64,000 bases of DNA from a virus, in the IMG/VR virus record IMGVR_UViG_3300020469_000011, positions 82,511 to 146,510 of that record; one strand, 5' to 3'. A program made the translations under genes and the position numbers. Of this stretch, positions 1-64,000 are shown one piece after another. The notes below the pieces were generated by a model. The model saw only the letters and a list, made by a program, of their open reading frames with translations, made no database searches and had not been told where the DNA came from. How positions within the stretch are numbered: position 1 is the first letter of the stretch; every line of letters starts with the position of its first letter.

Positions 1-50
1 TCTTTTCTGTAGTTTAGAAGCATCTCTTGTTGACATAAAAAATAATCCTA

Positions 51-524
51 TTATGTAAATGGTCCAATAATTGTAGCGCCTGCTGCTTTTGGATCAGAAA
101 CTGTTATCTGTATTGCTCTACAAGTTTTATCAATTGCAGTTGCCAATCCTATCGCAAATATGTCTGAACTAGGATTAGGAACTCGGCAAATTTTTAAAAT
201 GTCAGGTAACATCAATCCTTTTGGAAATACTACTGGTCCAATCTGACCCGCAGTTTGTATTGTTGCTAGACCAGATTCAATTGCTGTAGTTAAATTACTA
301 GCAAAAACACTTGATTCAAAATTAAAAACATTTCTAAAAACACCTAATAGTTGAGCAGTTGGTGGAATCCATCCTGTAAAAGGTCCAGGTATTATATTTA
401 ACCCTGTAGACAAATAAAGTTGAATTCCTTGTATAATTTCTGGTACTATAATAGAAGATTCAGGATTAAACTTTCTAAAACTACTTGTAAAACTAGATAT
501 CAATGTTGTTGGTTGAAGAGCCAT
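51..524 (-). CDS. Hypothetical protein at the distal end of the baseplate operon
   Basis: This 157-residue protein is the last gene visible in the leftward baseplate operon, 8 bases after the gp5-like gene. It has no signal peptide or clear transmembrane segment. It is rich in Ile, Pro and Thr, with several P-x-P type turns (IIPGPFTGWIPP around residue 44). I do not recognise the family. Its place directly after the spike gene suggests a baseplate or spike-associated virion protein, by position only. Confidence 0.6.
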   Translation of the reverse strand: MALQPTTLISSFTSSFRKFNPESSIIVPEIIQGIQLYLSTGLNIIPGPFTGWIPPTAQLLGVFRNVFNFESSVFASNLTTAIESGLATIQTAGQIGPVVFPKGLMLPDILKICRVPNPSSDIFAIGLATAIDKTCRAIQITVSDPKAAGATIIGPFT

Positions 525-532
525 AATATAAT

Positions 533-2626
533 TTAAAATACAAAAGTTTTTTTACAATAAGCATTTGCAATTGCATTTGATATAGTAGGGTCCGCTAAAT
601 TTACAGGTGACGTTGGTCCTACTGCTGTTAAATGTGTGTGCATATTAAATGCTTGCATGAACGAACTACCTTTTATTGCTGGTTCAACAGCACTTCTATC
701 TCCTAAACGAACAGCAGTATCACTATGTACCATAGTTTCAAGTTTAGAACTAGTAGATATGAATGATTTTGCTCTTGCAAAAATTTCTTGATCTGATAGT
801 ATATAAGTACCAATTCTGGAGCGAGTGACTATTCCTTGTCCAGATTCTATATGTGTATTTAATCTAGATTTGGTAGATATATTTGTAGCAGTAGAAACTA
901 CATCAACTGATCCACCTTTAACATTTACACTTCCTAATTGTGTTGTAACTAACTTTACAGAATTTTTAGCAGTTGTTTCTAATACAATATTTCCTCTTGA
1001 AGACCTAAAATAAATATAGCCTGTTTGAGTTTGTCCAATTATACTAGCCGGATGTGATTGATGCCTTTCAAATTCTGGTGCATATTGAAATTGAGCAGTA
1101 GTTGCAATGGAAGTGGGGTTAGCAGAAGTAACAGTAAATGATGCTAAATCTGATACTCTAAACGGACCTGGTAATCCATCAAAAGATCTGGCTGAAATTC
1201 TAGTGTCTCCATCTTGAGCATTTAATTCAATGTGACCGTGTTTAGCTTTAACTTCAACTCCTAGTGGGTGAGGAGCATACATTGTTGGCATTGTAAAATC
1301 ATTCTCAGCAATCATAGATATCTGATGATTTGAGCCAATTGTAAAGTTATCGCCGGCATGAAAATTAGTTTCCATTGCCGAACTGATTTTAGAACTACCA
1401 GTAGATAATTCGTATAGTCCTGCTACTTTACCTATATGAGAATTTCTTACTACATAATTGTGAGTACCTACTACTGTATCTAGAAGTTGAGTATCTTGCA
1501 ATATTTCATTTGAAGCCACATATCTTAATGAAGACGCATTGAAAGTAGTTCTTCCTGTGGGAGTTTTTATATTAAAATTACCACCTTCAACAGTCAGATT
1601 ATAATCACTTGTACCACATACCCTAACAGTATAATGTTCTGCAGCTAAATTTGCAGCATTAATCATAAGTGCATAACCTTGATTATAAGTAGAATATTTT
1701 CTACCTTTGGTATATTCATAGCTATGATGTTCTGTTAGATCGTATCTCTCATTTACTGTTTTTTGTACTAGTTTACCATCAGGATGTATTTCTCTAAATG
1801 TACCTGAACGATGATATTCATGTATTCTTTCTCCTCTTGGTGTATCATCATATTCTATTATATGACCAGATTCAGTTTCCCATACGTGATTAAAGGGATA
1901 CATTGCAGAATATGGAGACGTAGGCTGATTAAATTTTATTCCTTCTAAAGAAGTTTTCACACCTCTATTTTCTAATTTTATTTTAGAAAGTAATGGTTCT
2001 TTATAAACTCTGGGTGATGTTTCCATTGTAGAGCAAGTTGAAATATCTTTATTAAATGCTATACTAAGGTCAAGCATACCTCTTGCAAGTTTAGGAGTTG
2101 TTGCCTTTCCTTCTCCTTCTATTCTTGGATATCGTTCTACATATTCATCATTATCTATTTCTACACCCAAAGCATTATCCATTCTTTTTCTTACTTGTGT
2201 AGGAGGATTCGGAAATCCTCTACTACTTAACATACTGTCAGGTCTAACATCTTTAAAACCATAAAGATTATAATCTTCAGAATCCTCAAAATTTAATTTA
2301 TCTGGTTTATTAGCATATCCACCAATAGAACCCATTATTAAAGGTTGTTGCGCTTCATCACCATCTAAAAAAATACCAATAACCCAAGAACCTTCAACTA
2401 GTCCTGTTGGACTTTTTCCAACATCTGTCTGTGCTGCTGAAGTTGTGGGTTGCATTACCATTGCCCAAGGAAGGTCTTCTGTTGGTATGTCTATGGTACT
2501 TGCAGTGTGATAACCAAAACATCTTACTTTAACTCTACCTAGAAAATTTGGGTCCATACGATCTTCTACTACACCTACGAACCATACTAAATTTTTTCCA
2601 AAATTAATATTGTTTAAATCAAACAT
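533..2626 (-). CDS. 5: gp5-like baseplate hub / central spike protein, no lysozyme domain
   Basis: The 697-residue product resembles the T4 gp5/VgrG central spike. The N-terminal OB-fold lies at about residues 10-105 (WFVGVVEDRMDPNFLGRVKV, then ..QQPLIMGSIGG). The C-terminal half is repetitive and strand-rich (residues 250-650), as expected of a trimeric beta-helix needle. T4 gp5 has a lysozyme domain between OB-fold and helix. Here that segment (about 105-250) shows no lysozyme-like catalytic sequence, so local peptidoglycan digestion must come from elsewhere. The stop abuts a small virion gene and the start touches the stop of the gp27-like gene, a VgrG-like pairing. It acts at the tail tip during host penetration. 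Confidence 0.85.
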   Translation of the reverse strand: MFDLNNINFGKNLVWFVGVVEDRMDPNFLGRVKVRCFGYHTASTIDIPTEDLPWAMVMQPTTSAAQTDVGKSPTGLVEGSWVIGIFLDGDEAQQPLIMGSIGGYANKPDKLNFEDSEDYNLYGFKDVRPDSMLSSRGFPNPPTQVRKRMDNALGVEIDNDEYVERYPRIEGEGKATTPKLARGMLDLSIAFNKDISTCSTMETSPRVYKEPLLSKIKLENRGVKTSLEGIKFNQPTSPYSAMYPFNHVWETESGHIIEYDDTPRGERIHEYHRSGTFREIHPDGKLVQKTVNERYDLTEHHSYEYTKGRKYSTYNQGYALMINAANLAAEHYTVRVCGTSDYNLTVEGGNFNIKTPTGRTTFNASSLRYVASNEILQDTQLLDTVVGTHNYVVRNSHIGKVAGLYELSTGSSKISSAMETNFHAGDNFTIGSNHQISMIAENDFTMPTMYAPHPLGVEVKAKHGHIELNAQDGDTRISARSFDGLPGPFRVSDLASFTVTSANPTSIATTAQFQYAPEFERHQSHPASIIGQTQTGYIYFRSSRGNIVLETTAKNSVKLVTTQLGSVNVKGGSVDVVSTATNISTKSRLNTHIESGQGIVTRSRIGTYILSDQEIFARAKSFISTSSKLETMVHSDTAVRLGDRSAVEPAIKGSSFMQAFNMHTHLTAVGPTSPVNLADPTISNAIANAYCKKTFVF

Positions 2627-4167
2627 TATTCACCACCCGTAAAAAGTTGAAGTCTTTGTTTTCTTTTTTCCTCATTAACAATTTTCTGTATTTCTGCTGA
2701 AAGTAAAGAAGTATCTGCCAATTCTCTATCTGCTTCCAAGACTATATCTTCTGATTCTGTCTTTACTGATATATCTGTTTGCTTAAATTCTTTATCTGTT
2801 CTATAGCCTTCTGATATTGTATCAGTAATCATTTCTATTAACAGTTTGTATTTTTCAGACTTGTCTATAGAATGATGAATTCTTGTAACTAGATATTTTC
2901 CAGTTAAATAGATATCTTCTTTATCTTCTTCTCCTTCTGGCACATAAAAATAAACTATATCACCTACATTAATATTGCCTGAACTGTCTCCTGGCATTTC
3001 AATTTGAATAACTAAAGAATCTATTTGAGACTGTATGCTCATTCGTCTTTGATACATTTCAGGACGATGCTCTGAAAAATTCTGAGATTCATAATCGCCT
3101 GACTGAAATAAAACAACTTCATTTACAGTTAAAGGTTTTTCTCCTACTGAACTATTGTGTAAAAAATCTGTATAATCTGTTGATAATAAAGATTTTCCAT
3201 CATTAACATGATACTGTTTTTTTGCATCTTCTTGATAATAATATCTTTTATTTTTTACATTTCTTTTTTCTAAATCTATGAAATCTACGTTAGAAGAATA
3301 CATTCCTCTTGACATATTTTTAAAAATATCAAAACGATTTACAATTTTATAATCATATATAATATTCCATATAGTCAGTTTGTTTTTTGTTAATATATCT
3401 TTGGGAATATATACTAAGGTTTTTACTCTATTATCATCTCTTTTTCTTTTAAAAATATCTTCTAAACTGACAAAACGAAAACGATTTATATCTTGAAAGA
3501 AAAAGAATAATGAACCTGTTTTAGAAACAGACCTTTTACATAATTTATTAATTGTTCTAAAGGGAGTTAAACTTGGTACAACATATTTTTCAACGTGACC
3601 TGATTCAGTTTCTATTGTAAAATAATTAACACTAGCATTTTTTTCTTTTATAATATACTCATTAGTTTCTTTTATACTTACTGTGCTTTCATCAACTAGA
3701 TTCAAATAATTTTTACATATATCAGAAACCATTGCTGATAAAGAACCTCTATGATAAGACCTTGATATTTTTTGTTTTTCGTTTACTATAGCAACATCAG
3801 ATGTTAAAAATAAAGTATATAAATTGGTATTTGTGTTTACTCTTTCTATTTCTGAAATTCCTGTTACTCTCATTCTTACCAAAATAGCTATTTTAGTATT
3901 CATTGAACGAAAACATATCTGAACATATTCTTCACCAATAATAGGAACTTCTGATAATAAATTAGTAGAATCCAATATACCTACTTTTCCACTCAAACAA
4001 TTTGAGTAAATATCCTCATAGATACTAAAATTAGTGTAAACAAGATCTAAGATATATTGTTTTTTAGAAGGTGCAGATCTTTCTAACCATAAACTAATAA
4101 GTTCATAGTCTCCTATTTCACTTGGAAAAAAGTCTGTTTTTACAGTTCTATCAAAAATAGTTCTCAT
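2626..4167 (-). CDS. Probable gp27-like baseplate hub subunit
   Basis: The 513-residue protein carries the early pattern typical of gp27/VgrG N-terminal hub domains: a 'SIYEDI..' strand, then 'LSGKVGILDSTNLLSEVPIIGEEYVQICF' (given here as a description of residues 48-85). The C-terminal part (about 395-455, GDIVYFYVPEG then TGKYLVTRIHHSI) also resembles hub domains that contact the spike. It overlaps gp53 by 4 bases and gp5 by 1, so the three are translationally coupled. In T4 gp27 forms the trimeric torus that holds gp5. The family assignment rests on motif pattern and neighbours. It is longer than T4 gp27 (about 390 residues), so extra domains are likely. Confidence 0.6.
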   Translation of the reverse strand: MRTIFDRTVKTDFFPSEIGDYELISLWLERSAPSKKQYILDLVYTNFSIYEDIYSNCLSGKVGILDSTNLLSEVPIIGEEYVQICFRSMNTKIAILVRMRVTGISEIERVNTNTNLYTLFLTSDVAIVNEKQKISRSYHRGSLSAMVSDICKNYLNLVDESTVSIKETNEYIIKEKNASVNYFTIETESGHVEKYVVPSLTPFRTINKLCKRSVSKTGSLFFFFQDINRFRFVSLEDIFKRKRDDNRVKTLVYIPKDILTKNKLTIWNIIYDYKIVNRFDIFKNMSRGMYSSNVDFIDLEKRNVKNKRYYYQEDAKKQYHVNDGKSLLSTDYTDFLHNSSVGEKPLTVNEVVLFQSGDYESQNFSEHRPEMYQRRMSIQSQIDSLVIQIEMPGDSSGNINVGDIVYFYVPEGEEDKEDIYLTGKYLVTRIHHSIDKSEKYKLLIEMITDTISEGYRTDKEFKQTDISVKTESEDIVLEADRELADTSLLSAEIQKIVNEEKRKQRLQLFTGGE

Positions 4168-4670
4168 GAATTTATTATCACTGGTAAATCAGATTGAATT
4201 ACGTTTATAATTGAAGGGTCAAAAACTCTAATTGTTTTCTTAGCTTCGTTTTCTTTTACAATTTTATCAAAAGCTGTCAAAGTTTTTGTTATACCCAAAG
4301 ATGTTTTTCCAACTTCATACCCGTTAGCATCATAGTAAGCAACAATTTCTCTGTTTGCTTTTTCTATAGAACCATATTTTTTAGTTATAAATTTATCTAA
4401 ATTTATTTGTGAAAGAACCCAATCTTGATAAACACTGTAAACATCATTTAACAAAAGTATTGTCCATGTATAATCATAAGTATCATACAATTCAAAAGAG
4501 ATTTCTTCTGGTCTTTTTTCGTTTTCAATTTCATAATTAATAATAACTAAAGAGTCTTGATTTTTTTTAACATAATCTAATAATTTAACTCTAACTGAAA
4601 TGTCAACCATATTAACTGATTGACCATCTATCGCATAACGTGTTTTTGGAAATTCTTGAAAAAAATACAT
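4164..4670 (-). CDS. 53: gp53-like baseplate wedge subunit
   Basis: The 168-residue product has the gp53 signature: an N-terminal strand 'FFQEFPKTRY', then the conserved block at residues 58-90 (ISFELYDTYDYTWTILLLND, ending in a D-W-x-LS element) followed by 'FITKKYGS'. In T4 gp53 joins wedge sectors into the hexagonal baseplate. It lies between gp54-like and gp27-like genes in a compact leftward operon, in agreement with its role. Its stop overlaps the next start (ATGA-type, 4 bases). Confidence 0.85.
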   Translation of the reverse strand: MYFFQEFPKTRYAIDGQSVNMVDISVRVKLLDYVKKNQDSLVIINYEIENEKRPEEISFELYDTYDYTWTILLLNDVYSVYQDWVLSQINLDKFITKKYGSIEKANREIVAYYDANGYEVGKTSLGITKTLTAFDKIVKENEAKKTIRVFDPSIINVIQSDLPVIINS

Positions 4671-4686
4671 TTAATTTTATAGATTG

Positions 4687-5604
4687 TTAATTAGTAGAAA
4701 TATTGTGTACTCTGTCTACATCACCTCTTGTAAACACTTTAGTTTCTTGTAATGTTAATCCTATAGAAGTAGAAACATAAAATTTTTCACCGTCTTCTTC
4801 AAAGAATGTCATTTCATTTTGGTCTGTAACATCGTTATGAGATACATCCACTTTTGTTATTACAGAAGGTAATAACTTAAATTTATTAAAAGGTTTATTA
4901 TCAACATATATTTCTAACAACATGTTACTAGGATATTTATAATGATTATTATAATTTACAGTAGCTTTTTTACCTGGATCAGTAGTAGATGGAAGAGCAT
5001 TTTTTAAAAACACCTTTTCCATTTTTTTAATATTTTTAGCTTCTTCTTTATTTTTAGGATATAAATTCCAAGTAAAAATAAAAAATCTATAATTTTGCGA
5101 ATCTCCCTGATAAAAAACTCTAGTATGTGGATTATACGCTACACCTTCAGCAAAAGCACCTGCTCTAATTGGAGCAGCATCTGTTCTTAACACTGCTGAA
5201 GTAACAAAAGCTTTTGCTACTTCAGTACCTTTGCTCTTATTTACTGTTTCTTGAAGTGTTTTTTTAATACCACCAGTAGTCTGGCCAAACTCTCTCACAT
5301 TAGCATATATGACGTTTCCTAATACACCTATATCTTCCGGACTATAACTTGCACTAATAGTTTCATACATTAATCTTGGAGGTATAGGTAGATATAAAAT
5401 AGGATATATTATTTCTTGTATTTTATTTAAAATTCTAGAATTTGCACTAGCTCTATGTTTGACAAATGTTATCTTTACATAATTCTTTTGATATGTTTCT
5501 CCAGTTTTTCCTATTCTTACACTAGATGCAATTTCTTGTGAAGCCGACTCAGTGTTTGTGACAAAAAGATCATTGGGATATTTAATAAATTTTTCTTCAG
5601 CCAT
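4687..5604 (-). CDS. 54: gp54-like baseplate-tail tube initiator
   Basis: About 305 residues from the MAEEKF start, which I prefer to the in-frame ATG 24 bases upstream because it has an AGG element 6 bases before it and gives a normal 8-base overlap with the preceding gene. The central block (about 170-205: FTWNLYPKNKEEAKNIKKME) has a paralogous block in the neighbouring gp48-like protein. Both share a C-terminal 'LT(L/I).E.(K/T)' segment that resembles tail-tube folds. In T4 gp48 and gp54 cap the baseplate and start tube polymerisation. Assigning gp54 rather than gp48 follows the T4 order 48-54-53 and is less certain than the pair assignment. Confidence 0.75.
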   Translation of the reverse strand: MAEEKFIKYPNDLFVTNTESASQEIASSVRIGKTGETYQKNYVKITFVKHRASANSRILNKIQEIIYPILYLPIPPRLMYETISASYSPEDIGVLGNVIYANVREFGQTTGGIKKTLQETVNKSKGTEVAKAFVTSAVLRTDAAPIRAGAFAEGVAYNPHTRVFYQGDSQNYRFFIFTWNLYPKNKEEAKNIKKMEKVFLKNALPSTTDPGKKATVNYNNHYKYPSNMLLEIYVDNKPFNKFKLLPSVITKVDVSHNDVTDQNEMTFFEEDGEKFYVSTSIGLTLQETKVFTRGDVDRVHNISTN

Positions 5605-6622
5605 TGTGTGCCTGTAAATTTTCTGCATCGTCTGCAGTGTATATTTTTGTTTCCATTATGATAAGATTTATTTCATATGTTTGATGGTAATATCCTTTTT
5701 CACCTTTTATAAATGATTCAACATCACCGCTTGACCCATAAAAAGTATTCAAATCTCTTACTACAAATGTATATGGAAAATTCATAAAGTATCCAATTTT
5801 ATCTTTTCCTTCTTCTATTTCAGAATTTCCTTTTATTCTTTCACAAATAGTTAATTTAATTTCATTTGGTATTTTAAATACTGAGCTAAACCATTGACCC
5901 TGATTATCTTCAAAAAAAGTTTTATCAGTATATTTTTCTGTAACATCACCAAATATAGTGTTAGCAAAACCTAAATAATTAGTAGTGGCATTAAATGCTC
6001 TTAAAGACTCTCTTCCTGCAGTATTAAGTACTGAGAAACTAGTATCCGATAGACTAGGTAATGATGATTTCTGTATTGCTTTTATTATTTTTTCTAGTTC
6101 TATAGCATCTTCTTCATTTTTAGGAGTTATCTTCCAATCTAAAGTAAATTCTCTTACCCTACTCACACCATCAAATAATAAAGTAAAATTCGGTGCTCTT
6201 GTTAGACCTAATCCTTGAGCACCTAACTTAAAGAATTTATTATCTGTCATCATGATTTCTTTTGACAAATAAGTATCAAAAGCGTTGTATGCAGTTGTTG
6301 CTAAAGAACCAAGAGTATCCAAAGTAGAAGGTCCTGATGAACCAGAAGGACCTTCTGATGCTAAATTTTTTTTTCCACTCAAAACATTACTTAGCGCATT
6401 TCTTACACCTTCATACTTATCTTTAACAAGTTCTCCAATAACCCCGAGTTCTCTCTGAGAATAATCTAATTGAAAATCTTCCCTTAATAATCCTTTTGGC
6501 AATGGCAAATAAATAGTAGAAACAGATTTTTCTTTATCAACGGAAGATTCTATGATCTCTATTTTAAGAAAAAATCTCTGAAAATTCTCTACATTTTTTG
6601 GAAAAAATATTTCTTCTGACAC
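5597..6622 (-). CDS. 48: gp48-like baseplate tail-tube cap protein
   Basis: The 341-residue product has the repeat seen in its neighbour (REFTLDWKITPKNEEDAIEL near residue 185, then 'IIKAIQKSSLPS'). A flexible Gly/Ser/Pro-rich linker lies near residue 95. The start is GTG: a stop codon lies just upstream in frame and there is no nearby ATG. The divergent gp4 ATG is only 11 bases away, so promoters for both must lie inside coding sequence. It is the first gene of the baseplate operon. In T4 gp48 sits on top of the hub and templates the tube. Confidence 0.75.
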   Translation of the reverse strand: MSEEIFFPKNVENFQRFFLKIEIIESSVDKEKSVSTIYLPLPKGLLREDFQLDYSQRELGVIGELVKDKYEGVRNALSNVLSGKKNLASEGPSGSSGPSTLDTLGSLATTAYNAFDTYLSKEIMMTDNKFFKLGAQGLGLTRAPNFTLLFDGVSRVREFTLDWKITPKNEEDAIELEKIIKAIQKSSLPSLSDTSFSVLNTAGRESLRAFNATTNYLGFANTIFGDVTEKYTDKTFFEDNQGQWFSSVFKIPNEIKLTICERIKGNSEIEEGKDKIGYFMNFPYTFVVRDLNTFYGSSGDVESFIKGEKGYYHQTYEINLIIMETKIYTADDAENLQAHNG

Positions 6623-6633
6623 TCTATATACCT

Positions 6634-7071
6634 ATGAGAAAAAGCCGAAATTACAGACAGGGTAGATTTAAACCTAAGAATATAGCAAAATATAAAGGAA
6701 ACTCCGGTAATGTTATTTATCGTAGTTCTTGGGAAAAAAGAATAATGGCCTTCTTTGATGAATCCGCAAATGTAAAATGGTGGAACTCTGAAGGCTTAAT
6801 AGTTCCATACTTTAATCCTATTGATAAAAAGATGCATTCTTATTTTCCAGATTTTGTTTTCATGAATAAAAATAACAAAGTATACATGATAGAAGTAAAG
6901 CCTTACAAAGAAACATTACCACCTGTAAAGAAAGGTAGAAACTATAGGTCAGCAGCAATTACTTATGTTATCAATCAATCAAAATGGAAACAAGCAATTG
7001 AATTTTGTGAAAAGCAAAATTGGCAATTTGTAGTTTGGACAGAAAAAGAAATGAAAAAAATGGGAATCTAG
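6634..7071 (+). CDS. 4: gp4-like head completion protein
   Basis: About 145 residues from the MRKSRNYRQGRFKP start. An in-frame ATG 36 bases upstream would overlap the divergent gp48 gene and adds an atypical leader. Recognisable features are 'IYRSSWEKRIMAFFDE', a central 'SYFPDFVF' and 'YMIEVKPYKE': a D-x(n)-E-x-K arrangement of the PD-(D/E)XK nuclease kind that is characteristic of the T4 gp4/gp50 head-completion family. The protein finishes DNA-filled heads before tail joining. It is also the first gene of a rightward cluster. Confidence 0.85.
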   Translation: MRKSRNYRQGRFKPKNIAKYKGNSGNVIYRSSWEKRIMAFFDESANVKWWNSEGLIVPYFNPIDKKMHSYFPDFVFMNKNNKVYMIEVKPYKETLPPVKKGRNYRSAAITYVINQSKWKQAIEFCEKQNWQFVVWTEKEMKKMGI

Positions 7072-7093
7072 TGAAGAAAACTTAATATAATAC

Positions 7094-7122
7094 TTGACTT
7101 TTACTTAATTCTGTGTTACAAT
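7094..7122 (+). promoter_or_regulatory. Sigma70-type early promoter (TTGACT-N17-TACAAT)
   Basis: The -35 box TTGACT (7094-7099) and -10 box TACAAT (7117-7122) are separated by exactly 17 bases, 35 bases before the helicase-like gene. The leader ACTTGACt/a-TTTT is shared with the promoters near 17.9, 24.5 and 62.4 kb. Confidence 0.75.
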
Positions 7123-7156
7123 AGGTTTTATTAATAAATCTGTAACATGGAGTGAT

Positions 7157-9022
7157 ATGGAAAACTTTGAAATAAAAAGATATATTTCTGAACTTGACTC
7201 ATCTGTATTTTTTTGTCACAATCATTACACATCACTAATTGATTCCCCAACAGGTTCCGGTAAAACAGAATTGATTTTTGAAAGATCTTTAGATACTCCT
7301 AAAATTATAATTGCCTTTCCTTATACATCTCAAGTTATACAACAACAAAAATTACATATTGACTATCAGTGTTTATATGATGATAATCAATATGATGATT
7401 CCAAATCAAATAAAATAATTTGTACTTATGATAAGTTAGTAACTTTAATTAATCACGATCTAGATCTAAATGAATACGAATTGCATCTAGATGAATGTCA
7501 CAATTTATATGTCTCTTCCAACTATAGAGATCGTATAATGTATTATATTTCGCTTTCTATCAGAAATCGTAACTATAAAAAAGTGTTTTTGTATTCAAGT
7601 ACCTATGACACAAAATATCTTAATAACTATTTAATTATTGATAAACATTTTAAGATAACATGCAAAGATAAGAATAAAGACGATATTACTTGTATCCACT
7701 TAGATAATAGTAGTAAAGTTACAATGAATGAATCTATACTTTATCATTTTCAATATAATGTTATGAACAATGAAAAGGTTTTGATTTATCGTAACAACAA
7801 AAGTGAGAATATTTCTCTAGGTAAATCATTAGAAGATATCGGATTTGATGTTTTAGTTGTAGATAGTGATAGTAAAAATGAAGAAGAAATCATTGACCTT
7901 CTGAGAAATCAAGAGATATCAAATAAAACAAATGTACTAATTACAACATCAATACTAACTGAAGGTATAAACTTATTGAATAAAAATATAACTCAGATTC
8001 ATTATATTGATAAAAGTAAGAGCGCATCAACTATTAGGCAATTTACAAGTAGAGCAAGAAATCGAAAACATAAAACATTTGTGTGGTATAAAAAAGAAGA
8101 AAATTTTAATATAAAGAAAAATATATTTGAAGAGTGGTATGATTTTAATGAGAATGCAAAATCTCTAGAACAGAACTATAACTATATTGTACAAACAACT
8201 GAAAGTAAACTAAGAAACAAACACATCAATCATATATTAAAAGCATCTACTTTTTATGATAGGAGTTGGAGACAATTTGGATATCGCAATGTAAACAGCA
8301 GTATTAAAATAGATTACACAAGAATAGCGAATTACTTTTATGAATTAGATGTTAGCAATCAAAGTCATAATTCTTACATACTTGGTGAGGAATTAGAGAA
8401 GCATAACTTTGATGTTCATTATATGAATTATGAAATATTAATTGATAAGAACGATCAACTTAATTCCAAAATGAATTCAAGAACAGTTAAAGAAGAAAGA
8501 AAGGCAGATAAGATTCTTATATTACAAAATTATATAGATGAAAATACAAATGTAAAGAAAAGATTAATTGAGTTGTTGAGAAAGAAAAATAAAGATTCTT
8601 TAGAAAATCGTGAAATAAAAATAGCAAGAGAATGGATACAACTTGAAAAAAATAATGTTAGTAAACAAGATATACTTGAAATTATTAAGAATAATAATAG
8701 TCATAAAGCTAAATATAGGTTATCTTTAAAATATCAAATGCAAAACGATTTACTTTATAATGAACTTGTCAATCTTGTTGAGGTTAATAAAAGGTATGGT
8801 GTAGAAGAACGTAGTGATTTACTACTACAAGCGGATAAAAATATTTTATCCAAACACAAGATTGACCTAAATATAAAAAAGATGTCTGACGGTAGCGTAC
8901 ATGGTAAAACAAGTAAAGGAATCTTCTCAAATTTATTTAACTTAAATACTCATGTATATAATGGTAAACACACAATTTCTATAAAAGATTTAGATCCTCT
9001 ATTCTTTCAAACAACCAATTAA
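7157..9022 (+). CDS. Superfamily II (DEAD/DEAH-like) helicase, unknown family
   Basis: The 621-residue protein shows SF2 motifs in order: Walker A 'DSPTGSGKTE' (about 28-37), Walker B 'HLDECHNLY' (about 111-119), a motif-III-like 'YSST' (about 150), motif V 'TTSILTEGINLL' (about 265-276) and motif VI 'STIRQFTSRARNR' (about 293-305). The remaining 300 residues are Asn/Lys/Glu-rich and unrecognised. It is not UvsW-like, because the Walker A lies only 28 residues from the start. It has its own sigma70 promoter and an upstream GGAGTG ribosome site, although it sits among late genes. That points to an early-expressed accessory gene, but the role is unknown. Confidence 0.75.
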   Translation: MENFEIKRYISELDSSVFFCHNHYTSLIDSPTGSGKTELIFERSLDTPKIIIAFPYTSQVIQQQKLHIDYQCLYDDNQYDDSKSNKIICTYDKLVTLINHDLDLNEYELHLDECHNLYVSSNYRDRIMYYISLSIRNRNYKKVFLYSSTYDTKYLNNYLIIDKHFKITCKDKNKDDITCIHLDNSSKVTMNESILYHFQYNVMNNEKVLIYRNNKSENISLGKSLEDIGFDVLVVDSDSKNEEEIIDLLRNQEISNKTNVLITTSILTEGINLLNKNITQIHYIDKSKSASTIRQFTSRARNRKHKTFVWYKKEENFNIKKNIFEEWYDFNENAKSLEQNYNYIVQTTESKLRNKHINHILKASTFYDRSWRQFGYRNVNSSIKIDYTRIANYFYELDVSNQSHNSYILGEELEKHNFDVHYMNYEILIDKNDQLNSKMNSRTVKEERKADKILILQNYIDENTNVKKRLIELLRKKNKDSLENREIKIAREWIQLEKNNVSKQDILEIIKNNNSHKAKYRLSLKYQMQNDLLYNELVNLVEVNKRYGVEERSDLLLQADKNILSKHKIDLNIKKMSDGSVHGKTSKGIFSNLFNLNTHVYNGKHTISIKDLDPLFFQTTN

Positions 9023-9028
9023 TAAAAT

Positions 9029-9562
9029 ATGAATCTAAACGAAGCTTTTGATTTTCATAAAAACAATAACGTACCTTATTGTTTTACTTTATTTCAACCA
9101 TACTCTTCTAGTTTTTATCACTTCTATGCTGAAGCAAGAACAAAAGAGTTTTGGCATATTGATGATAAAGAAATATTTGAAACTACTAATTTAGGTGAAT
9201 TTGATCATTATGAAGATAATTATGTTCCATTAGATTTGCCTATTCTTTGTGAATCAAGCACAGAGTATCAAGGAAAAAAAGTTGAATTGAATAAACCAAA
9301 AAGAGGTGGTTCCAAGAAATATTATGTTTACACTAGAAATCCAGATACAAAAAAAGTAGTGAAAGTTTCTTTTGGTGCTGAAGGTGGAGGTCAAAATCTT
9401 AGAGTTAAGATTAATGATCCAGATGCTAGAAGAAATTTTGCTTCAAGACATGACTGTAAAAATAAAAAGGATAAGACTAAAGCTGGATACTGGTCTTGTA
9501 GATTACCAAGGTATGCTTCTATGCTAGGCTTAGATGTTAAAAACCCAAACTCATTTTGGTAA
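9029..9562 (+). CDS. Conserved phage protein with C-terminal KYYVY...YWSC domain
   Basis: The 177-residue protein has an unrecognised N-terminal 85 residues. The C-terminal domain (about 90-177) is of a type common in T4-like marine phages: 'KRGGSKKYYVYTRN', 'VVKVSFG', 'DPDARRNFASRHDC', 'AGYWSCRLPRY'. The invariant-looking Cys and His (RHDC, YWSC) suggest a small metal-binding or structural fold. It follows the helicase gene by 6 bases. The function is unknown, and a virion or assembly role is only a guess from family context. Confidence 0.65.
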   Translation: MNLNEAFDFHKNNNVPYCFTLFQPYSSSFYHFYAEARTKEFWHIDDKEIFETTNLGEFDHYEDNYVPLDLPILCESSTEYQGKKVELNKPKRGGSKKYYVYTRNPDTKKVVKVSFGAEGGGQNLRVKINDPDARRNFASRHDCKNKKDKTKAGYWSCRLPRYASMLGLDVKNPNSFW

Positions 9563-9577
9563 AAAAATAAATATGTT

Positions 9578-9844
9578 ATGAAACATTATGAACAAATTGA
9601 TAACATAAGAACTATACATAATGATATAGAACACTTTGTTTGGCACAGAGATAAATACGATAGAGAAATTAATATTATCTCTGGTGAAAATTGGTTTTTA
9701 CAAATAGAACATGAATTGCCTAAAAGAATGAATGTTAGTCAGTGTATGTTTATTAAAAAAGAAGTCTGGCATCGTATCTTTTGTACGAGTGAAGACTTAG
9801 ACAATGACTTGGTTATTGTCATTAAAGAACTTATAAAAGAATAG
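9578..9844 (+). CDS. Small hypothetical protein
   Basis: An 88-residue charged protein with no signal or membrane segment (N-terminus MKHYEQIDNIRTIHND). It lies 15 bases after the preceding gene and 4 bases before the first capsid-targeting-type gene. I do not recognise it. Confidence 0.55.
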   Translation: MKHYEQIDNIRTIHNDIEHFVWHRDKYDREINIISGENWFLQIEHELPKRMNVSQCMFIKKEVWHRIFCTSEDLDNDLVIVIKELIKE

Positions 9845-9848
9845 AAAA

Positions 9849-10664
9849 ATGTTATCTTTTAATCAGTATCTTACCGAAAAGAAAAAGAAAAAGCCTTGTT
9901 GGGATGGTTATAAACAAGTTGGCATGAAGATGAAGAACGGAAAAAAAGTTCCAAATTGTGTACCTGTCAATGAAGATTTTGATGTTGACCCAAATGATAA
10001 ATTAAAACCAGTACCCACTGTAGAAGAGATTACTAAAAAACATAATGTATCTACAGAAGAAGTTGAAAAGCAAATTAAAAAAGGTACTGATATAGAGAAA
10101 GAGCATACAGAAGATACCGATACTGCTAAACAAATTGCACATGCACATATAGATGAAGCATTAGACTACTATGAAAAATTAGCTGATTGTGTTGAAGAAG
10201 AGTTTTTAGATGAAATGTATACTAAGCCTGGATTAAGAGAAAAAATTAAAAATAGAATTAAGGCGGGTAGTAAAGGTGGTAAACCAGGACAATGGTCAGC
10301 CAGAAAGTCTCAGATGCTTGTACAGCAGTATGAAAAAGAAGGTGGTGGTTATAAATCTAAAGGAAGGTCAAAGAAGCAGAGAAACCTATCTAGATGGTCT
10401 AAAACAGATTGGAAAACGCATGACGATAAGCCATCAATACAGGGACAAAAACATGATGAAGTTGATGCATATCTTCCTAAAGCAGCAATTGCACACATGA
10501 AAAGAAAAGATAAAGAGAACGATACGAATTTATATTCTAAAATGACAAGTCAAAAAAGAAAAGCGGCTAAATCAAATGATCAACATGCCGATTATTCTGA
10601 TGATGTAAAGAAAGCAAGAAAAGCAGCAATCAAACATGCACATAGAAGTGTTAAGGGTAAGTAA
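9849..10664 (+). CDS. Basic protein with capsid-targeting-like N-terminus
   Basis: The 271-residue product begins MLSFNQYLTE followed by five consecutive Lys-rich residues. This matches the short N-terminal capsid-targeting peptide pattern of T4 internal head proteins (hydrophobic/aromatic residues ending in [LI]-x-E). The middle has acidic helical segments (residues 60-130). The C-terminal third is very basic and carries 'AGSKGGKPGQWSARKSQML' (about 139-157) and 'KKARKAAIKHAHRSVKGK', a repeat-like DNA-binding composition. It overlaps the next gene at TAATG and starts a run of three such genes. It is probably packaged with DNA and cut after the Glu by a gp21-type protease. The function after injection is unknown. 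Confidence 0.65.
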   Translation: MLSFNQYLTEKKKKKPCWDGYKQVGMKMKNGKKVPNCVPVNEDFDVDPNDKLKPVPTVEEITKKHNVSTEEVEKQIKKGTDIEKEHTEDTDTAKQIAHAHIDEALDYYEKLADCVEEEFLDEMYTKPGLREKIKNRIKAGSKGGKPGQWSARKSQMLVQQYEKEGGGYKSKGRSKKQRNLSRWSKTDWKTHDDKPSIQGQKHDEVDAYLPKAAIAHMKRKDKENDTNLYSKMTSQKRKAAKSNDQHADYSDDVKKARKAAIKHAHRSVKGK

Positions 10665-11911
10665 TGAAATCATTCAATCAATTTATAACTGAAAACAAAA
10701 TTTTAAATGAAGGTGGTAACGCACCATTTATTAATCGTGAAACTGGAGAAAAATTGGGCGATGCTCAAAAAATAGATTTAAATAAGGTAAACAGAACTAA
10801 ATTAGCTAAAAGTTTACAGCTATTGTTTGCTCAGTTAAATAAGCTTTATGAAAAGAAACATGGTGAAAAATTATGGAATGATTTTAGTGTAATAGAAACG
10901 GGTCATGCATTCAATGGTTCTTCTGAACATTTCTTTAATAAAAATATATCTGATGCTAAATTTAAAAAACACAAGCCAATGGTAGGTGATATAGATGTAA
11001 CTATACATAATGATGAAAAAGTAAAAATTCAAAAATTAAAACCTTTGTTCGATTTACTTTCTGAATTGGAAAACAAAAAAATAACAAATGAATTTGTATA
11101 CAAAGGACAAAATAAGAAGCAACAGCAAGGACATCAGATTAATGCTATCTTTCAATTTCAGAATCCAAAGATAAATGTACAAGTTGACTTTGAAGGTGTT
11201 CACTATACAGAAGATCATAAACCTACACCATTTGCAAAGTTTGCACACAATTCATCTTGGGATGATATTGAACAAGGAATGAAAGGTGTTGGTCATAAAC
11301 TGTTAATTCAGAATTTAGCAAGAGCATTATCAGAGATGAAAGATGTTGTAGTGTTAACTAAAACTTCTCCATCCGAACCACCAGAGGAGGTTAAAGTTTC
11401 TAAAGCAGCATCTTCAGATGCACCCACTAATTTAGCTTTCAGTGTTGATTTAGGAATAAGAGAAAAGTATGCTCCTGCTGTTGATTCAAAAGGCAAGCAA
11501 GTCTATGTCAATGGCAAGCCAGCATTTCGAGAATTGAAAACAGGAGACAGTAAGTATCACAAAGACATTGATGTGATTTACACAATGATCTTTAAGAAGA
11601 AACCTTCAGAGGATGGCGAGGATTTGAAAAAGTTTCACAGTTTCACTGGAACGTTGGAATTGCTCGAGTCGCATAAGGTAGAAGATGATGTCATTCGCAC
11701 CATGTTCAAGTCACTGATAGAAAAAAGTCTATTTGGTAAAAATGCACAAGGTTTTGAAAAAAATAATCCAGAAGGTGACAAAAAAATTAAAATGTTGATT
11801 GTAGATATGTTAGTTAAAAAGTTTCCATATCTAAATCCTATCTTAAATGGATATGAAGAAGAAATAAAAACCTATTATAATAATTATAAAAAGGTAAAGG
11901 TTGACGCATGA
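10664..11911 (+). CDS. Nucleotidyltransferase-fold protein with capsid-targeting-like N-terminus
   Basis: The 415-residue product begins MKSFNQFITENKILNEGG. This holds a targeting-like peptide and an excellent gp21-type cleavage site (LNE|GG). Residues about 80-110 contain 'GHAFNGSSEHFFN' and then 'MVGDIDVTIH', the G-S-x(n)-D-x-D layout of polymerase-beta-type nucleotidyltransferases. A possible third acidic residue is in 'NVQVDFEG' near 165. The start overlaps the previous stop (TAATG) and the stop overlaps the next start, which carries a ligase-like enzyme. Together these suggest a packaged RNA or nucleotide repair/modification pair. The substrate cannot be told from the sequence. Confidence 0.65.
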   Translation: MKSFNQFITENKILNEGGNAPFINRETGEKLGDAQKIDLNKVNRTKLAKSLQLLFAQLNKLYEKKHGEKLWNDFSVIETGHAFNGSSEHFFNKNISDAKFKKHKPMVGDIDVTIHNDEKVKIQKLKPLFDLLSELENKKITNEFVYKGQNKKQQQGHQINAIFQFQNPKINVQVDFEGVHYTEDHKPTPFAKFAHNSSWDDIEQGMKGVGHKLLIQNLARALSEMKDVVVLTKTSPSEPPEEVKVSKAASSDAPTNLAFSVDLGIREKYAPAVDSKGKQVYVNGKPAFRELKTGDSKYHKDIDVIYTMIFKKKPSEDGEDLKKFHSFTGTLELLESHKVEDDVIRTMFKSLIEKSLFGKNAQGFEKNNPEGDKKIKMLIVDMLVKKFPYLNPILNGYEEEIKTYYNNYKKVKVDA

Positions 11912-13521
11912 TGTCTTTTAAAACATTTTCCCTTAGAGAAAATTATATTATTGAAGCCGCAGGTAATGCAATGCTTGATGTATCTATTACAAATGCAGAT
12001 AAAGCCTTCAAAAATAAAACAAAATTCTTTTACTATGTTGGAGATGATGAAAAATTATTAAGTGAAAAGGAATACTCAATAGAAGAAAAATATGACGGCG
12101 TGAAGCTTACCTTATTTCGTAATGGAAAAGATTTTGATTCTAAAAACTTTGAAAATAATTGGGTTATAGCCTACAAAAATAGAAAATTACATCCAAGTGA
12201 ATTTAAATCTACGTCTGCTGCAAATGTAAAACAAAAAGGTATTGGTGTTTCTCAGTATAAAATTATTGCAGATCATTTGAAAAAAATACATAAGAGTTTA
12301 GATTCAATACCAAAGAATACAGAATTTTTTGTTGAATTTTTAATGCAAAAATCTACCTTAACTAGAACATATGAAAATAAACATGGTGTTGTGTTAATAG
12401 GATATTCACATAATGCTAAAGTAGATCAAGAAGACGATTTTCGTTTCTATACAAAAGAAACTAAATTAAATCAAAGTTTAAATCAAGAATATGCTAAGTT
12501 ACTGAAATTAGATCTACCTCAAATATTATTTGAAGGAGGTGTTGGTTCTTTTGAAAATTTGAAAGAAGGTGCTTTAGATGATGAACTTAAAAAACTTCTA
12601 AGGAAAAATAAAACCAAAATTCAAGAATTTTACAAGTATAAAAAATGGGATGACTTATATGAATTAATCAAAACTATTTTTCTAGATGTGTCAAGTTTTT
12701 ATGGTGGTGTGATGGAAGGAGTTGTACTAAAAGATATTAAACAAAAAACAATGTACAAATTTCTCCAAACAGACCAACATGATAAAGAGTTTCGTCAGAA
12801 GATAAAACAACAATATAAAATGGATGAAGATAAAGAAAAGGAATATTATAAAACTCTAGATAAACTTGCTAAAGATATTTTGAGTAAATTAGATTTGAGC
12901 AAAGAACACTCTGAAATAATGAGTGATTTATCAACTGCTGTTTACAAGAAAAAATTACCAAGAAATTTACATACCAAGAGAAACGATCATCAAATAAAAG
13001 AAGATCTTCATTTAAAAGTAAAAGATGCATTTGAAAAAATGCTTAAAGGTTGGGGTGGTGTAGTAGGTAAATTTAGAATTGTTACTAAAGAACATGTAAA
13101 CATGATAGACTATGCTCTTAAAAAATACAAAGGTGTTTCTGTAATGCTTGTTGCAGGCTCTAGAGATATTATGTTAGTTCAAGAGAATATGAAAATTTTT
13201 AAAGAAATATTTAAAGACAAACCGGCAGAATTTTTTATAGCTAAGACCGGAAACATAATAAGATTAGAGCAACTTACTAGAAATCCTATTGTTGCTTATG
13301 TAGCTGGACCAGATAGAAAAGAAGATTATCAAAAACAAATTGAGGGTGCTAATAGCGATGCAGTTGTAGATGTTTATGATGGAGGAAAAAGAGATGAAAT
13401 TTCTGCATCAAAAGCAGAAGAAGCTTTGATGGCAAATGATGTACAATCATTAAGAAAAATTGTACATCCAGTTGCTCTTAAAAATATTGATAAATGGGAA
13501 AAATATTACAGTAAATTTTAA
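11908..13521 (+). CDS. Ligase-like adenylyltransferase fused to NMNAT/cytidylyltransferase-like domain, targeting-like N-terminus
   Basis: The 537-residue product starts MMSFKTFSLRENYIIEAAGN; IIE|AA fits a gp21 cleavage site. The N-terminal half has covalent nucleotidyltransferase motifs: motif I 'EEKYDGVKLTLFR' (Lys about 57), a motif III-like 'EFFVEFLMQ' (about 137), motif IV 'MEGVVLKD' (about 268) and motif V 'MYKFLQ' (about 279). The C-terminal third (about 380-510) looks like the HIGH/NMNAT superfamily: 'GKFRIVTKEHVNMIDYAL', 'VAGSRD', then 'ISASKAEEAL', which corresponds to the usual ISSTxIR motif. The HxGH motif is degenerate (TKEH). This combination suits RNA end-joining or NAD-linked chemistry. 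The fusion is unusual. Confidence 0.7.
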   Translation: MMSFKTFSLRENYIIEAAGNAMLDVSITNADKAFKNKTKFFYYVGDDEKLLSEKEYSIEEKYDGVKLTLFRNGKDFDSKNFENNWVIAYKNRKLHPSEFKSTSAANVKQKGIGVSQYKIIADHLKKIHKSLDSIPKNTEFFVEFLMQKSTLTRTYENKHGVVLIGYSHNAKVDQEDDFRFYTKETKLNQSLNQEYAKLLKLDLPQILFEGGVGSFENLKEGALDDELKKLLRKNKTKIQEFYKYKKWDDLYELIKTIFLDVSSFYGGVMEGVVLKDIKQKTMYKFLQTDQHDKEFRQKIKQQYKMDEDKEKEYYKTLDKLAKDILSKLDLSKEHSEIMSDLSTAVYKKKLPRNLHTKRNDHQIKEDLHLKVKDAFEKMLKGWGGVVGKFRIVTKEHVNMIDYALKKYKGVSVMLVAGSRDIMLVQENMKIFKEIFKDKPAEFFIAKTGNIIRLEQLTRNPIVAYVAGPDRKEDYQKQIEGANSDAVVDVYDGGKRDEISASKAEEALMANDVQSLRKIVHPVALKNIDKWEKYYSKF

Positions 13522-13835
13522 TCAACTTGAGAAATTAATATATCATAATCCATAGTAATTTCAAATTGAAAGTTTTCATAAAAATTAAATTGTATAATTC
13601 CATCATCTAACTTCATGAGAAATAGAAAAGTATATTTGTTGAAATAAGTTCTTCTGTTTTCGCTTGCATATTTAAAAAAGTATTCATCAAATTCTGAATT
13701 GTCTATGCTATCGTAACCTTTCATTCTTATAACATTATCTTGATTAAAATATACATGAATTTCATTATCAACAAAATCTATCACATTAGCATTAGAAAAA
13801 TTAAATAGATGTTTATCAGATTCAACTAAAATCAT
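13518..13835 (-). CDS. Small hypothetical protein (late-type promoter)
   Basis: The 105-residue protein is rich in Phe, Tyr and Asp (for example 'FDEYFFKYASENRRTYFN') and looks like a beta-rich soluble domain. It runs convergent to the ligase-like gene and overlaps it by 4 bases. A GGAGAAACC ribosome site precedes the ATG. A perfect TATAAATA sits on its strand about 60 bases upstream. I do not recognise the family. Confidence 0.6.
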   Translation of the reverse strand: MILVESDKHLFNFSNANVIDFVDNEIHVYFNQDNVIRMKGYDSIDNSEFDEYFFKYASENRRTYFNKYTFLFLMKLDDGIIQFNFYENFQFEITMDYDILISQVD

Positions 13836-13895
13836 AATGGTTTCTCCTCAACATGAGTAAAGTCAATTAAAAATTAATAACTAAATATAGTTAAG

Positions 13896-13903
13896 TATTT
13901 ATA
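13896..13903 (-). promoter_or_regulatory. T4-type late promoter box TATAAATA (minus strand)
   Basis: A perfect TATAAATA on the minus strand, 60 bases before the ATG of the 105-residue gene. It lies in a short intergenic gap, which makes a chance hit less likely than inside a gene. Confidence 0.45.
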
Positions 13904-13929
13904 TTCAAAAAATGAGGAAATAAAGATAT

Positions 13930-14763
13930 ATGGCAAGACTACAATCTATTCAAAAACCTACCACCCTGCTTACTTTAAAGTTCTCAAAAACAGAAGCAAA
14001 TGCATTTTCAGGTGCTGCCGGTGAAATTATATTAATTACAATAAATGGTATCATTCAAGGTGATGTTAGAATTTCAACAGGAAATCCTAACTATACGATG
14101 CCAGTATATCCTATAGGTTCTCTCGTTTATTACGCCGGACAGACTCCTCCAAATGGATATTTATTCTGCAATGGAGCAACAGTATCAAGTAGTCTATATC
14201 CAGAATTGTATAGTAAAATAGGAACAACTTGGGGAGGAGATAGTACAAATTTTGCTTTACCCAATTTTACAACAGATGGTGGAAGATTTATTAGAAATTT
14301 AAATCAACAAGGTGTTGGTAATTCAACATTTCCAGATTATTACTATACAAGTTATGATGATTATGGGACGTATAATAGATTTACTGCCAATCTACAGTTA
14401 GTAAATAGAACATTCGGACAGTTTCAATCTGATGCATATGGATATCATTCTCATGGCAAACCATCAAATTCAGAATATGCAGGAGATCATAGTCACAATT
14501 ACTATGGGTCTAGAAATGCAACAAATGGTGTGCAATTAGGTAGTGACACTGCTGGAGTTAATGGATATAGAGGAGTGTTTGGATATGGGTCTGCAGCAAC
14601 AACAGTTTCTTCCGGATATCATGTACATTATGGATGGTTGGGGTATGGACCAAATCAAAGTTCAACTTTACATAATACTGTTGATGCTGCTAATAGTTCT
14701 TTAAATAATCAAGGTGAGACAAGACCTGTAAATCATCCACTAATGTTCTGTATAAAATACTAA
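13930..14763 (+). CDS. Tail fibre with phage tail collar domain, copy 1
   Basis: The 277-residue protein has a tail collar domain at about 60-125: 'PIGSLVYYAG...PPNGYLFCNGATV', 'YPELYSKIGTTWGG', 'FALPNFTTDGGRFIRN'. This is the fold of the T4 gp12 short fibre and similar collars. The C-terminal half is Gly/Ser/Tyr-rich with H-x-H motifs (YHSHGK, DHSHNY, YHVHYG), like the metal-coordinating shafts of T4 fibre tips, and it ends in the conserved ..FCIKY. It is the first of three tandem paralogues with gaps of 2 to 13 bases. ACTAAATA, 43 bases upstream, may be its late promoter. Role: receptor contact at the baseplate or fibre tip. Confidence 0.8.
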   Translation: MARLQSIQKPTTLLTLKFSKTEANAFSGAAGEIILITINGIIQGDVRISTGNPNYTMPVYPIGSLVYYAGQTPPNGYLFCNGATVSSSLYPELYSKIGTTWGGDSTNFALPNFTTDGGRFIRNLNQQGVGNSTFPDYYYTSYDDYGTYNRFTANLQLVNRTFGQFQSDAYGYHSHGKPSNSEYAGDHSHNYYGSRNATNGVQLGSDTAGVNGYRGVFGYGSAATTVSSGYHVHYGWLGYGPNQSSTLHNTVDAANSSLNNQGETRPVNHPLMFCIKY

Positions 14764-14776
14764 AGGATTATATAAA

Positions 14777-15595
14777 ATGCCGCTACAAGGAATTAGTTCT
14801 GGAGTTTTTAAATTTTCAACTACTACTCAAAATAGAGCAAGAACTTCCATACCAGGAACGATGGCTATTTCTGTAGATGATAATAATACTATAACAGGTG
14901 ATTTTAGAGTTCATGACGGACTTACTCCTGGAGGTATTTCAAATCCACCTCCTGGTACTGTCTCGCATATAATCTCAAAATATGATAGTAATTTTACAGA
15001 TAATATTTCAGAACCAGATGGTTGGTTTTTCTGTGATGGTAGAGAAGTTGTGATAGCAGAATATAATGCATTATATCAAGCGATTGGTACACATTGGAAT
15101 GAAGGAACCGTAACAAGTGGTTCATATAAAATACCTGATCTTAGAAATCATTATATAAGATGTACTACAGGCGCTGTTGGTCTTTCACAAAAACAAGATA
15201 GTGTTATTGAAAAACATTCTCATTGGATGTTATGGGATGGAGCAGGAAGTCATACTCATACATATACACCATATCAAGATGGTAATTATGCACCTAATGT
15301 GTATGCTTTATATATTAGACATACTAATGATGTTTCCGGATCAGATTCAGGTTATTATGATAATACTGGTATAAAGAATCAACCAGTATATAATACACCG
15401 GGAGCATATACATATCATTGGGGAGGCAGCTATGGAGGTCCTGGACCAACTTATATTACAATGGGCTATGGTTCATCTTTACCTGCTAATGGTAGTAGTG
15501 CTCTTGAACACCATCATCAAGTCTCTCTTACTAATGCAGGTAGTTCTGAAGTAGATTTATATCATGTTAAATTATCAACATTTATAAAGTATTAA
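14777..15595 (+). CDS. Tail fibre with phage tail collar domain, copy 2
   Basis: A 272-residue paralogue of the preceding gene. The collar domain lies at about 55-135 ('EPDGWFFCDGREV', 'YNALYQAIGTHW', 'YKIPDLRNHYIRCT'). The C-terminal region has H-x-H motifs (KHSHWM, SHTHTY, EHHHQV) and ends ..LSTFIKY. An AAAGGATT element precedes the start. It differs from copy 1 in the tip region, as expected if the copies bind different receptors or form a heteromeric fibre. Confidence 0.8.
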   Translation: MPLQGISSGVFKFSTTTQNRARTSIPGTMAISVDDNNTITGDFRVHDGLTPGGISNPPPGTVSHIISKYDSNFTDNISEPDGWFFCDGREVVIAEYNALYQAIGTHWNEGTVTSGSYKIPDLRNHYIRCTTGAVGLSQKQDSVIEKHSHWMLWDGAGSHTHTYTPYQDGNYAPNVYALYIRHTNDVSGSDSGYYDNTGIKNQPVYNTPGAYTYHWGGSYGGPGPTYITMGYGSSLPANGSSALEHHHQVSLTNAGSSEVDLYHVKLSTFIKY

Positions 15596-15597
15596 AA

Positions 15598-16857
15598 ATG
15601 GCAGACAATTATTTTTCGAATAGAATATCAATAGATGAAAGAAAACTTGATGTAAATGATGATTCTTCAAATTTTGACATCACTTCTAGTAATTATAGTA
15701 CATTTATCGGTGACGTAGGAATACAAAGATTAAAAGGATTAGCTGTTACTAAACTAGATGTTAATACATTACCCACCGATGGTAATGATACATTTCCTAC
15801 AAACAAAGGAACTTTCGCTGTTTTAGAATCTGGAAATAATAATTATACAGGTCAAATAAGAATTCTAGATGGTGGTGTAACAAGAACTGGTAAACCTGTT
15901 CCTCATGTTGGGACTTTAGGCTATTTTGCGTACAATGGTATTCCAGATGGTTGGTTAGAATGTAATGGAGCATTTATATTATATGCAAAAAATGCAGGAT
16001 CTGGAACTTTTAAAGATACTGAATTTACTGAACTATACAATGTTCTTAATACATGGACAAGTGCAAATTCTGACACTGCAGTTACCACACAACCTATCTC
16101 TACAGGAAATGCTTTTAAGTTACCTGATTTTAGGGGATTTTTTATCAGATGTTCGAATACTGGAGAAGTACCACAAACAAAATACAACACTAGTAATTAT
16201 AAAAATCATTCTCACAATGGAGCTTCTCTTTATAGTAGTCATTCTGGAGGAAGTCCTGAAGTTGGAACTTACGGTTTTGCTAGATTTGCTTTCTCAGGAG
16301 ATCATGGAAGTGATCAAGATTATAGTAATCCGATGAATGGGATGGATGGTTATGAATATAATTATTATCATTTAAATGCTGAAAGAGGTTCTTGGTCTGG
16401 TAGATATAATTATTCTTATTCACATCAGTATGGTTGGGCCCAAACTTACACTTATTCAGGCTGGCAAGGCGACATATATACTCACGGAACAGGTGGCGGC
16501 CGTGCTGGTGGTACATATGGTTCTAATCCAGAAAATATATACTCATTTGATAGGCATTTACATCCTCAGATGAGAACATGGCAAAGAAATAGTGATTACG
16601 GACCCTTGCATGGATATACATCTAATCCATTTCAAGGTGCAGAAAATTATCAAGGCTGGTGGTATTGGCCTGCTCATATTGCACTTTCAAATGCTGGAAC
16701 TCCCGCAGGCTCAGAACTATTAAATTCTGGTTATGATGGAGATAGGACATCAACTGCGGGTAGTCACCGACATGGAATTAATGTAGGACCTAGTTACAGA
16801 GGTGAAACTGAAACAAGAGCAACTAATATTGCTTTGAAAATTTGTATAAAATACTGA
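15598..16857 (+). CDS. Tail fibre with phage tail collar domain, copy 3
   Basis: The 419-residue copy is the longest of the three. The collar domain lies at about 100-195 ('GIPDGWLECNGAF', 'FTELYNVLNTW', 'FKLPDFRGFFIRCS'). It is followed by a long Tyr/Gly/Ser-rich tip with H-x-H elements (NHSHNG, SHRHGI) and the shared C-terminus ..LKICIKY. It begins 2 bases after the stop of copy 2. The N-terminal 95 residues are unique and may be the attachment module. Confidence 0.8.
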   Translation: MADNYFSNRISIDERKLDVNDDSSNFDITSSNYSTFIGDVGIQRLKGLAVTKLDVNTLPTDGNDTFPTNKGTFAVLESGNNNYTGQIRILDGGVTRTGKPVPHVGTLGYFAYNGIPDGWLECNGAFILYAKNAGSGTFKDTEFTELYNVLNTWTSANSDTAVTTQPISTGNAFKLPDFRGFFIRCSNTGEVPQTKYNTSNYKNHSHNGASLYSSHSGGSPEVGTYGFARFAFSGDHGSDQDYSNPMNGMDGYEYNYYHLNAERGSWSGRYNYSYSHQYGWAQTYTYSGWQGDIYTHGTGGGRAGGTYGSNPENIYSFDRHLHPQMRTWQRNSDYGPLHGYTSNPFQGAENYQGWWYWPAHIALSNAGTPAGSELLNSGYDGDRTSTAGSHRHGINVGPSYRGETETRATNIALKICIKY

Positions 16858-16869
16858 TAAAGGAATTTA

Positions 16870-17385
16870 ATGGAAACTGTAAATCATAAAGATGTATGTA
16901 TTTTAGATGAAAATAATTATTTTTTAAGACAAGTTAGAATTTTTAGAGATCCAAGAGACCCTGAAAACTTTTTATATCCACCTAACGCACATGAAATTGA
17001 TCCTCCAGAAGTGCATTTACTTGAATCTGGTCATTTGGCTTTATGGAATACAGAAGATTCCGTTTGGGTATATGAACATCCAGAACCAGAAAGTAATAGT
17101 CAACCTCCGGTAGATCCAATGTATGCTTTAAGAGTTTCTAGGGACTATAGGTTACACAAATCTGATATTCATGTTTTACAATGTTATGAAAATGGTGAAC
17201 CTGTTAGTGAGGCTGTAAAAAAATATAGAATAGAATTAAGAGACATTCCAAATAAAATAGCAGATGGTACATATTCAGAACCAATAGTAAATCCTGATCC
17301 AGAACCAGATGCAAGATTTAAAGAGCCTTCAGGTTTAATTATTTTTGAAAATTGGCCTGAAATTCCAAAGGAAATGCTAGAATGA
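16870..17385 (+). CDS. Fibre-associated / assembly-type protein
   Basis: The 171-residue protein follows the fibre genes by 12 bases and has an AAAGGAATTT ribosome site. It has a short beta-rich N-terminal domain (CILDENNYFLRQVRIF), a Trp-containing 'ALWNTEDSVWVYEHPEPE' segment (about 57-74) and a helical middle, a layout typical of tail-fibre assembly chaperones. The assignment is by layout and position. It overlaps the next gene by 4 bases. Confidence 0.5.
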   Translation: METVNHKDVCILDENNYFLRQVRIFRDPRDPENFLYPPNAHEIDPPEVHLLESGHLALWNTEDSVWVYEHPEPESNSQPPVDPMYALRVSRDYRLHKSDIHVLQCYENGEPVSEAVKKYRIELRDIPNKIADGTYSEPIVNPDPEPDARFKEPSGLIIFENWPEIPKEMLE

Positions 17386-17897
17386 CCACTCAACATTGTA
17401 TCTTAAATTCAAATAATAAATTTGTTGATGTTGTAAGTGAAGAAGATTCTTCACAATACACAACAGTTTTAGCTATACCCCCAACTTTAAAAGAAAATTT
17501 TGAAGCTACTTGGGATGATGGTACATGGATAGTAAGAAGAATACGTGCAAATACTACTCAAGAAATATCTAATATAGAATATACTGAAGACAATAAAATT
17601 GAAAACACTTTTTATAATCATACTACCGTTCAATACTTGGAAGAGCAACTGAATATATTGCGTGTAAAAATGGCAATTGATTATGAAAAAAATGGTGAAG
17701 TCTTAAAAAAACATACTGATTATGAAAACGTATTAAATAGTTACATTGAAACATGTTCTAATGTTGTTTTAAAAGAAGAAGATATCTATATTGAAGAAGA
17801 GTTTCCTGATCCAGAAGATGAACAAAAAACGGTAATTAATAAAATTTTAAATTATAAAAATTATTTTAGAAACCTTGAGGATTTAGCAGATTTTTAA
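17382..17897 (+). CDS. Fibre-associated / assembly-type protein, second copy
   Basis: The 171-residue protein has the same layout as its upstream neighbour: an N-terminal 'CILNSNNKFVDVV' strand, 'WDDGTWIVRRI' (about 45-55), a coiled-coil-like helix at 80-115 and an acidic C-terminus. The N-terminal 'CIL(D/N)xNN' opening is shared by both, so they are probably distant paralogues. Start and stop overlap ATGA-style. It is probably a chaperone or minor virion part. This is the last gene before the early promoter at 17.9 kb. Confidence 0.5.
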   Translation: MTTQHCILNSNNKFVDVVSEEDSSQYTTVLAIPPTLKENFEATWDDGTWIVRRIRANTTQEISNIEYTEDNKIENTFYNHTTVQYLEEQLNILRVKMAIDYEKNGEVLKKHTDYENVLNSYIETCSNVVLKEEDIYIEEEFPDPEDEQKTVINKILNYKNYFRNLEDLADF

Positions 17898-17898
17898 C

Positions 17899-17927
17899 TT
17901 GACTTTTTTATCTGTATCTGTTATACT
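17899..17927 (+). promoter_or_regulatory. Sigma70-type promoter (TTGACT-N17-TATACT)
   Basis: TTGACT at 17899-17904 and TATACT at 17922-17927 with a 17-base spacer. It directs transcription into the hsp20 leader and shares the ACTTGAC context with the other early promoters. Confidence 0.75.
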
Positions 17928-17965
17928 AACGTAAAAGTCAACTAAATAGTTTTGAGGAAGTAAAG

Positions 17966-18046
17966 ATGCTTTCTCATTATAAGCAGTCGCTCATTTTGAG
18001 GTCTGCGATATATAGCAACGCACGTTGCTTAATATTACTCGCTTAA
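17966..18046 (+). CDS. 26-residue leader ORF upstream of hsp20
   Basis: An ATG at 17966, preceded by a GAGGAA ribosome-site-like element, opens a 26-codon frame (MLSHYKQSL..., C-terminus ..CLILLA). It ends with TAA at 18044-18046. The stop codon lies in the loop of the hairpin that covers the hsp20 ribosome site, so translation of this leader would open the hairpin. It may be a regulatory leader peptide rather than a functional protein. Confidence 0.4.
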   Translation: MLSHYKQSLILRSAIYSNARCLILLA

Positions 18047-18053
18047 TAAGGAG
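18038..18053 (+). promoter_or_regulatory. ROSE-like RNA thermometer over the hsp20 Shine-Dalgarno
   Basis: CTCGCT (18038-18043) can pair with the Shine-Dalgarno bases AGGAG (18049-18053) across a TAATA loop with the G at 18041 bulged. This is the U-Y-G-C-U/AGGA arrangement with bulged G that defines ROSE heat sensors upstream of alphaproteobacterial small heat-shock genes. An additional hairpin lies just upstream (AGCAAC / GTTGCT, about 18013-18029). Confidence 0.55.
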
Positions 18054-18058
18054 GCTAT

Positions 18059-18544
18059 ATGTTTCTTACACGTTATTCAAGTAACGACTGGGATAAAATT
18101 TTTAGACATTCTGTAGATTTGTTTGATCGAATGGAAATGATTCTTGATGATCAACAGTTCTCAAATTCGTTATCACATACGTTTCCCCCTCATAATATAC
18201 GCAAAAAAGATAATTCTTATCTAATTGAAATGGCTGTTGCTGGTTTCAATAAAGACGAAATTGATATTTTTAAGGAAAAGAATCATCTTGTCATTGAGGG
18301 TAAAAAGGAAGAAAAGAATGAAGAAGGTTTTGTGTATCGTGGAATTGCAAATCGTTCTTTTAAGAAATCATTTGCTCTAAGTGAGGACATGAAAGTTCTT
18401 GCTGCAGATATGAGAGATGGTATGTTGTATGTTGGTCTAGAACATGAAATTCCAGAAAAAGATAAACCTCAAAAAATTGTTATTGGTGACCGTGCTGACA
18501 CTATGTCTTCTGTAATTAATAGTGTTAAAAAATTAGTCGCTTAA
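18059..18544 (+). CDS. hsp20: Small heat-shock protein Hsp20/IbpA family
   Basis: The 161-residue protein has an alpha-crystallin domain from about residue 45 to 140: 'IRKKDNSYLIEMAVAGFNKDEIDIF', 'LVIEGKKEE', 'YRGIANRSFKKSFALSEDMKV', 'MRDGMLYVGLEHEIPE'. The N-terminal motif near residue 20 is like IbpA. It would hold aggregating proteins, and small Hsp genes are common in marine T4-like phages. A strong TAAGGAGG ribosome site ends 4 bases before the ATG, and the upstream leader suggests temperature control. A strong 8-bp hairpin follows the stop. Confidence 0.9.
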   Translation: MFLTRYSSNDWDKIFRHSVDLFDRMEMILDDQQFSNSLSHTFPPHNIRKKDNSYLIEMAVAGFNKDEIDIFKEKNHLVIEGKKEEKNEEGFVYRGIANRSFKKSFALSEDMKVLAADMRDGMLYVGLEHEIPEKDKPQKIVIGDRADTMSSVINSVKKLVA

Positions 18545-18554
18545 TATAAAGTAT

Positions 18555-18576
18555 GGTGGTTGTGAAAGCAGCCACC
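18555..18576 (+). terminator. Strong hairpin after hsp20 (no T-run)
   Basis: GGTGGTTG (18555-18562) pairs with CAGCCACC (18569-18576), with a 6-base loop. There is no poly-T tail, so it is more likely an RNA-stabilising or processing hairpin between hsp20 and the tRNA than a classical terminator. Confidence 0.45.
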
Positions 18577-18587
18577 TATATATAAAA

Positions 18588-18663
18588 GCGAGAATAGCTC
18601 AATAAGGCAGAGTACAGTCTTACCAAGATTGTGGTGCAGGTTCAATTCCTGCTTCTCGCTCCA
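18588..18663 (+). tRNA. tRNA-Gly with anticodon ACC
   Basis: The full cloverleaf is visible: acceptor GCGAGAA/TTCTCGC, D-stem GCTC/GAGT, anticodon stem CAGTC/GATTG around the loop TTACCAA, T-arm GCAGG-TTCAATT-CCTGC, discriminator T and encoded CCA. The acceptor and U73 match bacterial tRNA-Gly. Anticodon bases 34-36 are ACC (18622-18624), which would read GGU. Bacterial tRNA-Gly normally has GCC, TCC or CCC, so A34 is unusual. Confidence 0.9.
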
Positions 18664-18690
18664 AACACATCATACACACAGGAGAATTAA

Positions 18691-18990
18691 ATGCAACCAT
18701 ACCCAATCCATCAACATTTTTATACCGCTCGGCGAGATTCTGAGCTTGTTAGGTATTTTAAAAATGAATATCGTTATGATTGGGAATTAAATTATGTTAA
18801 TTTCATGGAACGTGCGAAATCAGAAAAGTACAGTAAAACATTTAAAATATTGGTAAAAAAGTTTAAATTAATTATGAAAATCATGTTTGGTAATTATTCT
18901 GAAGAATACTTATTGAAAGTTAATGAAAAACAAATTTTTAAAGATTTATATGATTCTGAAAGAAAACAAAATTACCCTAGTTATGCGTAA
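18691..18990 (+). CDS. Small hypothetical protein
   Basis: A 99-residue basic, Tyr-rich protein behind an AGGAGAATTAA ribosome site. It has helical segments but no membrane span. I do not recognise it. It may be cotranscribed with hsp20 and the tRNA. Confidence 0.55.
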   Translation: MQPYPIHQHFYTARRDSELVRYFKNEYRYDWELNYVNFMERAKSEKYSKTFKILVKKFKLIMKIMFGNYSEEYLLKVNEKQIFKDLYDSERKQNYPSYA

Positions 18991-19029
18991 ATTTAAATTG
19001 AACACACACATCACACAAAAGAGAGCATC

Positions 19030-19308
19030 ATGACAGATAGCAAAAATCCATTTCAGATCAGACAAGAACTTTTAAACACCGCAAAAGAATATGTTGAATC
19101 AATGTACAATATGCAACAATCTGCTATCGAAAGGCAATTTCATTTAGCTGAAGAAGTAATGAAGAAAAATGAAGAGCAGGGTATGAAAATGTTTCAACAG
19201 ACTACAGAAAATTTAGAAAAATACTGTAAGTCATATCCAGGAGTAGACCAAATTCTTACTGTTGCTAAACAATTTCAAGACTTTGTAGATAATAAAGATA
19301 AAAAATAA
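19030..19308 (+). CDS. Coiled-coil, phasin-like small protein
   Basis: The 92-residue protein begins with 'NPFQIRQELLNTAKEYVESMYNMQ'-type sequence (residues 6-29), followed by long amphipathic helices (AEEVMKKNEEQGMKMFQQ). The layout is like phasin-type helical proteins and similar small proteins of T4-like marine phages. The function is unknown. A GAGAGC element precedes the ATG. Confidence 0.55.
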   Translation: MTDSKNPFQIRQELLNTAKEYVESMYNMQQSAIERQFHLAEEVMKKNEEQGMKMFQQTTENLEKYCKSYPGVDQILTVAKQFQDFVDNKDKK

Positions 19309-19327
19309 TTACATTAATAGGATTTTT

Positions 19328-19399
19328 ATGGTAGTTGATTTATTGTTTATAGGATTCGTTGCATTTTTTGTTACAGTCCTCTGGTCTAAAAAAATATGA
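19328..19399 (+). CDS. 23-residue single-span membrane peptide
   Basis: ATG at 19328 with AGGA five bases upstream. The product (MVVDLLFIGFVAFFVTVLW, then SKKI) is one hydrophobic span with a positive C-terminus. The size and composition suggest a real small membrane protein. The function is unknown. Confidence 0.45.
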   Translation: MVVDLLFIGFVAFFVTVLWSKKI

Positions 19400-19410
19400 C
19401 CTAATATACT

Positions 19411-19450
19411 ACTCCTAAATAATACATCAATTATTGTTTAGGAGTTTTTT
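19411..19450 (+). terminator. Terminator-like hairpin containing the next gene's Shine-Dalgarno
   Basis: ACTCCTAAATAATA (19411-19424) pairs over 14 bp (one G-T) with TATTGTTTAGGAGT (19432-19445), with a 7-base loop, followed directly by TTTTT and the ATG at 19451. AGGAG at 19440-19444 lies in the 3' arm and has the right spacing to serve as ribosome site, so the same element could end transcription or hide the start. Confidence 0.75.
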
Positions 19451-20029
19451 ATGTTATATATTGGTATTGATTTTTCCATTAGTAGTCCTTGTGTTTGCTT
19501 TTGGGATACAAAAAAACAGCATTTATTTGAAAATTGCGAATTCTTTTTTCTACACTCAAAACCTAGCATTTCAAAAATAAATTTTCCTTCAAATATTTTT
19601 TATTCAGAATCTTCTGGATCAAAAGATAATTCCGTTCGCTTTTCGGAAAATGCAAAACTATTATCAACTGAAATTAAAAAAAGACTTGACATTTATAAAA
19701 AATCTGTTATAATGTTGGAAGGTTATTCTATGGGAGCAAAGGGAAGACTTTTTGACATAGGAGAAGCAACCGGAATTTTAAAATTATTTTTATCGTATGA
19801 AAATATTAAACCTATTATTATTGCACCAACTCAAATCAAAAAAATAGCAACTGGCAAAGGAAACGCAAATAAATTTAAAATGCTTGAAAGATTTTTTGAA
19901 ATAAATACTAGTTTACACAATTCAGATTGGACACAAGTTTTAATAACAGAAAAGCACATACAACCACCATTGACGGATATTGTAGATAGTTTTTTTATTT
20001 CTAACTCATTTACGGTAACATATGATTAA
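19451..20029 (+). CDS. RuvC-fold Holliday-junction-resolvase-like nuclease
   Basis: The 192-residue protein has the RNase H/RuvC layout: 'IGIDFSISSPCV' with the first Asp (residue 7), a central acidic 'IMLEGYSMGAKGR' (Glu about 90), 'PTQIKKIATGKGNANKFKML' (about 126-145) and a final 'DIVDSFFI' (about 177-184). RuvC-like proteins cut branched DNA. T4 itself uses unrelated endonuclease VII. It sits directly behind a hairpin that contains its ribosome site and overlaps thyX by 8 bases. Confidence 0.75.
   Translation: MLYIGIDFSISSPCVCFWDTKKQHLFENCEFFFLHSKPSISKINFPSNIFYSESSGSKDNSVRFSENAKLLSTEIKKRLDIYKKSVIMLEGYSMGAKGRLFDIGEATGILKLFLSYENIKPIIIAPTQIKKIATGKGNANKFKMLERFFEINTSLHNSDWTQVLITEKHIQPPLTDIVDSFFISNSFTVTYD
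19686..19713 (+). promoter_or_regulatory. Possible internal sigma70 promoter (TTGACA-N16-TATAAT)
   Basis: Both hexamers are perfect and separated by 16 bases, inside the RuvC-like gene about 310 bases before thyX. The CTTGACATTT context matches the other early promoters. It could also arise by chance in coding sequence. Confidence 0.35.
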
Positions 20030-20897
20030 AGCTAAAATTGTTCAGGATAGTTCTTTACCTACTGGAGAAAGAGTTTTGACTTTCTCTGCAATGTATGGTA
20101 GATTAATTCATTCTGAACTTCTTAGACACCGTGCTGCATCTCATTCAGTGAAAAGTTCTCGAGCGATACCCACTAAAAAATATCGAGAAGAAGTTAAACA
20201 AAACATTTATGTCCCAGTTAAATTTGGCACAAAAAAGAGAGGAATGCAAGCAGGTGAACCTACCTTTTTAAGTAAATTTTATGGAGAAAGAGTATGGAGA
20301 CTTTCTTCAAAATTTGCATGTTTGTTCCATTGGATGATGGAAAAATTAGATATACATAAGGAAGTAGCTAATCGTATTTTAGAACCATATGTGTGGGTTG
20401 AAGAAACAATTACTGTTGAAGCTGATGCTTTAAAAGAAATAGCCGAACTTAGAATTCATGATGATGCACAAGAAGATGTTCGTAAAATCGTTGAAGAAAT
20501 GTTATATGAAATGGATAAAAGCACACCTGTTAAATTAAAAGAAGGACAATGGCATGTTCCTTATGTTGTGAGAAAAATTACAGATAATGGGATAATATAT
20601 ACAGATAATAATGGCAAAAATTTAACATTGGATGAGGCTATTGTTTGCTCTGCTGCTAGATCCGCTAGAAGTTCTTACGCTAATCATGATAATAGTATGT
20701 CTGTACTTGAAAAGGATATTAAACTTGCTAAACAATTAATTGGTTCTAAACCAATGCACTTGTCACCGTTTGAACATCAAGCAAGACCATTTAAAGATGA
20801 TCTTGAAAAGAATCAATATGGTTCTAATCTTCGTCATTTCTTTCAGCAAAGAAAGGCAATTGAAAATTCATTATGGCACTACGAAATCAATTCATGA
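20022..20897 (+). CDS. thyX: Flavin-dependent thymidylate synthase ThyX
   Basis: The 291-residue protein carries the ThyX signature: 'RHRAASHSVKSSRAIP' (about 35-50, RHRxxS...S-R) and a later 'HLSPFEHQARP' near residue 248. It makes dTMP from dUMP using FAD and 5,10-methylene-THF, the cofactor the phage SHMT could replenish. T4 uses the unrelated thymidylate synthase Td. Its start overlaps the RuvC-like gene by 8 bases, and its stop overlaps the methyltransferase start ATGA, so the three form a coupled unit. Confidence 0.9.
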   Translation: MIKAKIVQDSSLPTGERVLTFSAMYGRLIHSELLRHRAASHSVKSSRAIPTKKYREEVKQNIYVPVKFGTKKRGMQAGEPTFLSKFYGERVWRLSSKFACLFHWMMEKLDIHKEVANRILEPYVWVEETITVEADALKEIAELRIHDDAQEDVRKIVEEMLYEMDKSTPVKLKEGQWHVPYVVRKITDNGIIYTDNNGKNLTLDEAIVCSAARSARSSYANHDNSMSVLEKDIKLAKQLIGSKPMHLSPFEHQARPFKDDLEKNQYGSNLRHFFQQRKAIENSLWHYEINS

Positions 20898-22201
20898 AAC
20901 CTGGCGAAATAACATTTCGCCAAAGACTAGAAGCTAATTGGAAATCACCAAACGAAAATATATTAAAGTATATTGAAAATACAGTAGATGAACGGGGGTT
21001 TCCAAATATTCCAAATTGGAAAAGTTATAAAGAAGGAAAAGATGAATTAGAGTTATATTCAGCTTTAATGTATTTTTTATTAAATGCAAAATTATCTTTA
21101 CCTAATGCAAATGAACCTGAACATAGTGTTCGTAAGTTATTCTTTAAATTTAAAAATAATACTATTGCTCCTTTTGTTCATCATTATGACTTAGACAAAC
21201 CATTAATCCATCGTTTATCTGGCAGTAGAAATACACAATATATTCATGATTATGATGATTGGAGTATGGGGTTCTTTCCTCAACATATAACAGCAAATAA
21301 AATTTCTAATTATTTTGCTGAAAATGAGAGAATGCAATGTGAAATAACTAATCGTGAAAGTCCTACATTTTTGTGGACTACTGAACACGGTATGTCTAGA
21401 TTAATGGATTGTATTCGTAGAGTTGGTATTGATGTTTTAAATGAGAAAAAATTAAAAAAAGCTTTTGGATATGCTGGTCAAGTTGCAGCCCAGTTCAATG
21501 TAAATACATCTAAAAATATTTATAATATAGTTCCAGGAAAAACAATATTTGATATATCAAGTGGTTGGGGGGATAGATTAACAGGCTTCTATCTATCTAA
21601 TAAAAAAACATATATAGGAACTGATCCAAATTTAAGTATGTATGAAATCTATAAAAAGATGTCTTACACATATGAAAAATGGTTAGGAAACGATAATCCT
21701 AAAATAACAGAACATGATAATTATTTTGAACTTAAAGGTGTGAAAAATGTTAGAATTTATTGTTTACCTGCCGAAGATATTGATTATGATCAAATTCCAA
21801 ATATTGATCTTACTTTTTCATCTCCGCCATATTTTAATAAAGAACTATATGGTAAAGATTCTGAAAATGAAGATAGTCAATCATGGAAAAGATATGATAC
21901 AGATGACAAATGGTTAACAAATTTTTTATATGTGATACTAGATAATCTCATTCCAAAATCAAAAATTACTATGATAAACATCACAGATGTTGGAACTGAT
22001 GTTAGAGATAATCGTAAATGTATTTGTGACCCAATGGTAGAGAGATATAAAAATAAATTTGTAGGAATCACAGGATTTCAATTATCACAAAACATGAACA
22101 TCGTCAGATATTTAACTGGTCATTACACTGAACCGATTTGGACCTTTGGTGAAAATTTCTTACAAGAAAATAAAGTAAATTTAATGGAATTATTTAATTA
22201 G
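20894..22201 (+). CDS. SAM-dependent DNA methyltransferase (SPPY motif)
   Basis: About 435 residues from the ATG in the ATGA overlap with thyX. An in-frame ATG 21 bases upstream is less likely. The SAM-binding region 'TIFDISSGWGDRLTGF' lies near residue 220, and the catalytic 'LTFSSPPYFNKELY' near 305 is the S-P-P-Y class of N4-cytosine or N6-adenine methyltransferases. The N-terminal 200 residues are unrecognised and may give target specificity. No restriction partner is nearby, so it is a solitary enzyme, perhaps protecting phage DNA. Confidence 0.75.
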   Translation: MKPGEITFRQRLEANWKSPNENILKYIENTVDERGFPNIPNWKSYKEGKDELELYSALMYFLLNAKLSLPNANEPEHSVRKLFFKFKNNTIAPFVHHYDLDKPLIHRLSGSRNTQYIHDYDDWSMGFFPQHITANKISNYFAENERMQCEITNRESPTFLWTTEHGMSRLMDCIRRVGIDVLNEKKLKKAFGYAGQVAAQFNVNTSKNIYNIVPGKTIFDISSGWGDRLTGFYLSNKKTYIGTDPNLSMYEIYKKMSYTYEKWLGNDNPKITEHDNYFELKGVKNVRIYCLPAEDIDYDQIPNIDLTFSSPPYFNKELYGKDSENEDSQSWKRYDTDDKWLTNFLYVILDNLIPKSKITMINITDVGTDVRDNRKCICDPMVERYKNKFVGITGFQLSQNMNIVRYLTGHYTEPIWTFGENFLQENKVNLMELFN

Positions 22202-22209
22202 GGAGAATT

Positions 22210-22497
22210 ATGTTACATAGAGTTACCGCAACTATTGATAAAGAAAGAACTTGGGAGAAGGTTTTAAATCTTGACTATCTATTGAGTTTTGAACCATATG
22301 CTGATAAAAATGGAATTTATATTGTTTTAAATCTTTCAGATCAAAAATATAAATTTCATTATACAAGTATAGATACGATGATGGAAGATTACGAAAAATT
22401 ACACACAAACATGTCAGAGAGTTTTACACAAATGCATTCAATTATAAATCCTATGGATGTGTCAACTGAAAACGAAAATGACGTATTATTAGGATAA
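22210..22497 (+). CDS. Small hypothetical protein
   Basis: A 95-residue mixed alpha/beta protein with a GGGAGAATT ribosome site. It has no signal or membrane segment and an acidic C-terminus. I do not recognise it. Confidence 0.55.
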   Translation: MLHRVTATIDKERTWEKVLNLDYLLSFEPYADKNGIYIVLNLSDQKYKFHYTSIDTMMEDYEKLHTNMSESFTQMHSIINPMDVSTENENDVLLG

Positions 22498-22500
22498 AAC

Positions 22501-22596
22501 ATGGAAAAAATTACAATGTTTTTTATAGTCTTAATATCTTTTGTATTAATTTCAATGTATTTTCTAGGTAAAAAAGTAATTGATATTCTTGATTAA
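22501..22596 (+). CDS. 31-residue single-span membrane peptide
   Basis: ATG at 22501, 3 bases after the previous stop. The product has one hydrophobic span (residues about 5-22, MFFIVLISFVLISMYFL) and the positive pair KK after it. The function is unknown. Confidence 0.45.
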   Translation: MEKITMFFIVLISFVLISMYFLGKKVIDILD

Positions 22597-22618
22597 AAAT
22601 ATTATAATTTTTGAAAAG

Positions 22619-22695
22619 GGGCCTCTAGCTCAATAGGTTAGAGCACCGCACTCATAATGCGTAGGTTCTCGGTTCAAGTCCGAGGGGGCCCACCA
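22619..22695 (+). tRNA. tRNA with anticodon CAT (Met or Ile2)
   Basis: Cloverleaf: acceptor GGGCCTC/GGGGCCC, D-stem GCTC/GAGC, anticodon loop CTCATAA, T-arm CTCGG-TTCAAGT-CCGAG, discriminator A and encoded CCA. The outermost anticodon-stem pair is a C-T mismatch (22646/22662). Elongator Met and lysidine-modified Ile2 cannot be told apart here. AT-rich host and phage genomes use ATA often, which makes Ile2 attractive. Confidence 0.9.
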
Positions 22696-22732
22696 CCTCC
22701 AAAAAAACCTTTATGAAAATATAATTAAATGA

Positions 22733-24463
22733 ATGAATAAATTACTTATCTTTGACTATGGAAGTCAGTATACACATTTGATTTCCAAGAGATTTAGAAA
22801 ACTTGGTTACTACACTGAAATATGTCAACCCGATATAGATTTACAATTAATATCTGCTAACGGTATTATTTTATCTGGAGGTCCTGGAAGTACAAATGCA
22901 AATAATGATTTAAATACTAATATATTTGATTTGAATATTCCAATATTAGGTATATGTTATGGTCATCAGTTAATAGCTTCCTACTTCAAAGGCACAGTAA
23001 AATCAAATACTAATGTGGAATTTGGAAAAGCAAACCTAACAAAATGTGAAGATAGTCTTCTTTTTAAAAGATTACCAAATACATTTCAAGTTTGGATGAG
23101 TCATCATGATACTATAACTTCTTTACCTGAGCAGTTTAAAGTTATAGGTAAAACAGAAACTCCTTCTGCAATTGAGCATAAACATAAAAAGATCTATTCA
23201 TTACAATTTCATCCAGAAGTTAATGATACAAACTTTGGTTCAATAATATTAGATAATTTTGCCAAAATATGTAACATTGAAAATAATTGGAATACTAAAA
23301 ACTTTACTGAATCTAGTATTAAAAATATTAAAGAAGAAGTAAAAGACCGTAATGTACTCATGTTTCTGAGTGGAGGTGTAGATTCTAGTGTTGCATTTTC
23401 TTTACTCAACGAGTCTCTGGGGTCTGAACGTGTATTAGGTCTTTTTATAGATAACGGATTTTTAAGAACAAATGAAGCTAAAATAATTTTAGAAAAATAC
23501 AATTCTTTAGGTTATGATAATATAATATTTCGTGACTATAGTATTAAATTTTTAGAAGCTATAAAAAATATTACAGACCCAGAAGAGAAGCGCAAGTCTG
23601 TAGGAGAAACTTTTCTAAAAGTTAGAGAAGAATTTTTAGATGAATTAAATTTAAATACTGATGATTGGTTATTGGGACAAGGTACTTTATATCCAGATAT
23701 TATTGAATCGGGTGGTTCAAAAAATTCACATGTGATCAAATCACATCACAACAGAGTAGATGCTGTAAAAAAATATATTGATAAAGGTTTGATAATTGAA
23801 CCGCTAAAGGAATTATATAAAGATGAAGTTCGTATTCTTGGAGCTTTATTAGGACTCCCAAAACAAATAGTACAAAGACATCCATTTCCAGGTCCAGGTC
23901 TTTCCATTAATGTAATTTGTTCTGATTCAATTTCTGAACAAACTAGTGAATTTTTACCAATAAAAAGTGTTGGTGTGCAAGGTGATCAAAGAACTTATAA
24001 ATCTCCAAAGGTCATTCATAATAAAGCTGATTGGGATACATTAGAAAAATTAAGTATTGAACATACTAATAAGGTAGATGGGAGCAATAGAGTTGTTTTA
24101 CATTTATCTAAAAGTGAAATTAAACATAATGGTTGGATTAGAAAAATTGCGTATTGCACAGAAGAAAGATTAAATATTCTCAGAAAAGCAGAAACTATAG
24201 TCTCTGAGAGTCTAGAAAAAAATAATTGGATGATAAAACTTTTTCAAGTATTAGTTATTCTTTTACCAATTAGTGAAAATGGGAAAAAAGAAAGTATTGT
24301 GATAAGACCAGTGGTATCAGAAGATGTGATGACTGCACAATTTGCTAAAATTGATTGGGATGTCATAGAAGAAATTGTAGATAAATTGTATAAGATGCCG
24401 AATATAGATTCGGTCTTTTATGATATTACACATAAACCTCCAGCGACTTTTGGGTGGGAATAA
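22733..24463 (+). CDS. guaA: GMP synthase (glutamine-hydrolysing), full length
   Basis: The 576-residue enzyme has both domains. The class I glutamine amidotransferase has nucleophile Cys75 in 'LGICYGHQ' and His160/Glu162 in 'QFHPE'. The ATP-pyrophosphatase P-loop is 'FLSGGVDSSV' (about 211-220), followed by 'GQGTLYPDIIES', 'RHPFPGPGLSI', 'VGVQGDQRTY' and the C-terminal 'KPPATFGWE'. It converts XMP to GMP in purine synthesis. All catalytic residues are present, and it is somewhat longer than the E. coli enzyme (525). It lies between the tRNA and the polymerase promoter. It probably raises guanine nucleotide supply during infection. Confidence 0.95.
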   Translation: MNKLLIFDYGSQYTHLISKRFRKLGYYTEICQPDIDLQLISANGIILSGGPGSTNANNDLNTNIFDLNIPILGICYGHQLIASYFKGTVKSNTNVEFGKANLTKCEDSLLFKRLPNTFQVWMSHHDTITSLPEQFKVIGKTETPSAIEHKHKKIYSLQFHPEVNDTNFGSIILDNFAKICNIENNWNTKNFTESSIKNIKEEVKDRNVLMFLSGGVDSSVAFSLLNESLGSERVLGLFIDNGFLRTNEAKIILEKYNSLGYDNIIFRDYSIKFLEAIKNITDPEEKRKSVGETFLKVREEFLDELNLNTDDWLLGQGTLYPDIIESGGSKNSHVIKSHHNRVDAVKKYIDKGLIIEPLKELYKDEVRILGALLGLPKQIVQRHPFPGPGLSINVICSDSISEQTSEFLPIKSVGVQGDQRTYKSPKVIHNKADWDTLEKLSIEHTNKVDGSNRVVLHLSKSEIKHNGWIRKIAYCTEERLNILRKAETIVSESLEKNNWMIKLFQVLVILLPISENGKKESIVIRPVVSEDVMTAQFAKIDWDVIEEIVDKLYKMPNIDSVFYDITHKPPATFGWE

Positions 24464-24465
24464 AC

Positions 24466-24494
24466 TTGACATTTCTCTAGAATTATGATATAAT
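24466..24494 (+). promoter_or_regulatory. Perfect sigma70 promoter (TTGACA-N17-TATAAT) before DNA polymerase
   Basis: TTGACA at 24466-24471 and TATAAT at 24489-24494 with a 17-base spacer: a full consensus match. It lies 38 bases before the gp43 start and only 2 bases after the guaA stop, and is expected to drive the replication block. Confidence 0.85.
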
Positions 24495-24532
24495 TAAATA
24501 ATTGTAAAATATTCTCAACTAATAAGGAATCA

Positions 24533-27049
24533 ATGTTTTATACTAATGTAGCACTTGTTGGTAATAAAATACACATGAGGTATATTGAAAATGGAATAAG
24601 AAAACAAAATGATTTTTCTTTCAGTCCTGAATTGTTTATAAAAAGTAAGAAAGGTAATTTTAGAGATCTATATAATAATTCCTATAAAAGTATAGAAGTA
24701 GAAAACGTAAAAACCGCCAAAGAAAAAGTTAAAAGTTCTTCTAATATTGAAGACTATACTATTTGTGGTAATGCAAAACCCGAATTTGAGTTTATTCATA
24801 GAAACTTTCCTGAAAACATATCCTTTGACTCCTCACAAATAAACATTGGTTATCTTGATATTGAGGTTTTTACAGACGGTGCTTTTCCTGAACCATCTGC
24901 CGCAAAATATCCAATCAATGCTATATCCTTTCGTATTCATGAAATGACACATGCTTTTGGTTTAACCTATGACAATGTTACCTATAAAAGCAAAAAAGAT
25001 GATGTAACTGTATATCTATTTGATACTGAAGAAAAATTATTAACTGAATTTATAAATTTTTGGAGTAAATGTGAATTAGATGTTATATCTGGTTGGAACT
25101 CTAATAGTTTTGATATTCCATACATTTGCAGAAGAATAGAAAATGTATTTGGTGAAAGGTATTTAAAAAGACTATCCCCATATTCAAAAATCTTTTCAAC
25201 AGAAAGAAAGAATGATTTTGGTAATAAAGAGATTGCATATAAAATTTATGGAATATCTCAAATAGACTATCTTGCAATCTACAAAAAATTTACATTTAAA
25301 AATCGTGAAAGCTATAAACTAGATTTTATTGCACAAGAAGAATTGGGTGAACGTAAAGAAGATGTATCTGATTATGATAATCTATTTGATTTGTATGAAA
25401 AAGACTTTGAACTTTTCATGGATTATAATATTAAAGATACTGAACTTGTAGAAAGATTAGATGATAGATTAAAGCTAATGGAAATAGCATTAACTCTGGC
25501 ATATTTTTCAAAAGTAAATTATGAAGATATCTTTAGTCCAATGAGGTATTGGGAAAACATTATTCAAAATTATCTTTATGAACATCAGATAGTTGTACCA
25601 ATTGAAAAGCCAGAAAATGAAAAGACTAAAAAGTTTGAAGGTGCGTATGTAAAAGATCCAATTGTAGGTAAACATGATTTCATGGTATCCTTTGACTTCA
25701 CTGCTCTGTATCCATATATTCTTCGTACATTTAATATTTCTCCAGAAACTATTCAAGGAATGCGATATGATCTAGATGTAGAATCTATATTAAATCAATC
25801 AATTGATTTATCTAGTGAATATGAAAAAGACATTACTGTAGCTGCAAATGGAGCCAGATTCACTCGCAAACACACTGGATTTATTCCTGCTCTTATTAAA
25901 AGAATGTTAGATTTGAGAGTTGATTCTAAAAAAGAAATGATTAAGACTCAGCAGAAAATTGAAGAAATGAAAAAGAGCGGTGAAAATCTAAATGATATTA
26001 AACTTTTAGAAAAGAAAACAGTTGCTTTATTTAATATGCAACTTGTAGCTAAAGTAGCTGCAAACTCTTTTTATGGAATTTGTGGATTAAAATATTTTCG
26101 TTTTTATGATATACGTTTAGCAGAAGCAGTAACTTATTCCGGTCAAGCAGCAAATCGTTTTGTAGAAAAGAAAGTAAATGAATATTTAAATAAATTACTA
26201 GAGACAGAAAATAAAGATTATACAATCTATATGGATACAGATTCTTGTTATTTTGACCTAAGTGGAATGGTGAATAAATTTGTTCCTAATAAAACAAAAC
26301 AAGAACAGAACGAGTTTGTCAAGAAAGTGGGTTATTCAAAACTCACAGAATGTATTGATAATGCTATTGATAGTTTCAACAAATATTTAAATGTTCATGA
26401 TGCTATTCTTAATATGAAAATGGAAGCCGTTGGTGGTGGAGTTTTTATAGCAAAGAAAAAGTATGTAATGTCAATAGTCCATATGGAAGGTGTAGACTAT
26501 GCAAAACCAAAATTAAAAATGACAGGTGTTGAAGCAGTAAAATCTTCAACTCCTGCTCCAGCTAGAAAAGCTTTGACAGACTGTGCGAATATTCTTGTCA
26601 CAGGAACAGAAGATGAACTAATTGAATATGTCACAAAATTTCGTAAAGAATGGAATGGTCTATCTCCAGATCAAATTGGATTACCAACTTCAGTGAATGG
26701 TATATTTAAGTATCACACAAAAGATAATAGATATGCACTTGGCTGTCCTATACATGTGAGAGCAGCAATTAATTATAATTATTGGATATCCGAATATAAA
26801 ATTGATATGCATTATTCTGATATTAAAGATGGTTCAAAAGCAAAGTATGTTTTTCTTATAAACCAAAACTACACTAGAGAAAATGTCATAGCGTTTCCAT
26901 CTAAGCTACCGAAAGAACTTGACTTACACTCCAAAATAGATTATAATGCTCAGTTAGAAAGATCATTTCTTTCTCCTCTTAAAATTATGCTTGAGCCAAC
27001 TGGTTGGAATTATGAGAAAAAAGTAAATTTAATGGATTTATTTTCTTAA
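24533..27049 (+). CDS. 43: Family B DNA polymerase gp43
   Basis: The 838-residue enzyme has Exo I 'IGYLDIEVF' (about 104-112), motif A 'FDFTALYPYILRTFN' (about 387), motif B 'KVAANSFYGICGL' (about 505-517) and motif C 'YMDTDSCYF' (about 565). The exonuclease acidic residues and catalytic Asp pairs look intact. It replicates the phage genome with proofreading. A TAAGGAATCA ribosome site precedes the start, and a consensus early promoter lies immediately upstream. The C-terminal 'KVNLMDLFS' closely resembles the last residues of the methyltransferase (KVNLMELFN), possibly a shared sliding-clamp-binding tail. Confidence 0.95.
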   Translation: MFYTNVALVGNKIHMRYIENGIRKQNDFSFSPELFIKSKKGNFRDLYNNSYKSIEVENVKTAKEKVKSSSNIEDYTICGNAKPEFEFIHRNFPENISFDSSQINIGYLDIEVFTDGAFPEPSAAKYPINAISFRIHEMTHAFGLTYDNVTYKSKKDDVTVYLFDTEEKLLTEFINFWSKCELDVISGWNSNSFDIPYICRRIENVFGERYLKRLSPYSKIFSTERKNDFGNKEIAYKIYGISQIDYLAIYKKFTFKNRESYKLDFIAQEELGERKEDVSDYDNLFDLYEKDFELFMDYNIKDTELVERLDDRLKLMEIALTLAYFSKVNYEDIFSPMRYWENIIQNYLYEHQIVVPIEKPENEKTKKFEGAYVKDPIVGKHDFMVSFDFTALYPYILRTFNISPETIQGMRYDLDVESILNQSIDLSSEYEKDITVAANGARFTRKHTGFIPALIKRMLDLRVDSKKEMIKTQQKIEEMKKSGENLNDIKLLEKKTVALFNMQLVAKVAANSFYGICGLKYFRFYDIRLAEAVTYSGQAANRFVEKKVNEYLNKLLETENKDYTIYMDTDSCYFDLSGMVNKFVPNKTKQEQNEFVKKVGYSKLTECIDNAIDSFNKYLNVHDAILNMKMEAVGGGVFIAKKKYVMSIVHMEGVDYAKPKLKMTGVEAVKSSTPAPARKALTDCANILVTGTEDELIEYVTKFRKEWNGLSPDQIGLPTSVNGIFKYHTKDNRYALGCPIHVRAAINYNYWISEYKIDMHYSDIKDGSKAKYVFLINQNYTRENVIAFPSKLPKELDLHSKIDYNAQLERSFLSPLKIMLEPTGWNYEKKVNLMDLFS

Positions 27050-27068
27050 CATTTAATGAAGGATTGTT

Positions 27069-28139
27069 ATGTCAAGTTTTTTTAAAAACTATGCAAAATC
27101 AATGAAAAACGAACTTGCTACTATTGTTGGTGAGCAGGGTATGATAGGTGATTGTGAAGAATTTTTAGATACAGGTTCTTACATGCTGAATGCAATTATG
27201 TCAGCGGATTTATTTAAAGGCATTCCTAAAAATAAAACAATTGCTATTGCATCAGATTCAGGTATTGGCAAATCATTCTTTTGTGTATCTATTGCAAAAG
27301 AATTTCAAAAGAATTTTCCAAATGGATATGTTGTTTATTATGAAACAGAAAATGCATTTACTACAAAAATGTTTGCTGAAAGAGGAATTGATCTAAACCG
27401 TTTGCTTTATGTACCAATTGGAACTGTTGAACAATTCCGACATGAGTCAACAAAATTTGTTAAAGATTATAATGGTTTGTCAGAAGAAGAGAAAGTACCA
27501 TTTATTATGATATTAGATTCTATTGGTAACTTGTCTACAGAAAAAGAATATGAAGATGCTATTTCAGGTGCAAACAAAACAGATATGACAAAAGGCAGAC
27601 TTGTTAAATCAGCACTAAGAACATTGAAAATGGAATTGTCAAGAGCCAATGCCCCATTGATTATGACTAATCATGTATACAGTGAAATCGGTTCAATGTA
27701 TCCTCAAGAAGTAATGACCGGTGGAAAAGGTCCTTTGTTTCTGTCCGATGTAGTTTTGTTTTTATCTAAACGTAAAGATAAAGATGGAACAGTACAAGTT
27801 GGTAATTTTATTTCAGCAAGAGCCAGAAAATCAAGATTTACTAAAGAAAATTCAAAAGTTGAAATTTATTTAAACTTTAAAACTGGTATTAATAAATATC
27901 ATGGTCTTTTACCTTTTGCTGAAAAGGCAGGTGTTTATAAAAAAATTGGTAATCGTTATGAAGTTTCTGATGGACGTAAATTATATGAAAAACAGATTAT
28001 GGAAAATCCACAAGAATTTTTCACTCAAGAAGTATTAGAAAAAATCAATGAATATATTCATGAAGAATTTTCATATGGTGGTTATACGGAAGAACTGCCA
28101 TTTGATAGTTTAGATGAAGATGTTTTAGAAAAGGAGTAA
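27069..28139 (+). CDS. uvsX: UvsX RecA-like recombinase
   Basis: The 356-residue protein has Walker A 'IASDSGIGKSFF' (about 60-71), a Walker B-like 'FIMILDSIGNL' (about 148-158) and the RecA-type loop region 'TGGKGPLFLSD'. It mediates strand exchange for recombination-dependent replication. A GAAGGATTG ribosome site precedes it, and it lies 19 bases after the polymerase. Confidence 0.9.
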   Translation: MSSFFKNYAKSMKNELATIVGEQGMIGDCEEFLDTGSYMLNAIMSADLFKGIPKNKTIAIASDSGIGKSFFCVSIAKEFQKNFPNGYVVYYETENAFTTKMFAERGIDLNRLLYVPIGTVEQFRHESTKFVKDYNGLSEEEKVPFIMILDSIGNLSTEKEYEDAISGANKTDMTKGRLVKSALRTLKMELSRANAPLIMTNHVYSEIGSMYPQEVMTGGKGPLFLSDVVLFLSKRKDKDGTVQVGNFISARARKSRFTKENSKVEIYLNFKTGINKYHGLLPFAEKAGVYKKIGNRYEVSDGRKLYEKQIMENPQEFFTQEVLEKINEYIHEEFSYGGYTEELPFDSLDEDVLEKE

Positions 28140-28145
28140 CTTAAA

Positions 28146-28520
28146 ATGGAAAACAATACAATATTTAATTATGGTGTGGTTAAAGATGAAAGTGATGATA
28201 GATGGGCTATTCATATTGAAAGTGGAGATTTTACGGATTTTATTTTTAAAATAGATCATCTTCGCTTGACATATAAAACTGATGATGATAGACTAAAGTT
28301 GGTTGAAAGTTATGATGAAGTAGATGATAAAGATGTAATTCTAGATTTTCAGTATGACCTTACCTCAGTCCCAAACAATTTTGAAAATGTAGATGGTAGT
28401 CAAGAGGCTTTTGAAAATGTTGCTAGAAATATTTTAATTGATATTTTAATGAGTCATCCTGAATTATATAAATTGGAGTCTAATAATGAACACCAAGCTG
28501 ATATTGAACAGCCTAATTAA
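28146..28520 (+). CDS. Hypothetical acidic protein between uvsX and gp41
   Basis: A 124-residue, very acidic protein. The C-terminal 35 bases overlap the start of the gp41-like helicase gene. It might be a replication accessory factor, by position. No family recognised. Confidence 0.6.
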   Translation: MENNTIFNYGVVKDESDDRWAIHIESGDFTDFIFKIDHLRLTYKTDDDRLKLVESYDEVDDKDVILDFQYDLTSVPNNFENVDGSQEAFENVARNILIDILMSHPELYKLESNNEHQADIEQPN

Positions 28521-29844
28521 AAACAAAAGTTATGTTAATAAAACTCTCCCTTTTCTAAAACAAGAATATTTTGAAGACAAATTAGAAAAGTCTATATATA
28601 GTTATATATCTAAATTTATTACAGAATATAATACTCTTCCTTCAGATGATGTTGTAGAATATTATGCAGGTAAAGATAACACTTTAAGTGATGATGAACT
28701 AAAAGAACTTAGTAGTGTTTGGAATGATATCATTAATCAAGATACAGAAAATATGACGGTAGATTGGTTAGTAGATATTACCGAAGAATGGTGTAAAGAA
28801 AGAGCAATTTTTCTTGCTGTAAGTGAATCTATTAATATTATTACAGATGATAAAAAGAAAGGTGATAAAAATACTATACCAGATATATTAAAAGATGCAT
28901 TGTCTGTTTCCTTTGATACAAATATTGGTCATGACTTTACAGAAGATGCAGAATCTAGATTTGAATATTATCATAAAAAAGAATCTAAACTTCCTTTTGA
29001 TATTGAAATGTTAAACAAAATTACTAAAGGTGGTTTTACTCATGGAACATTAAATTTATTTTTAGGTGGGACTAATTCTGGTAAAACTCTTTTTATGTGC
29101 CATTTAGCTGCATCATATTTGAATCATGGATACAATGTTTTATATATAACACTTGAAATAGCCGAAGAAGAAATTGCTAAACGAATTGATTCTAATTTGA
29201 TGAATATAAAAATGTCTGAAGTTACTACAATGACTAAGGATAGTTTTCTGACAAAAATTGAAAAAATTAGAGCAAAAACAATTGGAAACTTAAAAATAAA
29301 ACAATATCCGCCGGCTTCTGCAAATATTAATCATTTTCGTGCTTTACTAAATGAGTTAAATTTAAAGAAAAATTTTGCTCCAGATATAATTATAGTAGAT
29401 TATTTAGGATTGTGTTCCTCTGCTAGAATACGTTCTTCTGAAAATTCTTTTAATTTTTATAAATCAGTTGCTGAAGAAATGAGAGGTCTTGCTGTAGAGA
29501 AAAAAGTACCTATTGTTAGCAATCATCAATTTAATCGTTCAGGCCAATATAATACAGATGTAGATTTAGAAAACATTTCAGAATCACATGGTATATCTAT
29601 GACTGCTGATTTTATGGCAGCAATTATAGTTACTGAAGAATTTATTGAAGAAAAGAAAGTTATGATAAAACAACTGAAAAGTAGATATAATGATCCGAGT
29701 TATTATAATAAATTCATGATTGGAATGGATAGAGAAAAAATGAAACTCTATAATTTAGAAGATGAGCACGTTATAGAAATGGCATCTATAAAAGAAAAAG
29801 ATGATGTTGTTTCAAAACCAAAAGTAAATATTGATTTTTCGTAA
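28486..29844 (+). CDS. 41: gp41-like replicative DNA helicase
   Basis: The 452-residue DnaB-family helicase has Walker A 'LGGTNSGKTLFM' (about 191-202), 'YITLEIAEEEIAKRID', Walker B 'IIIVDYLGL' (about 302-310) and 'VSNHQFNRSG' (about 344). In T4 the hexamer unwinds the fork and works with gp61 primase. The start ATG at 28486 overlaps the upstream gene by 35 bases and has a GGAG element before it. Confidence 0.9.
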   Translation: MNTKLILNSLIKNKSYVNKTLPFLKQEYFEDKLEKSIYSYISKFITEYNTLPSDDVVEYYAGKDNTLSDDELKELSSVWNDIINQDTENMTVDWLVDITEEWCKERAIFLAVSESINIITDDKKKGDKNTIPDILKDALSVSFDTNIGHDFTEDAESRFEYYHKKESKLPFDIEMLNKITKGGFTHGTLNLFLGGTNSGKTLFMCHLAASYLNHGYNVLYITLEIAEEEIAKRIDSNLMNIKMSEVTTMTKDSFLTKIEKIRAKTIGNLKIKQYPPASANINHFRALLNELNLKKNFAPDIIIVDYLGLCSSARIRSSENSFNFYKSVAEEMRGLAVEKKVPIVSNHQFNRSGQYNTDVDLENISESHGISMTADFMAAIIVTEEFIEEKKVMIKQLKSRYNDPSYYNKFMIGMDREKMKLYNLEDEHVIEMASIKEKDDVVSKPKVNIDFS

Positions 29845-29852
29845 GGAATATT

Positions 29853-30455
29853 ATGTTAGATCCAAATAATATATTTTTAATAGGAAATCCTGAATTCTAT
29901 TCAGATCCTCAAAAAAATATGTTTCGTTCAGATATATGGGATGACTATGAGTCTATGAATGAAGACTTGATATCTTATTGGAATGAGACTGTAAATAAAG
30001 ATAATATTGTTTATATAGTCTGCGGTAAAGGAGGTATTGGAAATTCTTTTTTTAAAAATAAATTGAATGAAAAATTAAATGGTGAGATAATTTTAATTCA
30101 AAATAAAAATTCATCGATACCTAAATATTATAACCATTTTGTAAGTGAAGCAGAATTCGTACATGTTAAGGCAATTGATTTAAATATTCAATATACTATT
30201 TATTTAACTAATTTTTTAGAACATATAAATAGAGTAGAAGCTAATTTCACAGTAACTTCATGTTTAACTAATAACTTAAAAAAAGTAAATGAAAAATTTA
30301 TATATTATGAAAGTAAAGAAGGTTCACACATATTTGTAAATAATTTGAATAAACCTGTATTTAATTTATCAGCAGATTTATGGGAATTTAAACCAGTACG
30401 CTTATCTACTTTATTAGAAATTTACAAAAGCTATTGCATATTTAACTCAGAATAA
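29853..30455 (+). CDS. Possible degenerate metallophosphoesterase-like protein
   Basis: In the 200-residue protein the N-terminal order of elements follows phage calcineurin-like phosphoesterases: 'FLIGNPEFYS', then 'MNEDLISYWNETVNKDNIVYIVCG', then 'LNGEIILIQNKN'. The places where active enzymes have D-x-H, G-D and G-N-H-D hold N-P-E, C-G and Q-N-K-N, so the metal site is lost. Family membership is an inference from spacing. It may be a structural or regulatory relic of an enzyme. A TAAGGAATAT ribosome site is present. Confidence 0.5.
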   Translation: MLDPNNIFLIGNPEFYSDPQKNMFRSDIWDDYESMNEDLISYWNETVNKDNIVYIVCGKGGIGNSFFKNKLNEKLNGEIILIQNKNSSIPKYYNHFVSEAEFVHVKAIDLNIQYTIYLTNFLEHINRVEANFTVTSCLTNNLKKVNEKFIYYESKEGSHIFVNNLNKPVFNLSADLWEFKPVRLSTLLEIYKSYCIFNSE

Positions 30456-30457
30456 AA

Positions 30458-30982
30458 ATGAAAAAAACATACAATCAATTTGTAGAAAGTATTCTTTTAG
30501 AAAAAAAGAAAAAGAATAAAAAAGAACCAGATAGTGATCTTTTTTTAGATAATGAAGAAGAAGAGGAAGAAGAACCTACTGATGAAGAAGAATCTACTGA
30601 TGAAGAAGAATCTGAAGATACTGAAGAGGATACTCCAGAAGAAGGTGAGGAAGATGAGCCAGAACCAAAAGAGGATGAAAAAGAATACGATCCTGATGAC
30701 GAAGAAAAAGTTAAGACTTCAAAACAAGATACTGAGAAAAAAGCTTTAAAAAACGTATCAACTGACGTAGAAGATAGTGATATGGAAAGTGATGAAATTG
30801 AAGACAAAATTGATGATGAAATAGAGTATTTAGAAACTGATAAAGAAAGAAATGAAAAATTATCTTATAAAGATAAAAAAGAAGAAGAAGAAAAACAGAA
30901 AAAAGAAAAACAAGATAAAGAAGATAATAAAACTAAAATCGTTATCAATCCTAACATCACAGAACATTTAAATAACTGGTAA
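30458..30982 (+). CDS. Highly acidic protein with capsid-targeting-like N-terminus (prohead core candidate)
   Basis: The 174-residue protein begins MKKTYNQFVESILLE followed by KKKKNKK, close to the T4 internal-protein leader. The rest is a long Glu/Asp run (residues 28-100) with low complexity, then Lys/Glu mixed helices and a C-terminus ending 'NPNITEHLNNW'. Acidic low-complexity scaffold proteins such as T4 gp67 are part of the prohead core and are degraded by gp21. A scaffold role is therefore likelier than an enzyme. Confidence 0.65.
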   Translation: MKKTYNQFVESILLEKKKKNKKEPDSDLFLDNEEEEEEEPTDEEESTDEEESEDTEEDTPEEGEEDEPEPKEDEKEYDPDDEEKVKTSKQDTEKKALKNVSTDVEDSDMESDEIEDKIDDEIEYLETDKERNEKLSYKDKKEEEEKQKKEKQDKEDNKTKIVINPNITEHLNNW

Positions 30983-30988
30983 TCTAAA

Positions 30989-32191
30989 ATGGCAGCATCA
31001 AACGATAGAAAGATTTCTCAATTACCTCTACTGACTGAAGTAAAAGATGACTCAACTTTTCTTGTTGTTAGTAACATTAGTACTACTCCTAAGAATGAGA
31101 GAATCAATACTCAGACCTTGTTTAACCAAGTACCTGTTTCCGTGACAGTAGGAAAAGAATTAAGTGGAAAAGATGTTATCTTTAACACTACTCTTTCTGC
31201 AGCTAATAGATTTTATTTTGATAGTTCTAGTGGGGATTTAAATCTTGGAAGAAATTTAACAGTTGCAAACAGCGTTACGGTTACTAATGACTTAACTGTA
31301 AATGGTACTGTTTACTTTGGTGCGATCAATCCTAATTTTGTTAATCTTGATATTACAGGAAATTTTACAAGTAATGGTTCAGCCAATGTAGGAACAACTC
31401 TACTTGTTGCTGGTGAATCCACGTTTTCAGAAAATGTAACAGCAAGCAAGCATCTAACAGTTTCAAATAATTTAACTGTTGCCGGAGCAACAACTCTCAC
31501 AGGAAATTTAACCGGCGAACACATTATTTCAAATACTGCGAATATATCAACATTAACAGTAACAAATAGTATTGCTGGTGCACAGTCAATATCGTCTGTA
31601 AGTTCTTTTGCTGAAAACATTGTTGCAAATAATACTATTACTGCTAACGGCTCTATTACGTCTGTAGGTAATATTACTGGTAATGCAGGCACATTAACTT
31701 CTTTAAACGTTACATCTAATGGTCAAGTAGGAAATAGATTAACAGTTCAAAATCTAACAACTCAAGTAAATGCAGATATTGATGGTCAAGTAACGGCAAA
31801 TAATGTTGTAGCAAATATTAATTTAACATCACCAGCTGCTACAATTACTACGTTGAATACCACTACATTAAATGCAACAGATTTTGAATCTACTAATAAT
31901 ATTAATGCACTAGCTATTACTACTGTAAACTTAGCAGTTGATACGTTTAGTATTAGTACACTAGATGCTACCACTTTAACTTCAAACACTATAAATGCTA
32001 ATAATGTAATTTCCCCAGACATATCAGTCTCTAATTTAAAAATGAGTATTATCACTACTTTACCAGATGCTAATACTATACCAGACGGAACTATGGTTCT
32101 TTATTTTAATGCAGGAAATTATTCATTACAAGTAGCTGCAGGAACACCACCAGCTAGATATTGGAGATCTGTATTCTTAGGAAATCCATAA
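30989..32191 (+). CDS. Repetitive virion fibre-like protein
   Basis: The 400-residue protein starts 'DRKISQLPLLTEVKDDSTFLVV', a common N-terminal module of marine phage virion proteins. It continues with many degenerate 'NLTVAGxTTLTGNL'-type repeats (about 85-310), which predict a beta-helical shaft rich in Thr, Asn and Val. The C-terminal cap (about 345-400) holds 'IPDGTMVLYFNAGNYSLQV'. It is probably a fibre or whisker trimer. Confidence 0.65.
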   Translation: MAASNDRKISQLPLLTEVKDDSTFLVVSNISTTPKNERINTQTLFNQVPVSVTVGKELSGKDVIFNTTLSAANRFYFDSSSGDLNLGRNLTVANSVTVTNDLTVNGTVYFGAINPNFVNLDITGNFTSNGSANVGTTLLVAGESTFSENVTASKHLTVSNNLTVAGATTLTGNLTGEHIISNTANISTLTVTNSIAGAQSISSVSSFAENIVANNTITANGSITSVGNITGNAGTLTSLNVTSNGQVGNRLTVQNLTTQVNADIDGQVTANNVVANINLTSPAATITTLNTTTLNATDFESTNNINALAITTVNLAVDTFSISTLDATTLTSNTINANNVISPDISVSNLKMSIITTLPDANTIPDGTMVLYFNAGNYSLQVAAGTPPARYWRSVFLGNP

Positions 32192-32208
32192 TATGATAAA
32201 TCTTTGTT

Positions 32209-32601
32209 ATGGTTGATATATCTGAAGAGAGTTTTTATAATTTTGCTATATCTAATTTAAAATCAAAATATTTAATAGAATCAGAGTTTCGTTCTCTTTT
32301 AAAACATATAATATACATTAAGAGACTATTAAAAAAATATAAAGACAACTCTAAAACAATTAATATTAATCTATTAATAAATCATTTTGTTATTCTATAT
32401 AATGAGTTTGATCAAAATTCGTTAACAGCGATATTATTTTATCAAATAAACGAGTTATATTATCCACAATTAAAAACTATTTTGTTATTGTTAAACAATA
32501 TTAATTACGATGATGTGTTAATACTTAATAATGTTAAAATAGAAATAAGCAATATTCTTATAGATAAAGAATTAGAAAATATATTAAAAAGAATAATTTA
32601 A
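32209..32601 (+). CDS. Hypothetical helical protein
   Basis: A 130-residue, Ile/Leu/Asn-rich protein, probably helical. It overlaps the next gene start (ATG at 32601) by 1 base. No clear ribosome site precedes it. I do not recognise it. Confidence 0.5.
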   Translation: MVDISEESFYNFAISNLKSKYLIESEFRSLLKHIIYIKRLLKKYKDNSKTININLLINHFVILYNEFDQNSLTAILFYQINELYYPQLKTILLLLNNINYDDVLILNNVKIEISNILIDKELENILKRII

Positions 32602-33758
32602 TGTCTTATCATAAAAAACACAACTTTCAAAATCAGCTTTCTTTATTTCTTAATATAGATGAAGAAAATGGTGGTAATGGTGGCGGCGGTAATGGTGGTG
32701 GAAACGGTAACGGTGGAAATGGTGGTCCAATGACTTCAGCTACAACGGGATTGCCAACTTCTGGAGAAGATACTTTTAGAAGAAATTCTTATTTAGAAGG
32801 GGGAGTGTCTGGTTATTATTATGACCCAAATAAAAAAAGAAAAAAGAAACGAAAAAAATTAAAAAAATCTTTCTTAGATTATATGATAGGAGATGGATCT
32901 TCTTATGTTAAAGAAGATAAAGAATCTCCCATTGATTTTGCAATGTCTATAAATGAGGAAGATTTATCCGAACTGTTTGGTGAATCTGTATATGAATTTG
33001 GAGAAAATACCTACACCGTAAAATACTATAGAAAAGGTGAAAATTATAGTTATGGTAAAATGTTCTTTGTAGGTAATAACAAATTTGCAATGAGATTTAA
33101 CAAAGAGCCAAAATCAAAGAACGAAATTGATAGTATATCTTTTTGGAATAAATGGTCAACAGAAATAGTAAACGAGGATTTAAATTTCAGTATAACACCA
33201 GATGCAGACGTTATAACAGATGATCTAAGTTTAGAAAAATGTTATGAGATAGCAAAGCAAATATTTAAAAATAGAAAACCGAGATTTGTAAAGATTGACA
33301 ATATTAAGATAGAAAAAGGGGGAAAGCCAGCTAACAAAGAATTTCAAGAAGAGTTGGGGGAAGATGGAAAAAAATCTGTGAGTTTCACAGAATTACTTGA
33401 CTTTGCCCGCCAAAAGGGGTATACTGTAAAGGAGCCAGGCGATGGTTCTCTTGATATTAATCTAGTTGTACCCATGAAGATTCCTAATAAAGAATTTATA
33501 ATTCCTCATGAATCAGAATATAAAAAGACTATGAATGTAGATAAGTTTGTTGAAAATAACAAGCTTTTATTAACACCAGTCAATATACAAAACTTTGTTA
33601 AAAATGTTCAAGATGCAGAAGAATTATTAGAATTTTTTAGAAGTTTATTTAAAGACAACCTAATAAATAATTTATCTTTTGAAGCAATAGTTTTTGCTTC
33701 TAAAGTCATAAAAAGTAAACATCCTGAATGGCTTAAACTTTTAGTTCCTAGAATGTAA
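32601..33758 (+). CDS. Hypothetical protein with Gly/Asn linker
   Basis: The 385-residue protein has a Gly/Asn-only linker at about 27-48, a very basic block 'KKRKKKRKKLKKS' (about 77-89), then an apparent folded domain (about 120-385) of mixed alpha/beta composition. The N-terminus (NFQNQLSLFLNIDEENGG) faintly recalls the targeting peptides but lacks the M-K-x-F opening, so I leave it out of that group. The basic stretch suggests nucleic acid binding. Confidence 0.55.
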   Translation: MSYHKKHNFQNQLSLFLNIDEENGGNGGGGNGGGNGNGGNGGPMTSATTGLPTSGEDTFRRNSYLEGGVSGYYYDPNKKRKKKRKKLKKSFLDYMIGDGSSYVKEDKESPIDFAMSINEEDLSELFGESVYEFGENTYTVKYYRKGENYSYGKMFFVGNNKFAMRFNKEPKSKNEIDSISFWNKWSTEIVNEDLNFSITPDADVITDDLSLEKCYEIAKQIFKNRKPRFVKIDNIKIEKGGKPANKEFQEELGEDGKKSVSFTELLDFARQKGYTVKEPGDGSLDINLVVPMKIPNKEFIIPHESEYKKTMNVDKFVENNKLLLTPVNIQNFVKNVQDAEELLEFFRSLFKDNLINNLSFEAIVFASKVIKSKHPEWLKLLVPRM

Positions 33759-33760
33759 TT

Positions 33761-34201
33761 ATGAAAAAAGTTAGTTCTGGTATCGTGATAACAAATGGAA
33801 AAATAGTTCTTGGTTGTAAATCTTATAAATGGGATTTACCTAAAGGAGAAATAGAAAAAGATGAAAAGCCAATAGATGCTGCAGTTCGAGAGGCTAAAGA
33901 AGAAACAGGATTACAGATAGATAAAAATGATTTAACTGAATTGGGATTTTTTGATTATACAAAACACAAAGATTTATGGTTATATTTACATGTACCTAAG
34001 AAATTACCAGATACTTCAAAAATGAAATGCACAACATATTTTGAAGATAGAAATGGAAATGAAATTTTAGAGGTATCTGACTATAAGTATATTAATTTTA
34101 AATATCTGGAAAGATTTTTTTATCGTTCAATTTGTAAAGTATTAAGAATAATTGAACAATCTTCTACTTTTTCGGACTACTTTAAAGGAGGTCTAAAATG
34201 A
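33761..34201 (+). CDS. NUDIX hydrolase
   Basis: The 146-residue protein has a complete NUDIX box near residues 29-51 in the order G-x5-E-x7-REUxEExGU, ending in 'AVREAKEETGL'. NUDIX enzymes hydrolyse nucleoside diphosphate-linked substrates. Possible targets here are oxidised dNTPs, NAD-type molecules or RNA caps (compare T4 NudE). The stop overlaps the next ATG (ATGA). Confidence 0.85.
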   Translation: MKKVSSGIVITNGKIVLGCKSYKWDLPKGEIEKDEKPIDAAVREAKEETGLQIDKNDLTELGFFDYTKHKDLWLYLHVPKKLPDTSKMKCTTYFEDRNGNEILEVSDYKYINFKYLERFFYRSICKVLRIIEQSSTFSDYFKGGLK

Positions 34202-34560
34202 GTCATTTATCAGCGTTACTGAATACAATGGAATCAATTGAAATTGATAGAGAACTAGGTCTACAAATTTTTGAAAATTATGTAACGGAGTATGTGCAAT
34301 TAATACATGAAGAAAAAGATGCAATCTCAGAAAAGGATTTTGAAGTTATGAAAGAAGTCGCAGTTTCTCTTGGGTTAGATCCTAAAGATTTTGAAAGTGC
34401 GATGAATACAATGGCAGAAGATGATGAATATGATAAATACGATGCACAAGTAGATAATGTTGTTGATAACGATGACTTGCCTCCAGGCGTAACAGAATTT
34501 ACTAGTTATTTAAATCGTTGGGTTTCCCCTAATCCTTTAGATACACGTACTCTATATTAA
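34198..34560 (+). CDS. Hypothetical acidic protein
   Basis: A 120-residue acidic, helical protein coupled to the NUDIX gene by a 4-base overlap, with AGGAGG upstream. The C-terminus (about 85-120) is Pro/Asp-rich. Not recognised. Confidence 0.55.
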   Translation: MSHLSALLNTMESIEIDRELGLQIFENYVTEYVQLIHEEKDAISEKDFEVMKEVAVSLGLDPKDFESAMNTMAEDDEYDKYDAQVDNVVDNDDLPPGVTEFTSYLNRWVSPNPLDTRTLY

Positions 34561-34563
34561 AAT

Positions 34564-34938
34564 ATGAAAGTTCATTCATTTTTAAAAGTAAAAAAAGATA
34601 TACAGAAATTTTTAAACTATGAAATGGTTAAAATAGAAGACAAAAAACCTAATCGTATTTTGCCTGTATTTCAACGTATTAATGATGATGTTCCCTATTT
34701 AACAGAATCTAAACTTGAAGATGCCTATTTAAATAAGGAAATTTCAAAAAAAACTAAAAAACTTCTTGAGTGGCTTTCTATAAAAGAAAATTTAGAAGTC
34801 GCTGAGAATATTTACAATAATAATAAAAATAAATTTGAAGAAGTTACCTTCCTTTTGGAAAGTGAAAAAATAAATTTTACAACATTAGTTAGGAAGTTAA
34901 TACATAAACATGAACAAGCGATCTCTTGTAGAGAATAA
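34564..34938 (+). CDS. Hypothetical protein overlapping primase
   Basis: A 124-residue basic helical protein whose 3' end overlaps the primase gene by 29 bases. Translational coupling to primase is likely. Not recognised. Confidence 0.5.
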   Translation: MKVHSFLKVKKDIQKFLNYEMVKIEDKKPNRILPVFQRINDDVPYLTESKLEDAYLNKEISKKTKKLLEWLSIKENLEVAENIYNNNKNKFEEVTFLLESEKINFTTLVRKLIHKHEQAISCRE

Positions 34939-35932
34939 ATCTCTTCAAAAAGAATTCCTTCATCGTCTTTCATCCACTCTAAGAAATTTTAAATGGAAAA
35001 CAAACGGAGCTAATTTTTCTTGCCCCATTTGTGGGGATAGCAAGAAAAATGAAACTAAGGCAAGAGGTTATATTTTTGAAAAAGAAAATCTATATCAATA
35101 CTTTTGCCATAATTGTGGTTTTAGTTCAAACTTTTCTTTCTTTCTGAAGAGTGTAAATTCTTTACTTCATACAGAATATCTAAAAGAACTTTTTCTAGAT
35201 AAAAAAAGAACAGATGCTATAATGAGTTCTGTCAGACCAAAACTTCTACCAAATAGAATTTCGCTTACTTATGTAAAAGCACCTACTATTGATTCTTTAG
35301 ATGAGGGACATGTAGCAAAAGAATATGTTAAACGTAGAAAAATTCCAAATAAATATCTAAAGGAATTATTTTATGTATCAACTTTTGGAAATTGGGTTAG
35401 AAAGCATTATGATCCAAATTATTCTGGTGGTAATGATGAAAGAATAATTATTCCTTTTTACAATGGAAAAAAACAACTAGTAGCTTTTCAAGGTAGAGCA
35501 CTATCTGGAAATACAAAACTCAGATATATAACTATAAAATTAAGTGAGAAAGCTCCAAAAATATATAATTTTGATAATGTAGATGTAAAGAAAAAGATAT
35601 ATATTGTTGAGGGTCCGATTGATGCAATGTTCTTACCTAATGCGATAGCTGTTGCTGGTTCAGATGTTACAAAAACTTTAGATAAATTAAATTTTGATTT
35701 TGTATTTGTTGCTGATAGAGAACCCAGAAATCCAGAAATAATTAAAAAGATTGCAAATATGATAGACCGAAAGTATAAAGTATCTTTATTGCCAGAGTCT
35801 ATGCCCGGTAAAGATATTAATGAATATATACTAAATGATTACACAACTAATCAAATAGTTCAGATGATTGATCGTTTTACTTTTGAAGGACTTCAAGCAA
35901 CTTTTCAACTCAAAATGTGGCAAAAAATCTAA
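34910..35932 (+). CDS. 61: gp61-like DNA primase
   Basis: The 340-residue protein has an N-terminal zinc ribbon, 'CPICGDS' (about 39-45) and 'FCHNCGF' (about 65-71), followed by a Toprim-type region with 'IYIVEGPIDAMFLP' (about 230-243) and 'FVFVADREP' (about 264). It makes RNA primers with the gp41 helicase. The ATG at 34910 lies inside the end of the preceding gene. Confidence 0.9.
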   Translation: MNKRSLVENKSLQKEFLHRLSSTLRNFKWKTNGANFSCPICGDSKKNETKARGYIFEKENLYQYFCHNCGFSSNFSFFLKSVNSLLHTEYLKELFLDKKRTDAIMSSVRPKLLPNRISLTYVKAPTIDSLDEGHVAKEYVKRRKIPNKYLKELFYVSTFGNWVRKHYDPNYSGGNDERIIIPFYNGKKQLVAFQGRALSGNTKLRYITIKLSEKAPKIYNFDNVDVKKKIYIVEGPIDAMFLPNAIAVAGSDVTKTLDKLNFDFVFVADREPRNPEIIKKIANMIDRKYKVSLLPESMPGKDINEYILNDYTTNQIVQMIDRFTFEGLQATFQLKMWQKI

Positions 35933-35952
35933 AAGTTAAAAAATCAAAATCT

Positions 35953-35960
35953 TATAAATA
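35953..35960 (+). promoter_or_regulatory. T4-type late promoter TATAAATA
   Basis: A perfect TATAAATA in the intergenic gap 36 bases before the 72-residue gene. T4 late promoters consist of only this -10 element. Confidence 0.6.
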
Positions 35961-35996
35961 TATTCACTATACTATAAATTTTAAAAGAGTTCAAAT

Positions 35997-36215
35997 ATGG
36001 CTACACCAACATTAGATGCACTAAGAAGTGACGTAGGAGATCCTACTAAATATGAGATTATCACATCAACAGGTCATGCCTATCTTGTACAAAATCATAA
36101 TGTTATCGCTACAGGTACAAGTCCTAATAGTGTAATAATTTGTACTGATTCTACAAAAGCAACTAAAATAGTTAGTTTAGTTGATGCTAGTATAGTGGCT
36201 TTGTTGAAAAAATAA
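35997..36215 (+). CDS. Small virion-type protein
   Basis: A 72-residue protein rich in Thr, Val and Ala with alternating hydrophobic strands, preceded by a late promoter box. It has no signal or membrane segment. It is probably a small structural protein, such as a head or tail decoration, by promoter type only. Confidence 0.55.
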   Translation: MATPTLDALRSDVGDPTKYEIITSTGHAYLVQNHNVIATGTSPNSVIICTDSTKATKIVSLVDASIVALLKK

Positions 36216-36322
36216 ATCTTTTTTAATCTAAACAATTTAACAAAGGAAGAAAGTGTAGAAATATACTTAATGGATTCGTACATTCTTTTTTTAACATATT
36301 AATTATCGAGAGGATATAAAAC

Positions 36323-38125
36323 ATGAGTGCCCGTATACTTTCAATGCCTCAAAGTAACAAAAAGGAATATTATGGTGTAGAAATTAATGAACAGAGAAGT
36401 GATAATTTATCAGATATGGCAAATAAAATGTTAACTCAATTTTATTGCCGTGAAGAAGAAACTCCTCAAGAGGCTTTTGCAAGAACTGCAATTTGTTTTT
36501 CAGCCGGTGATTTAGATTTGGCACAAAGAATATATGATGCTGTATCAAAAGGTTGGTTTATGTTTGCTTCTCCTGTATTATCCAATTCAATTCTACCAGG
36601 TGAAAAAGCAAAAGCAATGCCAATTTCTTGTTTTCTACTTGACATTCAAGACAATTTAGATTCAATTATAGACCATTCTACAGAAATACGGTGGTTATCA
36701 GTAAAAGGAGGTGGAATCGGAGCTAACTGGTCCAAAGTTCGGTCCGTCTCAAATAAAGCACCAGGACCAATGCCGTTCCTTCATACGATTGATGCTGATA
36801 TGATAGCATATCGTCAAGGAAAAACACGTAAAGGTTCTCTCTGTGCATTCTTAGATATATCCCATCCAGATATCATAGAATTTACAAACATGAGAGTTCC
36901 AACAGGTGATGTAAATCGTAAAAATTTAAACTTACACCACTCTATAAACATCACAGATGAATTCATGAGAGCCGTTGAACGAGATGAAATGTGGGATTTG
37001 ATTGACCCATCAGATAAAACAGTTAGAGATACTATCCGTGCTCGAGAACTTTGGGAAATGATCCTAGAAGTTCGTTATCGTACAGGTGAACCAAATATAC
37101 ATTTTATTACTGAGTCCAATAGACACTTACCTCAACCTTTAAAAGATAAAGGATTAAAAATAAATAGTTCTAATTTATGCCAAGAGATTACTTTGCCAAC
37201 AAATGAAGATAGAACCGCTGTGTGTTGCCTATCTAGTTTAAATCTTGACAAATACGATGAGTGGCATAAGACAACATTAGTAGAAGATATGATTACCATG
37301 CTAGATAATGTACTTCAATTTTTTATTGACAATGCTCCCAACCAATTACAAAAAGCAAAATATTCTGCAAGTAGAGAAAGATCTTTAGGACTAGGTGCTA
37401 TGGGTTTTCATTCTTGGTTACAAAAGAATAATATTGCATGGGAAAGTCCTGAAGCAAAAATTGAAAATGAAGAAATTTTTTCATTCATATCAAAGAAAGC
37501 CGAATCACAAACAAGATTATTAGGATTACAGAAAGGAGAATACTTAGATGGCATCGGCACAGGCCGAAGAAATGCACATCTAACCGCAATTGCTCCAAAT
37601 GCTAATTCTGGAATGTTGCTTGGTGTTTCGCCTTCTATAGAACCATATAATGCCAATACATTTACACAAAGATCTCGCATTGGTTCTTATTTAATTAAGA
37701 ATCCTTACTTAGCAGATATATTGGAAAAATATGGTAAAAATACTGATTCTATTTGGTCCGATATTATGTTGAATAGGGGGTCTGTTCAACATTTAAATTT
37801 TTTATCTGAACATGAAAAAAATGTATATAAAACTGCTATGGAATTAGATCAAGAGACAGTTGTGGAACATGCTGCAGATAGACAAAAATATATTGAACAA
37901 GGTCAGAGTGTGAATTTATTTTTTCCTGCTAAAATGGATAAAGCTAATTTATCCAGAGTTCACTACATTGCATGGAAGAAAAAACTTAAAACTTTATATT
38001 ACTTGAGAACGGAAGCTGAACATCGTGTAGAAAATGTATCTTCACAGGTTGAGAGGGTTGCACTTGAAGACTATGTAGAAGATAAACCCAAGCAAGAGGA
38101 TGACTGTTTAAACTGTCAAGGATAG
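36323..38125 (+). CDS. nrdA: Ribonucleotide reductase alpha subunit NrdA
   Basis: The 600-residue enzyme shows class I large-subunit features: 'MPISCFLLDIQDNLDSI' (first redox Cys about 98), 'NSSNLCQEITLPT' and 'CCLSSLNLDKYDEW' (about 280-310), 'NANSGMLLGVSPSIEPYNANTF' (about 430-450) and a C-terminal 'DDCLNCQG' redox tail. It is shorter than E. coli NrdA (about 760) and has no room for an N-terminal ATP-cone, so dATP overall inhibition may be absent. A GAGAGGATAT ribosome site precedes it. It pairs with the downstream Grx-NrdB fusion. Confidence 0.93.
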   Translation: MSARILSMPQSNKKEYYGVEINEQRSDNLSDMANKMLTQFYCREEETPQEAFARTAICFSAGDLDLAQRIYDAVSKGWFMFASPVLSNSILPGEKAKAMPISCFLLDIQDNLDSIIDHSTEIRWLSVKGGGIGANWSKVRSVSNKAPGPMPFLHTIDADMIAYRQGKTRKGSLCAFLDISHPDIIEFTNMRVPTGDVNRKNLNLHHSINITDEFMRAVERDEMWDLIDPSDKTVRDTIRARELWEMILEVRYRTGEPNIHFITESNRHLPQPLKDKGLKINSSNLCQEITLPTNEDRTAVCCLSSLNLDKYDEWHKTTLVEDMITMLDNVLQFFIDNAPNQLQKAKYSASRERSLGLGAMGFHSWLQKNNIAWESPEAKIENEEIFSFISKKAESQTRLLGLQKGEYLDGIGTGRRNAHLTAIAPNANSGMLLGVSPSIEPYNANTFTQRSRIGSYLIKNPYLADILEKYGKNTDSIWSDIMLNRGSVQHLNFLSEHEKNVYKTAMELDQETVVEHAADRQKYIEQGQSVNLFFPAKMDKANLSRVHYIAWKKKLKTLYYLRTEAEHRVENVSSQVERVALEDYVEDKPKQEDDCLNCQG

Positions 38126-38184
38126 CTCAGTGAAGTCTCAGAATCATCACCACAAACTTTTTTTATTACACACTAGGGTAAATA

Positions 38185-39408
38185 ATGGAAATTAAAATTT
38201 ATTCAAAAAATAATTGTTCTTATTGTAAAAAAGCTAAAGAGTGGTTTGACACAAACCAAATGGAATATGAAGAAATTGTGCTTGATGACCATAAAGAACG
38301 TATGGATTTTTATCAACGTGTTTCAAATGGAAAAGAAGTAAATAGTGTTCCACAAATTTTTATAGATGAAAAACATATTGGAACTTATACTGATTTATTA
38401 AAACAAGAAGCATTAATATTAAAAAAAGCATTTGGAGGACTCGAAGTCTCTTCAATTACATATAAACCTTTTCGTTATGAATGGGCAGTTGAGATGGCTC
38501 AGAATCATGAAAAAATTCATTGGATTCCAGAAGAGGCTTCTCTTGAAGATGATGTTCATGATTGGAAATCTGGTAAATTATCTCAAGGTGAAAAAGATTT
38601 TATTCGTAGTGTACTCACATTGTTTGTTCAATCTGATGTAAATGTTGGTGAAAACTATATTAACTATTATTTAAAGATTTTTAAGAACAATGAAATTCGT
38701 AAAATGTTATCATCATTTGCTGCTAGAGAATTCATACATCAAGAAGCATATGCACTATTTAATGACACAATTGGATTTCCAGAATCAGAATATTCTGTAT
38801 TTTTAGAAATAGAGGAAATGAGAGAGAAACATGATTTTATGTTAGACATTGATGTAAGTACAAAAGAAGGCACAGGACTAGCAATTGCTAGGTCTGTTAT
38901 TAATGAAGGACTAGTTTTGTTTAGTTCTTTTGCAATGCTTTTAAATCTCCAAAGATTTGGTAAACTAAAAGGTTTTGGTAAAATCAATGAATGGTCAGTG
39001 CGTGATGAAAATCTCCATGCACAAGGAATGGCAAAATTATTCAGAACATATTGTAGTGAAAATCCACGTATTGTTAATGATGGGTTTAAAAAGAAAATTT
39101 ATAGTATGATTCGTAAAGCAGTGGAACTTGAAGATATGTTTATTGAACGTGCATTTGGATTTTCTAAAATGGAAGGACTAACTCAAGAAGAAATGAAGAT
39201 GTATATTCGTTATATGGCAGATAGACGTTTGATTCAATTAGGAATGAAAGGTAATTATAAGATTAAGGAAAATCCTTTGTCTTGGTTGGATCATATTTTA
39301 AATGCACCAGACCATACAAACTTCTTTGAGGGTAGAGTGACTGAATATACAGTTGCTGGTTTAACCGGTAAATTTAATTATGATTTTGTTGATGAGGTTG
39401 CAGCCTAA
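38185..39408 (+). CDS. nrdB: Glutaredoxin-NrdB fusion (RNR beta subunit)
   Basis: The 407-residue fusion protein has an N-terminal glutaredoxin domain (about 1-80; active site 'NNCSYCKK' and 'SVPQIFID'). The RNR radical subunit starts near residue 95. Metal ligands and the radical Tyr are readable: 'REFIHQEAY' (E-x2-H-x3-Y), 'VINEGLVLFSSF' and 'RDENLHAQG'. The fused glutaredoxin probably reduces NrdA directly. The stop overlaps a convergent gene by 4 bases. Confidence 0.92.
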   Translation: MEIKIYSKNNCSYCKKAKEWFDTNQMEYEEIVLDDHKERMDFYQRVSNGKEVNSVPQIFIDEKHIGTYTDLLKQEALILKKAFGGLEVSSITYKPFRYEWAVEMAQNHEKIHWIPEEASLEDDVHDWKSGKLSQGEKDFIRSVLTLFVQSDVNVGENYINYYLKIFKNNEIRKMLSSFAAREFIHQEAYALFNDTIGFPESEYSVFLEIEEMREKHDFMLDIDVSTKEGTGLAIARSVINEGLVLFSSFAMLLNLQRFGKLKGFGKINEWSVRDENLHAQGMAKLFRTYCSENPRIVNDGFKKKIYSMIRKAVELEDMFIERAFGFSKMEGLTQEEMKMYIRYMADRRLIQLGMKGNYKIKENPLSWLDHILNAPDHTNFFEGRVTEYTVAGLTGKFNYDFVDEVAA

Positions 39409-39662
39409 CGAAAAAATCTATTTCTTTTAAGTGTTTTGAGCGGCTCACGATATATAGTTTTAGGAAAATAAGGATAGTGTTGATTTTGATAACGATTTCT
39501 TTGTGTTCTAGCCGCTCTCACATCACTCAGAGGAGAAGGTTTTTTATTAATCCTCTGAGTTTGTTTTATTATATTTTGAATACTTTCTTGCTCCTTTCTC
39601 AAATCTCCTTCCGACATACCTAATAAAATAAAAGAACTTAAAAGTATTAAAATATTTTTCAT
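39405..39662 (-). CDS. Small exported or membrane-anchored protein
   Basis: About 85 residues from MKNILILLSSFILLG, chosen because the ATG lies 1 base after the preceding stop. It has a hydrophobic signal-like N-terminus (about 3-15), then a Gln/Arg/Pro-rich basic tail. It may be a periplasmic peptide or lysis accessory. Function unknown. Confidence 0.5.
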   Translation of the reverse strand: MKNILILLSSFILLGMSEGDLRKEQESIQNIIKQTQRINKKPSPLSDVRAARTQRNRYQNQHYPYFPKTIYREPLKTLKRNRFFR

Positions 39663-39663
39663 T

Positions 39664-40497
39664 TTAGGCATCAAGTATAATATTACATTTTTCTAACGCA
39701 CTAATCATTCTTGTCATTCCAATTCCCCCACCAACTCTAGGAAAAAAATCAAAAGACAAGAATTTTTCTAATTCAGCTTCTACTCTATCTTTTCCAAATA
39801 AGTTATAAAGCAATTGACTATACTCACCATTTGTTATAGTATGAAAAGTATCACGCATTTGATCTACATTTGTTGACCTCTCTGCTGAACCAATTGTCTC
39901 CATTCCTCCAAGAATAACGTCAATCTTTTTACTATGCACTCCATCTTCATGTCTACTCATATTCCAAAATGGACTTGTAAATTCTGGAAAATCTGTAATC
40001 ATACAAGTACCAAAATTGTTAAACATTGACTCTTCATGACTTGCATCAAGCTCACTATCAACAGCAAAATGTTCCTGCCATTCTACATATGTTCTTTCAG
40101 TTATATCATCAAATCCTAGATAATTACAAAGTTGATATTCCATCTCACTTAAATTTTCAATTGTTCCTGGAAACTCAAATTCAAACATAGGGAAAATTAT
40201 ATCATGTCTTCCTGGTATTGCATTTGGTTCTTGTCTATAACTAGTGCTGATACAAAAAAACCCTTCAGAAGAAGGGCTTTTTAATAATTCATGTTCTAAC
40301 CACATCTGACCTGTTTGAGGTAAAGGCCATACCTCTCCTGCGTAATTATAAGTAGCAACATTGAACGGGTCTTCACATGCTGCTAGAATACTCAAACGAT
40401 TTTGAGTGTGAACTTCTGCGAAACCTCTATCTAAAAAAAAAGATCGTAAAGAATTTACGGTGCTTGTATATTTGCGAGGATCAATTAGTTGGGTCAT
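39664..40497 (-). CDS. Truncated AsnRS/AspRS-like enzyme (possible asparagine synthetase)
   Basis: About 277 residues from MTQLIDPRKYTS, which has AAGGAG five bases upstream. It is the class II aminoacyl-tRNA synthetase core alone: 'EVHTQNRLSILA' (motif 1 region), 'STSYRQEPNAIPGRHDIIFPMFEFEF' (motif 2, residues about 92-117) and motif 3 'RVGGGIGMTRMISAL' (about 252-266). The N-terminal OB anticodon-binding domain is missing. Archaeal AsnRS-like proteins of this size make asparagine from aspartate. Alternatives are tRNA- or protein-modifying enzymes. The gene contains a strong hairpin at 40256-40283. Confidence 0.7.
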   Translation of the reverse strand: MTQLIDPRKYTSTVNSLRSFFLDRGFAEVHTQNRLSILAACEDPFNVATYNYAGEVWPLPQTGQMWLEHELLKSPSSEGFFCISTSYRQEPNAIPGRHDIIFPMFEFEFPGTIENLSEMEYQLCNYLGFDDITERTYVEWQEHFAVDSELDASHEESMFNNFGTCMITDFPEFTSPFWNMSRHEDGVHSKKIDVILGGMETIGSAERSTNVDQMRDTFHTITNGEYSQLLYNLFGKDRVEAELEKFLSFDFFPRVGGGIGMTRMISALEKCNIILDA

Positions 40498-40507
40498 TTT
40501 TCTCCTT

Positions 40508-40738
40508 TCATTTTTTGTCAATTAATTTTTCAACTTCTAATTTTTCTAAATCCCATTGTATATCTTCTAATATCACATCAAGCATTCTAAAGTTTTCTTT
40601 TGCTTCAGAAATGGCTGCTCCTAATATTTCTTTAGTTTCACCATCTTCCATTTGATTATAAATTTTTATAGCAAGACGAAAAACTTTGGGGGCTTCAGTC
40701 AATTCTTTCAAAATAAAATCAAACTCTGTATTACTCAT
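40508..40738 (-). CDS. Small helical hypothetical protein
   Basis: A 76-residue charged, helical protein ('LDVILEDIQWDLEKLEVEKL' is its C-terminal helix), located just before the AsnRS-like gene and probably cotranscribed with it. Not recognised. Confidence 0.55.
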   Translation of the reverse strand: MSNTEFDFILKELTEAPKVFRLAIKIYNQMEDGETKEILGAAISEAKENFRMLDVILEDIQWDLEKLEVEKLIDKK

Positions 40739-40747
40739 ACGTTTTTA

Positions 40748-40852
40748 TTAAATCTCACGAAAGTATAGTAAATATATTATGAATCCCAAAGCATAAGCTA
40801 AAGAACCATATGTAAATATCATGGATAAAATTTTACGTGTATTTTCTTTCAT
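40748..40852 (-). CDS. 34-residue single-span membrane peptide
   Basis: ATG at 40852. The product MKENTRKILSMIFTYGS continues into a hydrophobic span (ALGFIIYLLYF) and ends in REI. Its 5' end overlaps the end of the 56-residue gene by 20 bases. The membrane location is clear and the function unknown. Confidence 0.45.
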   Translation of the reverse strand: MKENTRKILSMIFTYGSLAYALGFIIYLLYFREI

Positions 40853-41003
40853 TATTAATTTTTTGCTGAATCAATTCTTGTTTAATATTATTTTTAATCC
40901 ATTGAGGTAGTTCACTATATCTATATTCTGTCATACCAATTTTCATATTTGGGTCAATGTAAATTTCTTCTTCTGGTTCTGTTATTGGTTGTGCTTTATC
41001 CAT
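40833..41003 (-). CDS. 56-residue hypothetical protein
   Basis: ATG at 41003 opens a 56-codon frame starting MDKAQPITEPEEEIYIDPNM and ending in a Lys/Asn/Gln-rich helix. It fills the gap between the lipoprotein-like gene and the small membrane peptide. Not recognised. Confidence 0.45.
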   Translation of the reverse strand: MDKAQPITEPEEEIYIDPNMKIGMTEYRYSELPQWIKNNIKQELIQQKINNERKYT

Positions 41004-41010
41004 AAATACC

Positions 41011-41601
41011 TTATTTCACCCTCAATGTAAATTCAATAGGGTCTAATTTAATAATATTTAAACTCTCATTTACAAATCCATGTAACTTAGTTTTATATAA
41101 TAATGTGATATCTGATGTATTATCAACATTAACCTTTGCTCCATCTAAAGTCATATCAGATTTTACAAGAGAGTAATTAAAGAATCCACTTGATGCTTTA
41201 GTAAAGTTATCTAATCCTGGTGTAATTCCAGTTTGATTAACAACAACCATATCAGAAGTACCTTCAATATATAGAGTGAGTACTGGTAAAGTTCCTAATG
41301 TCCAATTAGCAAGTGATAAATTTTGTGAAGTGCCACCATACAGTGCCATAACATATGTACTATTTTCTGAAGATTTTGGTGTTAGTGACGTAGTAGAATT
41401 TGAACTACTTTTATCATTTGTTGTGGTAGTAGTAGTGGTAGTGGTTACTGTATGATTGTCTTTAATAATTTCTTTATGACTAGTTACAGTATGATTATCT
41501 TTGAGAGTGATTGTAGATTCTAACTTATTTTCTGGTAAAGCATCTCTACATGATGCTGCTAATAATGCTAATGCTATAATAGTGATAGCCTTTTTAAACA
41601 T
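41011..41601 (-). CDS. Probable exported lipoprotein with HTVT repeats
   Basis: About 196 residues from MFKKAITI, chosen because AAGGAG sits 5 bases upstream. The N-terminal signal peptide ends in LLAASC (lipobox-like, Cys about 18). It is followed by two KDNHTVT repeats, a run of nine Thr and a Ser/Thr-rich linker, then a beta-rich domain (about 85-196). It is predicted to be lipidated and anchored in the host envelope, as in superinfection-exclusion or lysis lipoproteins. No family recognised. Confidence 0.55.
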   Translation of the reverse strand: MFKKAITIIALALLAASCRDALPENKLESTITLKDNHTVTSHKEIIKDNHTVTTTTTTTTTNDKSSSNSTTSLTPKSSENSTYVMALYGGTSQNLSLANWTLGTLPVLTLYIEGTSDMVVVNQTGITPGLDNFTKASSGFFNYSLVKSDMTLDGAKVNVDNTSDITLLYKTKLHGFVNESLNIIKLDPIEFTLRVK

Positions 41602-41602
41602 T

Positions 41603-42601
41603 CTACTCCTTTTTAATTTTATCAATATATTTTTTAACTATATTTGGTTTCATTTGATGTTCTTTCTCATCAATTATCTGAACATTAAGACCTTTAACAA
41701 TTTCTCTGAATTCAGAATTCGTTACCTTTGCGTTTTCTAATGCTTCTTCAATATAATAAACTTGTAATATTTTAAAGTTAGATAAAACTATTTCATCATA
41801 GTCTAAATATTTGGAACCTGATGTCCATTTTTTACTCTGCATATTTGGCCAGCGCATAATAAGTTCATTAAAAACTTTGCGATATTCTTTTTTACTTTTA
41901 ATAATCCTTTCAGTTCCAGCAACATATTGTCTTATATATTTCTGTTTAACATCGCCTGAAATATCATAAGGAGTATAATCATTTTCTTTATCTCCATATT
42001 CATCACGAAGTTTTTTGAGTAAATTTTGTTTAAATATAACTAGTTTTTGAAGTAAAAGTTTGTATTGATAAAATTTCATTTCTTTTTCGGCAGATGTCAT
42101 TTTATTTTTTTTTGATTTCCCATCTAAAAAGAATTCGATATATGATGATGACATAATTGAACTATCACTATCTCCACTTATATCAATAACTCTCACTCCT
42201 TTTTTATCTGGCTTGCTCATGATGTCGCCAGCTTGACCCATTAGTGCAGTTCCTTCTAAAATAGTAATAACACCACCCCCATCATCCCAAATTCCATACA
42301 ACATTGTTCCAATATTATCAACAGTAAAAGCTGAAATTTGTTTTGTTCTTTTATTTTGAAGTTTTTTAAGTTTATCTAAACCTTTTACTCCAGAGGAATG
42401 TGCAGCTATTAAACGCACTGGTGTTGAAACTCTTTCTATAAATTTTTGATCAAGAATAAGATGAAAACTTTTATCTTTTTCATCTTGAAATATATATTCT
42501 TTGTCATCAGCCAGCAATCCATCTGCTTCCATGAATATATGGTCAAATAAAGACCGCTGCCATTGAACCTCTTCGTTTACTACTTCTTTAAATGACTTCA
42601 T
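41603..42601 (-). CDS. Protein with capsid-targeting-like N-terminus (possible ADP-ribosyltransferase fold)
   Basis: The 332-residue product begins MKSFKEVVNEEV, with a possible cleavage site further on (FME|A, residues 23-26). Residues about 60-130 include 'VRLIAAHSS', 'KRTKQISAFT' and 'GGGVITILEG', a layout that recalls the R/S/E elements of ADP-ribosyltransferases. T4 Alt is an injected enzyme of that type. The C-terminal half is helical. The fold assignment is speculative; the N-terminal leader is the firm part. It overlaps the upstream gene by 4 bases. Confidence 0.55.
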   Translation of the reverse strand: MKSFKEVVNEEVQWQRSLFDHIFMEADGLLADDKEYIFQDEKDKSFHLILDQKFIERVSTPVRLIAAHSSGVKGLDKLKKLQNKRTKQISAFTVDNIGTMLYGIWDDGGGVITILEGTALMGQAGDIMSKPDKKGVRVIDISGDSDSSIMSSSYIEFFLDGKSKKNKMTSAEKEMKFYQYKLLLQKLVIFKQNLLKKLRDEYGDKENDYTPYDISGDVKQKYIRQYVAGTERIIKSKKEYRKVFNELIMRWPNMQSKKWTSGSKYLDYDEIVLSNFKILQVYYIEEALENAKVTNSEFREIVKGLNVQIIDEKEHQMKPNIVKKYIDKIKKE

Positions 42602-44208
42602 TTATTTTTTAGTTGAATTTTTTCTGCATCAGAAAGTTGATTGTTTTTATCTAATACACTTACAAGTGCGTTTGATACCTTTGCTGAGAGTCTATTTGTA
42701 TGAACAAGATCAAGTATACGGTTCTTTAACATTCTTATAGCTCTATCATCTCTCAAACTCTGAAGAGTTTTTGAACCTTTTGACTTAGTTTCACCTGTGA
42801 ATACTTTATCAAAGATTGCTGGAAAAGCCTCTTGAACTTCTGCAGGTATCTTATATTGTTTCTTTGACTCAATAGGTATATCATAATTTGTTAACATGTG
42901 AACATTGATTGGCTCATCTTTAATCACATCAATAATAGTTTTTGAACTTGGATTTAAATGAAGAATTGCTGAAAGATTTTGCGGTCTTCTTTGAACTAAG
43001 TTGTTCAAGTCCTCTTGAGAAAATTTGATTTCAGAATGATTGATTAAAAAATCACGAACTTCTTTTGGACTGATATTTCTGGCAAGAGAAAGCATGAGTG
43101 ATTTATGGTCAACATCAATCATTTGGTCATAATAGTCTAAGTCTTTGTCCAATATTTCTTTTTCAACAATCGGTGGTAACTTTTGTGTCATCTTCTTCTT
43201 GTCAAGTAATGTCTTCTTATCCTTATCTTTTTTTGTCAGTATACGAACAAGGTCAGGATATTTTTCACGGGGTATCTCACTGATGTTCTTACCTCTGCGA
43301 ATATGAGTTTCTAACTCACCTTCTCTCTTTGCAAATTTTGTTGAACTATGTTTCTTATTATATTCTACATCTTTATTCGGAATAATTTTAACAACCTTAT
43401 AACCTTTGCGACTAAAAAACACGGCTTGTCTTGGTTCATTTTCATGAACTACACCTAATCCAGGATCTTCAACAAGGTCATAATAGAATTGCTTACCTGG
43501 TGCTCGACGAAGAATTGTTGCCCATAAAGTAGGCTTTGGTACATATTTCTTGATTACTGGATAAGATTCTTCTTCAGTTTTTTCAAACAGTTCAGACAAT
43601 TCATCCCAACTTTTCGTAACTAAAAATCCGGACATTCGTGTAACATTCCATAATTGACTTGCGACACGGCGAGTTGTTGCATTTTTTCTTGCATATTTTT
43701 CAATAGCACTAAAGTAACTTCTTGCCAATACTGAATCAAATTGCTTACCATGTTTCTTTTTCATTAAGTCAACAATATCGTGCCTTAGTTTAGGTAGGTC
43801 TGAATTTAAGTCACTTGTTTTATATGCAGCAACATTCAAAGTTTTACATTCTGGTGTTTTTTGAATCAAAGCGATCCAAGGTTTTTCTCCCGCAAATGGC
43901 ACACGAAAAACTTGCTCACCAGATTCTGAAGGTGGGGGGTACTCTTTATACATGTCTAACAAACTATATGTGTAGATGCCCCATGGCGTCATGTATTTTG
44001 ATTTGGTGTTCAAAAGAACTACAGGTGAATCTGACCTTTCATCATCTTTTTCTTTCTTTGTGTTCGTTTCGAAGTTTTTAGGATCTGTAATAAAAGTTGC
44101 ATAGTATCCAGGCTTATTGTATTTCTCAAGAGCATAATATGGTGCTTGTTTTGGATTCTGCTTTGGATTTTTTCTTGCTTCTGTGATAAACGAATGAAAA
44201 GATTTCAT
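42598..44208 (-). CDS. Large protein with capsid-targeting-like N-terminus
   Basis: The 536-residue product begins MKSFHSFITEARKNPKQ; FITE|A is a near-ideal targeting peptide and gp21 site. The N-terminal domain holds 'KPGYYATFIT' and 'YMTPWGIYTYSL' (about 78-89). A basic central part (about 290-360) is followed by helical repeats that look HEAT-like (about 370-460). No enzyme motif is clear. It lies 1 base from the EF-hand gene and overlaps the downstream targeting-type gene, so the two are coupled. Confidence 0.6.
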   Translation of the reverse strand: MKSFHSFITEARKNPKQNPKQAPYYALEKYNKPGYYATFITDPKNFETNTKKEKDDERSDSPVVLLNTKSKYMTPWGIYTYSLLDMYKEYPPPSESGEQVFRVPFAGEKPWIALIQKTPECKTLNVAAYKTSDLNSDLPKLRHDIVDLMKKKHGKQFDSVLARSYFSAIEKYARKNATTRRVASQLWNVTRMSGFLVTKSWDELSELFEKTEEESYPVIKKYVPKPTLWATILRRAPGKQFYYDLVEDPGLGVVHENEPRQAVFFSRKGYKVVKIIPNKDVEYNKKHSSTKFAKREGELETHIRRGKNISEIPREKYPDLVRILTKKDKDKKTLLDKKKMTQKLPPIVEKEILDKDLDYYDQMIDVDHKSLMLSLARNISPKEVRDFLINHSEIKFSQEDLNNLVQRRPQNLSAILHLNPSSKTIIDVIKDEPINVHMLTNYDIPIESKKQYKIPAEVQEAFPAIFDKVFTGETKSKGSKTLQSLRDDRAIRMLKNRILDLVHTNRLSAKVSNALVSVLDKNNQLSDAEKIQLKNK

Positions 44209-44676
44209 TTATTTTCTTGACATGTAGGCTTGAGCGCCAAAATAGAAACCAACTATTGATGCTTGAGCTAAGTAAAATAAACCTAGTAGGTCTGCAAGTG
44301 CAGAAACTCTACTATCTTTTAGAATAGGTGTAAATAAAACAATTGTAAATAAAACCATACTGATGATAGAAATCCAAGACATTCTTTTTTGAGCTTCAGC
44401 TTTTTCTTCTCTTAACTCTAATTCTAAAATTTTAGTTGTTCTTTCAATCTCTTCATCTGTAATAGTACCATCAGAATTCAAATCATATTTCTTTAAATAT
44501 TCTTGAATTTTTTCAGTCATCGGCTTCTTTTTAAAAAAGTTGAATCGCCAAATCATCATCATCTTACCGTATTTATCAACTTGTTTATTTTTATCTTGAC
44601 TGTTCTCAAGCCTTTTTTTTCTTAATACTTCATGTTCTAAATGAGTTTTATAAATTAAATCTCTGTAGTCGGACAT
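44209..44676 (-). CDS. EF-hand membrane protein
   Basis: The 155-residue protein has a canonical EF-hand loop 'DLNSDGTITDEE' near residue 70, in which positions 1, 3, 5, 9 and 12 fit Ca2+ coordination. It is followed by a charged coiled coil (about 83-98) and two hydrophobic spans (about 100-118 and 128-150, the second containing ALADLLGLFYLAQ). It may be a calcium-responsive membrane protein, such as a holin-like or sensor protein. It starts the operon with the two targeting-type genes. Confidence 0.65.
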   Translation of the reverse strand: MSDYRDLIYKTHLEHEVLRKKRLENSQDKNKQVDKYGKMMMIWRFNFFKKKPMTEKIQEYLKKYDLNSDGTITDEEIERTTKILELELREEKAEAQKRMSWISIISMVLFTIVLFTPILKDSRVSALADLLGLFYLAQASIVGFYFGAQAYMSRK

Positions 44677-44683
44677 AACAATC

Positions 44684-45553
44684 TCATAATTTATCTAAAA
44701 TTTTAGTAGCAATAGTTTCAGGTAAATAAGACTCTGGAAATTTTTCAAAAATTGGGACCGTACACATTTTGATAATACGATCTTTATCTTCTAGTATTTC
44801 ATTCATTTCATTTTCTATCTCTTCAAATGTTTTATTATGAGCGTTTATAAAAGTATTTGAATCAAAATATTTTAAAGCATCTTTTCCTCCCCAATAAATC
44901 GGTATACTTGTTGATAATAATGGATGTAAGAGTTTTTCTGTCATATAAACATCATCATATGCGTTTTCAAATGCAATAGTAAATAAAAAATCTTTTATGT
45001 AATTTAACTTATCTTCTTTTGTATTTCCTATACTATGTCCTATATTATTTGCAAATCTTCCAGCAGAGTGTACAAATCGTTTTTCAGAAAGAAATTTAAA
45101 AAAATCTGTTCTTGGTGAATATCCAACAGCAGGATTTCCAAAAATAAAATTACAATATTTATTTTTGTTATAAAATTTTCTTTTCTCTGTAGTTACTTTA
45201 TAATGATAAGGATCTTCTATATTTGTAAAATTGAGATATGCTAACCATAAAGGGCATTGGATATTTGTTTCTGATTCCTCATCATAAGAAATTGAGAAGT
45301 CACAAGGGTAGTCTTTTATTTCTACTTTAATCCAAGGATTAGTACCAATCAAAAATTTTTCACTAGCATAAAATATTTTTTTACATTTATCATATCTTGA
45401 AATTACGTTTTTTGGATTTCCAAAAACTCCATATATTAATAGATCTGGATTATGTGGAGTAATTTCAATTTTTGTTTTTAATCTTAAAATATCATTAAAA
45501 TAACAAATATTTGGGTCAAATCCTCCCCAAAAATTCTCATACCATATTTTCAT
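44684..45553 (-). CDS. GT10-family fucosyltransferase-like glycosyltransferase
   Basis: The 289-residue protein has the GT10 signature in its C-terminal half: 'FLFTIAFENAYDDVYMTEKLLHPLL' (residues about 188-213) followed by 'SIPIYWGG'. Family members transfer fucose from GDP-fucose in alpha-1,3 or alpha-1,4 linkage. It is the distal gene of the sugar cassette that makes GDP-deoxysugars. The acceptor is unknown (host LPS, capsule, or phage fibre). Confidence 0.8.
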   Translation of the reverse strand: MKIWYENFWGGFDPNICYFNDILRLKTKIEITPHNPDLLIYGVFGNPKNVISRYDKCKKIFYASEKFLIGTNPWIKVEIKDYPCDFSISYDEESETNIQCPLWLAYLNFTNIEDPYHYKVTTEKRKFYNKNKYCNFIFGNPAVGYSPRTDFFKFLSEKRFVHSAGRFANNIGHSIGNTKEDKLNYIKDFLFTIAFENAYDDVYMTEKLLHPLLSTSIPIYWGGKDALKYFDSNTFINAHNKTFEEIENEMNEILEDKDRIIKMCTVPIFEKFPESYLPETIATKILDKL

Positions 45554-47016
45554 TACTTCTCTCGATTTGCATATTGAACACCAACACCATCTTTTGCAGT
45601 TTCTGGTATGGGATATCCATAATGTTGGTAATGAAAATTAAAATTTGTTCTATAGTTAACTGTTGGTTTTTGATAATGAGTTGTTAAAATTTTATTTTCT
45701 AAGATATGTTTATACAAGATTTTATCACCAAATATGTGTTGGTCATCTTGAATCATCCACCAGATACTACATAAAGATTTTGATGAGCGATGAATCATAA
45801 AGCAATTTGTATCAATAAATTCTTTAGGATCTATTTCAAAACAAATTCCCATTAATTCTCCATCTAAAGTGCAGATATTTCTTTGACATGTTGCAATGGG
45901 TCTAGATTGAGTTAAATTTGCAGACATCTTTTCAGCGTGATTTGGTTCTATCCAATTATCATCATCTAACCAAAAAACTGCATCTGCTCCTCTTTGAAAA
46001 GCAGAAACAGAACCTATGAATCTTGGTGTATCTCCATAATCACGATGTGCCTTTGGTAAATTTATAATTTCAATACCATTTAAATTAATCGCATATTCTT
46101 TAACTTTATCTAAACCTTTATTACCATCAAACACAAGAATATGTGTAACATCTACTGTTTGATTGCGAACAGATTCAATATTTTTTTCAAGAAACTTAAT
46201 ATTCGGATCATACACCGGAGTAATACAATATATTTTCATTTTTGTTTTTAAATTATAAATTTTTCTAAAATCATCAAGACTTTCTCTTTTCATTGTCTTA
46301 TCACCAACTCTAATAAACTCTCCAATTCTCCAATAATCAGGATTGTTTACCATATGTGTAATAAGTTTTTGTTGACGGTCATACCAAGTTGTTTTTGTTG
46401 CTGAATCTATTTCTCTTGAATTTACTTTTTCATGTGGATGTGGATTATAAAAAGTATAGTCATCAATGACATAAAAAGGTAACATATCATTATTATAAGC
46501 CACGTTAGACAACATTAAATCAACACCATCAGAATATTCAAGGTCTAATTCAAACCATTTATCAATTAATAATTTAAGTAAATCTTTACGCACAAGAGTA
46601 AATCCCATCTCAAAAAAATTACACTCTCTTACTCCTTTACCTGTTGTTTCAAAAAATTTTGCAAAAAAACCATAGTCTTTACCATCTCTACTAAAAGTAC
46701 AAGCACTCCAATTATTTTTATTTGCTCTTTCAAAAGCTTCTTCTATTTCTTTTGGCTCTACAGTTAAATCACTGTCAACTAATAAAACGTATTCATAATC
46801 TTTAAATTGTTTATAATGATTTGCAAAGTTTGTAAAAATGGTTCCTTTACTTTTTGAAACATAAGACATTCCTAAATTGTTTATTTTTTTATATACTTTT
46901 TCATCATCTCCATAAAAGTTCATGGCTCGGTCATATACTGATGATTCATTTTCAGCCCAAGAGAGCCATTGATTTTCATGATCACCAGCACCGCTATAAA
47001 TCAAATATTTTTTCAT
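45553..47016 (-). CDS. Two-domain glycosyltransferase (GT2-like)
   Basis: The 487-residue protein has two GT-A-type domains. The N-terminal domain (about 1-220) has 'YVLLVDSDLTVEPKEI'. The C-terminal domain (from about 234: MKIYCITPVYDPNIKFLEKN) has 'AVFWLDDDNWIEPNHAE', a DxD-type acidic centre. The start overlaps nothing; the stop abuts the GT10 gene by one base. It probably adds two different sugars to the same glycan. Confidence 0.75.
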   Translation of the reverse strand: MKKYLIYSGAGDHENQWLSWAENESSVYDRAMNFYGDDEKVYKKINNLGMSYVSKSKGTIFTNFANHYKQFKDYEYVLLVDSDLTVEPKEIEEAFERANKNNWSACTFSRDGKDYGFFAKFFETTGKGVRECNFFEMGFTLVRKDLLKLLIDKWFELDLEYSDGVDLMLSNVAYNNDMLPFYVIDDYTFYNPHPHEKVNSREIDSATKTTWYDRQQKLITHMVNNPDYWRIGEFIRVGDKTMKRESLDDFRKIYNLKTKMKIYCITPVYDPNIKFLEKNIESVRNQTVDVTHILVFDGNKGLDKVKEYAINLNGIEIINLPKAHRDYGDTPRFIGSVSAFQRGADAVFWLDDDNWIEPNHAEKMSANLTQSRPIATCQRNICTLDGELMGICFEIDPKEFIDTNCFMIHRSSKSLCSIWWMIQDDQHIFGDKILYKHILENKILTTHYQKPTVNYRTNFNFHYQHYGYPIPETAKDGVGVQYANREK

Positions 47017-47017
47017 A

Positions 47018-47650
47018 TTACCTCAATTCGGCATAAGCATAATTACAAAAACGATTTTCAATATCACTATGTCCTACTAATTGTTTACCTAATCTATCTG
47101 AAATAAACCACTTAGGGTCAGTTTGAAATTTTTGCCAGGCTATATCTATTGCATTTATATGATGCTCTTGATTAGTCATTAAATTATCAGCAGATTCTTT
47201 GATAGAAGGGATCATTTTTTCTAAGAATATTGGACTAGCTGCATAACAAGATGTTGTTTGTACTTTATAACATTTATGTATATATTTCAAATTTGTTTTA
47301 TGTACAGTGTCAGTAGTAACATATCCTAAATTACATATATTGTAATCTATTTTACTTAATAAATCAAAAACATTATTTACTGTTTCTTCATTTACAATAA
47401 ATTCAAAATCATCTTCTACTATTAAAATTTTATCATATTTTTCAAAGATTGATTCATTCCAAATTGCAAGATGTGAATAAGAACAACCTGCTGCTCTTTG
47501 TGTAATTGACGAATATTTTGTGTGATCAAAAGCAGAAAATCTTTTAACTTCTTTAACATATTTTTTAAAAATAGGTATTACATTAGACTCTATATGCTCT
47601 TTACGATCTAATCTTGAATCCAAATTTATATAATATAAACAATCAATCAT
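47018..47650 (-). CDS. GT25-family glycosyltransferase
   Basis: The 210-residue protein opens 'YYINLDSRLDRKEHIESN' (typical GT25/LPS glycosyltransferase start) and has 'YDKILIVEDDFEF' (about 74-86), the metal-binding EDD centre. The family commonly adds galactose or glucose to LPS or glycans. It overlaps the GT11 gene by 4 bases. Confidence 0.75.
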   Translation of the reverse strand: MIDCLYYINLDSRLDRKEHIESNVIPIFKKYVKEVKRFSAFDHTKYSSITQRAAGCSYSHLAIWNESIFEKYDKILIVEDDFEFIVNEETVNNVFDLLSKIDYNICNLGYVTTDTVHKTNLKYIHKCYKVQTTSCYAASPIFLEKMIPSIKESADNLMTNQEHHINAIDIAWQKFQTDPKWFISDRLGKQLVGHSDIENRFCNYAYAELR

Positions 47651-48423
47651 AATTTACACCAATCCTTACAATATAAGTCAGAAGTATCATGAACTCCCTG
47701 TGCAAACCAATTTTTTGGAGCAATCACTTGTTTTGAATTTGATAACCAAGCACCCCACCAACTAAGAGAACTGTTCGCTAATATGTGATAATTACAAAGA
47801 GACATTAAATATAAACAGACATAGACATTTTTATCAATAAACATTATATTATCTTTTTGAAAAAGAGTCTGCTGTCTACACCAATCCAAATCATCAGAAA
47901 AAATAAAACATATTTTGTTCTTTGATTCAAGAATGTCTAATGCTTTTGAATAGTATTCAATAGAACAAACAGGAAGAACATTTTGAATATCAAGATAATC
48001 TGCTCTTCTAACATGAAGTGAAATTATATTTTCAGTATTAAATTTATATATGTCAAATTTTTCTTTAATTTTTTTATCAAAAGTAAAAATTTTTTTTAAG
48101 TCATTACTAATATGTTTAAAATATTTTTCAGTTTGAAAATATCCCTGTAAATTTACACTATCAGGACATCTTTCAAATAATTCTTTATCAAAATTAAAAT
48201 TTTTTTCTTGTATTGTGAAAACATTTTGAAAATTAAAAAAATCGGCTTGAATATCAAAACAATTATATATAGAACTTTTTAATGGATAATTTTTTCCAAA
48301 ATTTTGTTTTGATGGTATCATGATTTCATAATTATGATACTTAGCAATACCTAATAAAGATGAATATTGAAACATCTGATTACCAAGATGTCCAAAATTT
48401 CCAAGGTTGTTAAAAGAAATCAT
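47647..48423 (-). CDS. GT11-family alpha-1,2-fucosyltransferase-like enzyme
   Basis: The 258-residue protein has all three GT11 hallmarks: N-terminal 'LGNFGHLGNQMFQYSSL', central 'IISLHVRRADYLD' (about 113-125) and C-terminal 'CNYHILANSSLSWWGAWLS' (about 205-223). The donor is GDP-fucose (or GDP-colitose for some relatives). It is directly downstream of the ColD-like gene. Confidence 0.88.
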   Translation of the reverse strand: MISFNNLGNFGHLGNQMFQYSSLLGIAKYHNYEIMIPSKQNFGKNYPLKSSIYNCFDIQADFFNFQNVFTIQEKNFNFDKELFERCPDSVNLQGYFQTEKYFKHISNDLKKIFTFDKKIKEKFDIYKFNTENIISLHVRRADYLDIQNVLPVCSIEYYSKALDILESKNKICFIFSDDLDWCRQQTLFQKDNIMFIDKNVYVCLYLMSLCNYHILANSSLSWWGAWLSNSKQVIAPKNWFAQGVHDTSDLYCKDWCKL

Positions 48424-49578
48424 TTAAATTTCAGATAATATTTTTCTTAAAACATCTAATTCTTCTTCTCCAACAAATTGATTATTTCCTATATATAGGC
48501 CATGCTCATGTAAAATATCAACATTTGAAACTTTTTTTGTGCTTTCAATTTTGTAATTTATGTATGGCTGCTTCAATAAATTTCCAGCAACTATAGGACG
48601 ATACTCAATTTTATTTTCTAAAAATTTATTAATTAAATTATTTTTAACTTCAGTATTTTTACATATGAAAGGTAAACAAAATGAACTATTTCTCATATTA
48701 TTTTTAAGAGTATGAAAATTATTATTATCATTAATTAATTTTACAAATTCTGAATATATTTTATTACGATTAATAATAAAACCATCAAGTTTTTTTAGTT
48801 GAGACAATCCTAAAATGGCAGATAATTCAGTATTCCGAAAATTATAACCATCAGTTACAAATAAAAAAGACTTTTCAATATTTGAATATTGATTTGCATA
48901 TTCATCAAATTTATCAGAAACTCTCGCTAAACCGTGTGACCGTTTGATTTTCATTAGATCGTATAAATTTGAATCGTTTGTAGAAATCATTCCTCCTTCA
49001 ATCGTGGTCATGTGGTGTCCAAAATAAAAACTAAAAGTTGCGCCTAAACTATCAGAACCAATTTTAGTATTATTTTCATCTAGACATCCATGTGATTCAC
49101 AAACATCATCAATAAAGATAGATTCTGTAAAAATTTCTTTATACTTTTTTATGTTTGCAGGAAATCCTAAAAGATGTGTTGTGAAAACTATTTTGATATC
49201 TGGATGTTTTTCTTTTATTAACAATAGCTCATCTTCATCAAAACTAAAATTATCAAAATTTATATCACAAAAAATTGGAGTAAGTCCTAATTGAAAAATG
49301 GGATTGATATTTGTTACCCAAGTACATGCAGGTAATAAAACTTTATCACCTTTTTTTAAATTATACTTTTCAATAATTGACGCTACTAATAAGAAATCAG
49401 CCGTACTACCAGAAGTTACAAATAATGAGTGTTTTGCCCCCAACCATTCAGACCATCTTGTTTCAAATTCTTCAACCTTAATTCCCTGAGTAAATCTATC
49501 AGAAGTTAAAATAAATTGTATGAGTTTAAACTTATCTAATAAAGTTATTGAGTTTTTCATTAAAGGCCAATTATACAT
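48424..49578 (-). CDS. colD: ColD-type GDP-4-keto-6-deoxymannose 3-dehydratase
   Basis: The 384-residue PLP-dependent sugar enzyme of the DegT/DnrJ fold has 'LLPACTWVTNINPIFQLGL' (about 85-103) and 'FSFYFGHHMTTIEGGM' (about 180-195). At the position of the usual Schiff-base Lys there is His (FGHHMTT), the hallmark of ColD, which removes the 3-hydroxyl of GDP-4-keto-6-deoxymannose instead of transferring an amino group. With Gmd and the Fcl/ColC-like enzyme it would make GDP-colitose. The start overlaps the upstream gene by 8 bases. Confidence 0.8.
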   Translation of the reverse strand: MYNWPLMKNSITLLDKFKLIQFILTSDRFTQGIKVEEFETRWSEWLGAKHSLFVTSGSTADFLLVASIIEKYNLKKGDKVLLPACTWVTNINPIFQLGLTPIFCDINFDNFSFDEDELLLIKEKHPDIKIVFTTHLLGFPANIKKYKEIFTESIFIDDVCESHGCLDENNTKIGSDSLGATFSFYFGHHMTTIEGGMISTNDSNLYDLMKIKRSHGLARVSDKFDEYANQYSNIEKSFLFVTDGYNFRNTELSAILGLSQLKKLDGFIINRNKIYSEFVKLINDNNNFHTLKNNMRNSSFCLPFICKNTEVKNNLINKFLENKIEYRPIVAGNLLKQPYINYKIESTKKVSNVDILHEHGLYIGNNQFVGEEELDVLRKILSEI

Positions 49579-50506
49579 AATTTATTCTCTTTTTATACCA
49601 TTCATAAGTTTGTGTAAGACCATCTTCAAATTTAGTTTTAGCTTTCCAACCAAAATTAGATAATTTACTTACATCAAGTAATTTTCTTGGCATTCCGTCT
49701 GGTTTGGTATGGTCCCAAATTACCGAACCTTCATATTCTATTATTGAACATAAAGTATACACTAGTTTTTTAATAGTTATATCTACACCTGTTCCTACAT
49801 TTATAATATCTGAATTTTCATAATTATTCATACAGAAAATACATGCTTCTGCTAAATCATCAACATATAAAAATTCTCTTTTGGCAGAGCCCGTACCCCA
49901 ACATACTATCTCTTTATATTTCTTTGTCTTAGCTTCATGAATCTTATTAATTAATGCAGGAATTACATGACCACTTTCTAAGCTAAAATTGTCATTTGGT
50001 CCATATATATTAGTAGGCATTAAACTTATAGTGTTAAATTCATATTGGTCTTTATATGATTTACACATTTGTATGCCAGCTATTTTTGCAATTGCATATG
50101 AATCATTAGTCTCTTCTAATTTGCCTGTAAGAAAATATTCTTCTTTAATTGGCTGTTCTGCTAATTTAGGATAGATACATGATGAGCCGAGAAAACAAAG
50201 TTTCTTAACACCACTTTGATATGCTTTATGAATTACATTTGTTTGTATACTTAAATTATCATATATAAATTCAGCTTTTTTAGAACTATTAGCCATTATT
50301 CCTCCAACTTTTGCTGCTGAAAGAAAAACATAATCAATTTTATAATTATCAAAAATATAATTTACACCTTCCTTTTCTCTCAAATCAAAATCTTTACTAC
50401 TAAATGTAAGTATATTTTTATAACCACTTTCTTTTAATTTTTTTACAATTGTTGATCCAACAAGACCGTTATGACCAGCAACGTAAATTTTAGATTTTTT
50501 TTCCAT
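49571..50506 (-). CDS. fcl: GDP-fucose synthase / GDP-colitose synthase-like epimerase-reductase
   Basis: The 311-residue short-chain dehydrogenase has 'YVAGHNGLVGSTIVKKL' (NADP-binding), 'CFLGSSCIYPK' (catalytic Ser and Cys, about 105-115), 'DSYAIAKIAG' (Y-x3-K, about 135) and 'SGHVIPALI' (His about 179). All Fcl residues are present. Because ColD is adjacent and ColC is homologous to Fcl, the true product may be GDP-colitose. The enzyme acts as a 3,5-epimerase/4-reductase in the cytoplasm. Confidence 0.88.
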   Translation of the reverse strand: MEKKSKIYVAGHNGLVGSTIVKKLKESGYKNILTFSSKDFDLREKEGVNYIFDNYKIDYVFLSAAKVGGIMANSSKKAEFIYDNLSIQTNVIHKAYQSGVKKLCFLGSSCIYPKLAEQPIKEEYFLTGKLEETNDSYAIAKIAGIQMCKSYKDQYEFNTISLMPTNIYGPNDNFSLESGHVIPALINKIHEAKTKKYKEIVCWGTGSAKREFLYVDDLAEACIFCMNNYENSDIINVGTGVDITIKKLVYTLCSIIEYEGSVIWDHTKPDGMPRKLLDVSKLSNFGWKAKTKFEDGLTQTYEWYKKRINYV

Positions 50507-50510
50507 TTAT

Positions 50511-51224
50511 TTACACCGTGAATCCATAATTTTTATTAGTATATTTTTTTAAATAATCATTTTTTTCTATCCATTTAATCCACTCATAATCTGCTGTTTT
50601 ATTATATTCATCAAATGATGAATTTATTGAATTCATTTTTTTTCTTACACCTGACCTCATATGACTAATTGAAGTATTATCAAGAATAATATTTTTTAAT
50701 CCTAAAGAATTTGATATATTTGAACTAATAAAATCAACCCAACCATATTTGTGTGTTGGAATTGAAGGATGTAATTTTTTCAAAATTTCTACATTATAAA
50801 AAGGACAAATATTTTCAATAAAATAAACTTCACGATAATTTTCTCCTATCTTAAACATAACAGGATATGGACACCCATCATCAATAATTGATGAGTGTAT
50901 TATACCAGTATTTTTGTTAAAATGTTTTAAAGAAGATTCAATTAAATTGTTAGATATATTAAAAATATCGTTATTAAAAATACCAACAAATAAATTTTTA
51001 TCATCCTTATGTTTATCAATTATCCAATCATAAAAACCACCCACGTTTATATTTTTAATTCCTAAATTAATAGTGAACTCATTAGAAAAAGATTCTTCTA
51101 AAATGTCTGAATTTTCTAAAACATATAAATTATTTGTTTGTTTTTTTAAAGATTGAAAAACTAAACTTGTAAAATCTTTTGAATTGTGAGATAGTATATA
51201 AATTATATAATCATTTTTCTCCAT
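50511..51224 (-). CDS. GT2-like glycosyltransferase
   Basis: The 237-residue protein opens '[21 protein letters not shown]' and has '[12 protein letters not shown]' (acidic nucleotide-sugar site, about 79-90), a later 'KYGWVDF' and '[12 protein letters not shown]'. This is a short GT-A fold of the GT2 type. The start overlaps the Gmd stop region by 14 bases. Specificity unknown. Confidence 0.6.
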
Positions 51225-52218
51225 AATACATTTCCTCCACTAACATATCAAAATCATATTCAGGATTCCACCCCAATGTCCATCTAGCTTTTTTTGAGTT
51301 ACCAAGTAAAGATTCTACTTCCGTTGGACGATAATATTTGATATCTACACTGACAAGAGTTTTACCAGATTTTTTATCATATCCATATTCAAACTCATGG
51401 TTTCCTGTCCATACTAAGTCATAGCCAGCAAGTTTTGAAACTCTTTCAACAAAATCTCGAACTGAATATTGCTTACCCGTAGCAATCACATAATCATCAG
51501 GAACGTCTTGCTGTAACATCAACCACATTGCTTTTACATAATCTTTTGCATGACCCCAATCACGTTTTGCATTTAAATTGCCAAGTTTTAAAATATCAAT
51601 TTTTCCTGTCTGAATATCGTGAAATCCATTAACAATTTTTTTTGTCACAAAAGTATTACCTCTTCTTGGTGATTCATGATTAAAAAGAATACCAGAACTT
51701 GCATGAATGCCATATGCTTCACGATAATTTTTAACAATCCAAAAGCCATATATTTTTGCTACTCCATAAGGAGAGCGAGGATAAAAAGGAGTTGTTTCTG
51801 TCTGAGGAGTTTCTTGAACTAAACCATATAGTTCAGAAGTTGAAGCTTGATAAAAACGAACTTTATTTTCTAAACCTAATGTTCGAATTGCTTCAAGAAA
51901 TCTCAAAGTTCCAAGACCATCAACTTCTCCGGTATAGTCTGGAATTTCAAAAGAAACTTTTACATGAGATTGTGCGGCTAAATTATATATTTCATCAGGT
52001 CTTGTTTTTTGTATGATATGTAAAAGACTTGAACCATCTGTCATATCACCAAAATGTAATGTTAAATTAGAATTGTTAAATAAATGATCAATTCTTTTAG
52101 TGTTAAAAGATGAAGACCTACGAATAATACCATGAACTTGATAACCTTTTTCAAGAAGTAATTCTGCTAGATAAGAGCCGTCTTGGCCTGTTATTCCACT
52201 TATTAATGCTGTTTTCAT
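51211..52218 (-). CDS. gmd: GDP-mannose 4,6-dehydratase
   Basis: The 335-residue enzyme has '[20 protein letters not shown]' (NADP-binding), '[11 protein letters not shown]' (about 121-131), '[12 protein letters not shown]' (Y-x3-K, about 149), '[16 protein letters not shown]' and '[16 protein letters not shown]'. It makes GDP-4-keto-6-deoxymannose, the branch point for fucose and colitose. No GDP-mannose synthesis gene is in the window, so host GDP-mannose must feed the pathway. Confidence 0.95.
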
Positions 52219-52229
52219 AAAAAAAATAA

Positions 52230-53372
52230 TTAAGAGTTTAAAATATCACATATTCTCTGTGCTAAATTTCGAAACCACGGTTTATCATGACCTCTAGTAG
52301 TTTCAGCGGCTGTGCCTATACGAATACCGCTAGTTTCAACAAAAGACCTTGGATCGTTAGGCACTCCATTTTTATTTAAGGTAATATCATTTTCTTCTAA
52401 TAAATCGGCAGCTTGTCTACCGCTGTACTTTTTATCTATTAAATTTAATAAAACAATATGGCTATCAGTTCCTTTTGTTTGTACATGATATCCATTTTCA
52501 ATAAAAACTTTACACATTTCTTTTGCATTTTCAATTACATGTCTTATATAAAGTTTAAACTCATCAGTATCAGCTTCCATAAAAGCTTGTGCTTTTGCTG
52601 CAATCATATTCATTAAAGGACCTCCTTGTGTACCAGGAAAAATAGCACTGTTAATTTTCTTGGTAAATTTATCATCATTCCATAAAATAAATCCACCTCT
52701 AGGTCCTCTCAAAGTTTTATGCGTTGTGCTAGTGACTACATGTACCCATTCTGTAGGATTGGGATACCATCCACCAGCAATTAAACCACTATAATGTGCA
52801 ATGTCTGCCATTAAATAAGCATTATTATAGTCTGCAATATCTGCTAGTTCTGCCCAATTTATTCTTCTTGGATATGCACTAGCACCTGCAATGATCAATT
52901 TAGGTTTAACTTTTTTTGCTATTCTATGAATGTAGTCATAGTCTAACCAACCATCTTCATCTACACCATAATGATGAGCATTATATACTTTACCTGATAT
53001 ATTAAATTTAGCACCATGACTTAAATGTCCACCACTTGCCAAATCCATACCAAGTATAGTATCACCTGGATTTAAAAGTGCTTGATATGCTGCCGTATTT
53101 GAGTTTGCTCCACAATGCGGTTGTACATTAGCAAACTTACTTTCATATAACTTACATAAAGTATTGATAGCAAGTTCTTCTATTTCATCTATATGACTAC
53201 ATCCATTATAATATCTTTTTCCTGGGTATCCTTCTGCATACTTATTTGTAAATTCACTACCACATAGTTTCATTACGGCATCACTTGCAAAATTTTCACT
53301 TGCTATCAATTCAATCGTAGTCTCTTGTCTATCTAATTCTCTATCTAATATTTCTCTGATTTGTGTGTACAT
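52230..53372 (-). CDS. glyA: Serine hydroxymethyltransferase
   Basis: The 380-residue enzyme has '[35 protein letters not shown]' features (residues about 24-58), the PLP Lys in '[15 protein letters not shown]' (about 214-228) and '[11 protein letters not shown]' (about 246-256). It produces 5,10-methylene-THF and glycine from serine, which would feed the phage ThyX. It is shorter than the usual about 415-420, mostly by trimming of the C-terminal domain. Confidence 0.93.
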
Positions 53373-53384
53373 AGAGTTTATTTT

Positions 53385-53897
53385 TTAAAAGTCTTGTATT
53401 ATTCTACTACCAGTTGCATCTTTTTGTTTATTGTATTTACCTTGATATGGAGTTTCTACTTTACTTGTTAATCTAACATAAATTAATTGACATATGCGTA
53501 ATCCTTCATACAAAACTATTTCCATACCACTTTGATTTTTTAATTCAAGTGTAATTTGTCCTTCAAATCCAGGATCAATAAAGCCTGCATTTTGCACCTG
53601 TAATCCCAATCTTCCAATAGAACTTCTTCCTTCTACATAAGCCGCCATATCTTCTGGTACTTTAATATATTCATTCGTTGAAGCCAATATAAATTCATTG
53701 GGATTCATTTTATATATATCGGATGTAAATTCATCATAATTTAATTTTTTTTCTGGATTTATAATTCCAATAACCGAAGTTAATTTAGCATAAGAAGGAG
53801 ATAGGGAAAGATCAACTGAAGAAGGACCAATATAACAGTTATCAGGAAAACATTTCTGTTCTCTAAGATTTTTCAAATCAATATCACTTAAAATCAT
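53385..53897 (-). CDS. dcd: dCTP deaminase-like (Dcd/Dut family)
   Basis: The 170-residue protein has 'IGPSSVDLSL', 'YVEGRSSIGRLGLQVQNAGFIDPGFEGQITLEL' features (residues about 90-122) and a C-terminal 'TPYQGKYNKQKDATGSRI'. The last motif (QGKY..Q) fits dCTP deaminases better than dUTPases, and the E in 'EGQITLEL' matches the catalytic Glu. It converts dCTP to dUTP, which leads to dUMP for ThyX. Confidence 0.85.
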   Translation of the reverse strand: MILSDIDLKNLREQKCFPDNCYIGPSSVDLSLSPSYAKLTSVIGIINPEKKLNYDEFTSDIYKMNPNEFILASTNEYIKVPEDMAAYVEGRSSIGRLGLQVQNAGFIDPGFEGQITLELKNQSGMEIVLYEGLRICQLIYVRLTSKVETPYQGKYNKQKDATGSRIIQDF

Positions 53898-53915
53898 TAT
53901 GAACCTTTTTAAATA

Positions 53916-54278
53916 TTAAACTCTAAACTCTTGTATTATATCTAATGCACATTGATAAGATGTAATGAAAAACTTTCTCTCAACATCTTCTTGAAGTGGA
54001 GGTTTTGTTATTTCACCAAAAGTTTTCCAATCAACTTCTTTTTCCCATTCAGTAGCAGCACACTCACATATTCGATAAAGCATATCATCAGTAAAAGAGG
54101 GTTTTAAACTACCATCTTTATTAATTTGATTGAAACACTCTGATATAAAATTTTGTTTTTCTTGATGCGGCCATTTATATTGTGTCGCTGCGGGAGTTGG
54201 TGTTGCACACATCGTTAATTGAAAAATCAAAAAAGACCAAACTGTTAGATTGCAGGTCAAAATTAAATACTTTTTCAT
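53916..54278 (-). CDS. Small exported cysteine-containing protein
   Basis: The 120-residue protein has a hydrophobic N-terminus (about 4-26, containing CNLTVWSFLIFQLTMC) and a mature part with four further Cys (ECFNQ, RICECAA, YQCAL). The pattern suggests a periplasmic, disulfide-bonded protein; the lipobox is poor. Function unknown. It overlaps no neighbour. Confidence 0.55.
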   Translation of the reverse strand: MKKYLILTCNLTVWSFLIFQLTMCATPTPAATQYKWPHQEKQNFISECFNQINKDGSLKPSFTDDMLYRICECAATEWEKEVDWKTFGEITKPPLQEDVERKFFITSYQCALDIIQEFRV

Positions 54279-54284
54279 AATTAC

Positions 54285-54614
54285 TCACTTTTTTATTTTT
54301 ATAGAATTTACCATTAAGTAACTTAAATATACATTAAAATTATATATAGAACTGTTTATCAATGCCCATAACTTTTTAGGTATTTCGTTATCAGCAACCA
54401 TTTCGTCTAGCCGTGATTCTAATAATACAATATATGTTTCTACTATATCAAACGACTCTCTTTCAAAATTTTCACTTTTTATTTCGTTTAGTTTTTCACT
54501 AACATTACGAATATAATTATTCATCTCTTCATCTTGAATGGTTTTGTTTATAGCAAATTGAATATGATCCCACTTTTCTATTATATTATTTAACAACACT
54601 TCTTGTTCGGACAT
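54285..54614 (-). CDS. Small helical hypothetical protein
   Basis: A 109-residue acidic, helical protein with a hydrophobic C-terminal segment (SIYNFNVYLSYLMV, about 89-102). Not recognised. Confidence 0.5.
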   Translation of the reverse strand: MSEQEVLLNNIIEKWDHIQFAINKTIQDEEMNNYIRNVSEKLNEIKSENFERESFDIVETYIVLLESRLDEMVADNEIPKKLWALINSSIYNFNVYLSYLMVNSIKIKK

Positions 54615-54676
54615 AAATAAACTCTTTAGATTATTATTTTTTTTATATCAATATTTACCTTATATAAAATGTAGTA

Positions 54677-55270
54677 TTAAACTAATGCTTCATAAAATGA
54701 AAGTTCTGACTTTTGCTCTTCTTCTTTACCTTTAAGATACCATTGAGGAGTTTCAGAATATTTCCACTCTGCAAAATGTTTTTCTTTTATATAGTATTTT
54801 CGATAAGAAGCTAATGAATCATTTGGAATCTTACAATATTCGGGCATTGCCGGTGTCGGTTCTGTAAATTCATTATTAAAAGAAATATTCATTGGTGGAG
54901 TATTAAGAGCATCTTTAAGTTTAAGAATTGAAAGATGTTTTTTGTTATACCTTTTTTCAAACTCTTGACCTAATGCTAGAAATAATTTATATAACCAATG
55001 ATAATTTTGAAGTGAATCACGAACCCAAATATTTGAAGGATGTTTTACATGACATGGACGATAATACTTATTTTCAAGTTCTCTATCTTTGAAAATCCAT
55101 GTAGTAAGTTTTCCACCATTTTTATTTTTGGTGATAATTTGTTGACCATCAAGAACACGATGAGCAGTACTCAATAACTGGGCATACTCAAGTATCATTT
55201 TAACACAATGTTTATCGCAATGGTCCTGAGCAGCCTTTGCAGGATCTCTATCAAGATAAAATATATTCAT
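54677..55270 (-). CDS. Conserved phage protein with DKHCVKMILEYAQLL motif
   Basis: The 197-residue protein has the N-terminal block 'IFYLDRDPAKAAQDHCDKHC' followed by 'KMILEYAQLLSTAHR' (residues 3-37), which recurs in many T4-like and other phages. The closely placed Asp, His and Cys (D7, H17, C18, H21) could bind metal. Function not known to me. It may be served by the minus-strand promoter at 55460-55488. Confidence 0.65.
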   Translation of the reverse strand: MNIFYLDRDPAKAAQDHCDKHCVKMILEYAQLLSTAHRVLDGQQIITKNKNGGKLTTWIFKDRELENKYYRPCHVKHPSNIWVRDSLQNYHWLYKLFLALGQEFEKRYNKKHLSILKLKDALNTPPMNISFNNEFTEPTPAMPEYCKIPNDSLASYRKYYIKEKHFAEWKYSETPQWYLKGKEEEQKSELSFYEALV

Positions 55271-55302
55271 AATAAATTTTTAATTTAGTAGATTTTAAAA
55301 TA

Positions 55303-55342
55303 TAGATACAGTATAGAGGACAAATAAAATAGTTACTGTATC
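55303..55342. promoter_or_regulatory. 9-base inverted repeat GATACAGTA/TACTGTATC
   Basis: Perfect arms at 55303-55311 and 55334-55342, with 22 bases between them, in the leader of the 197-residue gene. It may be a transcript hairpin or a regulator-binding dyad. Confidence 0.35.
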
Positions 55343-55391
55343 AACGCTTGATGATATACTGCTATAATCAATATATAAATCGTTTATCATA

Positions 55392-55469
55392 CTATATCCA
55401 TTGTACTAAATCTTCATCAAATTCTTCTTCCGTCTCTTCTTCTATTTCTTCTTCCATTGATCTTACCAT
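55392..55469 (-). CDS. 25-residue acidic peptide ORF
   Basis: From ATG at 55469 (or 55457): MVRSMEEEIEEETEEEF and ending DEDLVQWI. The Glu-rich composition and defined C-terminus look protein-like. However, the -10 box of a predicted promoter overlaps its start and no ribosome site is seen, so it is doubtful. Confidence 0.3.
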   Translation of the reverse strand: MVRSMEEEIEEETEEEFDEDLVQWI

Positions 55470-55488
55470 TAGTAAATAAAAATGTCAA
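55460..55488 (-). promoter_or_regulatory. Minus-strand sigma70-type promoter (TTGACA-N17-TAAGAT)
   Basis: On the minus strand TTGACA (55488-55483) is followed after 17 bases by TAAGAT (55465-55460). The CTTGACATTTTTA context matches the plus-strand early promoters. It would drive the 54.7-55.3 kb gene and possibly those beyond. Confidence 0.5.
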
Positions 55489-55490
55489 GA

Positions 55491-55979
55491 CTAGAAAAAA
55501 ACTTTTCTTAAAAATATTATAAACTTAGAATTTTTAAATTTTCTTATCCAATAGCTTTTTAAATGTTCCCATTGATAGTGTTCATTTAATACACAATATT
55601 TATTTGGTTTTGGATCAATAGAAATTTTAGGCTTATAAACTATCCAGTTATTATCTTTATCACTCCAAACATAATTTTTACTATTATTAGGAATAGGGAG
55701 AGGAGCTTCCCAAGACCAAATGGATTCATTAAAGTTCCAATTTAAACTTGGTCTTGGTGGTACAAAAACATTTTTATGTTTTATTTTTGAATTTATAGAT
55801 TTTCTTATATAATAAAAACCTATACCTGGAAATACTTTTCCAATTTTTTGATTATATGAACATTCTATAAAATTATTAGGATTGCCAAATAATCCTGTTT
55901 TAATTTCTTTCTTGTCAATTACTAATACTTTTTCTACTTGGTTAGTATATGGATTGACGTAAGCATAGTGTGCCATCAA
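55491..55979 (-). CDS. Virion-associated protein of the HYAYVNP type
   Basis: The 162-residue protein opens 'HYAYVNPYTNQVEKVLVI' and continues with 'NPNNFIECSYNQKIGKVFPGIGF', 'RPSLNWNFNESIWSWEAPLPIP' and 'KNYVWSDKDNNWIVY'. The order of elements matches the adjacent 113-residue gene and many short proteins of marine T4-like phages that occur near fibre genes. Probably a tail-fibre-associated virion part. Confidence 0.55.
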   Translation of the reverse strand: MMAHYAYVNPYTNQVEKVLVIDKKEIKTGLFGNPNNFIECSYNQKIGKVFPGIGFYYIRKSINSKIKHKNVFVPPRPSLNWNFNESIWSWEAPLPIPNNSKNYVWSDKDNNWIVYKPKISIDPKPNKYCVLNEHYQWEHLKSYWIRKFKNSKFIIFLRKVFF

Positions 55980-55988
55980 ACCTCATTA

Positions 55989-56330
55989 TTATTTCTTTAT
56001 CACCCACTTTTTAGTTTCTTCTTTCCAAACATAATTTTTTGTTGAAGATGGTTTTTTAACAGGAGCAACCCATCTTGCTCTAGGTATTTCATCATCATCT
56101 TCATACACATCCAAAACCCACGATAGAAAGGGTTTTGGAGAAATAAACATATCTAAATTTCTATCATACATATCATTGGGAGTTGCAAATTTATTTCTAA
56201 ATTTTGCATTATAAGATGTTTGAACAAATCTTAAAGGATCTCCCAACACTCCATTGTTTATAACATCAGGTTCGGCAGAGACTACACGTATCACTAAACC
56301 ATTTGGTTTAATTTCAGCAAAATGTGACAT
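55989..56330 (-). CDS. Virion-associated protein, paralogue of the preceding
   Basis: The 113-residue protein has 'HFAEIKPNGLVIRVVSAE', 'GDPLRFVQTSYNAKFRNKFA', 'SPKPFLSWVLDV' and 'KNYVWKEETKKWVI'. It shares layout with its neighbour and is the shorter copy. It lies between that gene and the Gly-rich adhesin. Confidence 0.6.
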   Translation of the reverse strand: MSHFAEIKPNGLVIRVVSAEPDVINNGVLGDPLRFVQTSYNAKFRNKFATPNDMYDRNLDMFISPKPFLSWVLDVYEDDDEIPRARWVAPVKKPSSTKNYVWKEETKKWVIKK

Positions 56331-56347
56331 AATACTAAACTCCTATA

Positions 56348-57556
56348 TTAATAATCTAAAAGCACTCTTAACATAACGAAACCAGATCCTCCATGATTTC
56401 CTTGAGTTAAATCTCTGTAAATTCTTGAATCCACTGTAGTGGGTACATGATGTGAACCTCCTGCTCCACTACCTGTATTTTTAGCTCCTGCACCACCTAA
56501 AAGTTCAAAAGAATCATATCCATTATTCCATCCACGTAATCCGCCTTTACCTTCTGTAAATGTTTGCATAGCCGTGTTTGCTGCTTGCTTATGTGCGGCT
56601 CCACCTCCTCCTCCTCCCTGACCCCCATCGCCAGGTTCTTTTTCTTGTGTTGCGGCTCCACCTCCACCTGCAGACCAATATAATTTAGAATTAACTTTAT
56701 ATATATTTTGAAAGACTTCATCAACCCATGCTAAATTTACTCCATCAGCGCCATTTCCTCCTTCATTATCTGTACTAGCTATTCCTGTTTGACCTGCTCC
56801 ACCACCTCCACCGCCATGATAAGTAGCTGGATCTCCATTATTGTATGTATTAACAAATGCGTCTGAATTTCCTCCGTTATTTCCGAATCTTTCTACTGTG
56901 CCAGAAAAAAATAATGCCGAATTTGATACTAAAGATGTTACTGAAGAATGAGATGTGTTTGCACCACCCGCAGCATAAGAATTATTTTGATTTTGTATTT
57001 GCCCGGATGTATCCAAATCGGCACCCCCTGCTCCTCCACCACAACCACCATCTGAAGGGTAAACATCTTCATTTCTATGACCTCCGGCTCCACCACCTAG
57101 AACAGTTATTACTTTACTAGCTGCAGAATCTCTAAAAGTAGATGAATTTCCTACTGATCCTCTTGCAGTATTTGCAGTTGCTGAAGCAGGAAAAGTATTT
57201 GATGTATTTGTTCCACCAGCACCGCCGGCACCCACTTCAATTACATATGAATCTGGTGTTAGAGTTGCACCTCTAATTGATATAACCTCTCCGCCTCCAG
57301 AACCTCCTGACACGTTTCCAATAGTGCTTCCACCTCCACCACCAACCATTAGAACATCTACAGTTCTATCTTTTTCAGTTACAAAAGTTCCGGATGAAAA
57401 ATAAGAAAATACAGCATATGTATTATTGGCAGTATCTGTGTATAAACGATATTCTGTATTTTCAGTTGCATATTTTCTAAGAGTTTGGTCTAAATACTTA
57501 GGACCAACTTGCACTAATTTATCTATAATGCGTGTAAGTTTTTTCGGCTCTGACAT
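56348..57556 (-). CDS. Glycine-rich tail fibre adhesin
   Basis: The 402-residue protein has a short N-terminal module (about 1-60) followed by a long region with many poly-Gly islands (GGGGGS, GGSGGGE, GGGGGGA and others across 75-390) separated by variable Asn/Ser/Thr segments, and ends 'GGSGFVMLRVLLDY'. Gly-island lattices of this kind form the receptor-binding tips of T4-like adhesins (gp38-type). A perfect TATAAATA lies 39 bases upstream on the same strand, so it is a late gene. Confidence 0.7.
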   Translation of the reverse strand: MSEPKKLTRIIDKLVQVGPKYLDQTLRKYATENTEYRLYTDTANNTYAVFSYFSSGTFVTEKDRTVDVLMVGGGGGSTIGNVSGGSGGGEVISIRGATLTPDSYVIEVGAGGAGGTNTSNTFPASATANTARGSVGNSSTFRDSAASKVITVLGGGAGGHRNEDVYPSDGGCGGGAGGADLDTSGQIQNQNNSYAAGGANTSHSSVTSLVSNSALFFSGTVERFGNNGGNSDAFVNTYNNGDPATYHGGGGGGAGQTGIASTDNEGGNGADGVNLAWVDEVFQNIYKVNSKLYWSAGGGGAATQEKEPGDGGQGGGGGGAAHKQAANTAMQTFTEGKGGLRGWNNGYDSFELLGGAGAKNTGSGAGGSHHVPTTVDSRIYRDLTQGNHGGSGFVMLRVLLDY

Positions 57557-57593
57557 TAATTATTCTCCTGAAAATTATTTAAATTATTATATA

Positions 57594-57845
57594 TTATTTA
57601 TACACTGTTTTTCTTATTGAAAAAAGAAAATTATTAAGTTTTCTTAATACTTCACCATATTTTTCTATAAATTCTAGTTCTATTTCATCTTCAGTTTTCT
57701 TTGAACGCAATCTCTTATTTAACATGGTATAACTGCGAATTAAGAATATTTGAAATTTCTGAAAAGTTTCGTTATCCATACAGTTTATTTTTATTTTTTT
57801 ATTTATACCATCTCTGTCATATTTATCTTTTTTAAATATGAACAT
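57594..57845 (-). CDS. Small basic hypothetical protein (start uncertain)
   Basis: 83 residues from ATG 57845, or 61 from ATG 57779 (MDNETFQKF). The body is helical and basic with a hydrophobic C-terminal part. TATAAATA (57807-57800) lies inside the longer frame just before the second ATG, which favours the shorter form. Not recognised. Confidence 0.45.
   Translation of the reverse strand: MFIFKKDKYDRDGINKKIKINCMDNETFQKFQIFLIRSYTMLNKRLRSKKTEDEIELEFIEKYGEVLRKLNNFLFSIRKTVYK
57595..57602 (-). promoter_or_regulatory. T4-type late promoter TATAAATA before the adhesin
   Basis: A perfect TATAAATA on the minus strand, 39 bases before the adhesin ATG and overlapping the stop of the small upstream gene. 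Confidence 0.6.
57800..57807 (-). promoter_or_regulatory. Possible late promoter TATAAATA inside the small gene
   Basis: A perfect box on the minus strand, 21 bases before ATG 57779. It may drive the shorter form of the small gene. In such AT-rich DNA a chance match is possible. Confidence 0.3.
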
Positions 57846-57847
57846 AT

Positions 57848-57855
57848 GATAAATA
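57848..57855 (+). promoter_or_regulatory. T4-type late promoter GATAAATA
   Basis: GATAAATA (NATAAATA consensus) in the divergent intergenic gap, 50 bases before the GP88-domain gene. It probably drives the four-gene targeting-type operon. Confidence 0.45.
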
Positions 57856-57905
57856 CAAATTAATTATATCAAACAATAATTTTTCAATTTATAGGAACAC
57901 TTCTC

Positions 57906-60323
57906 ATGATTTCTTTTTCTAATTTTTGCACTAATTTTTTAATTGAATTTAAAGAATCGCCGTCAATGATGGCAATGAAAGAAAATGCTATTGATACCGT
58001 TAAACATGAAAAATACAGTTATAAACCTTCTGGTTCTTTATCAGATCCAAAAGGAGAGATTGTTCCTTTAATGACTCCAAAACAATTTTATGAAATAGAA
58101 GAAAAACAAGGTAGATTAAAAAAAGGTTTTAAACAGACCATTACAGAAAACTATTGGGATGATCTATCTTTAATGAAATATGGTCCTGATAATGATTACA
58201 AAACTTGGACTGAAAATATAACTCTTAGAACACGTATAGTAAAGAATCTAAAAGAATATTCTCCTATAGCAATAGAAAATAAACTAAAAGATTTTAATGA
58301 GCTAGTAAAAACATCATTTAATCAATACGCTAGAGCATACAATCAACAATCAGAAAAAGCTTTTCGTGAGAAAAACGTAGAAGCTAAAAGTAAAAATTTT
58401 AAAGATGATTTATTTAAAATATTAGAAGATAAAAAATTATTAGATAATGATATTAAAAAAGCATATACAAGTGGACTTAAAAAAGAAATGCTTAATGATA
58501 AGTTTATACAGTCTTTAAAAAAAGCAATAACAACTGAAGCATCTTTACTAAAATCTGTTTATGCAGAACCCGCCGTGAATAAACCACTTTTACATCCTTC
58601 AGCCATGATGGATAATCTTTTTGTAGAAAATGATGATATATTAATAAGTTATCTATTAGGTAAAAAAGTTCCTTTTGATAATATAGTAAAAAACATTTAT
58701 AAAAAAGATGGTGCGAGATTAACCAAAAAAGAAATTACAGCACTATTTGATGAAGTTAACAGAAAAATAAATGCTCTTGTTGATAAAGGTGAAAAGAAAG
58801 AAGATGCTATTGAAAAAGTTATGAACATGTTTGCCAAAGAACCTGAATCAAAAGAAGGTGAATTAAAATATTTCATGTATGACGGTGCTTCAAAGTCTAC
58901 TCAAAAATATAAACAAATGAGTGTAGATGAATTAAAAAGAAGATGGAAAAGTTTTAACAAGACTACGTCTGCTCTTGACAGAATGTTTGCAAAAACAACA
59001 TCACATGAAATGTATCAATATGATCCAGAAAAATCATTATCTCAAAATCAAAAGATGATGAAATCAATGGGTGCATTAGGTAAACAAAAAGAAATATATG
59101 ATTTCACTTTACCTGCATATAAAGGTTTAGTGTATATGGAAAGACCTTGGAAAGATATTTACGGTAAACAACAATCACCAGGTCTAGCTATTGTTAACAC
59201 ATGTCCTTCTGCAGCTTTATGTAAAACTTTCTGTTATGCAGTAAAAGGATTTTATACAATGTATTCAGCACCTTCTATTAGTGCAGCGCAAGTTTTAACT
59301 TTTTTAATTAATTATCCCGATCAATTTAAAAAGAAAACATTTGATTACTTAAATAAATTAAAATCAAAGTCTAAAAAACAAGTAATTATTCGTTGGCATG
59401 ATGCTGGTGATTTCTTTTCTAGAAGTTACTTTAACATGATTATGGATATAGCAAAAGGAACACCAGACATTCTTCACTATGCATATACAAAACGTGTTGA
59501 AATGATTCATGAAGTTGTAACAGGTTCTGATTTTAAAGGAGGTAAAGTATCTGGACTATCTAATATACCAGATAACTTTATATTTAATTTATCATATGGT
59601 GGTAAGTATGATAAAAAGATTCAAAAAATTCCACAATTAGCTGATTTCAAATTTTCAAAAGTAATTGATTTGTCTATACCTGTTTTTGAAAACTTTCAAG
59701 GTATTGCAAAGAAACAAATATTTAATGAAAATATGGTTAGTAAAGCTCATAAATTAGGAGAAGAGAATCATAATTCTATCATTGTTAAAAATGAATCTGA
59801 AACTATAAAATCAATGTCTTTAAATGGTAAAGTTCATAAGAATGTGAAAGTTAATCGCAAAGTTTTAACCTTTAATTATATTCCAAAACTAGCTGTATTA
59901 CCAGCTTCCACTATAGAATCTTTCAAAGAAAAAAATAGTGAGTTACTTAATAATTTTAAAGGTATTGAAAATGAACCCGTTTTTCATAAAATGTTTGATA
60001 AGGCTAAAGGACATAAACATGATAGAGTTGTCTTTGAAGAAAATGATTTAAAAAGTATGTTAACTTCTAAACAATTAAAAGAACTTGAAGATCATTATCC
60101 TAATCTATATAAAACATACTTACCTAAAGAAGTTCAAGAACTTTATAAGACAGCTATTAAAAAGTATTATGGTCTAGATAAAGATATACTAACTTATGAT
60201 GAAATGATACAGACTTCAGAAACATCTTCTAAAAATAAATATCATGTTTTAGTTTCTACTAATGATGGTGATGTTTCTGCACAAAGAAAAGATATACACG
60301 GAACACTTTTGGTTATACATTAA
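57906..60323 (+). CDS. Large GP88-domain protein with capsid-targeting-like N-terminus
   Basis: The 805-residue product opens MISFSNFCTNFLIEFKES; FLIE fits the end of a targeting peptide. Residues about 410-560 match the mycobacteriophage 'gene product 88' domain: 'GLAIVNTCPSAALCKTFCYA' (about 422-441; C-x5-C-x3-C), 'IIRWHDAGDFFSRSYF' (about 496-511) and 'ILHYAYTKRVEM'. The Cys triad suggests a metal or Fe-S site; the domain function is unknown. The N-terminal 400 residues are basic and helical. It is the first of four coupled genes. Confidence 0.65.
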   Translation: MISFSNFCTNFLIEFKESPSMMAMKENAIDTVKHEKYSYKPSGSLSDPKGEIVPLMTPKQFYEIEEKQGRLKKGFKQTITENYWDDLSLMKYGPDNDYKTWTENITLRTRIVKNLKEYSPIAIENKLKDFNELVKTSFNQYARAYNQQSEKAFREKNVEAKSKNFKDDLFKILEDKKLLDNDIKKAYTSGLKKEMLNDKFIQSLKKAITTEASLLKSVYAEPAVNKPLLHPSAMMDNLFVENDDILISYLLGKKVPFDNIVKNIYKKDGARLTKKEITALFDEVNRKINALVDKGEKKEDAIEKVMNMFAKEPESKEGELKYFMYDGASKSTQKYKQMSVDELKRRWKSFNKTTSALDRMFAKTTSHEMYQYDPEKSLSQNQKMMKSMGALGKQKEIYDFTLPAYKGLVYMERPWKDIYGKQQSPGLAIVNTCPSAALCKTFCYAVKGFYTMYSAPSISAAQVLTFLINYPDQFKKKTFDYLNKLKSKSKKQVIIRWHDAGDFFSRSYFNMIMDIAKGTPDILHYAYTKRVEMIHEVVTGSDFKGGKVSGLSNIPDNFIFNLSYGGKYDKKIQKIPQLADFKFSKVIDLSIPVFENFQGIAKKQIFNENMVSKAHKLGEENHNSIIVKNESETIKSMSLNGKVHKNVKVNRKVLTFNYIPKLAVLPASTIESFKEKNSELLNNFKGIENEPVFHKMFDKAKGHKHDRVVFEENDLKSMLTSKQLKELEDHYPNLYKTYLPKEVQELYKTAIKKYYGLDKDILTYDEMIQTSETSSKNKYHVLVSTNDGDVSAQRKDIHGTLLVIH

Positions 60324-60327
60324 AAAA

Positions 60328-61434
60328 ATGATAACATTTAATGAATATTTAAAAGAAGAAAAACTTCCAACAAATCTTAAACCTTCTTTATTTTTAGGTG
60401 ATAAAGAAACTTGGGAAAGTTTAGAAGAGTATAAGAATGATCTTCATCAAGGAATTGATAATTTAAGAAATGAACTTATTACTAAGGATCATAAGAGAGT
60501 GTTACATAATTTAGTAAATGATCCAGATAAGAACGCATTGAGAAACACTTCTTTTAAAAAAGTTTCTGAACTTGGTAATACATTTGTTAATAAGGTGAAC
60601 AAAGATTTTGGTGAAGCAATTGGTCCTATAAAGATCATCACTGACTCTACATATATGTCTTGGATTAATAATTATAAAAAAATTTATATTCCTAAAAAGT
60701 CAAATGCACCTTTTTTAGACTATACAATTACAGACAAAGATAATATAGAACATAAAATATCCGCCAAGTCCGCAAAAGCTTCCGGAAATACAATAAAGAC
60801 ACCTAATATAATTACAACTTTAGAAAATGCGTTAAAGAAAAAAAACAGTAAATATATTTTAGAAAGACTTTTTATTAATAAAAGTAGTAAATATAATAAA
60901 GAATATGAGTTACTTGTAAAAATATTTGATATTACTGAAAAAGAAAAAGCACCTGTTGGATATATGAAAGTTGCTGCTGAATTAGATAATGCGTACGGTG
61001 ACAAAAAATATCATGATGTAATACAAAAATTAGATAATAATTTTTTTAATAAATTACCCACAGGTAGAAAAGCCAATTTTTCGGAAATAAAAACGCCATC
61101 TGGTACAAGTGCCGAAGATCTAATGAAACAATCTGATAAAATTATTAAAAGATTTTCTTCACCACCGTATCCAATAAATATTGCATTAAAACTTCTTATT
61201 AACATTGTGTTTAAAGATGAAATTTATTTTGCAAAATTCGGTTTAAATTCAGACGGCTCAACAGTTTGGGAATTGAGAGGAAGAAGATCTAATTATTCTA
61301 ATTTATATGTACAAAATAAAAGTGGTACAACTCTCTATACAAAACTGTATATGGATGCTAAAGGCGCAAGAGGAGATGAAAAATTAGGTTTAAGACTTGA
61401 ATCTACAAATTTAGAAAAAGAATTTATTACATGA
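60328..61434 (+). CDS. Protein with capsid-targeting-like N-terminus, unknown domain
   Basis: About 368 residues from MITFNEYLKEEK, chosen over an upstream in-frame ATG because it restores the leader and lies 4 bases after the previous stop. Residues about 128-160 contain 'FLDYTITD' and 'HKISAKSAKASGNTIKTPNI'. An Asp then K-x-S-x-K arrangement like this can occur in nuclease folds, but this is tentative. The C-terminus (WELRGRRSNYSN) is basic. It overlaps the next gene ATGA-style. Confidence 0.55.
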   Translation: MITFNEYLKEEKLPTNLKPSLFLGDKETWESLEEYKNDLHQGIDNLRNELITKDHKRVLHNLVNDPDKNALRNTSFKKVSELGNTFVNKVNKDFGEAIGPIKIITDSTYMSWINNYKKIYIPKKSNAPFLDYTITDKDNIEHKISAKSAKASGNTIKTPNIITTLENALKKKNSKYILERLFINKSSKYNKEYELLVKIFDITEKEKAPVGYMKVAAELDNAYGDKKYHDVIQKLDNNFFNKLPTGRKANFSEIKTPSGTSAEDLMKQSDKIIKRFSSPPYPINIALKLLINIVFKDEIYFAKFGLNSDGSTVWELRGRRSNYSNLYVQNKSGTTLYTKLYMDAKGARGDEKLGLRLESTNLEKEFIT

Positions 61435-61748
61435 AAAAATTTAAAGAATTTATTTCAGAGAATACCAAAAGAATACCGAGAAAAAAAGGACAACGTAGAA
61501 ACAGTCCAAATCATTCTGACCTATATACAGATGAGAATCCAAAAGGAACCATACATGGTTTAAAGTTTGCTACAGTTGATGATGCAGAAAAAAGTGTTAA
61601 TAAAATTGAAAATTCAAGTAGATCACATGCTCATAAAATTCAAGCAGCAATTGCTATGGAACAAAGAGCAAGAGTTATGAAAAAAGTATCAGCAGCAAAT
61701 GTTTATAGAAAATTCATAAACAAAATGAAAAAGAAATCAAACAAATGA
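61431..61748 (+). CDS. Small very basic protein with capsid-targeting-like N-terminus
   Basis: The 105-residue product opens MKKFKEFISENTKRIPRKKG. The body holds a conserved phage element 'GTIHGLKFATVDDAEKSV' followed by 'SRSHAHKIQAAIAMEQRARV' (residues about 44-83) and a Lys-rich tail. Size, charge and leader all resemble T4 internal proteins I-III, which enter the cell with the DNA. It is coupled on both sides by 4-base overlaps. Confidence 0.7.
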   Translation: MKKFKEFISENTKRIPRKKGQRRNSPNHSDLYTDENPKGTIHGLKFATVDDAEKSVNKIENSSRSHAHKIQAAIAMEQRARVMKKVSAANVYRKFINKMKKKSNK

Positions 61749-62362
61749 AAACTTTTAATCAGTTTCTAATAGAAAAGAAAAACTCTTCCATTGAGCTTCT
61801 TGGTTGGCCAAGAGCAGATGAATTTACAGGATTAAAAATGAAATACACTGAAAAATTGAAAATTGCAAAAGAAAATTCTAAAAAAGTTGGAGATGGATCT
61901 ACAAGAACAGTTTTTGAAATTGATTTTAAAAATAAACCTACAGTAATGAAAATAGCAAAAAACGAAAAGGGTTTAAGACAAAATTTATCTGAAGTTAATG
62001 TATATAAAAAATATAATAATAATCCACCATTCATGTTACCTATGATTGATTGGGATGATAATGATGATGCTGATACGGCATGGATTCATGTGATGAAATC
62101 GGCTAAATTATCTGAAGGAATTTTTTATCGTTATTTTGATGTTACGTTTGAACAGTTTAGTAAAGCATTATCAGATTATATCAATAAAAATAAAAATGAT
62201 GACCTTAATAGATTGAATATAGTTAAATTCATAAAATTTGTTAAAGATAACGATTTAATGTTGGGTGAGTACAGACAAAAAAGTAATTGGGGTTCTTGGA
62301 AAGAAAAGCCAGTTATAATTGATGCTGGAGTTACCAGAACAAATCAGGAGTTAACTTTATAA
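61745..62362 (+). CDS. Kinase-fold-like protein with capsid-targeting-like N-terminus
   Basis: The 205-residue product opens MKTFNQFLIEKKNSS. It then shows a minimal protein-kinase-like layout: a Gly-rich strand 'VGDGSTRTVFEIDF' (about 48-61), Lys in 'VMKIAKNEKGLRQN' (about 68-81), an E-containing helix 'LSEVNVYKKY', and a late 'PVIIDAGVTR' (about 191-200) in the place of the DFG element. The usual HRD loop is not clear, though 'LGEYRQKSNWG' lies in that region. It may be an injected kinase or pseudokinase. It ends before the early promoter at 62.4 kb. Confidence 0.6.
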   Translation: MKTFNQFLIEKKNSSIELLGWPRADEFTGLKMKYTEKLKIAKENSKKVGDGSTRTVFEIDFKNKPTVMKIAKNEKGLRQNLSEVNVYKKYNNNPPFMLPMIDWDDNDDADTAWIHVMKSAKLSEGIFYRYFDVTFEQFSKALSDYINKNKNDDLNRLNIVKFIKFVKDNDLMLGEYRQKSNWGSWKEKPVIIDAGVTRTNQELTL

Positions 62363-62367
62363 AAAAC

Positions 62368-62396
62368 TTGACATTTTTAATAAATTATGTTAGAAT
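62368..62396 (+). promoter_or_regulatory. Sigma70-type early promoter (TTGACA-N17-TAGAAT)
   Basis: TTGACA at 62368-62373 and TAGAAT at 62391-62396 with a 17-base spacer, 31 bases before the 52-residue gene. It opens the tmRNA/redox/phosphate region. Confidence 0.75.
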
Positions 62397-62426
62397 AGTA
62401 TTTCTTAACTTTAATAATAAGGAATT

Positions 62427-62585
62427 ATGAAAAGAAGAAGAGGTAGAAAAGCTTCAAAAAGAACAGTTAGATGTACTATTTGTACTACTCATCGTTGGTT
62501 AGGAAACAATGAAGGTAGGTGGAATATCAACACAAAGAAAAAACATTACGCTACAAAAGAGCAGTTAAAAGAATTTACTTGTTGA
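62427..62585 (+). CDS. 52-residue basic protein with CxxC (zinc-ribbon-like)
   Basis: ATG at 62427 with TAAGGA upstream. It starts MKRRRGRKASKRTVRCTICT, giving a strongly basic N-terminus and C-T-I-C; a third Cys is the last residue. It may be a small nucleic-acid-binding protein. Its stop lies just before the tmRNA acceptor part. Confidence 0.5.
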   Translation: MKRRRGRKASKRTVRCTICTTHRWLGNNEGRWNINTKKKHYATKEQLKEFTC

Positions 62586-62589
62586 CCTG

Positions 62590-62840
62590 AAAAGATAATC
62601 GCTACGGACCCGAGTTGCGATACTCGGCGGCTCCACCAAGATAGCATTTTACGAAGTGCTATGTTAGGGGCCGAATAGATTCGACGTGGGATGAAAATAT
62701 CAGAGAGAGTAGATAGGGTGATGACCAACATCAAACCTTATAGTCGCAAACAACAATGACTATGCACCTGTACTTGCCGCAATAGCAGCATAATACAGCG
62801 GGGATTAGGGTTGTTCCTTGTTACTAAAACAACCCAATTA
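62590..62840 (+). ncRNA. ssrA: Circularly permuted (two-piece type) tmRNA
   Basis: The 3' acceptor part comes first: T-arm stem CCGAG/CTCGG and acceptor strand CGGCTCC, discriminator A and CCA ending at 62638. A 28-base intervening piece with a hairpin (62641-62662) follows. The 5' part then begins GGGGCCG at 62667, followed by the tmRNA-typical 'GATTCGACG'. GGGGCCG pairs with CGGCTCC over 7 bp and includes the G3-U70 pair needed by alanyl-tRNA synthetase. The tag frame runs from GCA at 62746 to TAA at 62793: ANNNDYAPVLAAIAA. A final hairpin (62808-62815/62828-62835) closes the gene. End coordinates are approximate. Confidence 0.9.
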
Positions 62841-62869
62841 ATTATTAACCCGTGTCTATTAAAGGAGAT

Positions 62870-63115
62870 ATGCAATTAGATATTAAAGGTTCGGTGGTTT
62901 TTAGACATATCACTTATCCAGATTGTGAAAAGTGTGAAGAAGGTGCAGAATTAATGCGAGAAAGAGGAATACGATTTGCTACAATAACTTGTGATAAATC
63001 ACTATTCGGTGCACTAATGGCTGAAACCAAATCACAAGACGTTCCACAATTTTTTGTAAAAGGCAAATATATTGGTGGTCTGACTGAATTGAAAGCTCAC
63101 TTAGAAACATTATAA
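62870..63115 (+). CDS. Glutaredoxin/thioredoxin-fold protein
   Basis: About 81 residues from ATG 62870. A GTG at 62852 is also possible, and AGGAG lies only 2 bases before the ATG, so the start is uncertain. It has the redox centre 'YPDCEKCEEG' (C-x2-C), cis-Pro motif 'DVPQFFVKGKYIGG' and the glutaredoxin C-terminal helix. It may reduce peroxiredoxin or ribonucleotide reductase. It follows the tmRNA. Confidence 0.75.
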   Translation: MQLDIKGSVVFRHITYPDCEKCEEGAELMRERGIRFATITCDKSLFGALMAETKSQDVPQFFVKGKYIGGLTELKAHLETL

Positions 63116-63136
63116 CACACATACACAGGAAAAATT

Positions 63137-63631
63137 ATGATTGTTCCAGAAAAGAACTTTAGAGTACGAATGGGTCCAGATTGGCACGATGCTACTACAG
63201 ATGATTATTTTAAAGGTAAAAGAGTAGTTGTGGTATCTTTACCAGGTGCATTTACACCTGTTTGTAGTAGTAAACAATTACCAGCTTTTGAAGCAGCATA
63301 TGACCAAATGGTTAGTTTAGGAGTTCATGCAGTTTATTGTATGAGCGTAAATGATAGTTTTGTAATGAATGCATGGGCAAGTAGTTTAGGAATTGAAAAA
63401 ATTGAAATGATTCCAGATGGAGATGGTCTATTTACAAGAGGTATGAATATGCTAGTAGATAAACCTTTTCAATGTTTTGGTCTAAGAAGCTGGCGTTATG
63501 CAATGGTAGTTGATAATAAAAAAGTAGAAAAGATGTTTATTGAAGAAGGATTTAACAATCTTGGACTTGATGACGATCCCTACGTAGAAAGCACGCCTGA
63601 TAAAGTTTTAGAGTATTTAAACTCAATCTAG
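63137..63631 (+). CDS. Peroxiredoxin (Prx5 type)
   Basis: The 164-residue protein has 'VSLPGAFTPVCSSKQLPAF' (peroxidatic Cys about 48, with the P-x3-T-x2-C pattern), 'CMSVNDSFVMNAWA' and 'DGDGLFTRGM'. It belongs to the Prx5/hybrid group, which is usually reduced by glutaredoxin or thioredoxin; the glutaredoxin gene lies 21 bases upstream. It detoxifies hydroperoxides in the infected cell. CAGGAAAAATT serves as ribosome site. Confidence 0.88.
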   Translation: MIVPEKNFRVRMGPDWHDATTDDYFKGKRVVVVSLPGAFTPVCSSKQLPAFEAAYDQMVSLGVHAVYCMSVNDSFVMNAWASSLGIEKIEMIPDGDGLFTRGMNMLVDKPFQCFGLRSWRYAMVVDNKKVEKMFIEEGFNNLGLDDDPYVESTPDKVLEYLNSI

Positions 63632-63696
63632 TTTACACTCAAATCCTAACATAAATCTAACAAAAAATACAAATTTATTGTCTATATACATAAGTG

Positions 63697-63714
63697 GGTT
63701 GCAGTAAAGCAACC
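63697..63714 (+). terminator. Hairpin between peroxiredoxin and phosphate carrier (no T-run)
   Basis: GGTTGC (63697-63702) pairs with GCAACC (63709-63714), loop AGTAAA, with an outer G-T. Lacking a T-run, it is more likely a processing or stability element. Confidence 0.35.
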
Positions 63715-63755
63715 TGCTCATTATAATAGATAATATCACAACAAAAGAGAGACTA

Positions 63756-64000
63756 ATGGATGCAACATTACTCTATACAGTTGTTGGATTTACGCTTGCA
63801 AGTTACTCGGTTATCGCTAATGATTCCGTTCAGACATTGGGTACTTGGATAGCTTCAAATTCTAGCAAATTTAAATGGTATTTTATGTGGATGGCAGCAA
63901 GTTTAGTGCTGTTGTTTACGCTTTGGTATGGTTGGTTTGTTAATAACGGTGACATATCATACGGCAGACTAACAAAAATTCCTTACCAAACAGTAGAATG
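63756..64000 (+). CDS. PiT-like inorganic phosphate transporter (partial, continues past window)
   Basis: ATG at 63756; 81 codons are visible with no stop. The first membrane segment is followed by 'YSVIANDSVQTLGTWIASN' (about 17-35), the A-N-D motif of PiT phosphate carriers, a second span (WMAASLVLLFTLWYGWF, about 46-62) and 'NNGDISYGRLTKIP'. PiT proteins import phosphate with Na+ or H+. It probably raises phosphate uptake in oligotrophic water. The assignment is from the N-terminal part only. Confidence 0.65.
   Translation, partial: MDATLLYTVVGFTLASYSVIANDSVQTLGTWIASNSSKFKWYFMWMAASLVLLFTLWYGWFVNNGDISYGRLTKIPYQTVE

Follow-up and report, generated by a model that had tools for sequence, protein, structure and literature searches.

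The locus analysed here raises the question of whether a phage encodes a working tmRNA of its own. It lies near the end of the window, the 64,000-nucleotide stretch that closes a 146,510-bp IMG/VR virus record, where a preliminary description had proposed a phage-borne, circularly permuted tmRNA and had named a covariance search as its check. Both relevant Rfam models matched in cmscan above their curated cut-offs: RF04321 (tmRNA_permuted; 62575-62793, 88.7 bits, E 1.1e-15, cut-off 47 bits) and RF01849 (alpha_tmRNA; 62525-62838, 67.2 bits, E 3.3e-16, cut-off 50 bits). The circularly permuted tmRNA gene occupies positions 62575-62840 on the plus strand; its start at about 62575 or earlier lies upstream of the 62590 first given, and it overlaps the end of a small ORF. 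The unconstrained minimum-energy fold of 62575-62840 (-77.7 kcal/mol, z -3.6) yields the acceptor stem, the T arm, a spacer hairpin and an interrupted P2 helix. The Rfam matches and the T4-like gene content of the record support the original proposal, and the features of the sequence make it very likely that the phage encodes, at this locus, a functional and circularly permuted tmRNA of alphaproteobacterial type.

The record encodes a T4-type DNA polymerase (gp43), a DnaB-like helicase, primase, UvsX and ribonucleotide reductase, as well as an SbcC-like (gp46-type) nuclease subunit, a baseplate hub and tail-fibre proteins; with a G+C content of approximately 29-31%, it is an AT-rich T4-like phage fragment. 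Its DNA polymerase shares at most 42% identity with the named phage records listed, and a marine origin of the phage is suggested because the best polymerase matches listed are from marine cyanophages and marine single-cell virus records. The record is probably incomplete, given that it ends approximately 1.2 kb past the tmRNA and that a linear virus record is often a fragment. Two candidate major capsid ORFs were rejected, as neither has a phage match; one is without a family and the other is a tail-fibre protein. Elsewhere on the record, a protein with a GcvP (glycine dehydrogenase) C-terminal domain at record positions 40031-41224 (L290:31-1224), outside the window, is a possible auxiliary metabolic gene. 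Within the window, an aminotransferase, a nucleotide-sugar epimerase and a methyltransferase on the minus strand (48424-53372) suggest a sugar-modification cluster, and a GMP synthase-like protein with GATase and GMP synthase C-terminal domains is present at 22733-24463.

The permuted gene order previously described, in which the acceptor half ending with CCA at 62638 precedes the 5' half beginning with GGGGCCG at 62667, is exact in the sequence (Table 1). The two strands of the acceptor stem pair at 7 of 7 positions and place G3-U70 at U62632-G62669, in agreement with the perfect alanine-type stem that had been claimed. The 28-base piece between the halves (62639-62666) had been called a hairpin, and folding bears this out with 9 pairs (62641-62649 with 62654-62662; -8.2 kcal/mol, z -3.45). 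A P2 helix linking both pieces is present by folding and by comparison with L123, a 26-kb viral contig carrying the only close orthologue found, and two mature RNA pieces are predicted from the gene. The resume frame encodes a tag followed by a stop codon, as described before, and is preceded by UAGUC, as is the resume codon of E. coli tmRNA, whereas the alpha consensus at this position is AUAAuU. The loop of the hairpin 3' of the tag resembles the alpha-tmRNA 3' element.

Table 1. Positions of the tmRNA elements and adjacent features in the window.
Feature	Position	Strand	Remarks
Sigma70-type promoter, TTGACA-17-TAGAAT, TG before -10	62368-62396	+	Predicted; precedes small ORF and tmRNA
52-aa basic cysteine-containing ORF, MKRRRGRKASKRTVRCTICTTHRW...KEFTC*	62427-62585	+	Without known family
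Acceptor piece: P2 5' strand, T arm, acceptor 3' strand, CCA	62575-62638	+	Start position approximate
T arm, CCGAG-UUGCGAUA-CUCGG	62610-62627	+	8-nt loop; alternatively 6 pairs with a 6-nt loop
Acceptor stem 3' strand, CGGCUCC	62628-62634	+
A then CCA	62635-62638 (CCA 62636-62638)	+	After acceptor 3' strand
Intervening spacer, 28 nt	62639-62666	+	Predicted to be removed
Acceptor stem 5' strand, GGGGCCG	62667-62673	+	Start of coding piece
D region, AATAGATTCGACG	62674-62686	+	7-nt linker, one base below usual
Interrupted P2 helix, 3' strands	62685-62712	+	Fold and pairing
Tag reading frame, ANNNDYAPVLAAIAA-stop	62746-62793	+	Resume codon GCA at 62746, UAUAGUC just 5'
8-pair hairpin 3' of tag, loop CCUUGUUACUAA	62808-62835	+	Pairs identical in L123
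Glutaredoxin	62870-63115	+	Downstream neighbour, outside tmRNA; SD at 62864

The RNA region of the window and that of L123 are 93% identical over 286 aligned bases, compared with 70% identity for the protein of the nearby orf205. No insertions or deletions separate the two between the CCA and the stop codon of the tag, and L123 retains the CCA, the acceptor stem with G3-U70, the T stem, the 3' hairpin and the spacer hairpin, the last of these with one compensatory change from G-C to A-U. P2 is mostly retained, the pair 62603-62688 being U-G in the window and U-U in L123, and L123 has UAGACG at the conserved UCGACG motif. The L123 tag reads ANNNDYTSAQVAMAA-stop and shares its ANNNDY start and AA end with the window tag, the middle being variable. 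A distant blastn search of phage records for a full-length relative returned none, matching just the T arm of Rhodobacter phage RcSimone-Hastad and an unrelated short stretch.

Conservation extends upstream of the RNA. L123 has a small basic ORF of 55 aa that aligns with the 52-aa ORF of the window, and in both contigs the 3' end of this ORF reaches into the 5' strand of P2. The downstream neighbour, glutaredoxin in the window, differs in L123, which suggests that the small ORF and the tmRNA move as a unit. The predicted promoter of the window fits 11 of 12 consensus positions, in a region where such matches overall are no more numerous than in shuffled sequence; L123 has a promoter-like site, TTGACA-17-TATGAT, in the equivalent position 3' of its orf205 homologue, with further genes between this site and the small ORF.

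A phage-borne permuted (two-piece) tmRNA is an already known kind, to which the window gene adds a member; Buchholz et al. 2022 (PMC9004378) describe 53 two-piece tmRNAs in phages, of which 50 come from marine or aquatic samples, and phage sequences of every form number 79 in the tmRNA database (PMC11915505). In viral IMG/VR contigs, at least 120 stretches match a simple permuted-tmRNA pattern; most look real, many among the matches listed have a T arm, acceptor pairing and tags, and 93 unique sequences pass pairing filters, of which a few are chance matches. Three of 26 records, reached mostly via a neighbouring peroxiredoxin-like gene, carry a permuted tmRNA, one of these records being 148 kb in length.

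Like the window gene, the tmRNAs of the Methylophilales phage Melnitz and of other marine and aquatic phages are of the permuted alpha type in a T4-like marine phage, with a putative early sigma70 promoter close by and a full tag frame (PMC9004378). They differ in their neighbours, Rfam reporting no glutamine riboswitch near the window gene, and in having been found by ARAGORN, which misses the window gene with its unusual T and D regions. Alphaproteobacterial tmRNA (RF01849, RF04321) shares the gene order, the G3-U70 acceptor stem, the CCA encoded before the 5' half, P2 and the 3' hairpin loop motif, whereas the window gene has an 8-nt T loop, a 7-nt D linker and a shorter 3' region. An unannotated permuted tmRNA was also observed in RcSimone-Hastad (MW677525; L122:1472-1759). 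It is likewise of the alpha type on a phage genome (108.7 bits), but has a standard 7-nt T loop, a long spacer and the tag ANDNVRMDAQALAA.

The modest new point is structural: the T loop is longer by one base and the D region shorter by one base, an arrangement that several other phage families share. Relative to the expected 5-pair T stem with a 7-nt loop and a UCGAC D region without a stem, the window gene has each of these elements, but with 8 nt in the T loop and 7 nt in the D linker; the alternative T arm would gain a U-A sixth pair. The 8-nt T loop and 7-nt D linker are common to the window gene, L123 and other phage tmRNAs. Among phage tmRNAs sampled by D-linker length alone and clustered at 90% identity, a T loop of at least 8 nt occurs in 8 of 14 short-linker clusters and 1 of 44 longer-linker clusters (Fisher p 1e-5, a value that ignores phylogeny), although L265 and L282, which account for two of the eight, have 9-nt loops by this scoring and may be six-pair stems instead. 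Clustering at 75% identity merged all phage tmRNAs in the sample.

ARAGORN misses the window gene, L123, L248, L258, L259, L265, L266, L269 and L272, all of which score above the Rfam cut-off. It detects L251, which belongs to the same short-linker, long-loop class, and the tested short-linker phage tmRNAs with a 7-nt T loop. A few ordinary-loop tmRNAs (e.g. L205, L009 and L031) are also missed, and loop length is therefore not the sole cause. Nevertheless, since nearly all phage tmRNAs with a long T loop and short D linker are missed, ARAGORN-based surveys probably undercount phage tmRNAs. Approximately 20 tRNA genes accompany the permuted tmRNA on the viral contig L266, which also has a match to a group I intron. 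A tentative reading, more doubtful than probable, is that these phage tmRNAs form a permuted subclass in which a shortened D region and a longer T loop compensate for each other at the elbow, which has arisen more than once, is nearly all invisible to ARAGORN and may alter the hold of host SmpB on the RNA.

The permuted form had also been taken to inform the host, an argument that is weak. Melnitz has an alpha-type tmRNA yet infects a gammaproteobacterium (PMC9004378), and so such a tmRNA is no proof of an alphaproteobacterial host. With a tRNA-like-domain model, the best score among 385 alphaproteobacterial genomes was 53 bits (L294), against 176 bits for L123, which itself helped to build the model. 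The permuted alpha tmRNA of L294, a 4.8-Mb alphaproteobacterial genome, scores weakly (114.6 bits), has a lengthened T arm and may belong to a prophage. Bacterial genomes were also scanned with two exact patterns for a host with the same RNA, and none emerged: one scan returned nothing, and the 22 matches of the other were unlike the window gene. The earlier statement that the phage brings its own ribosome rescue holds only in part: SmpB, SspB and ClpP (PF01668, PF04386, PF00574) were not found on the 146.5-kb, probably incomplete, record, indicating that the phage supplies the RNA only and depends on the host for the proteins.

If the gene functions as a tmRNA, early transcription from the sigma70-like promoter would probably yield a precursor that also covers the small ORF, and host tRNA-processing enzymes would cut out the spacer. 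The products would be an acceptor RNA ending in CCA and a coding RNA starting with GGGGCCG, joined via the acceptor stem and P2. Host AlaRS would charge the acceptor end by way of G3-U70, and host SmpB and EF-Tu would bring the charged phage tmRNA to ribosomes stalled on broken mRNA, where translation would resume at GCA 62746 and append ANNNDYAPVLAAIAA, whose C-terminal IAA should direct the product to host ClpXP. The likeliest benefit would be the recycling of ribosomes during degradation of host and phage mRNA, with a tag defined by the phage.

Several features count against a functional tmRNA, namely the broken P2 pair and UAGACG in L123, the atypical T and D regions, and the single close orthologue, and other explanations of the locus were weighed. 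That the gene goes unreported by ARAGORN might suggest a chance resemblance, or a bacterial contig miscalled as phage, but this has a negligible probability and is already refuted by the Rfam score (E 1e-15) and by the phage genes with which it shares the record, namely those for gp43, UvsX, the DnaB-like helicase, the baseplate hub and the tail. It is improbable, too, that a real tmRNA-derived gene serves as a decoy that ties up the SmpB of the host and blocks or diverts trans-translation by the host, with tagging being incidental. Such a role would be consistent with the altered T and D regions, with the failure to find SmpB on the record, and with mycobacteriophage DS6A, which also carries a tmRNA relative; the DS6A RNA corresponds roughly to the tRNA-like domain alone, and strong inhibition of tmRNA is described for a molecule of similar make-up (PMC4131195). 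The window gene, however, retains a tag frame, with a resume codon, a stop codon and ends conserved relative to L123, none of which a decoy needs.

A captured host gene that is decaying and has no present function is very improbable, even though the unpaired P2 position and altered UAGACG motif of L123 fit decay, as does an alpha_tmRNA score of 67 bits against 115-267 bits in the bacterial relatives examined. Decay is at odds with an RNA that is better conserved across the two phages than the adjacent orf205 protein, with the compensatory change in the spacer, and with the frame, CCA and acceptor stem that are intact in both phages.

The functional tmRNA reading adds two closely related phages that maintain a complete permuted tmRNA under visible selection. 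If the subclass reading is true, phage tmRNA may behave differently from host tmRNA with host SmpB. The conserved phage-specific tag makes it testable what a phage gains from a tmRNA and tag of its own.
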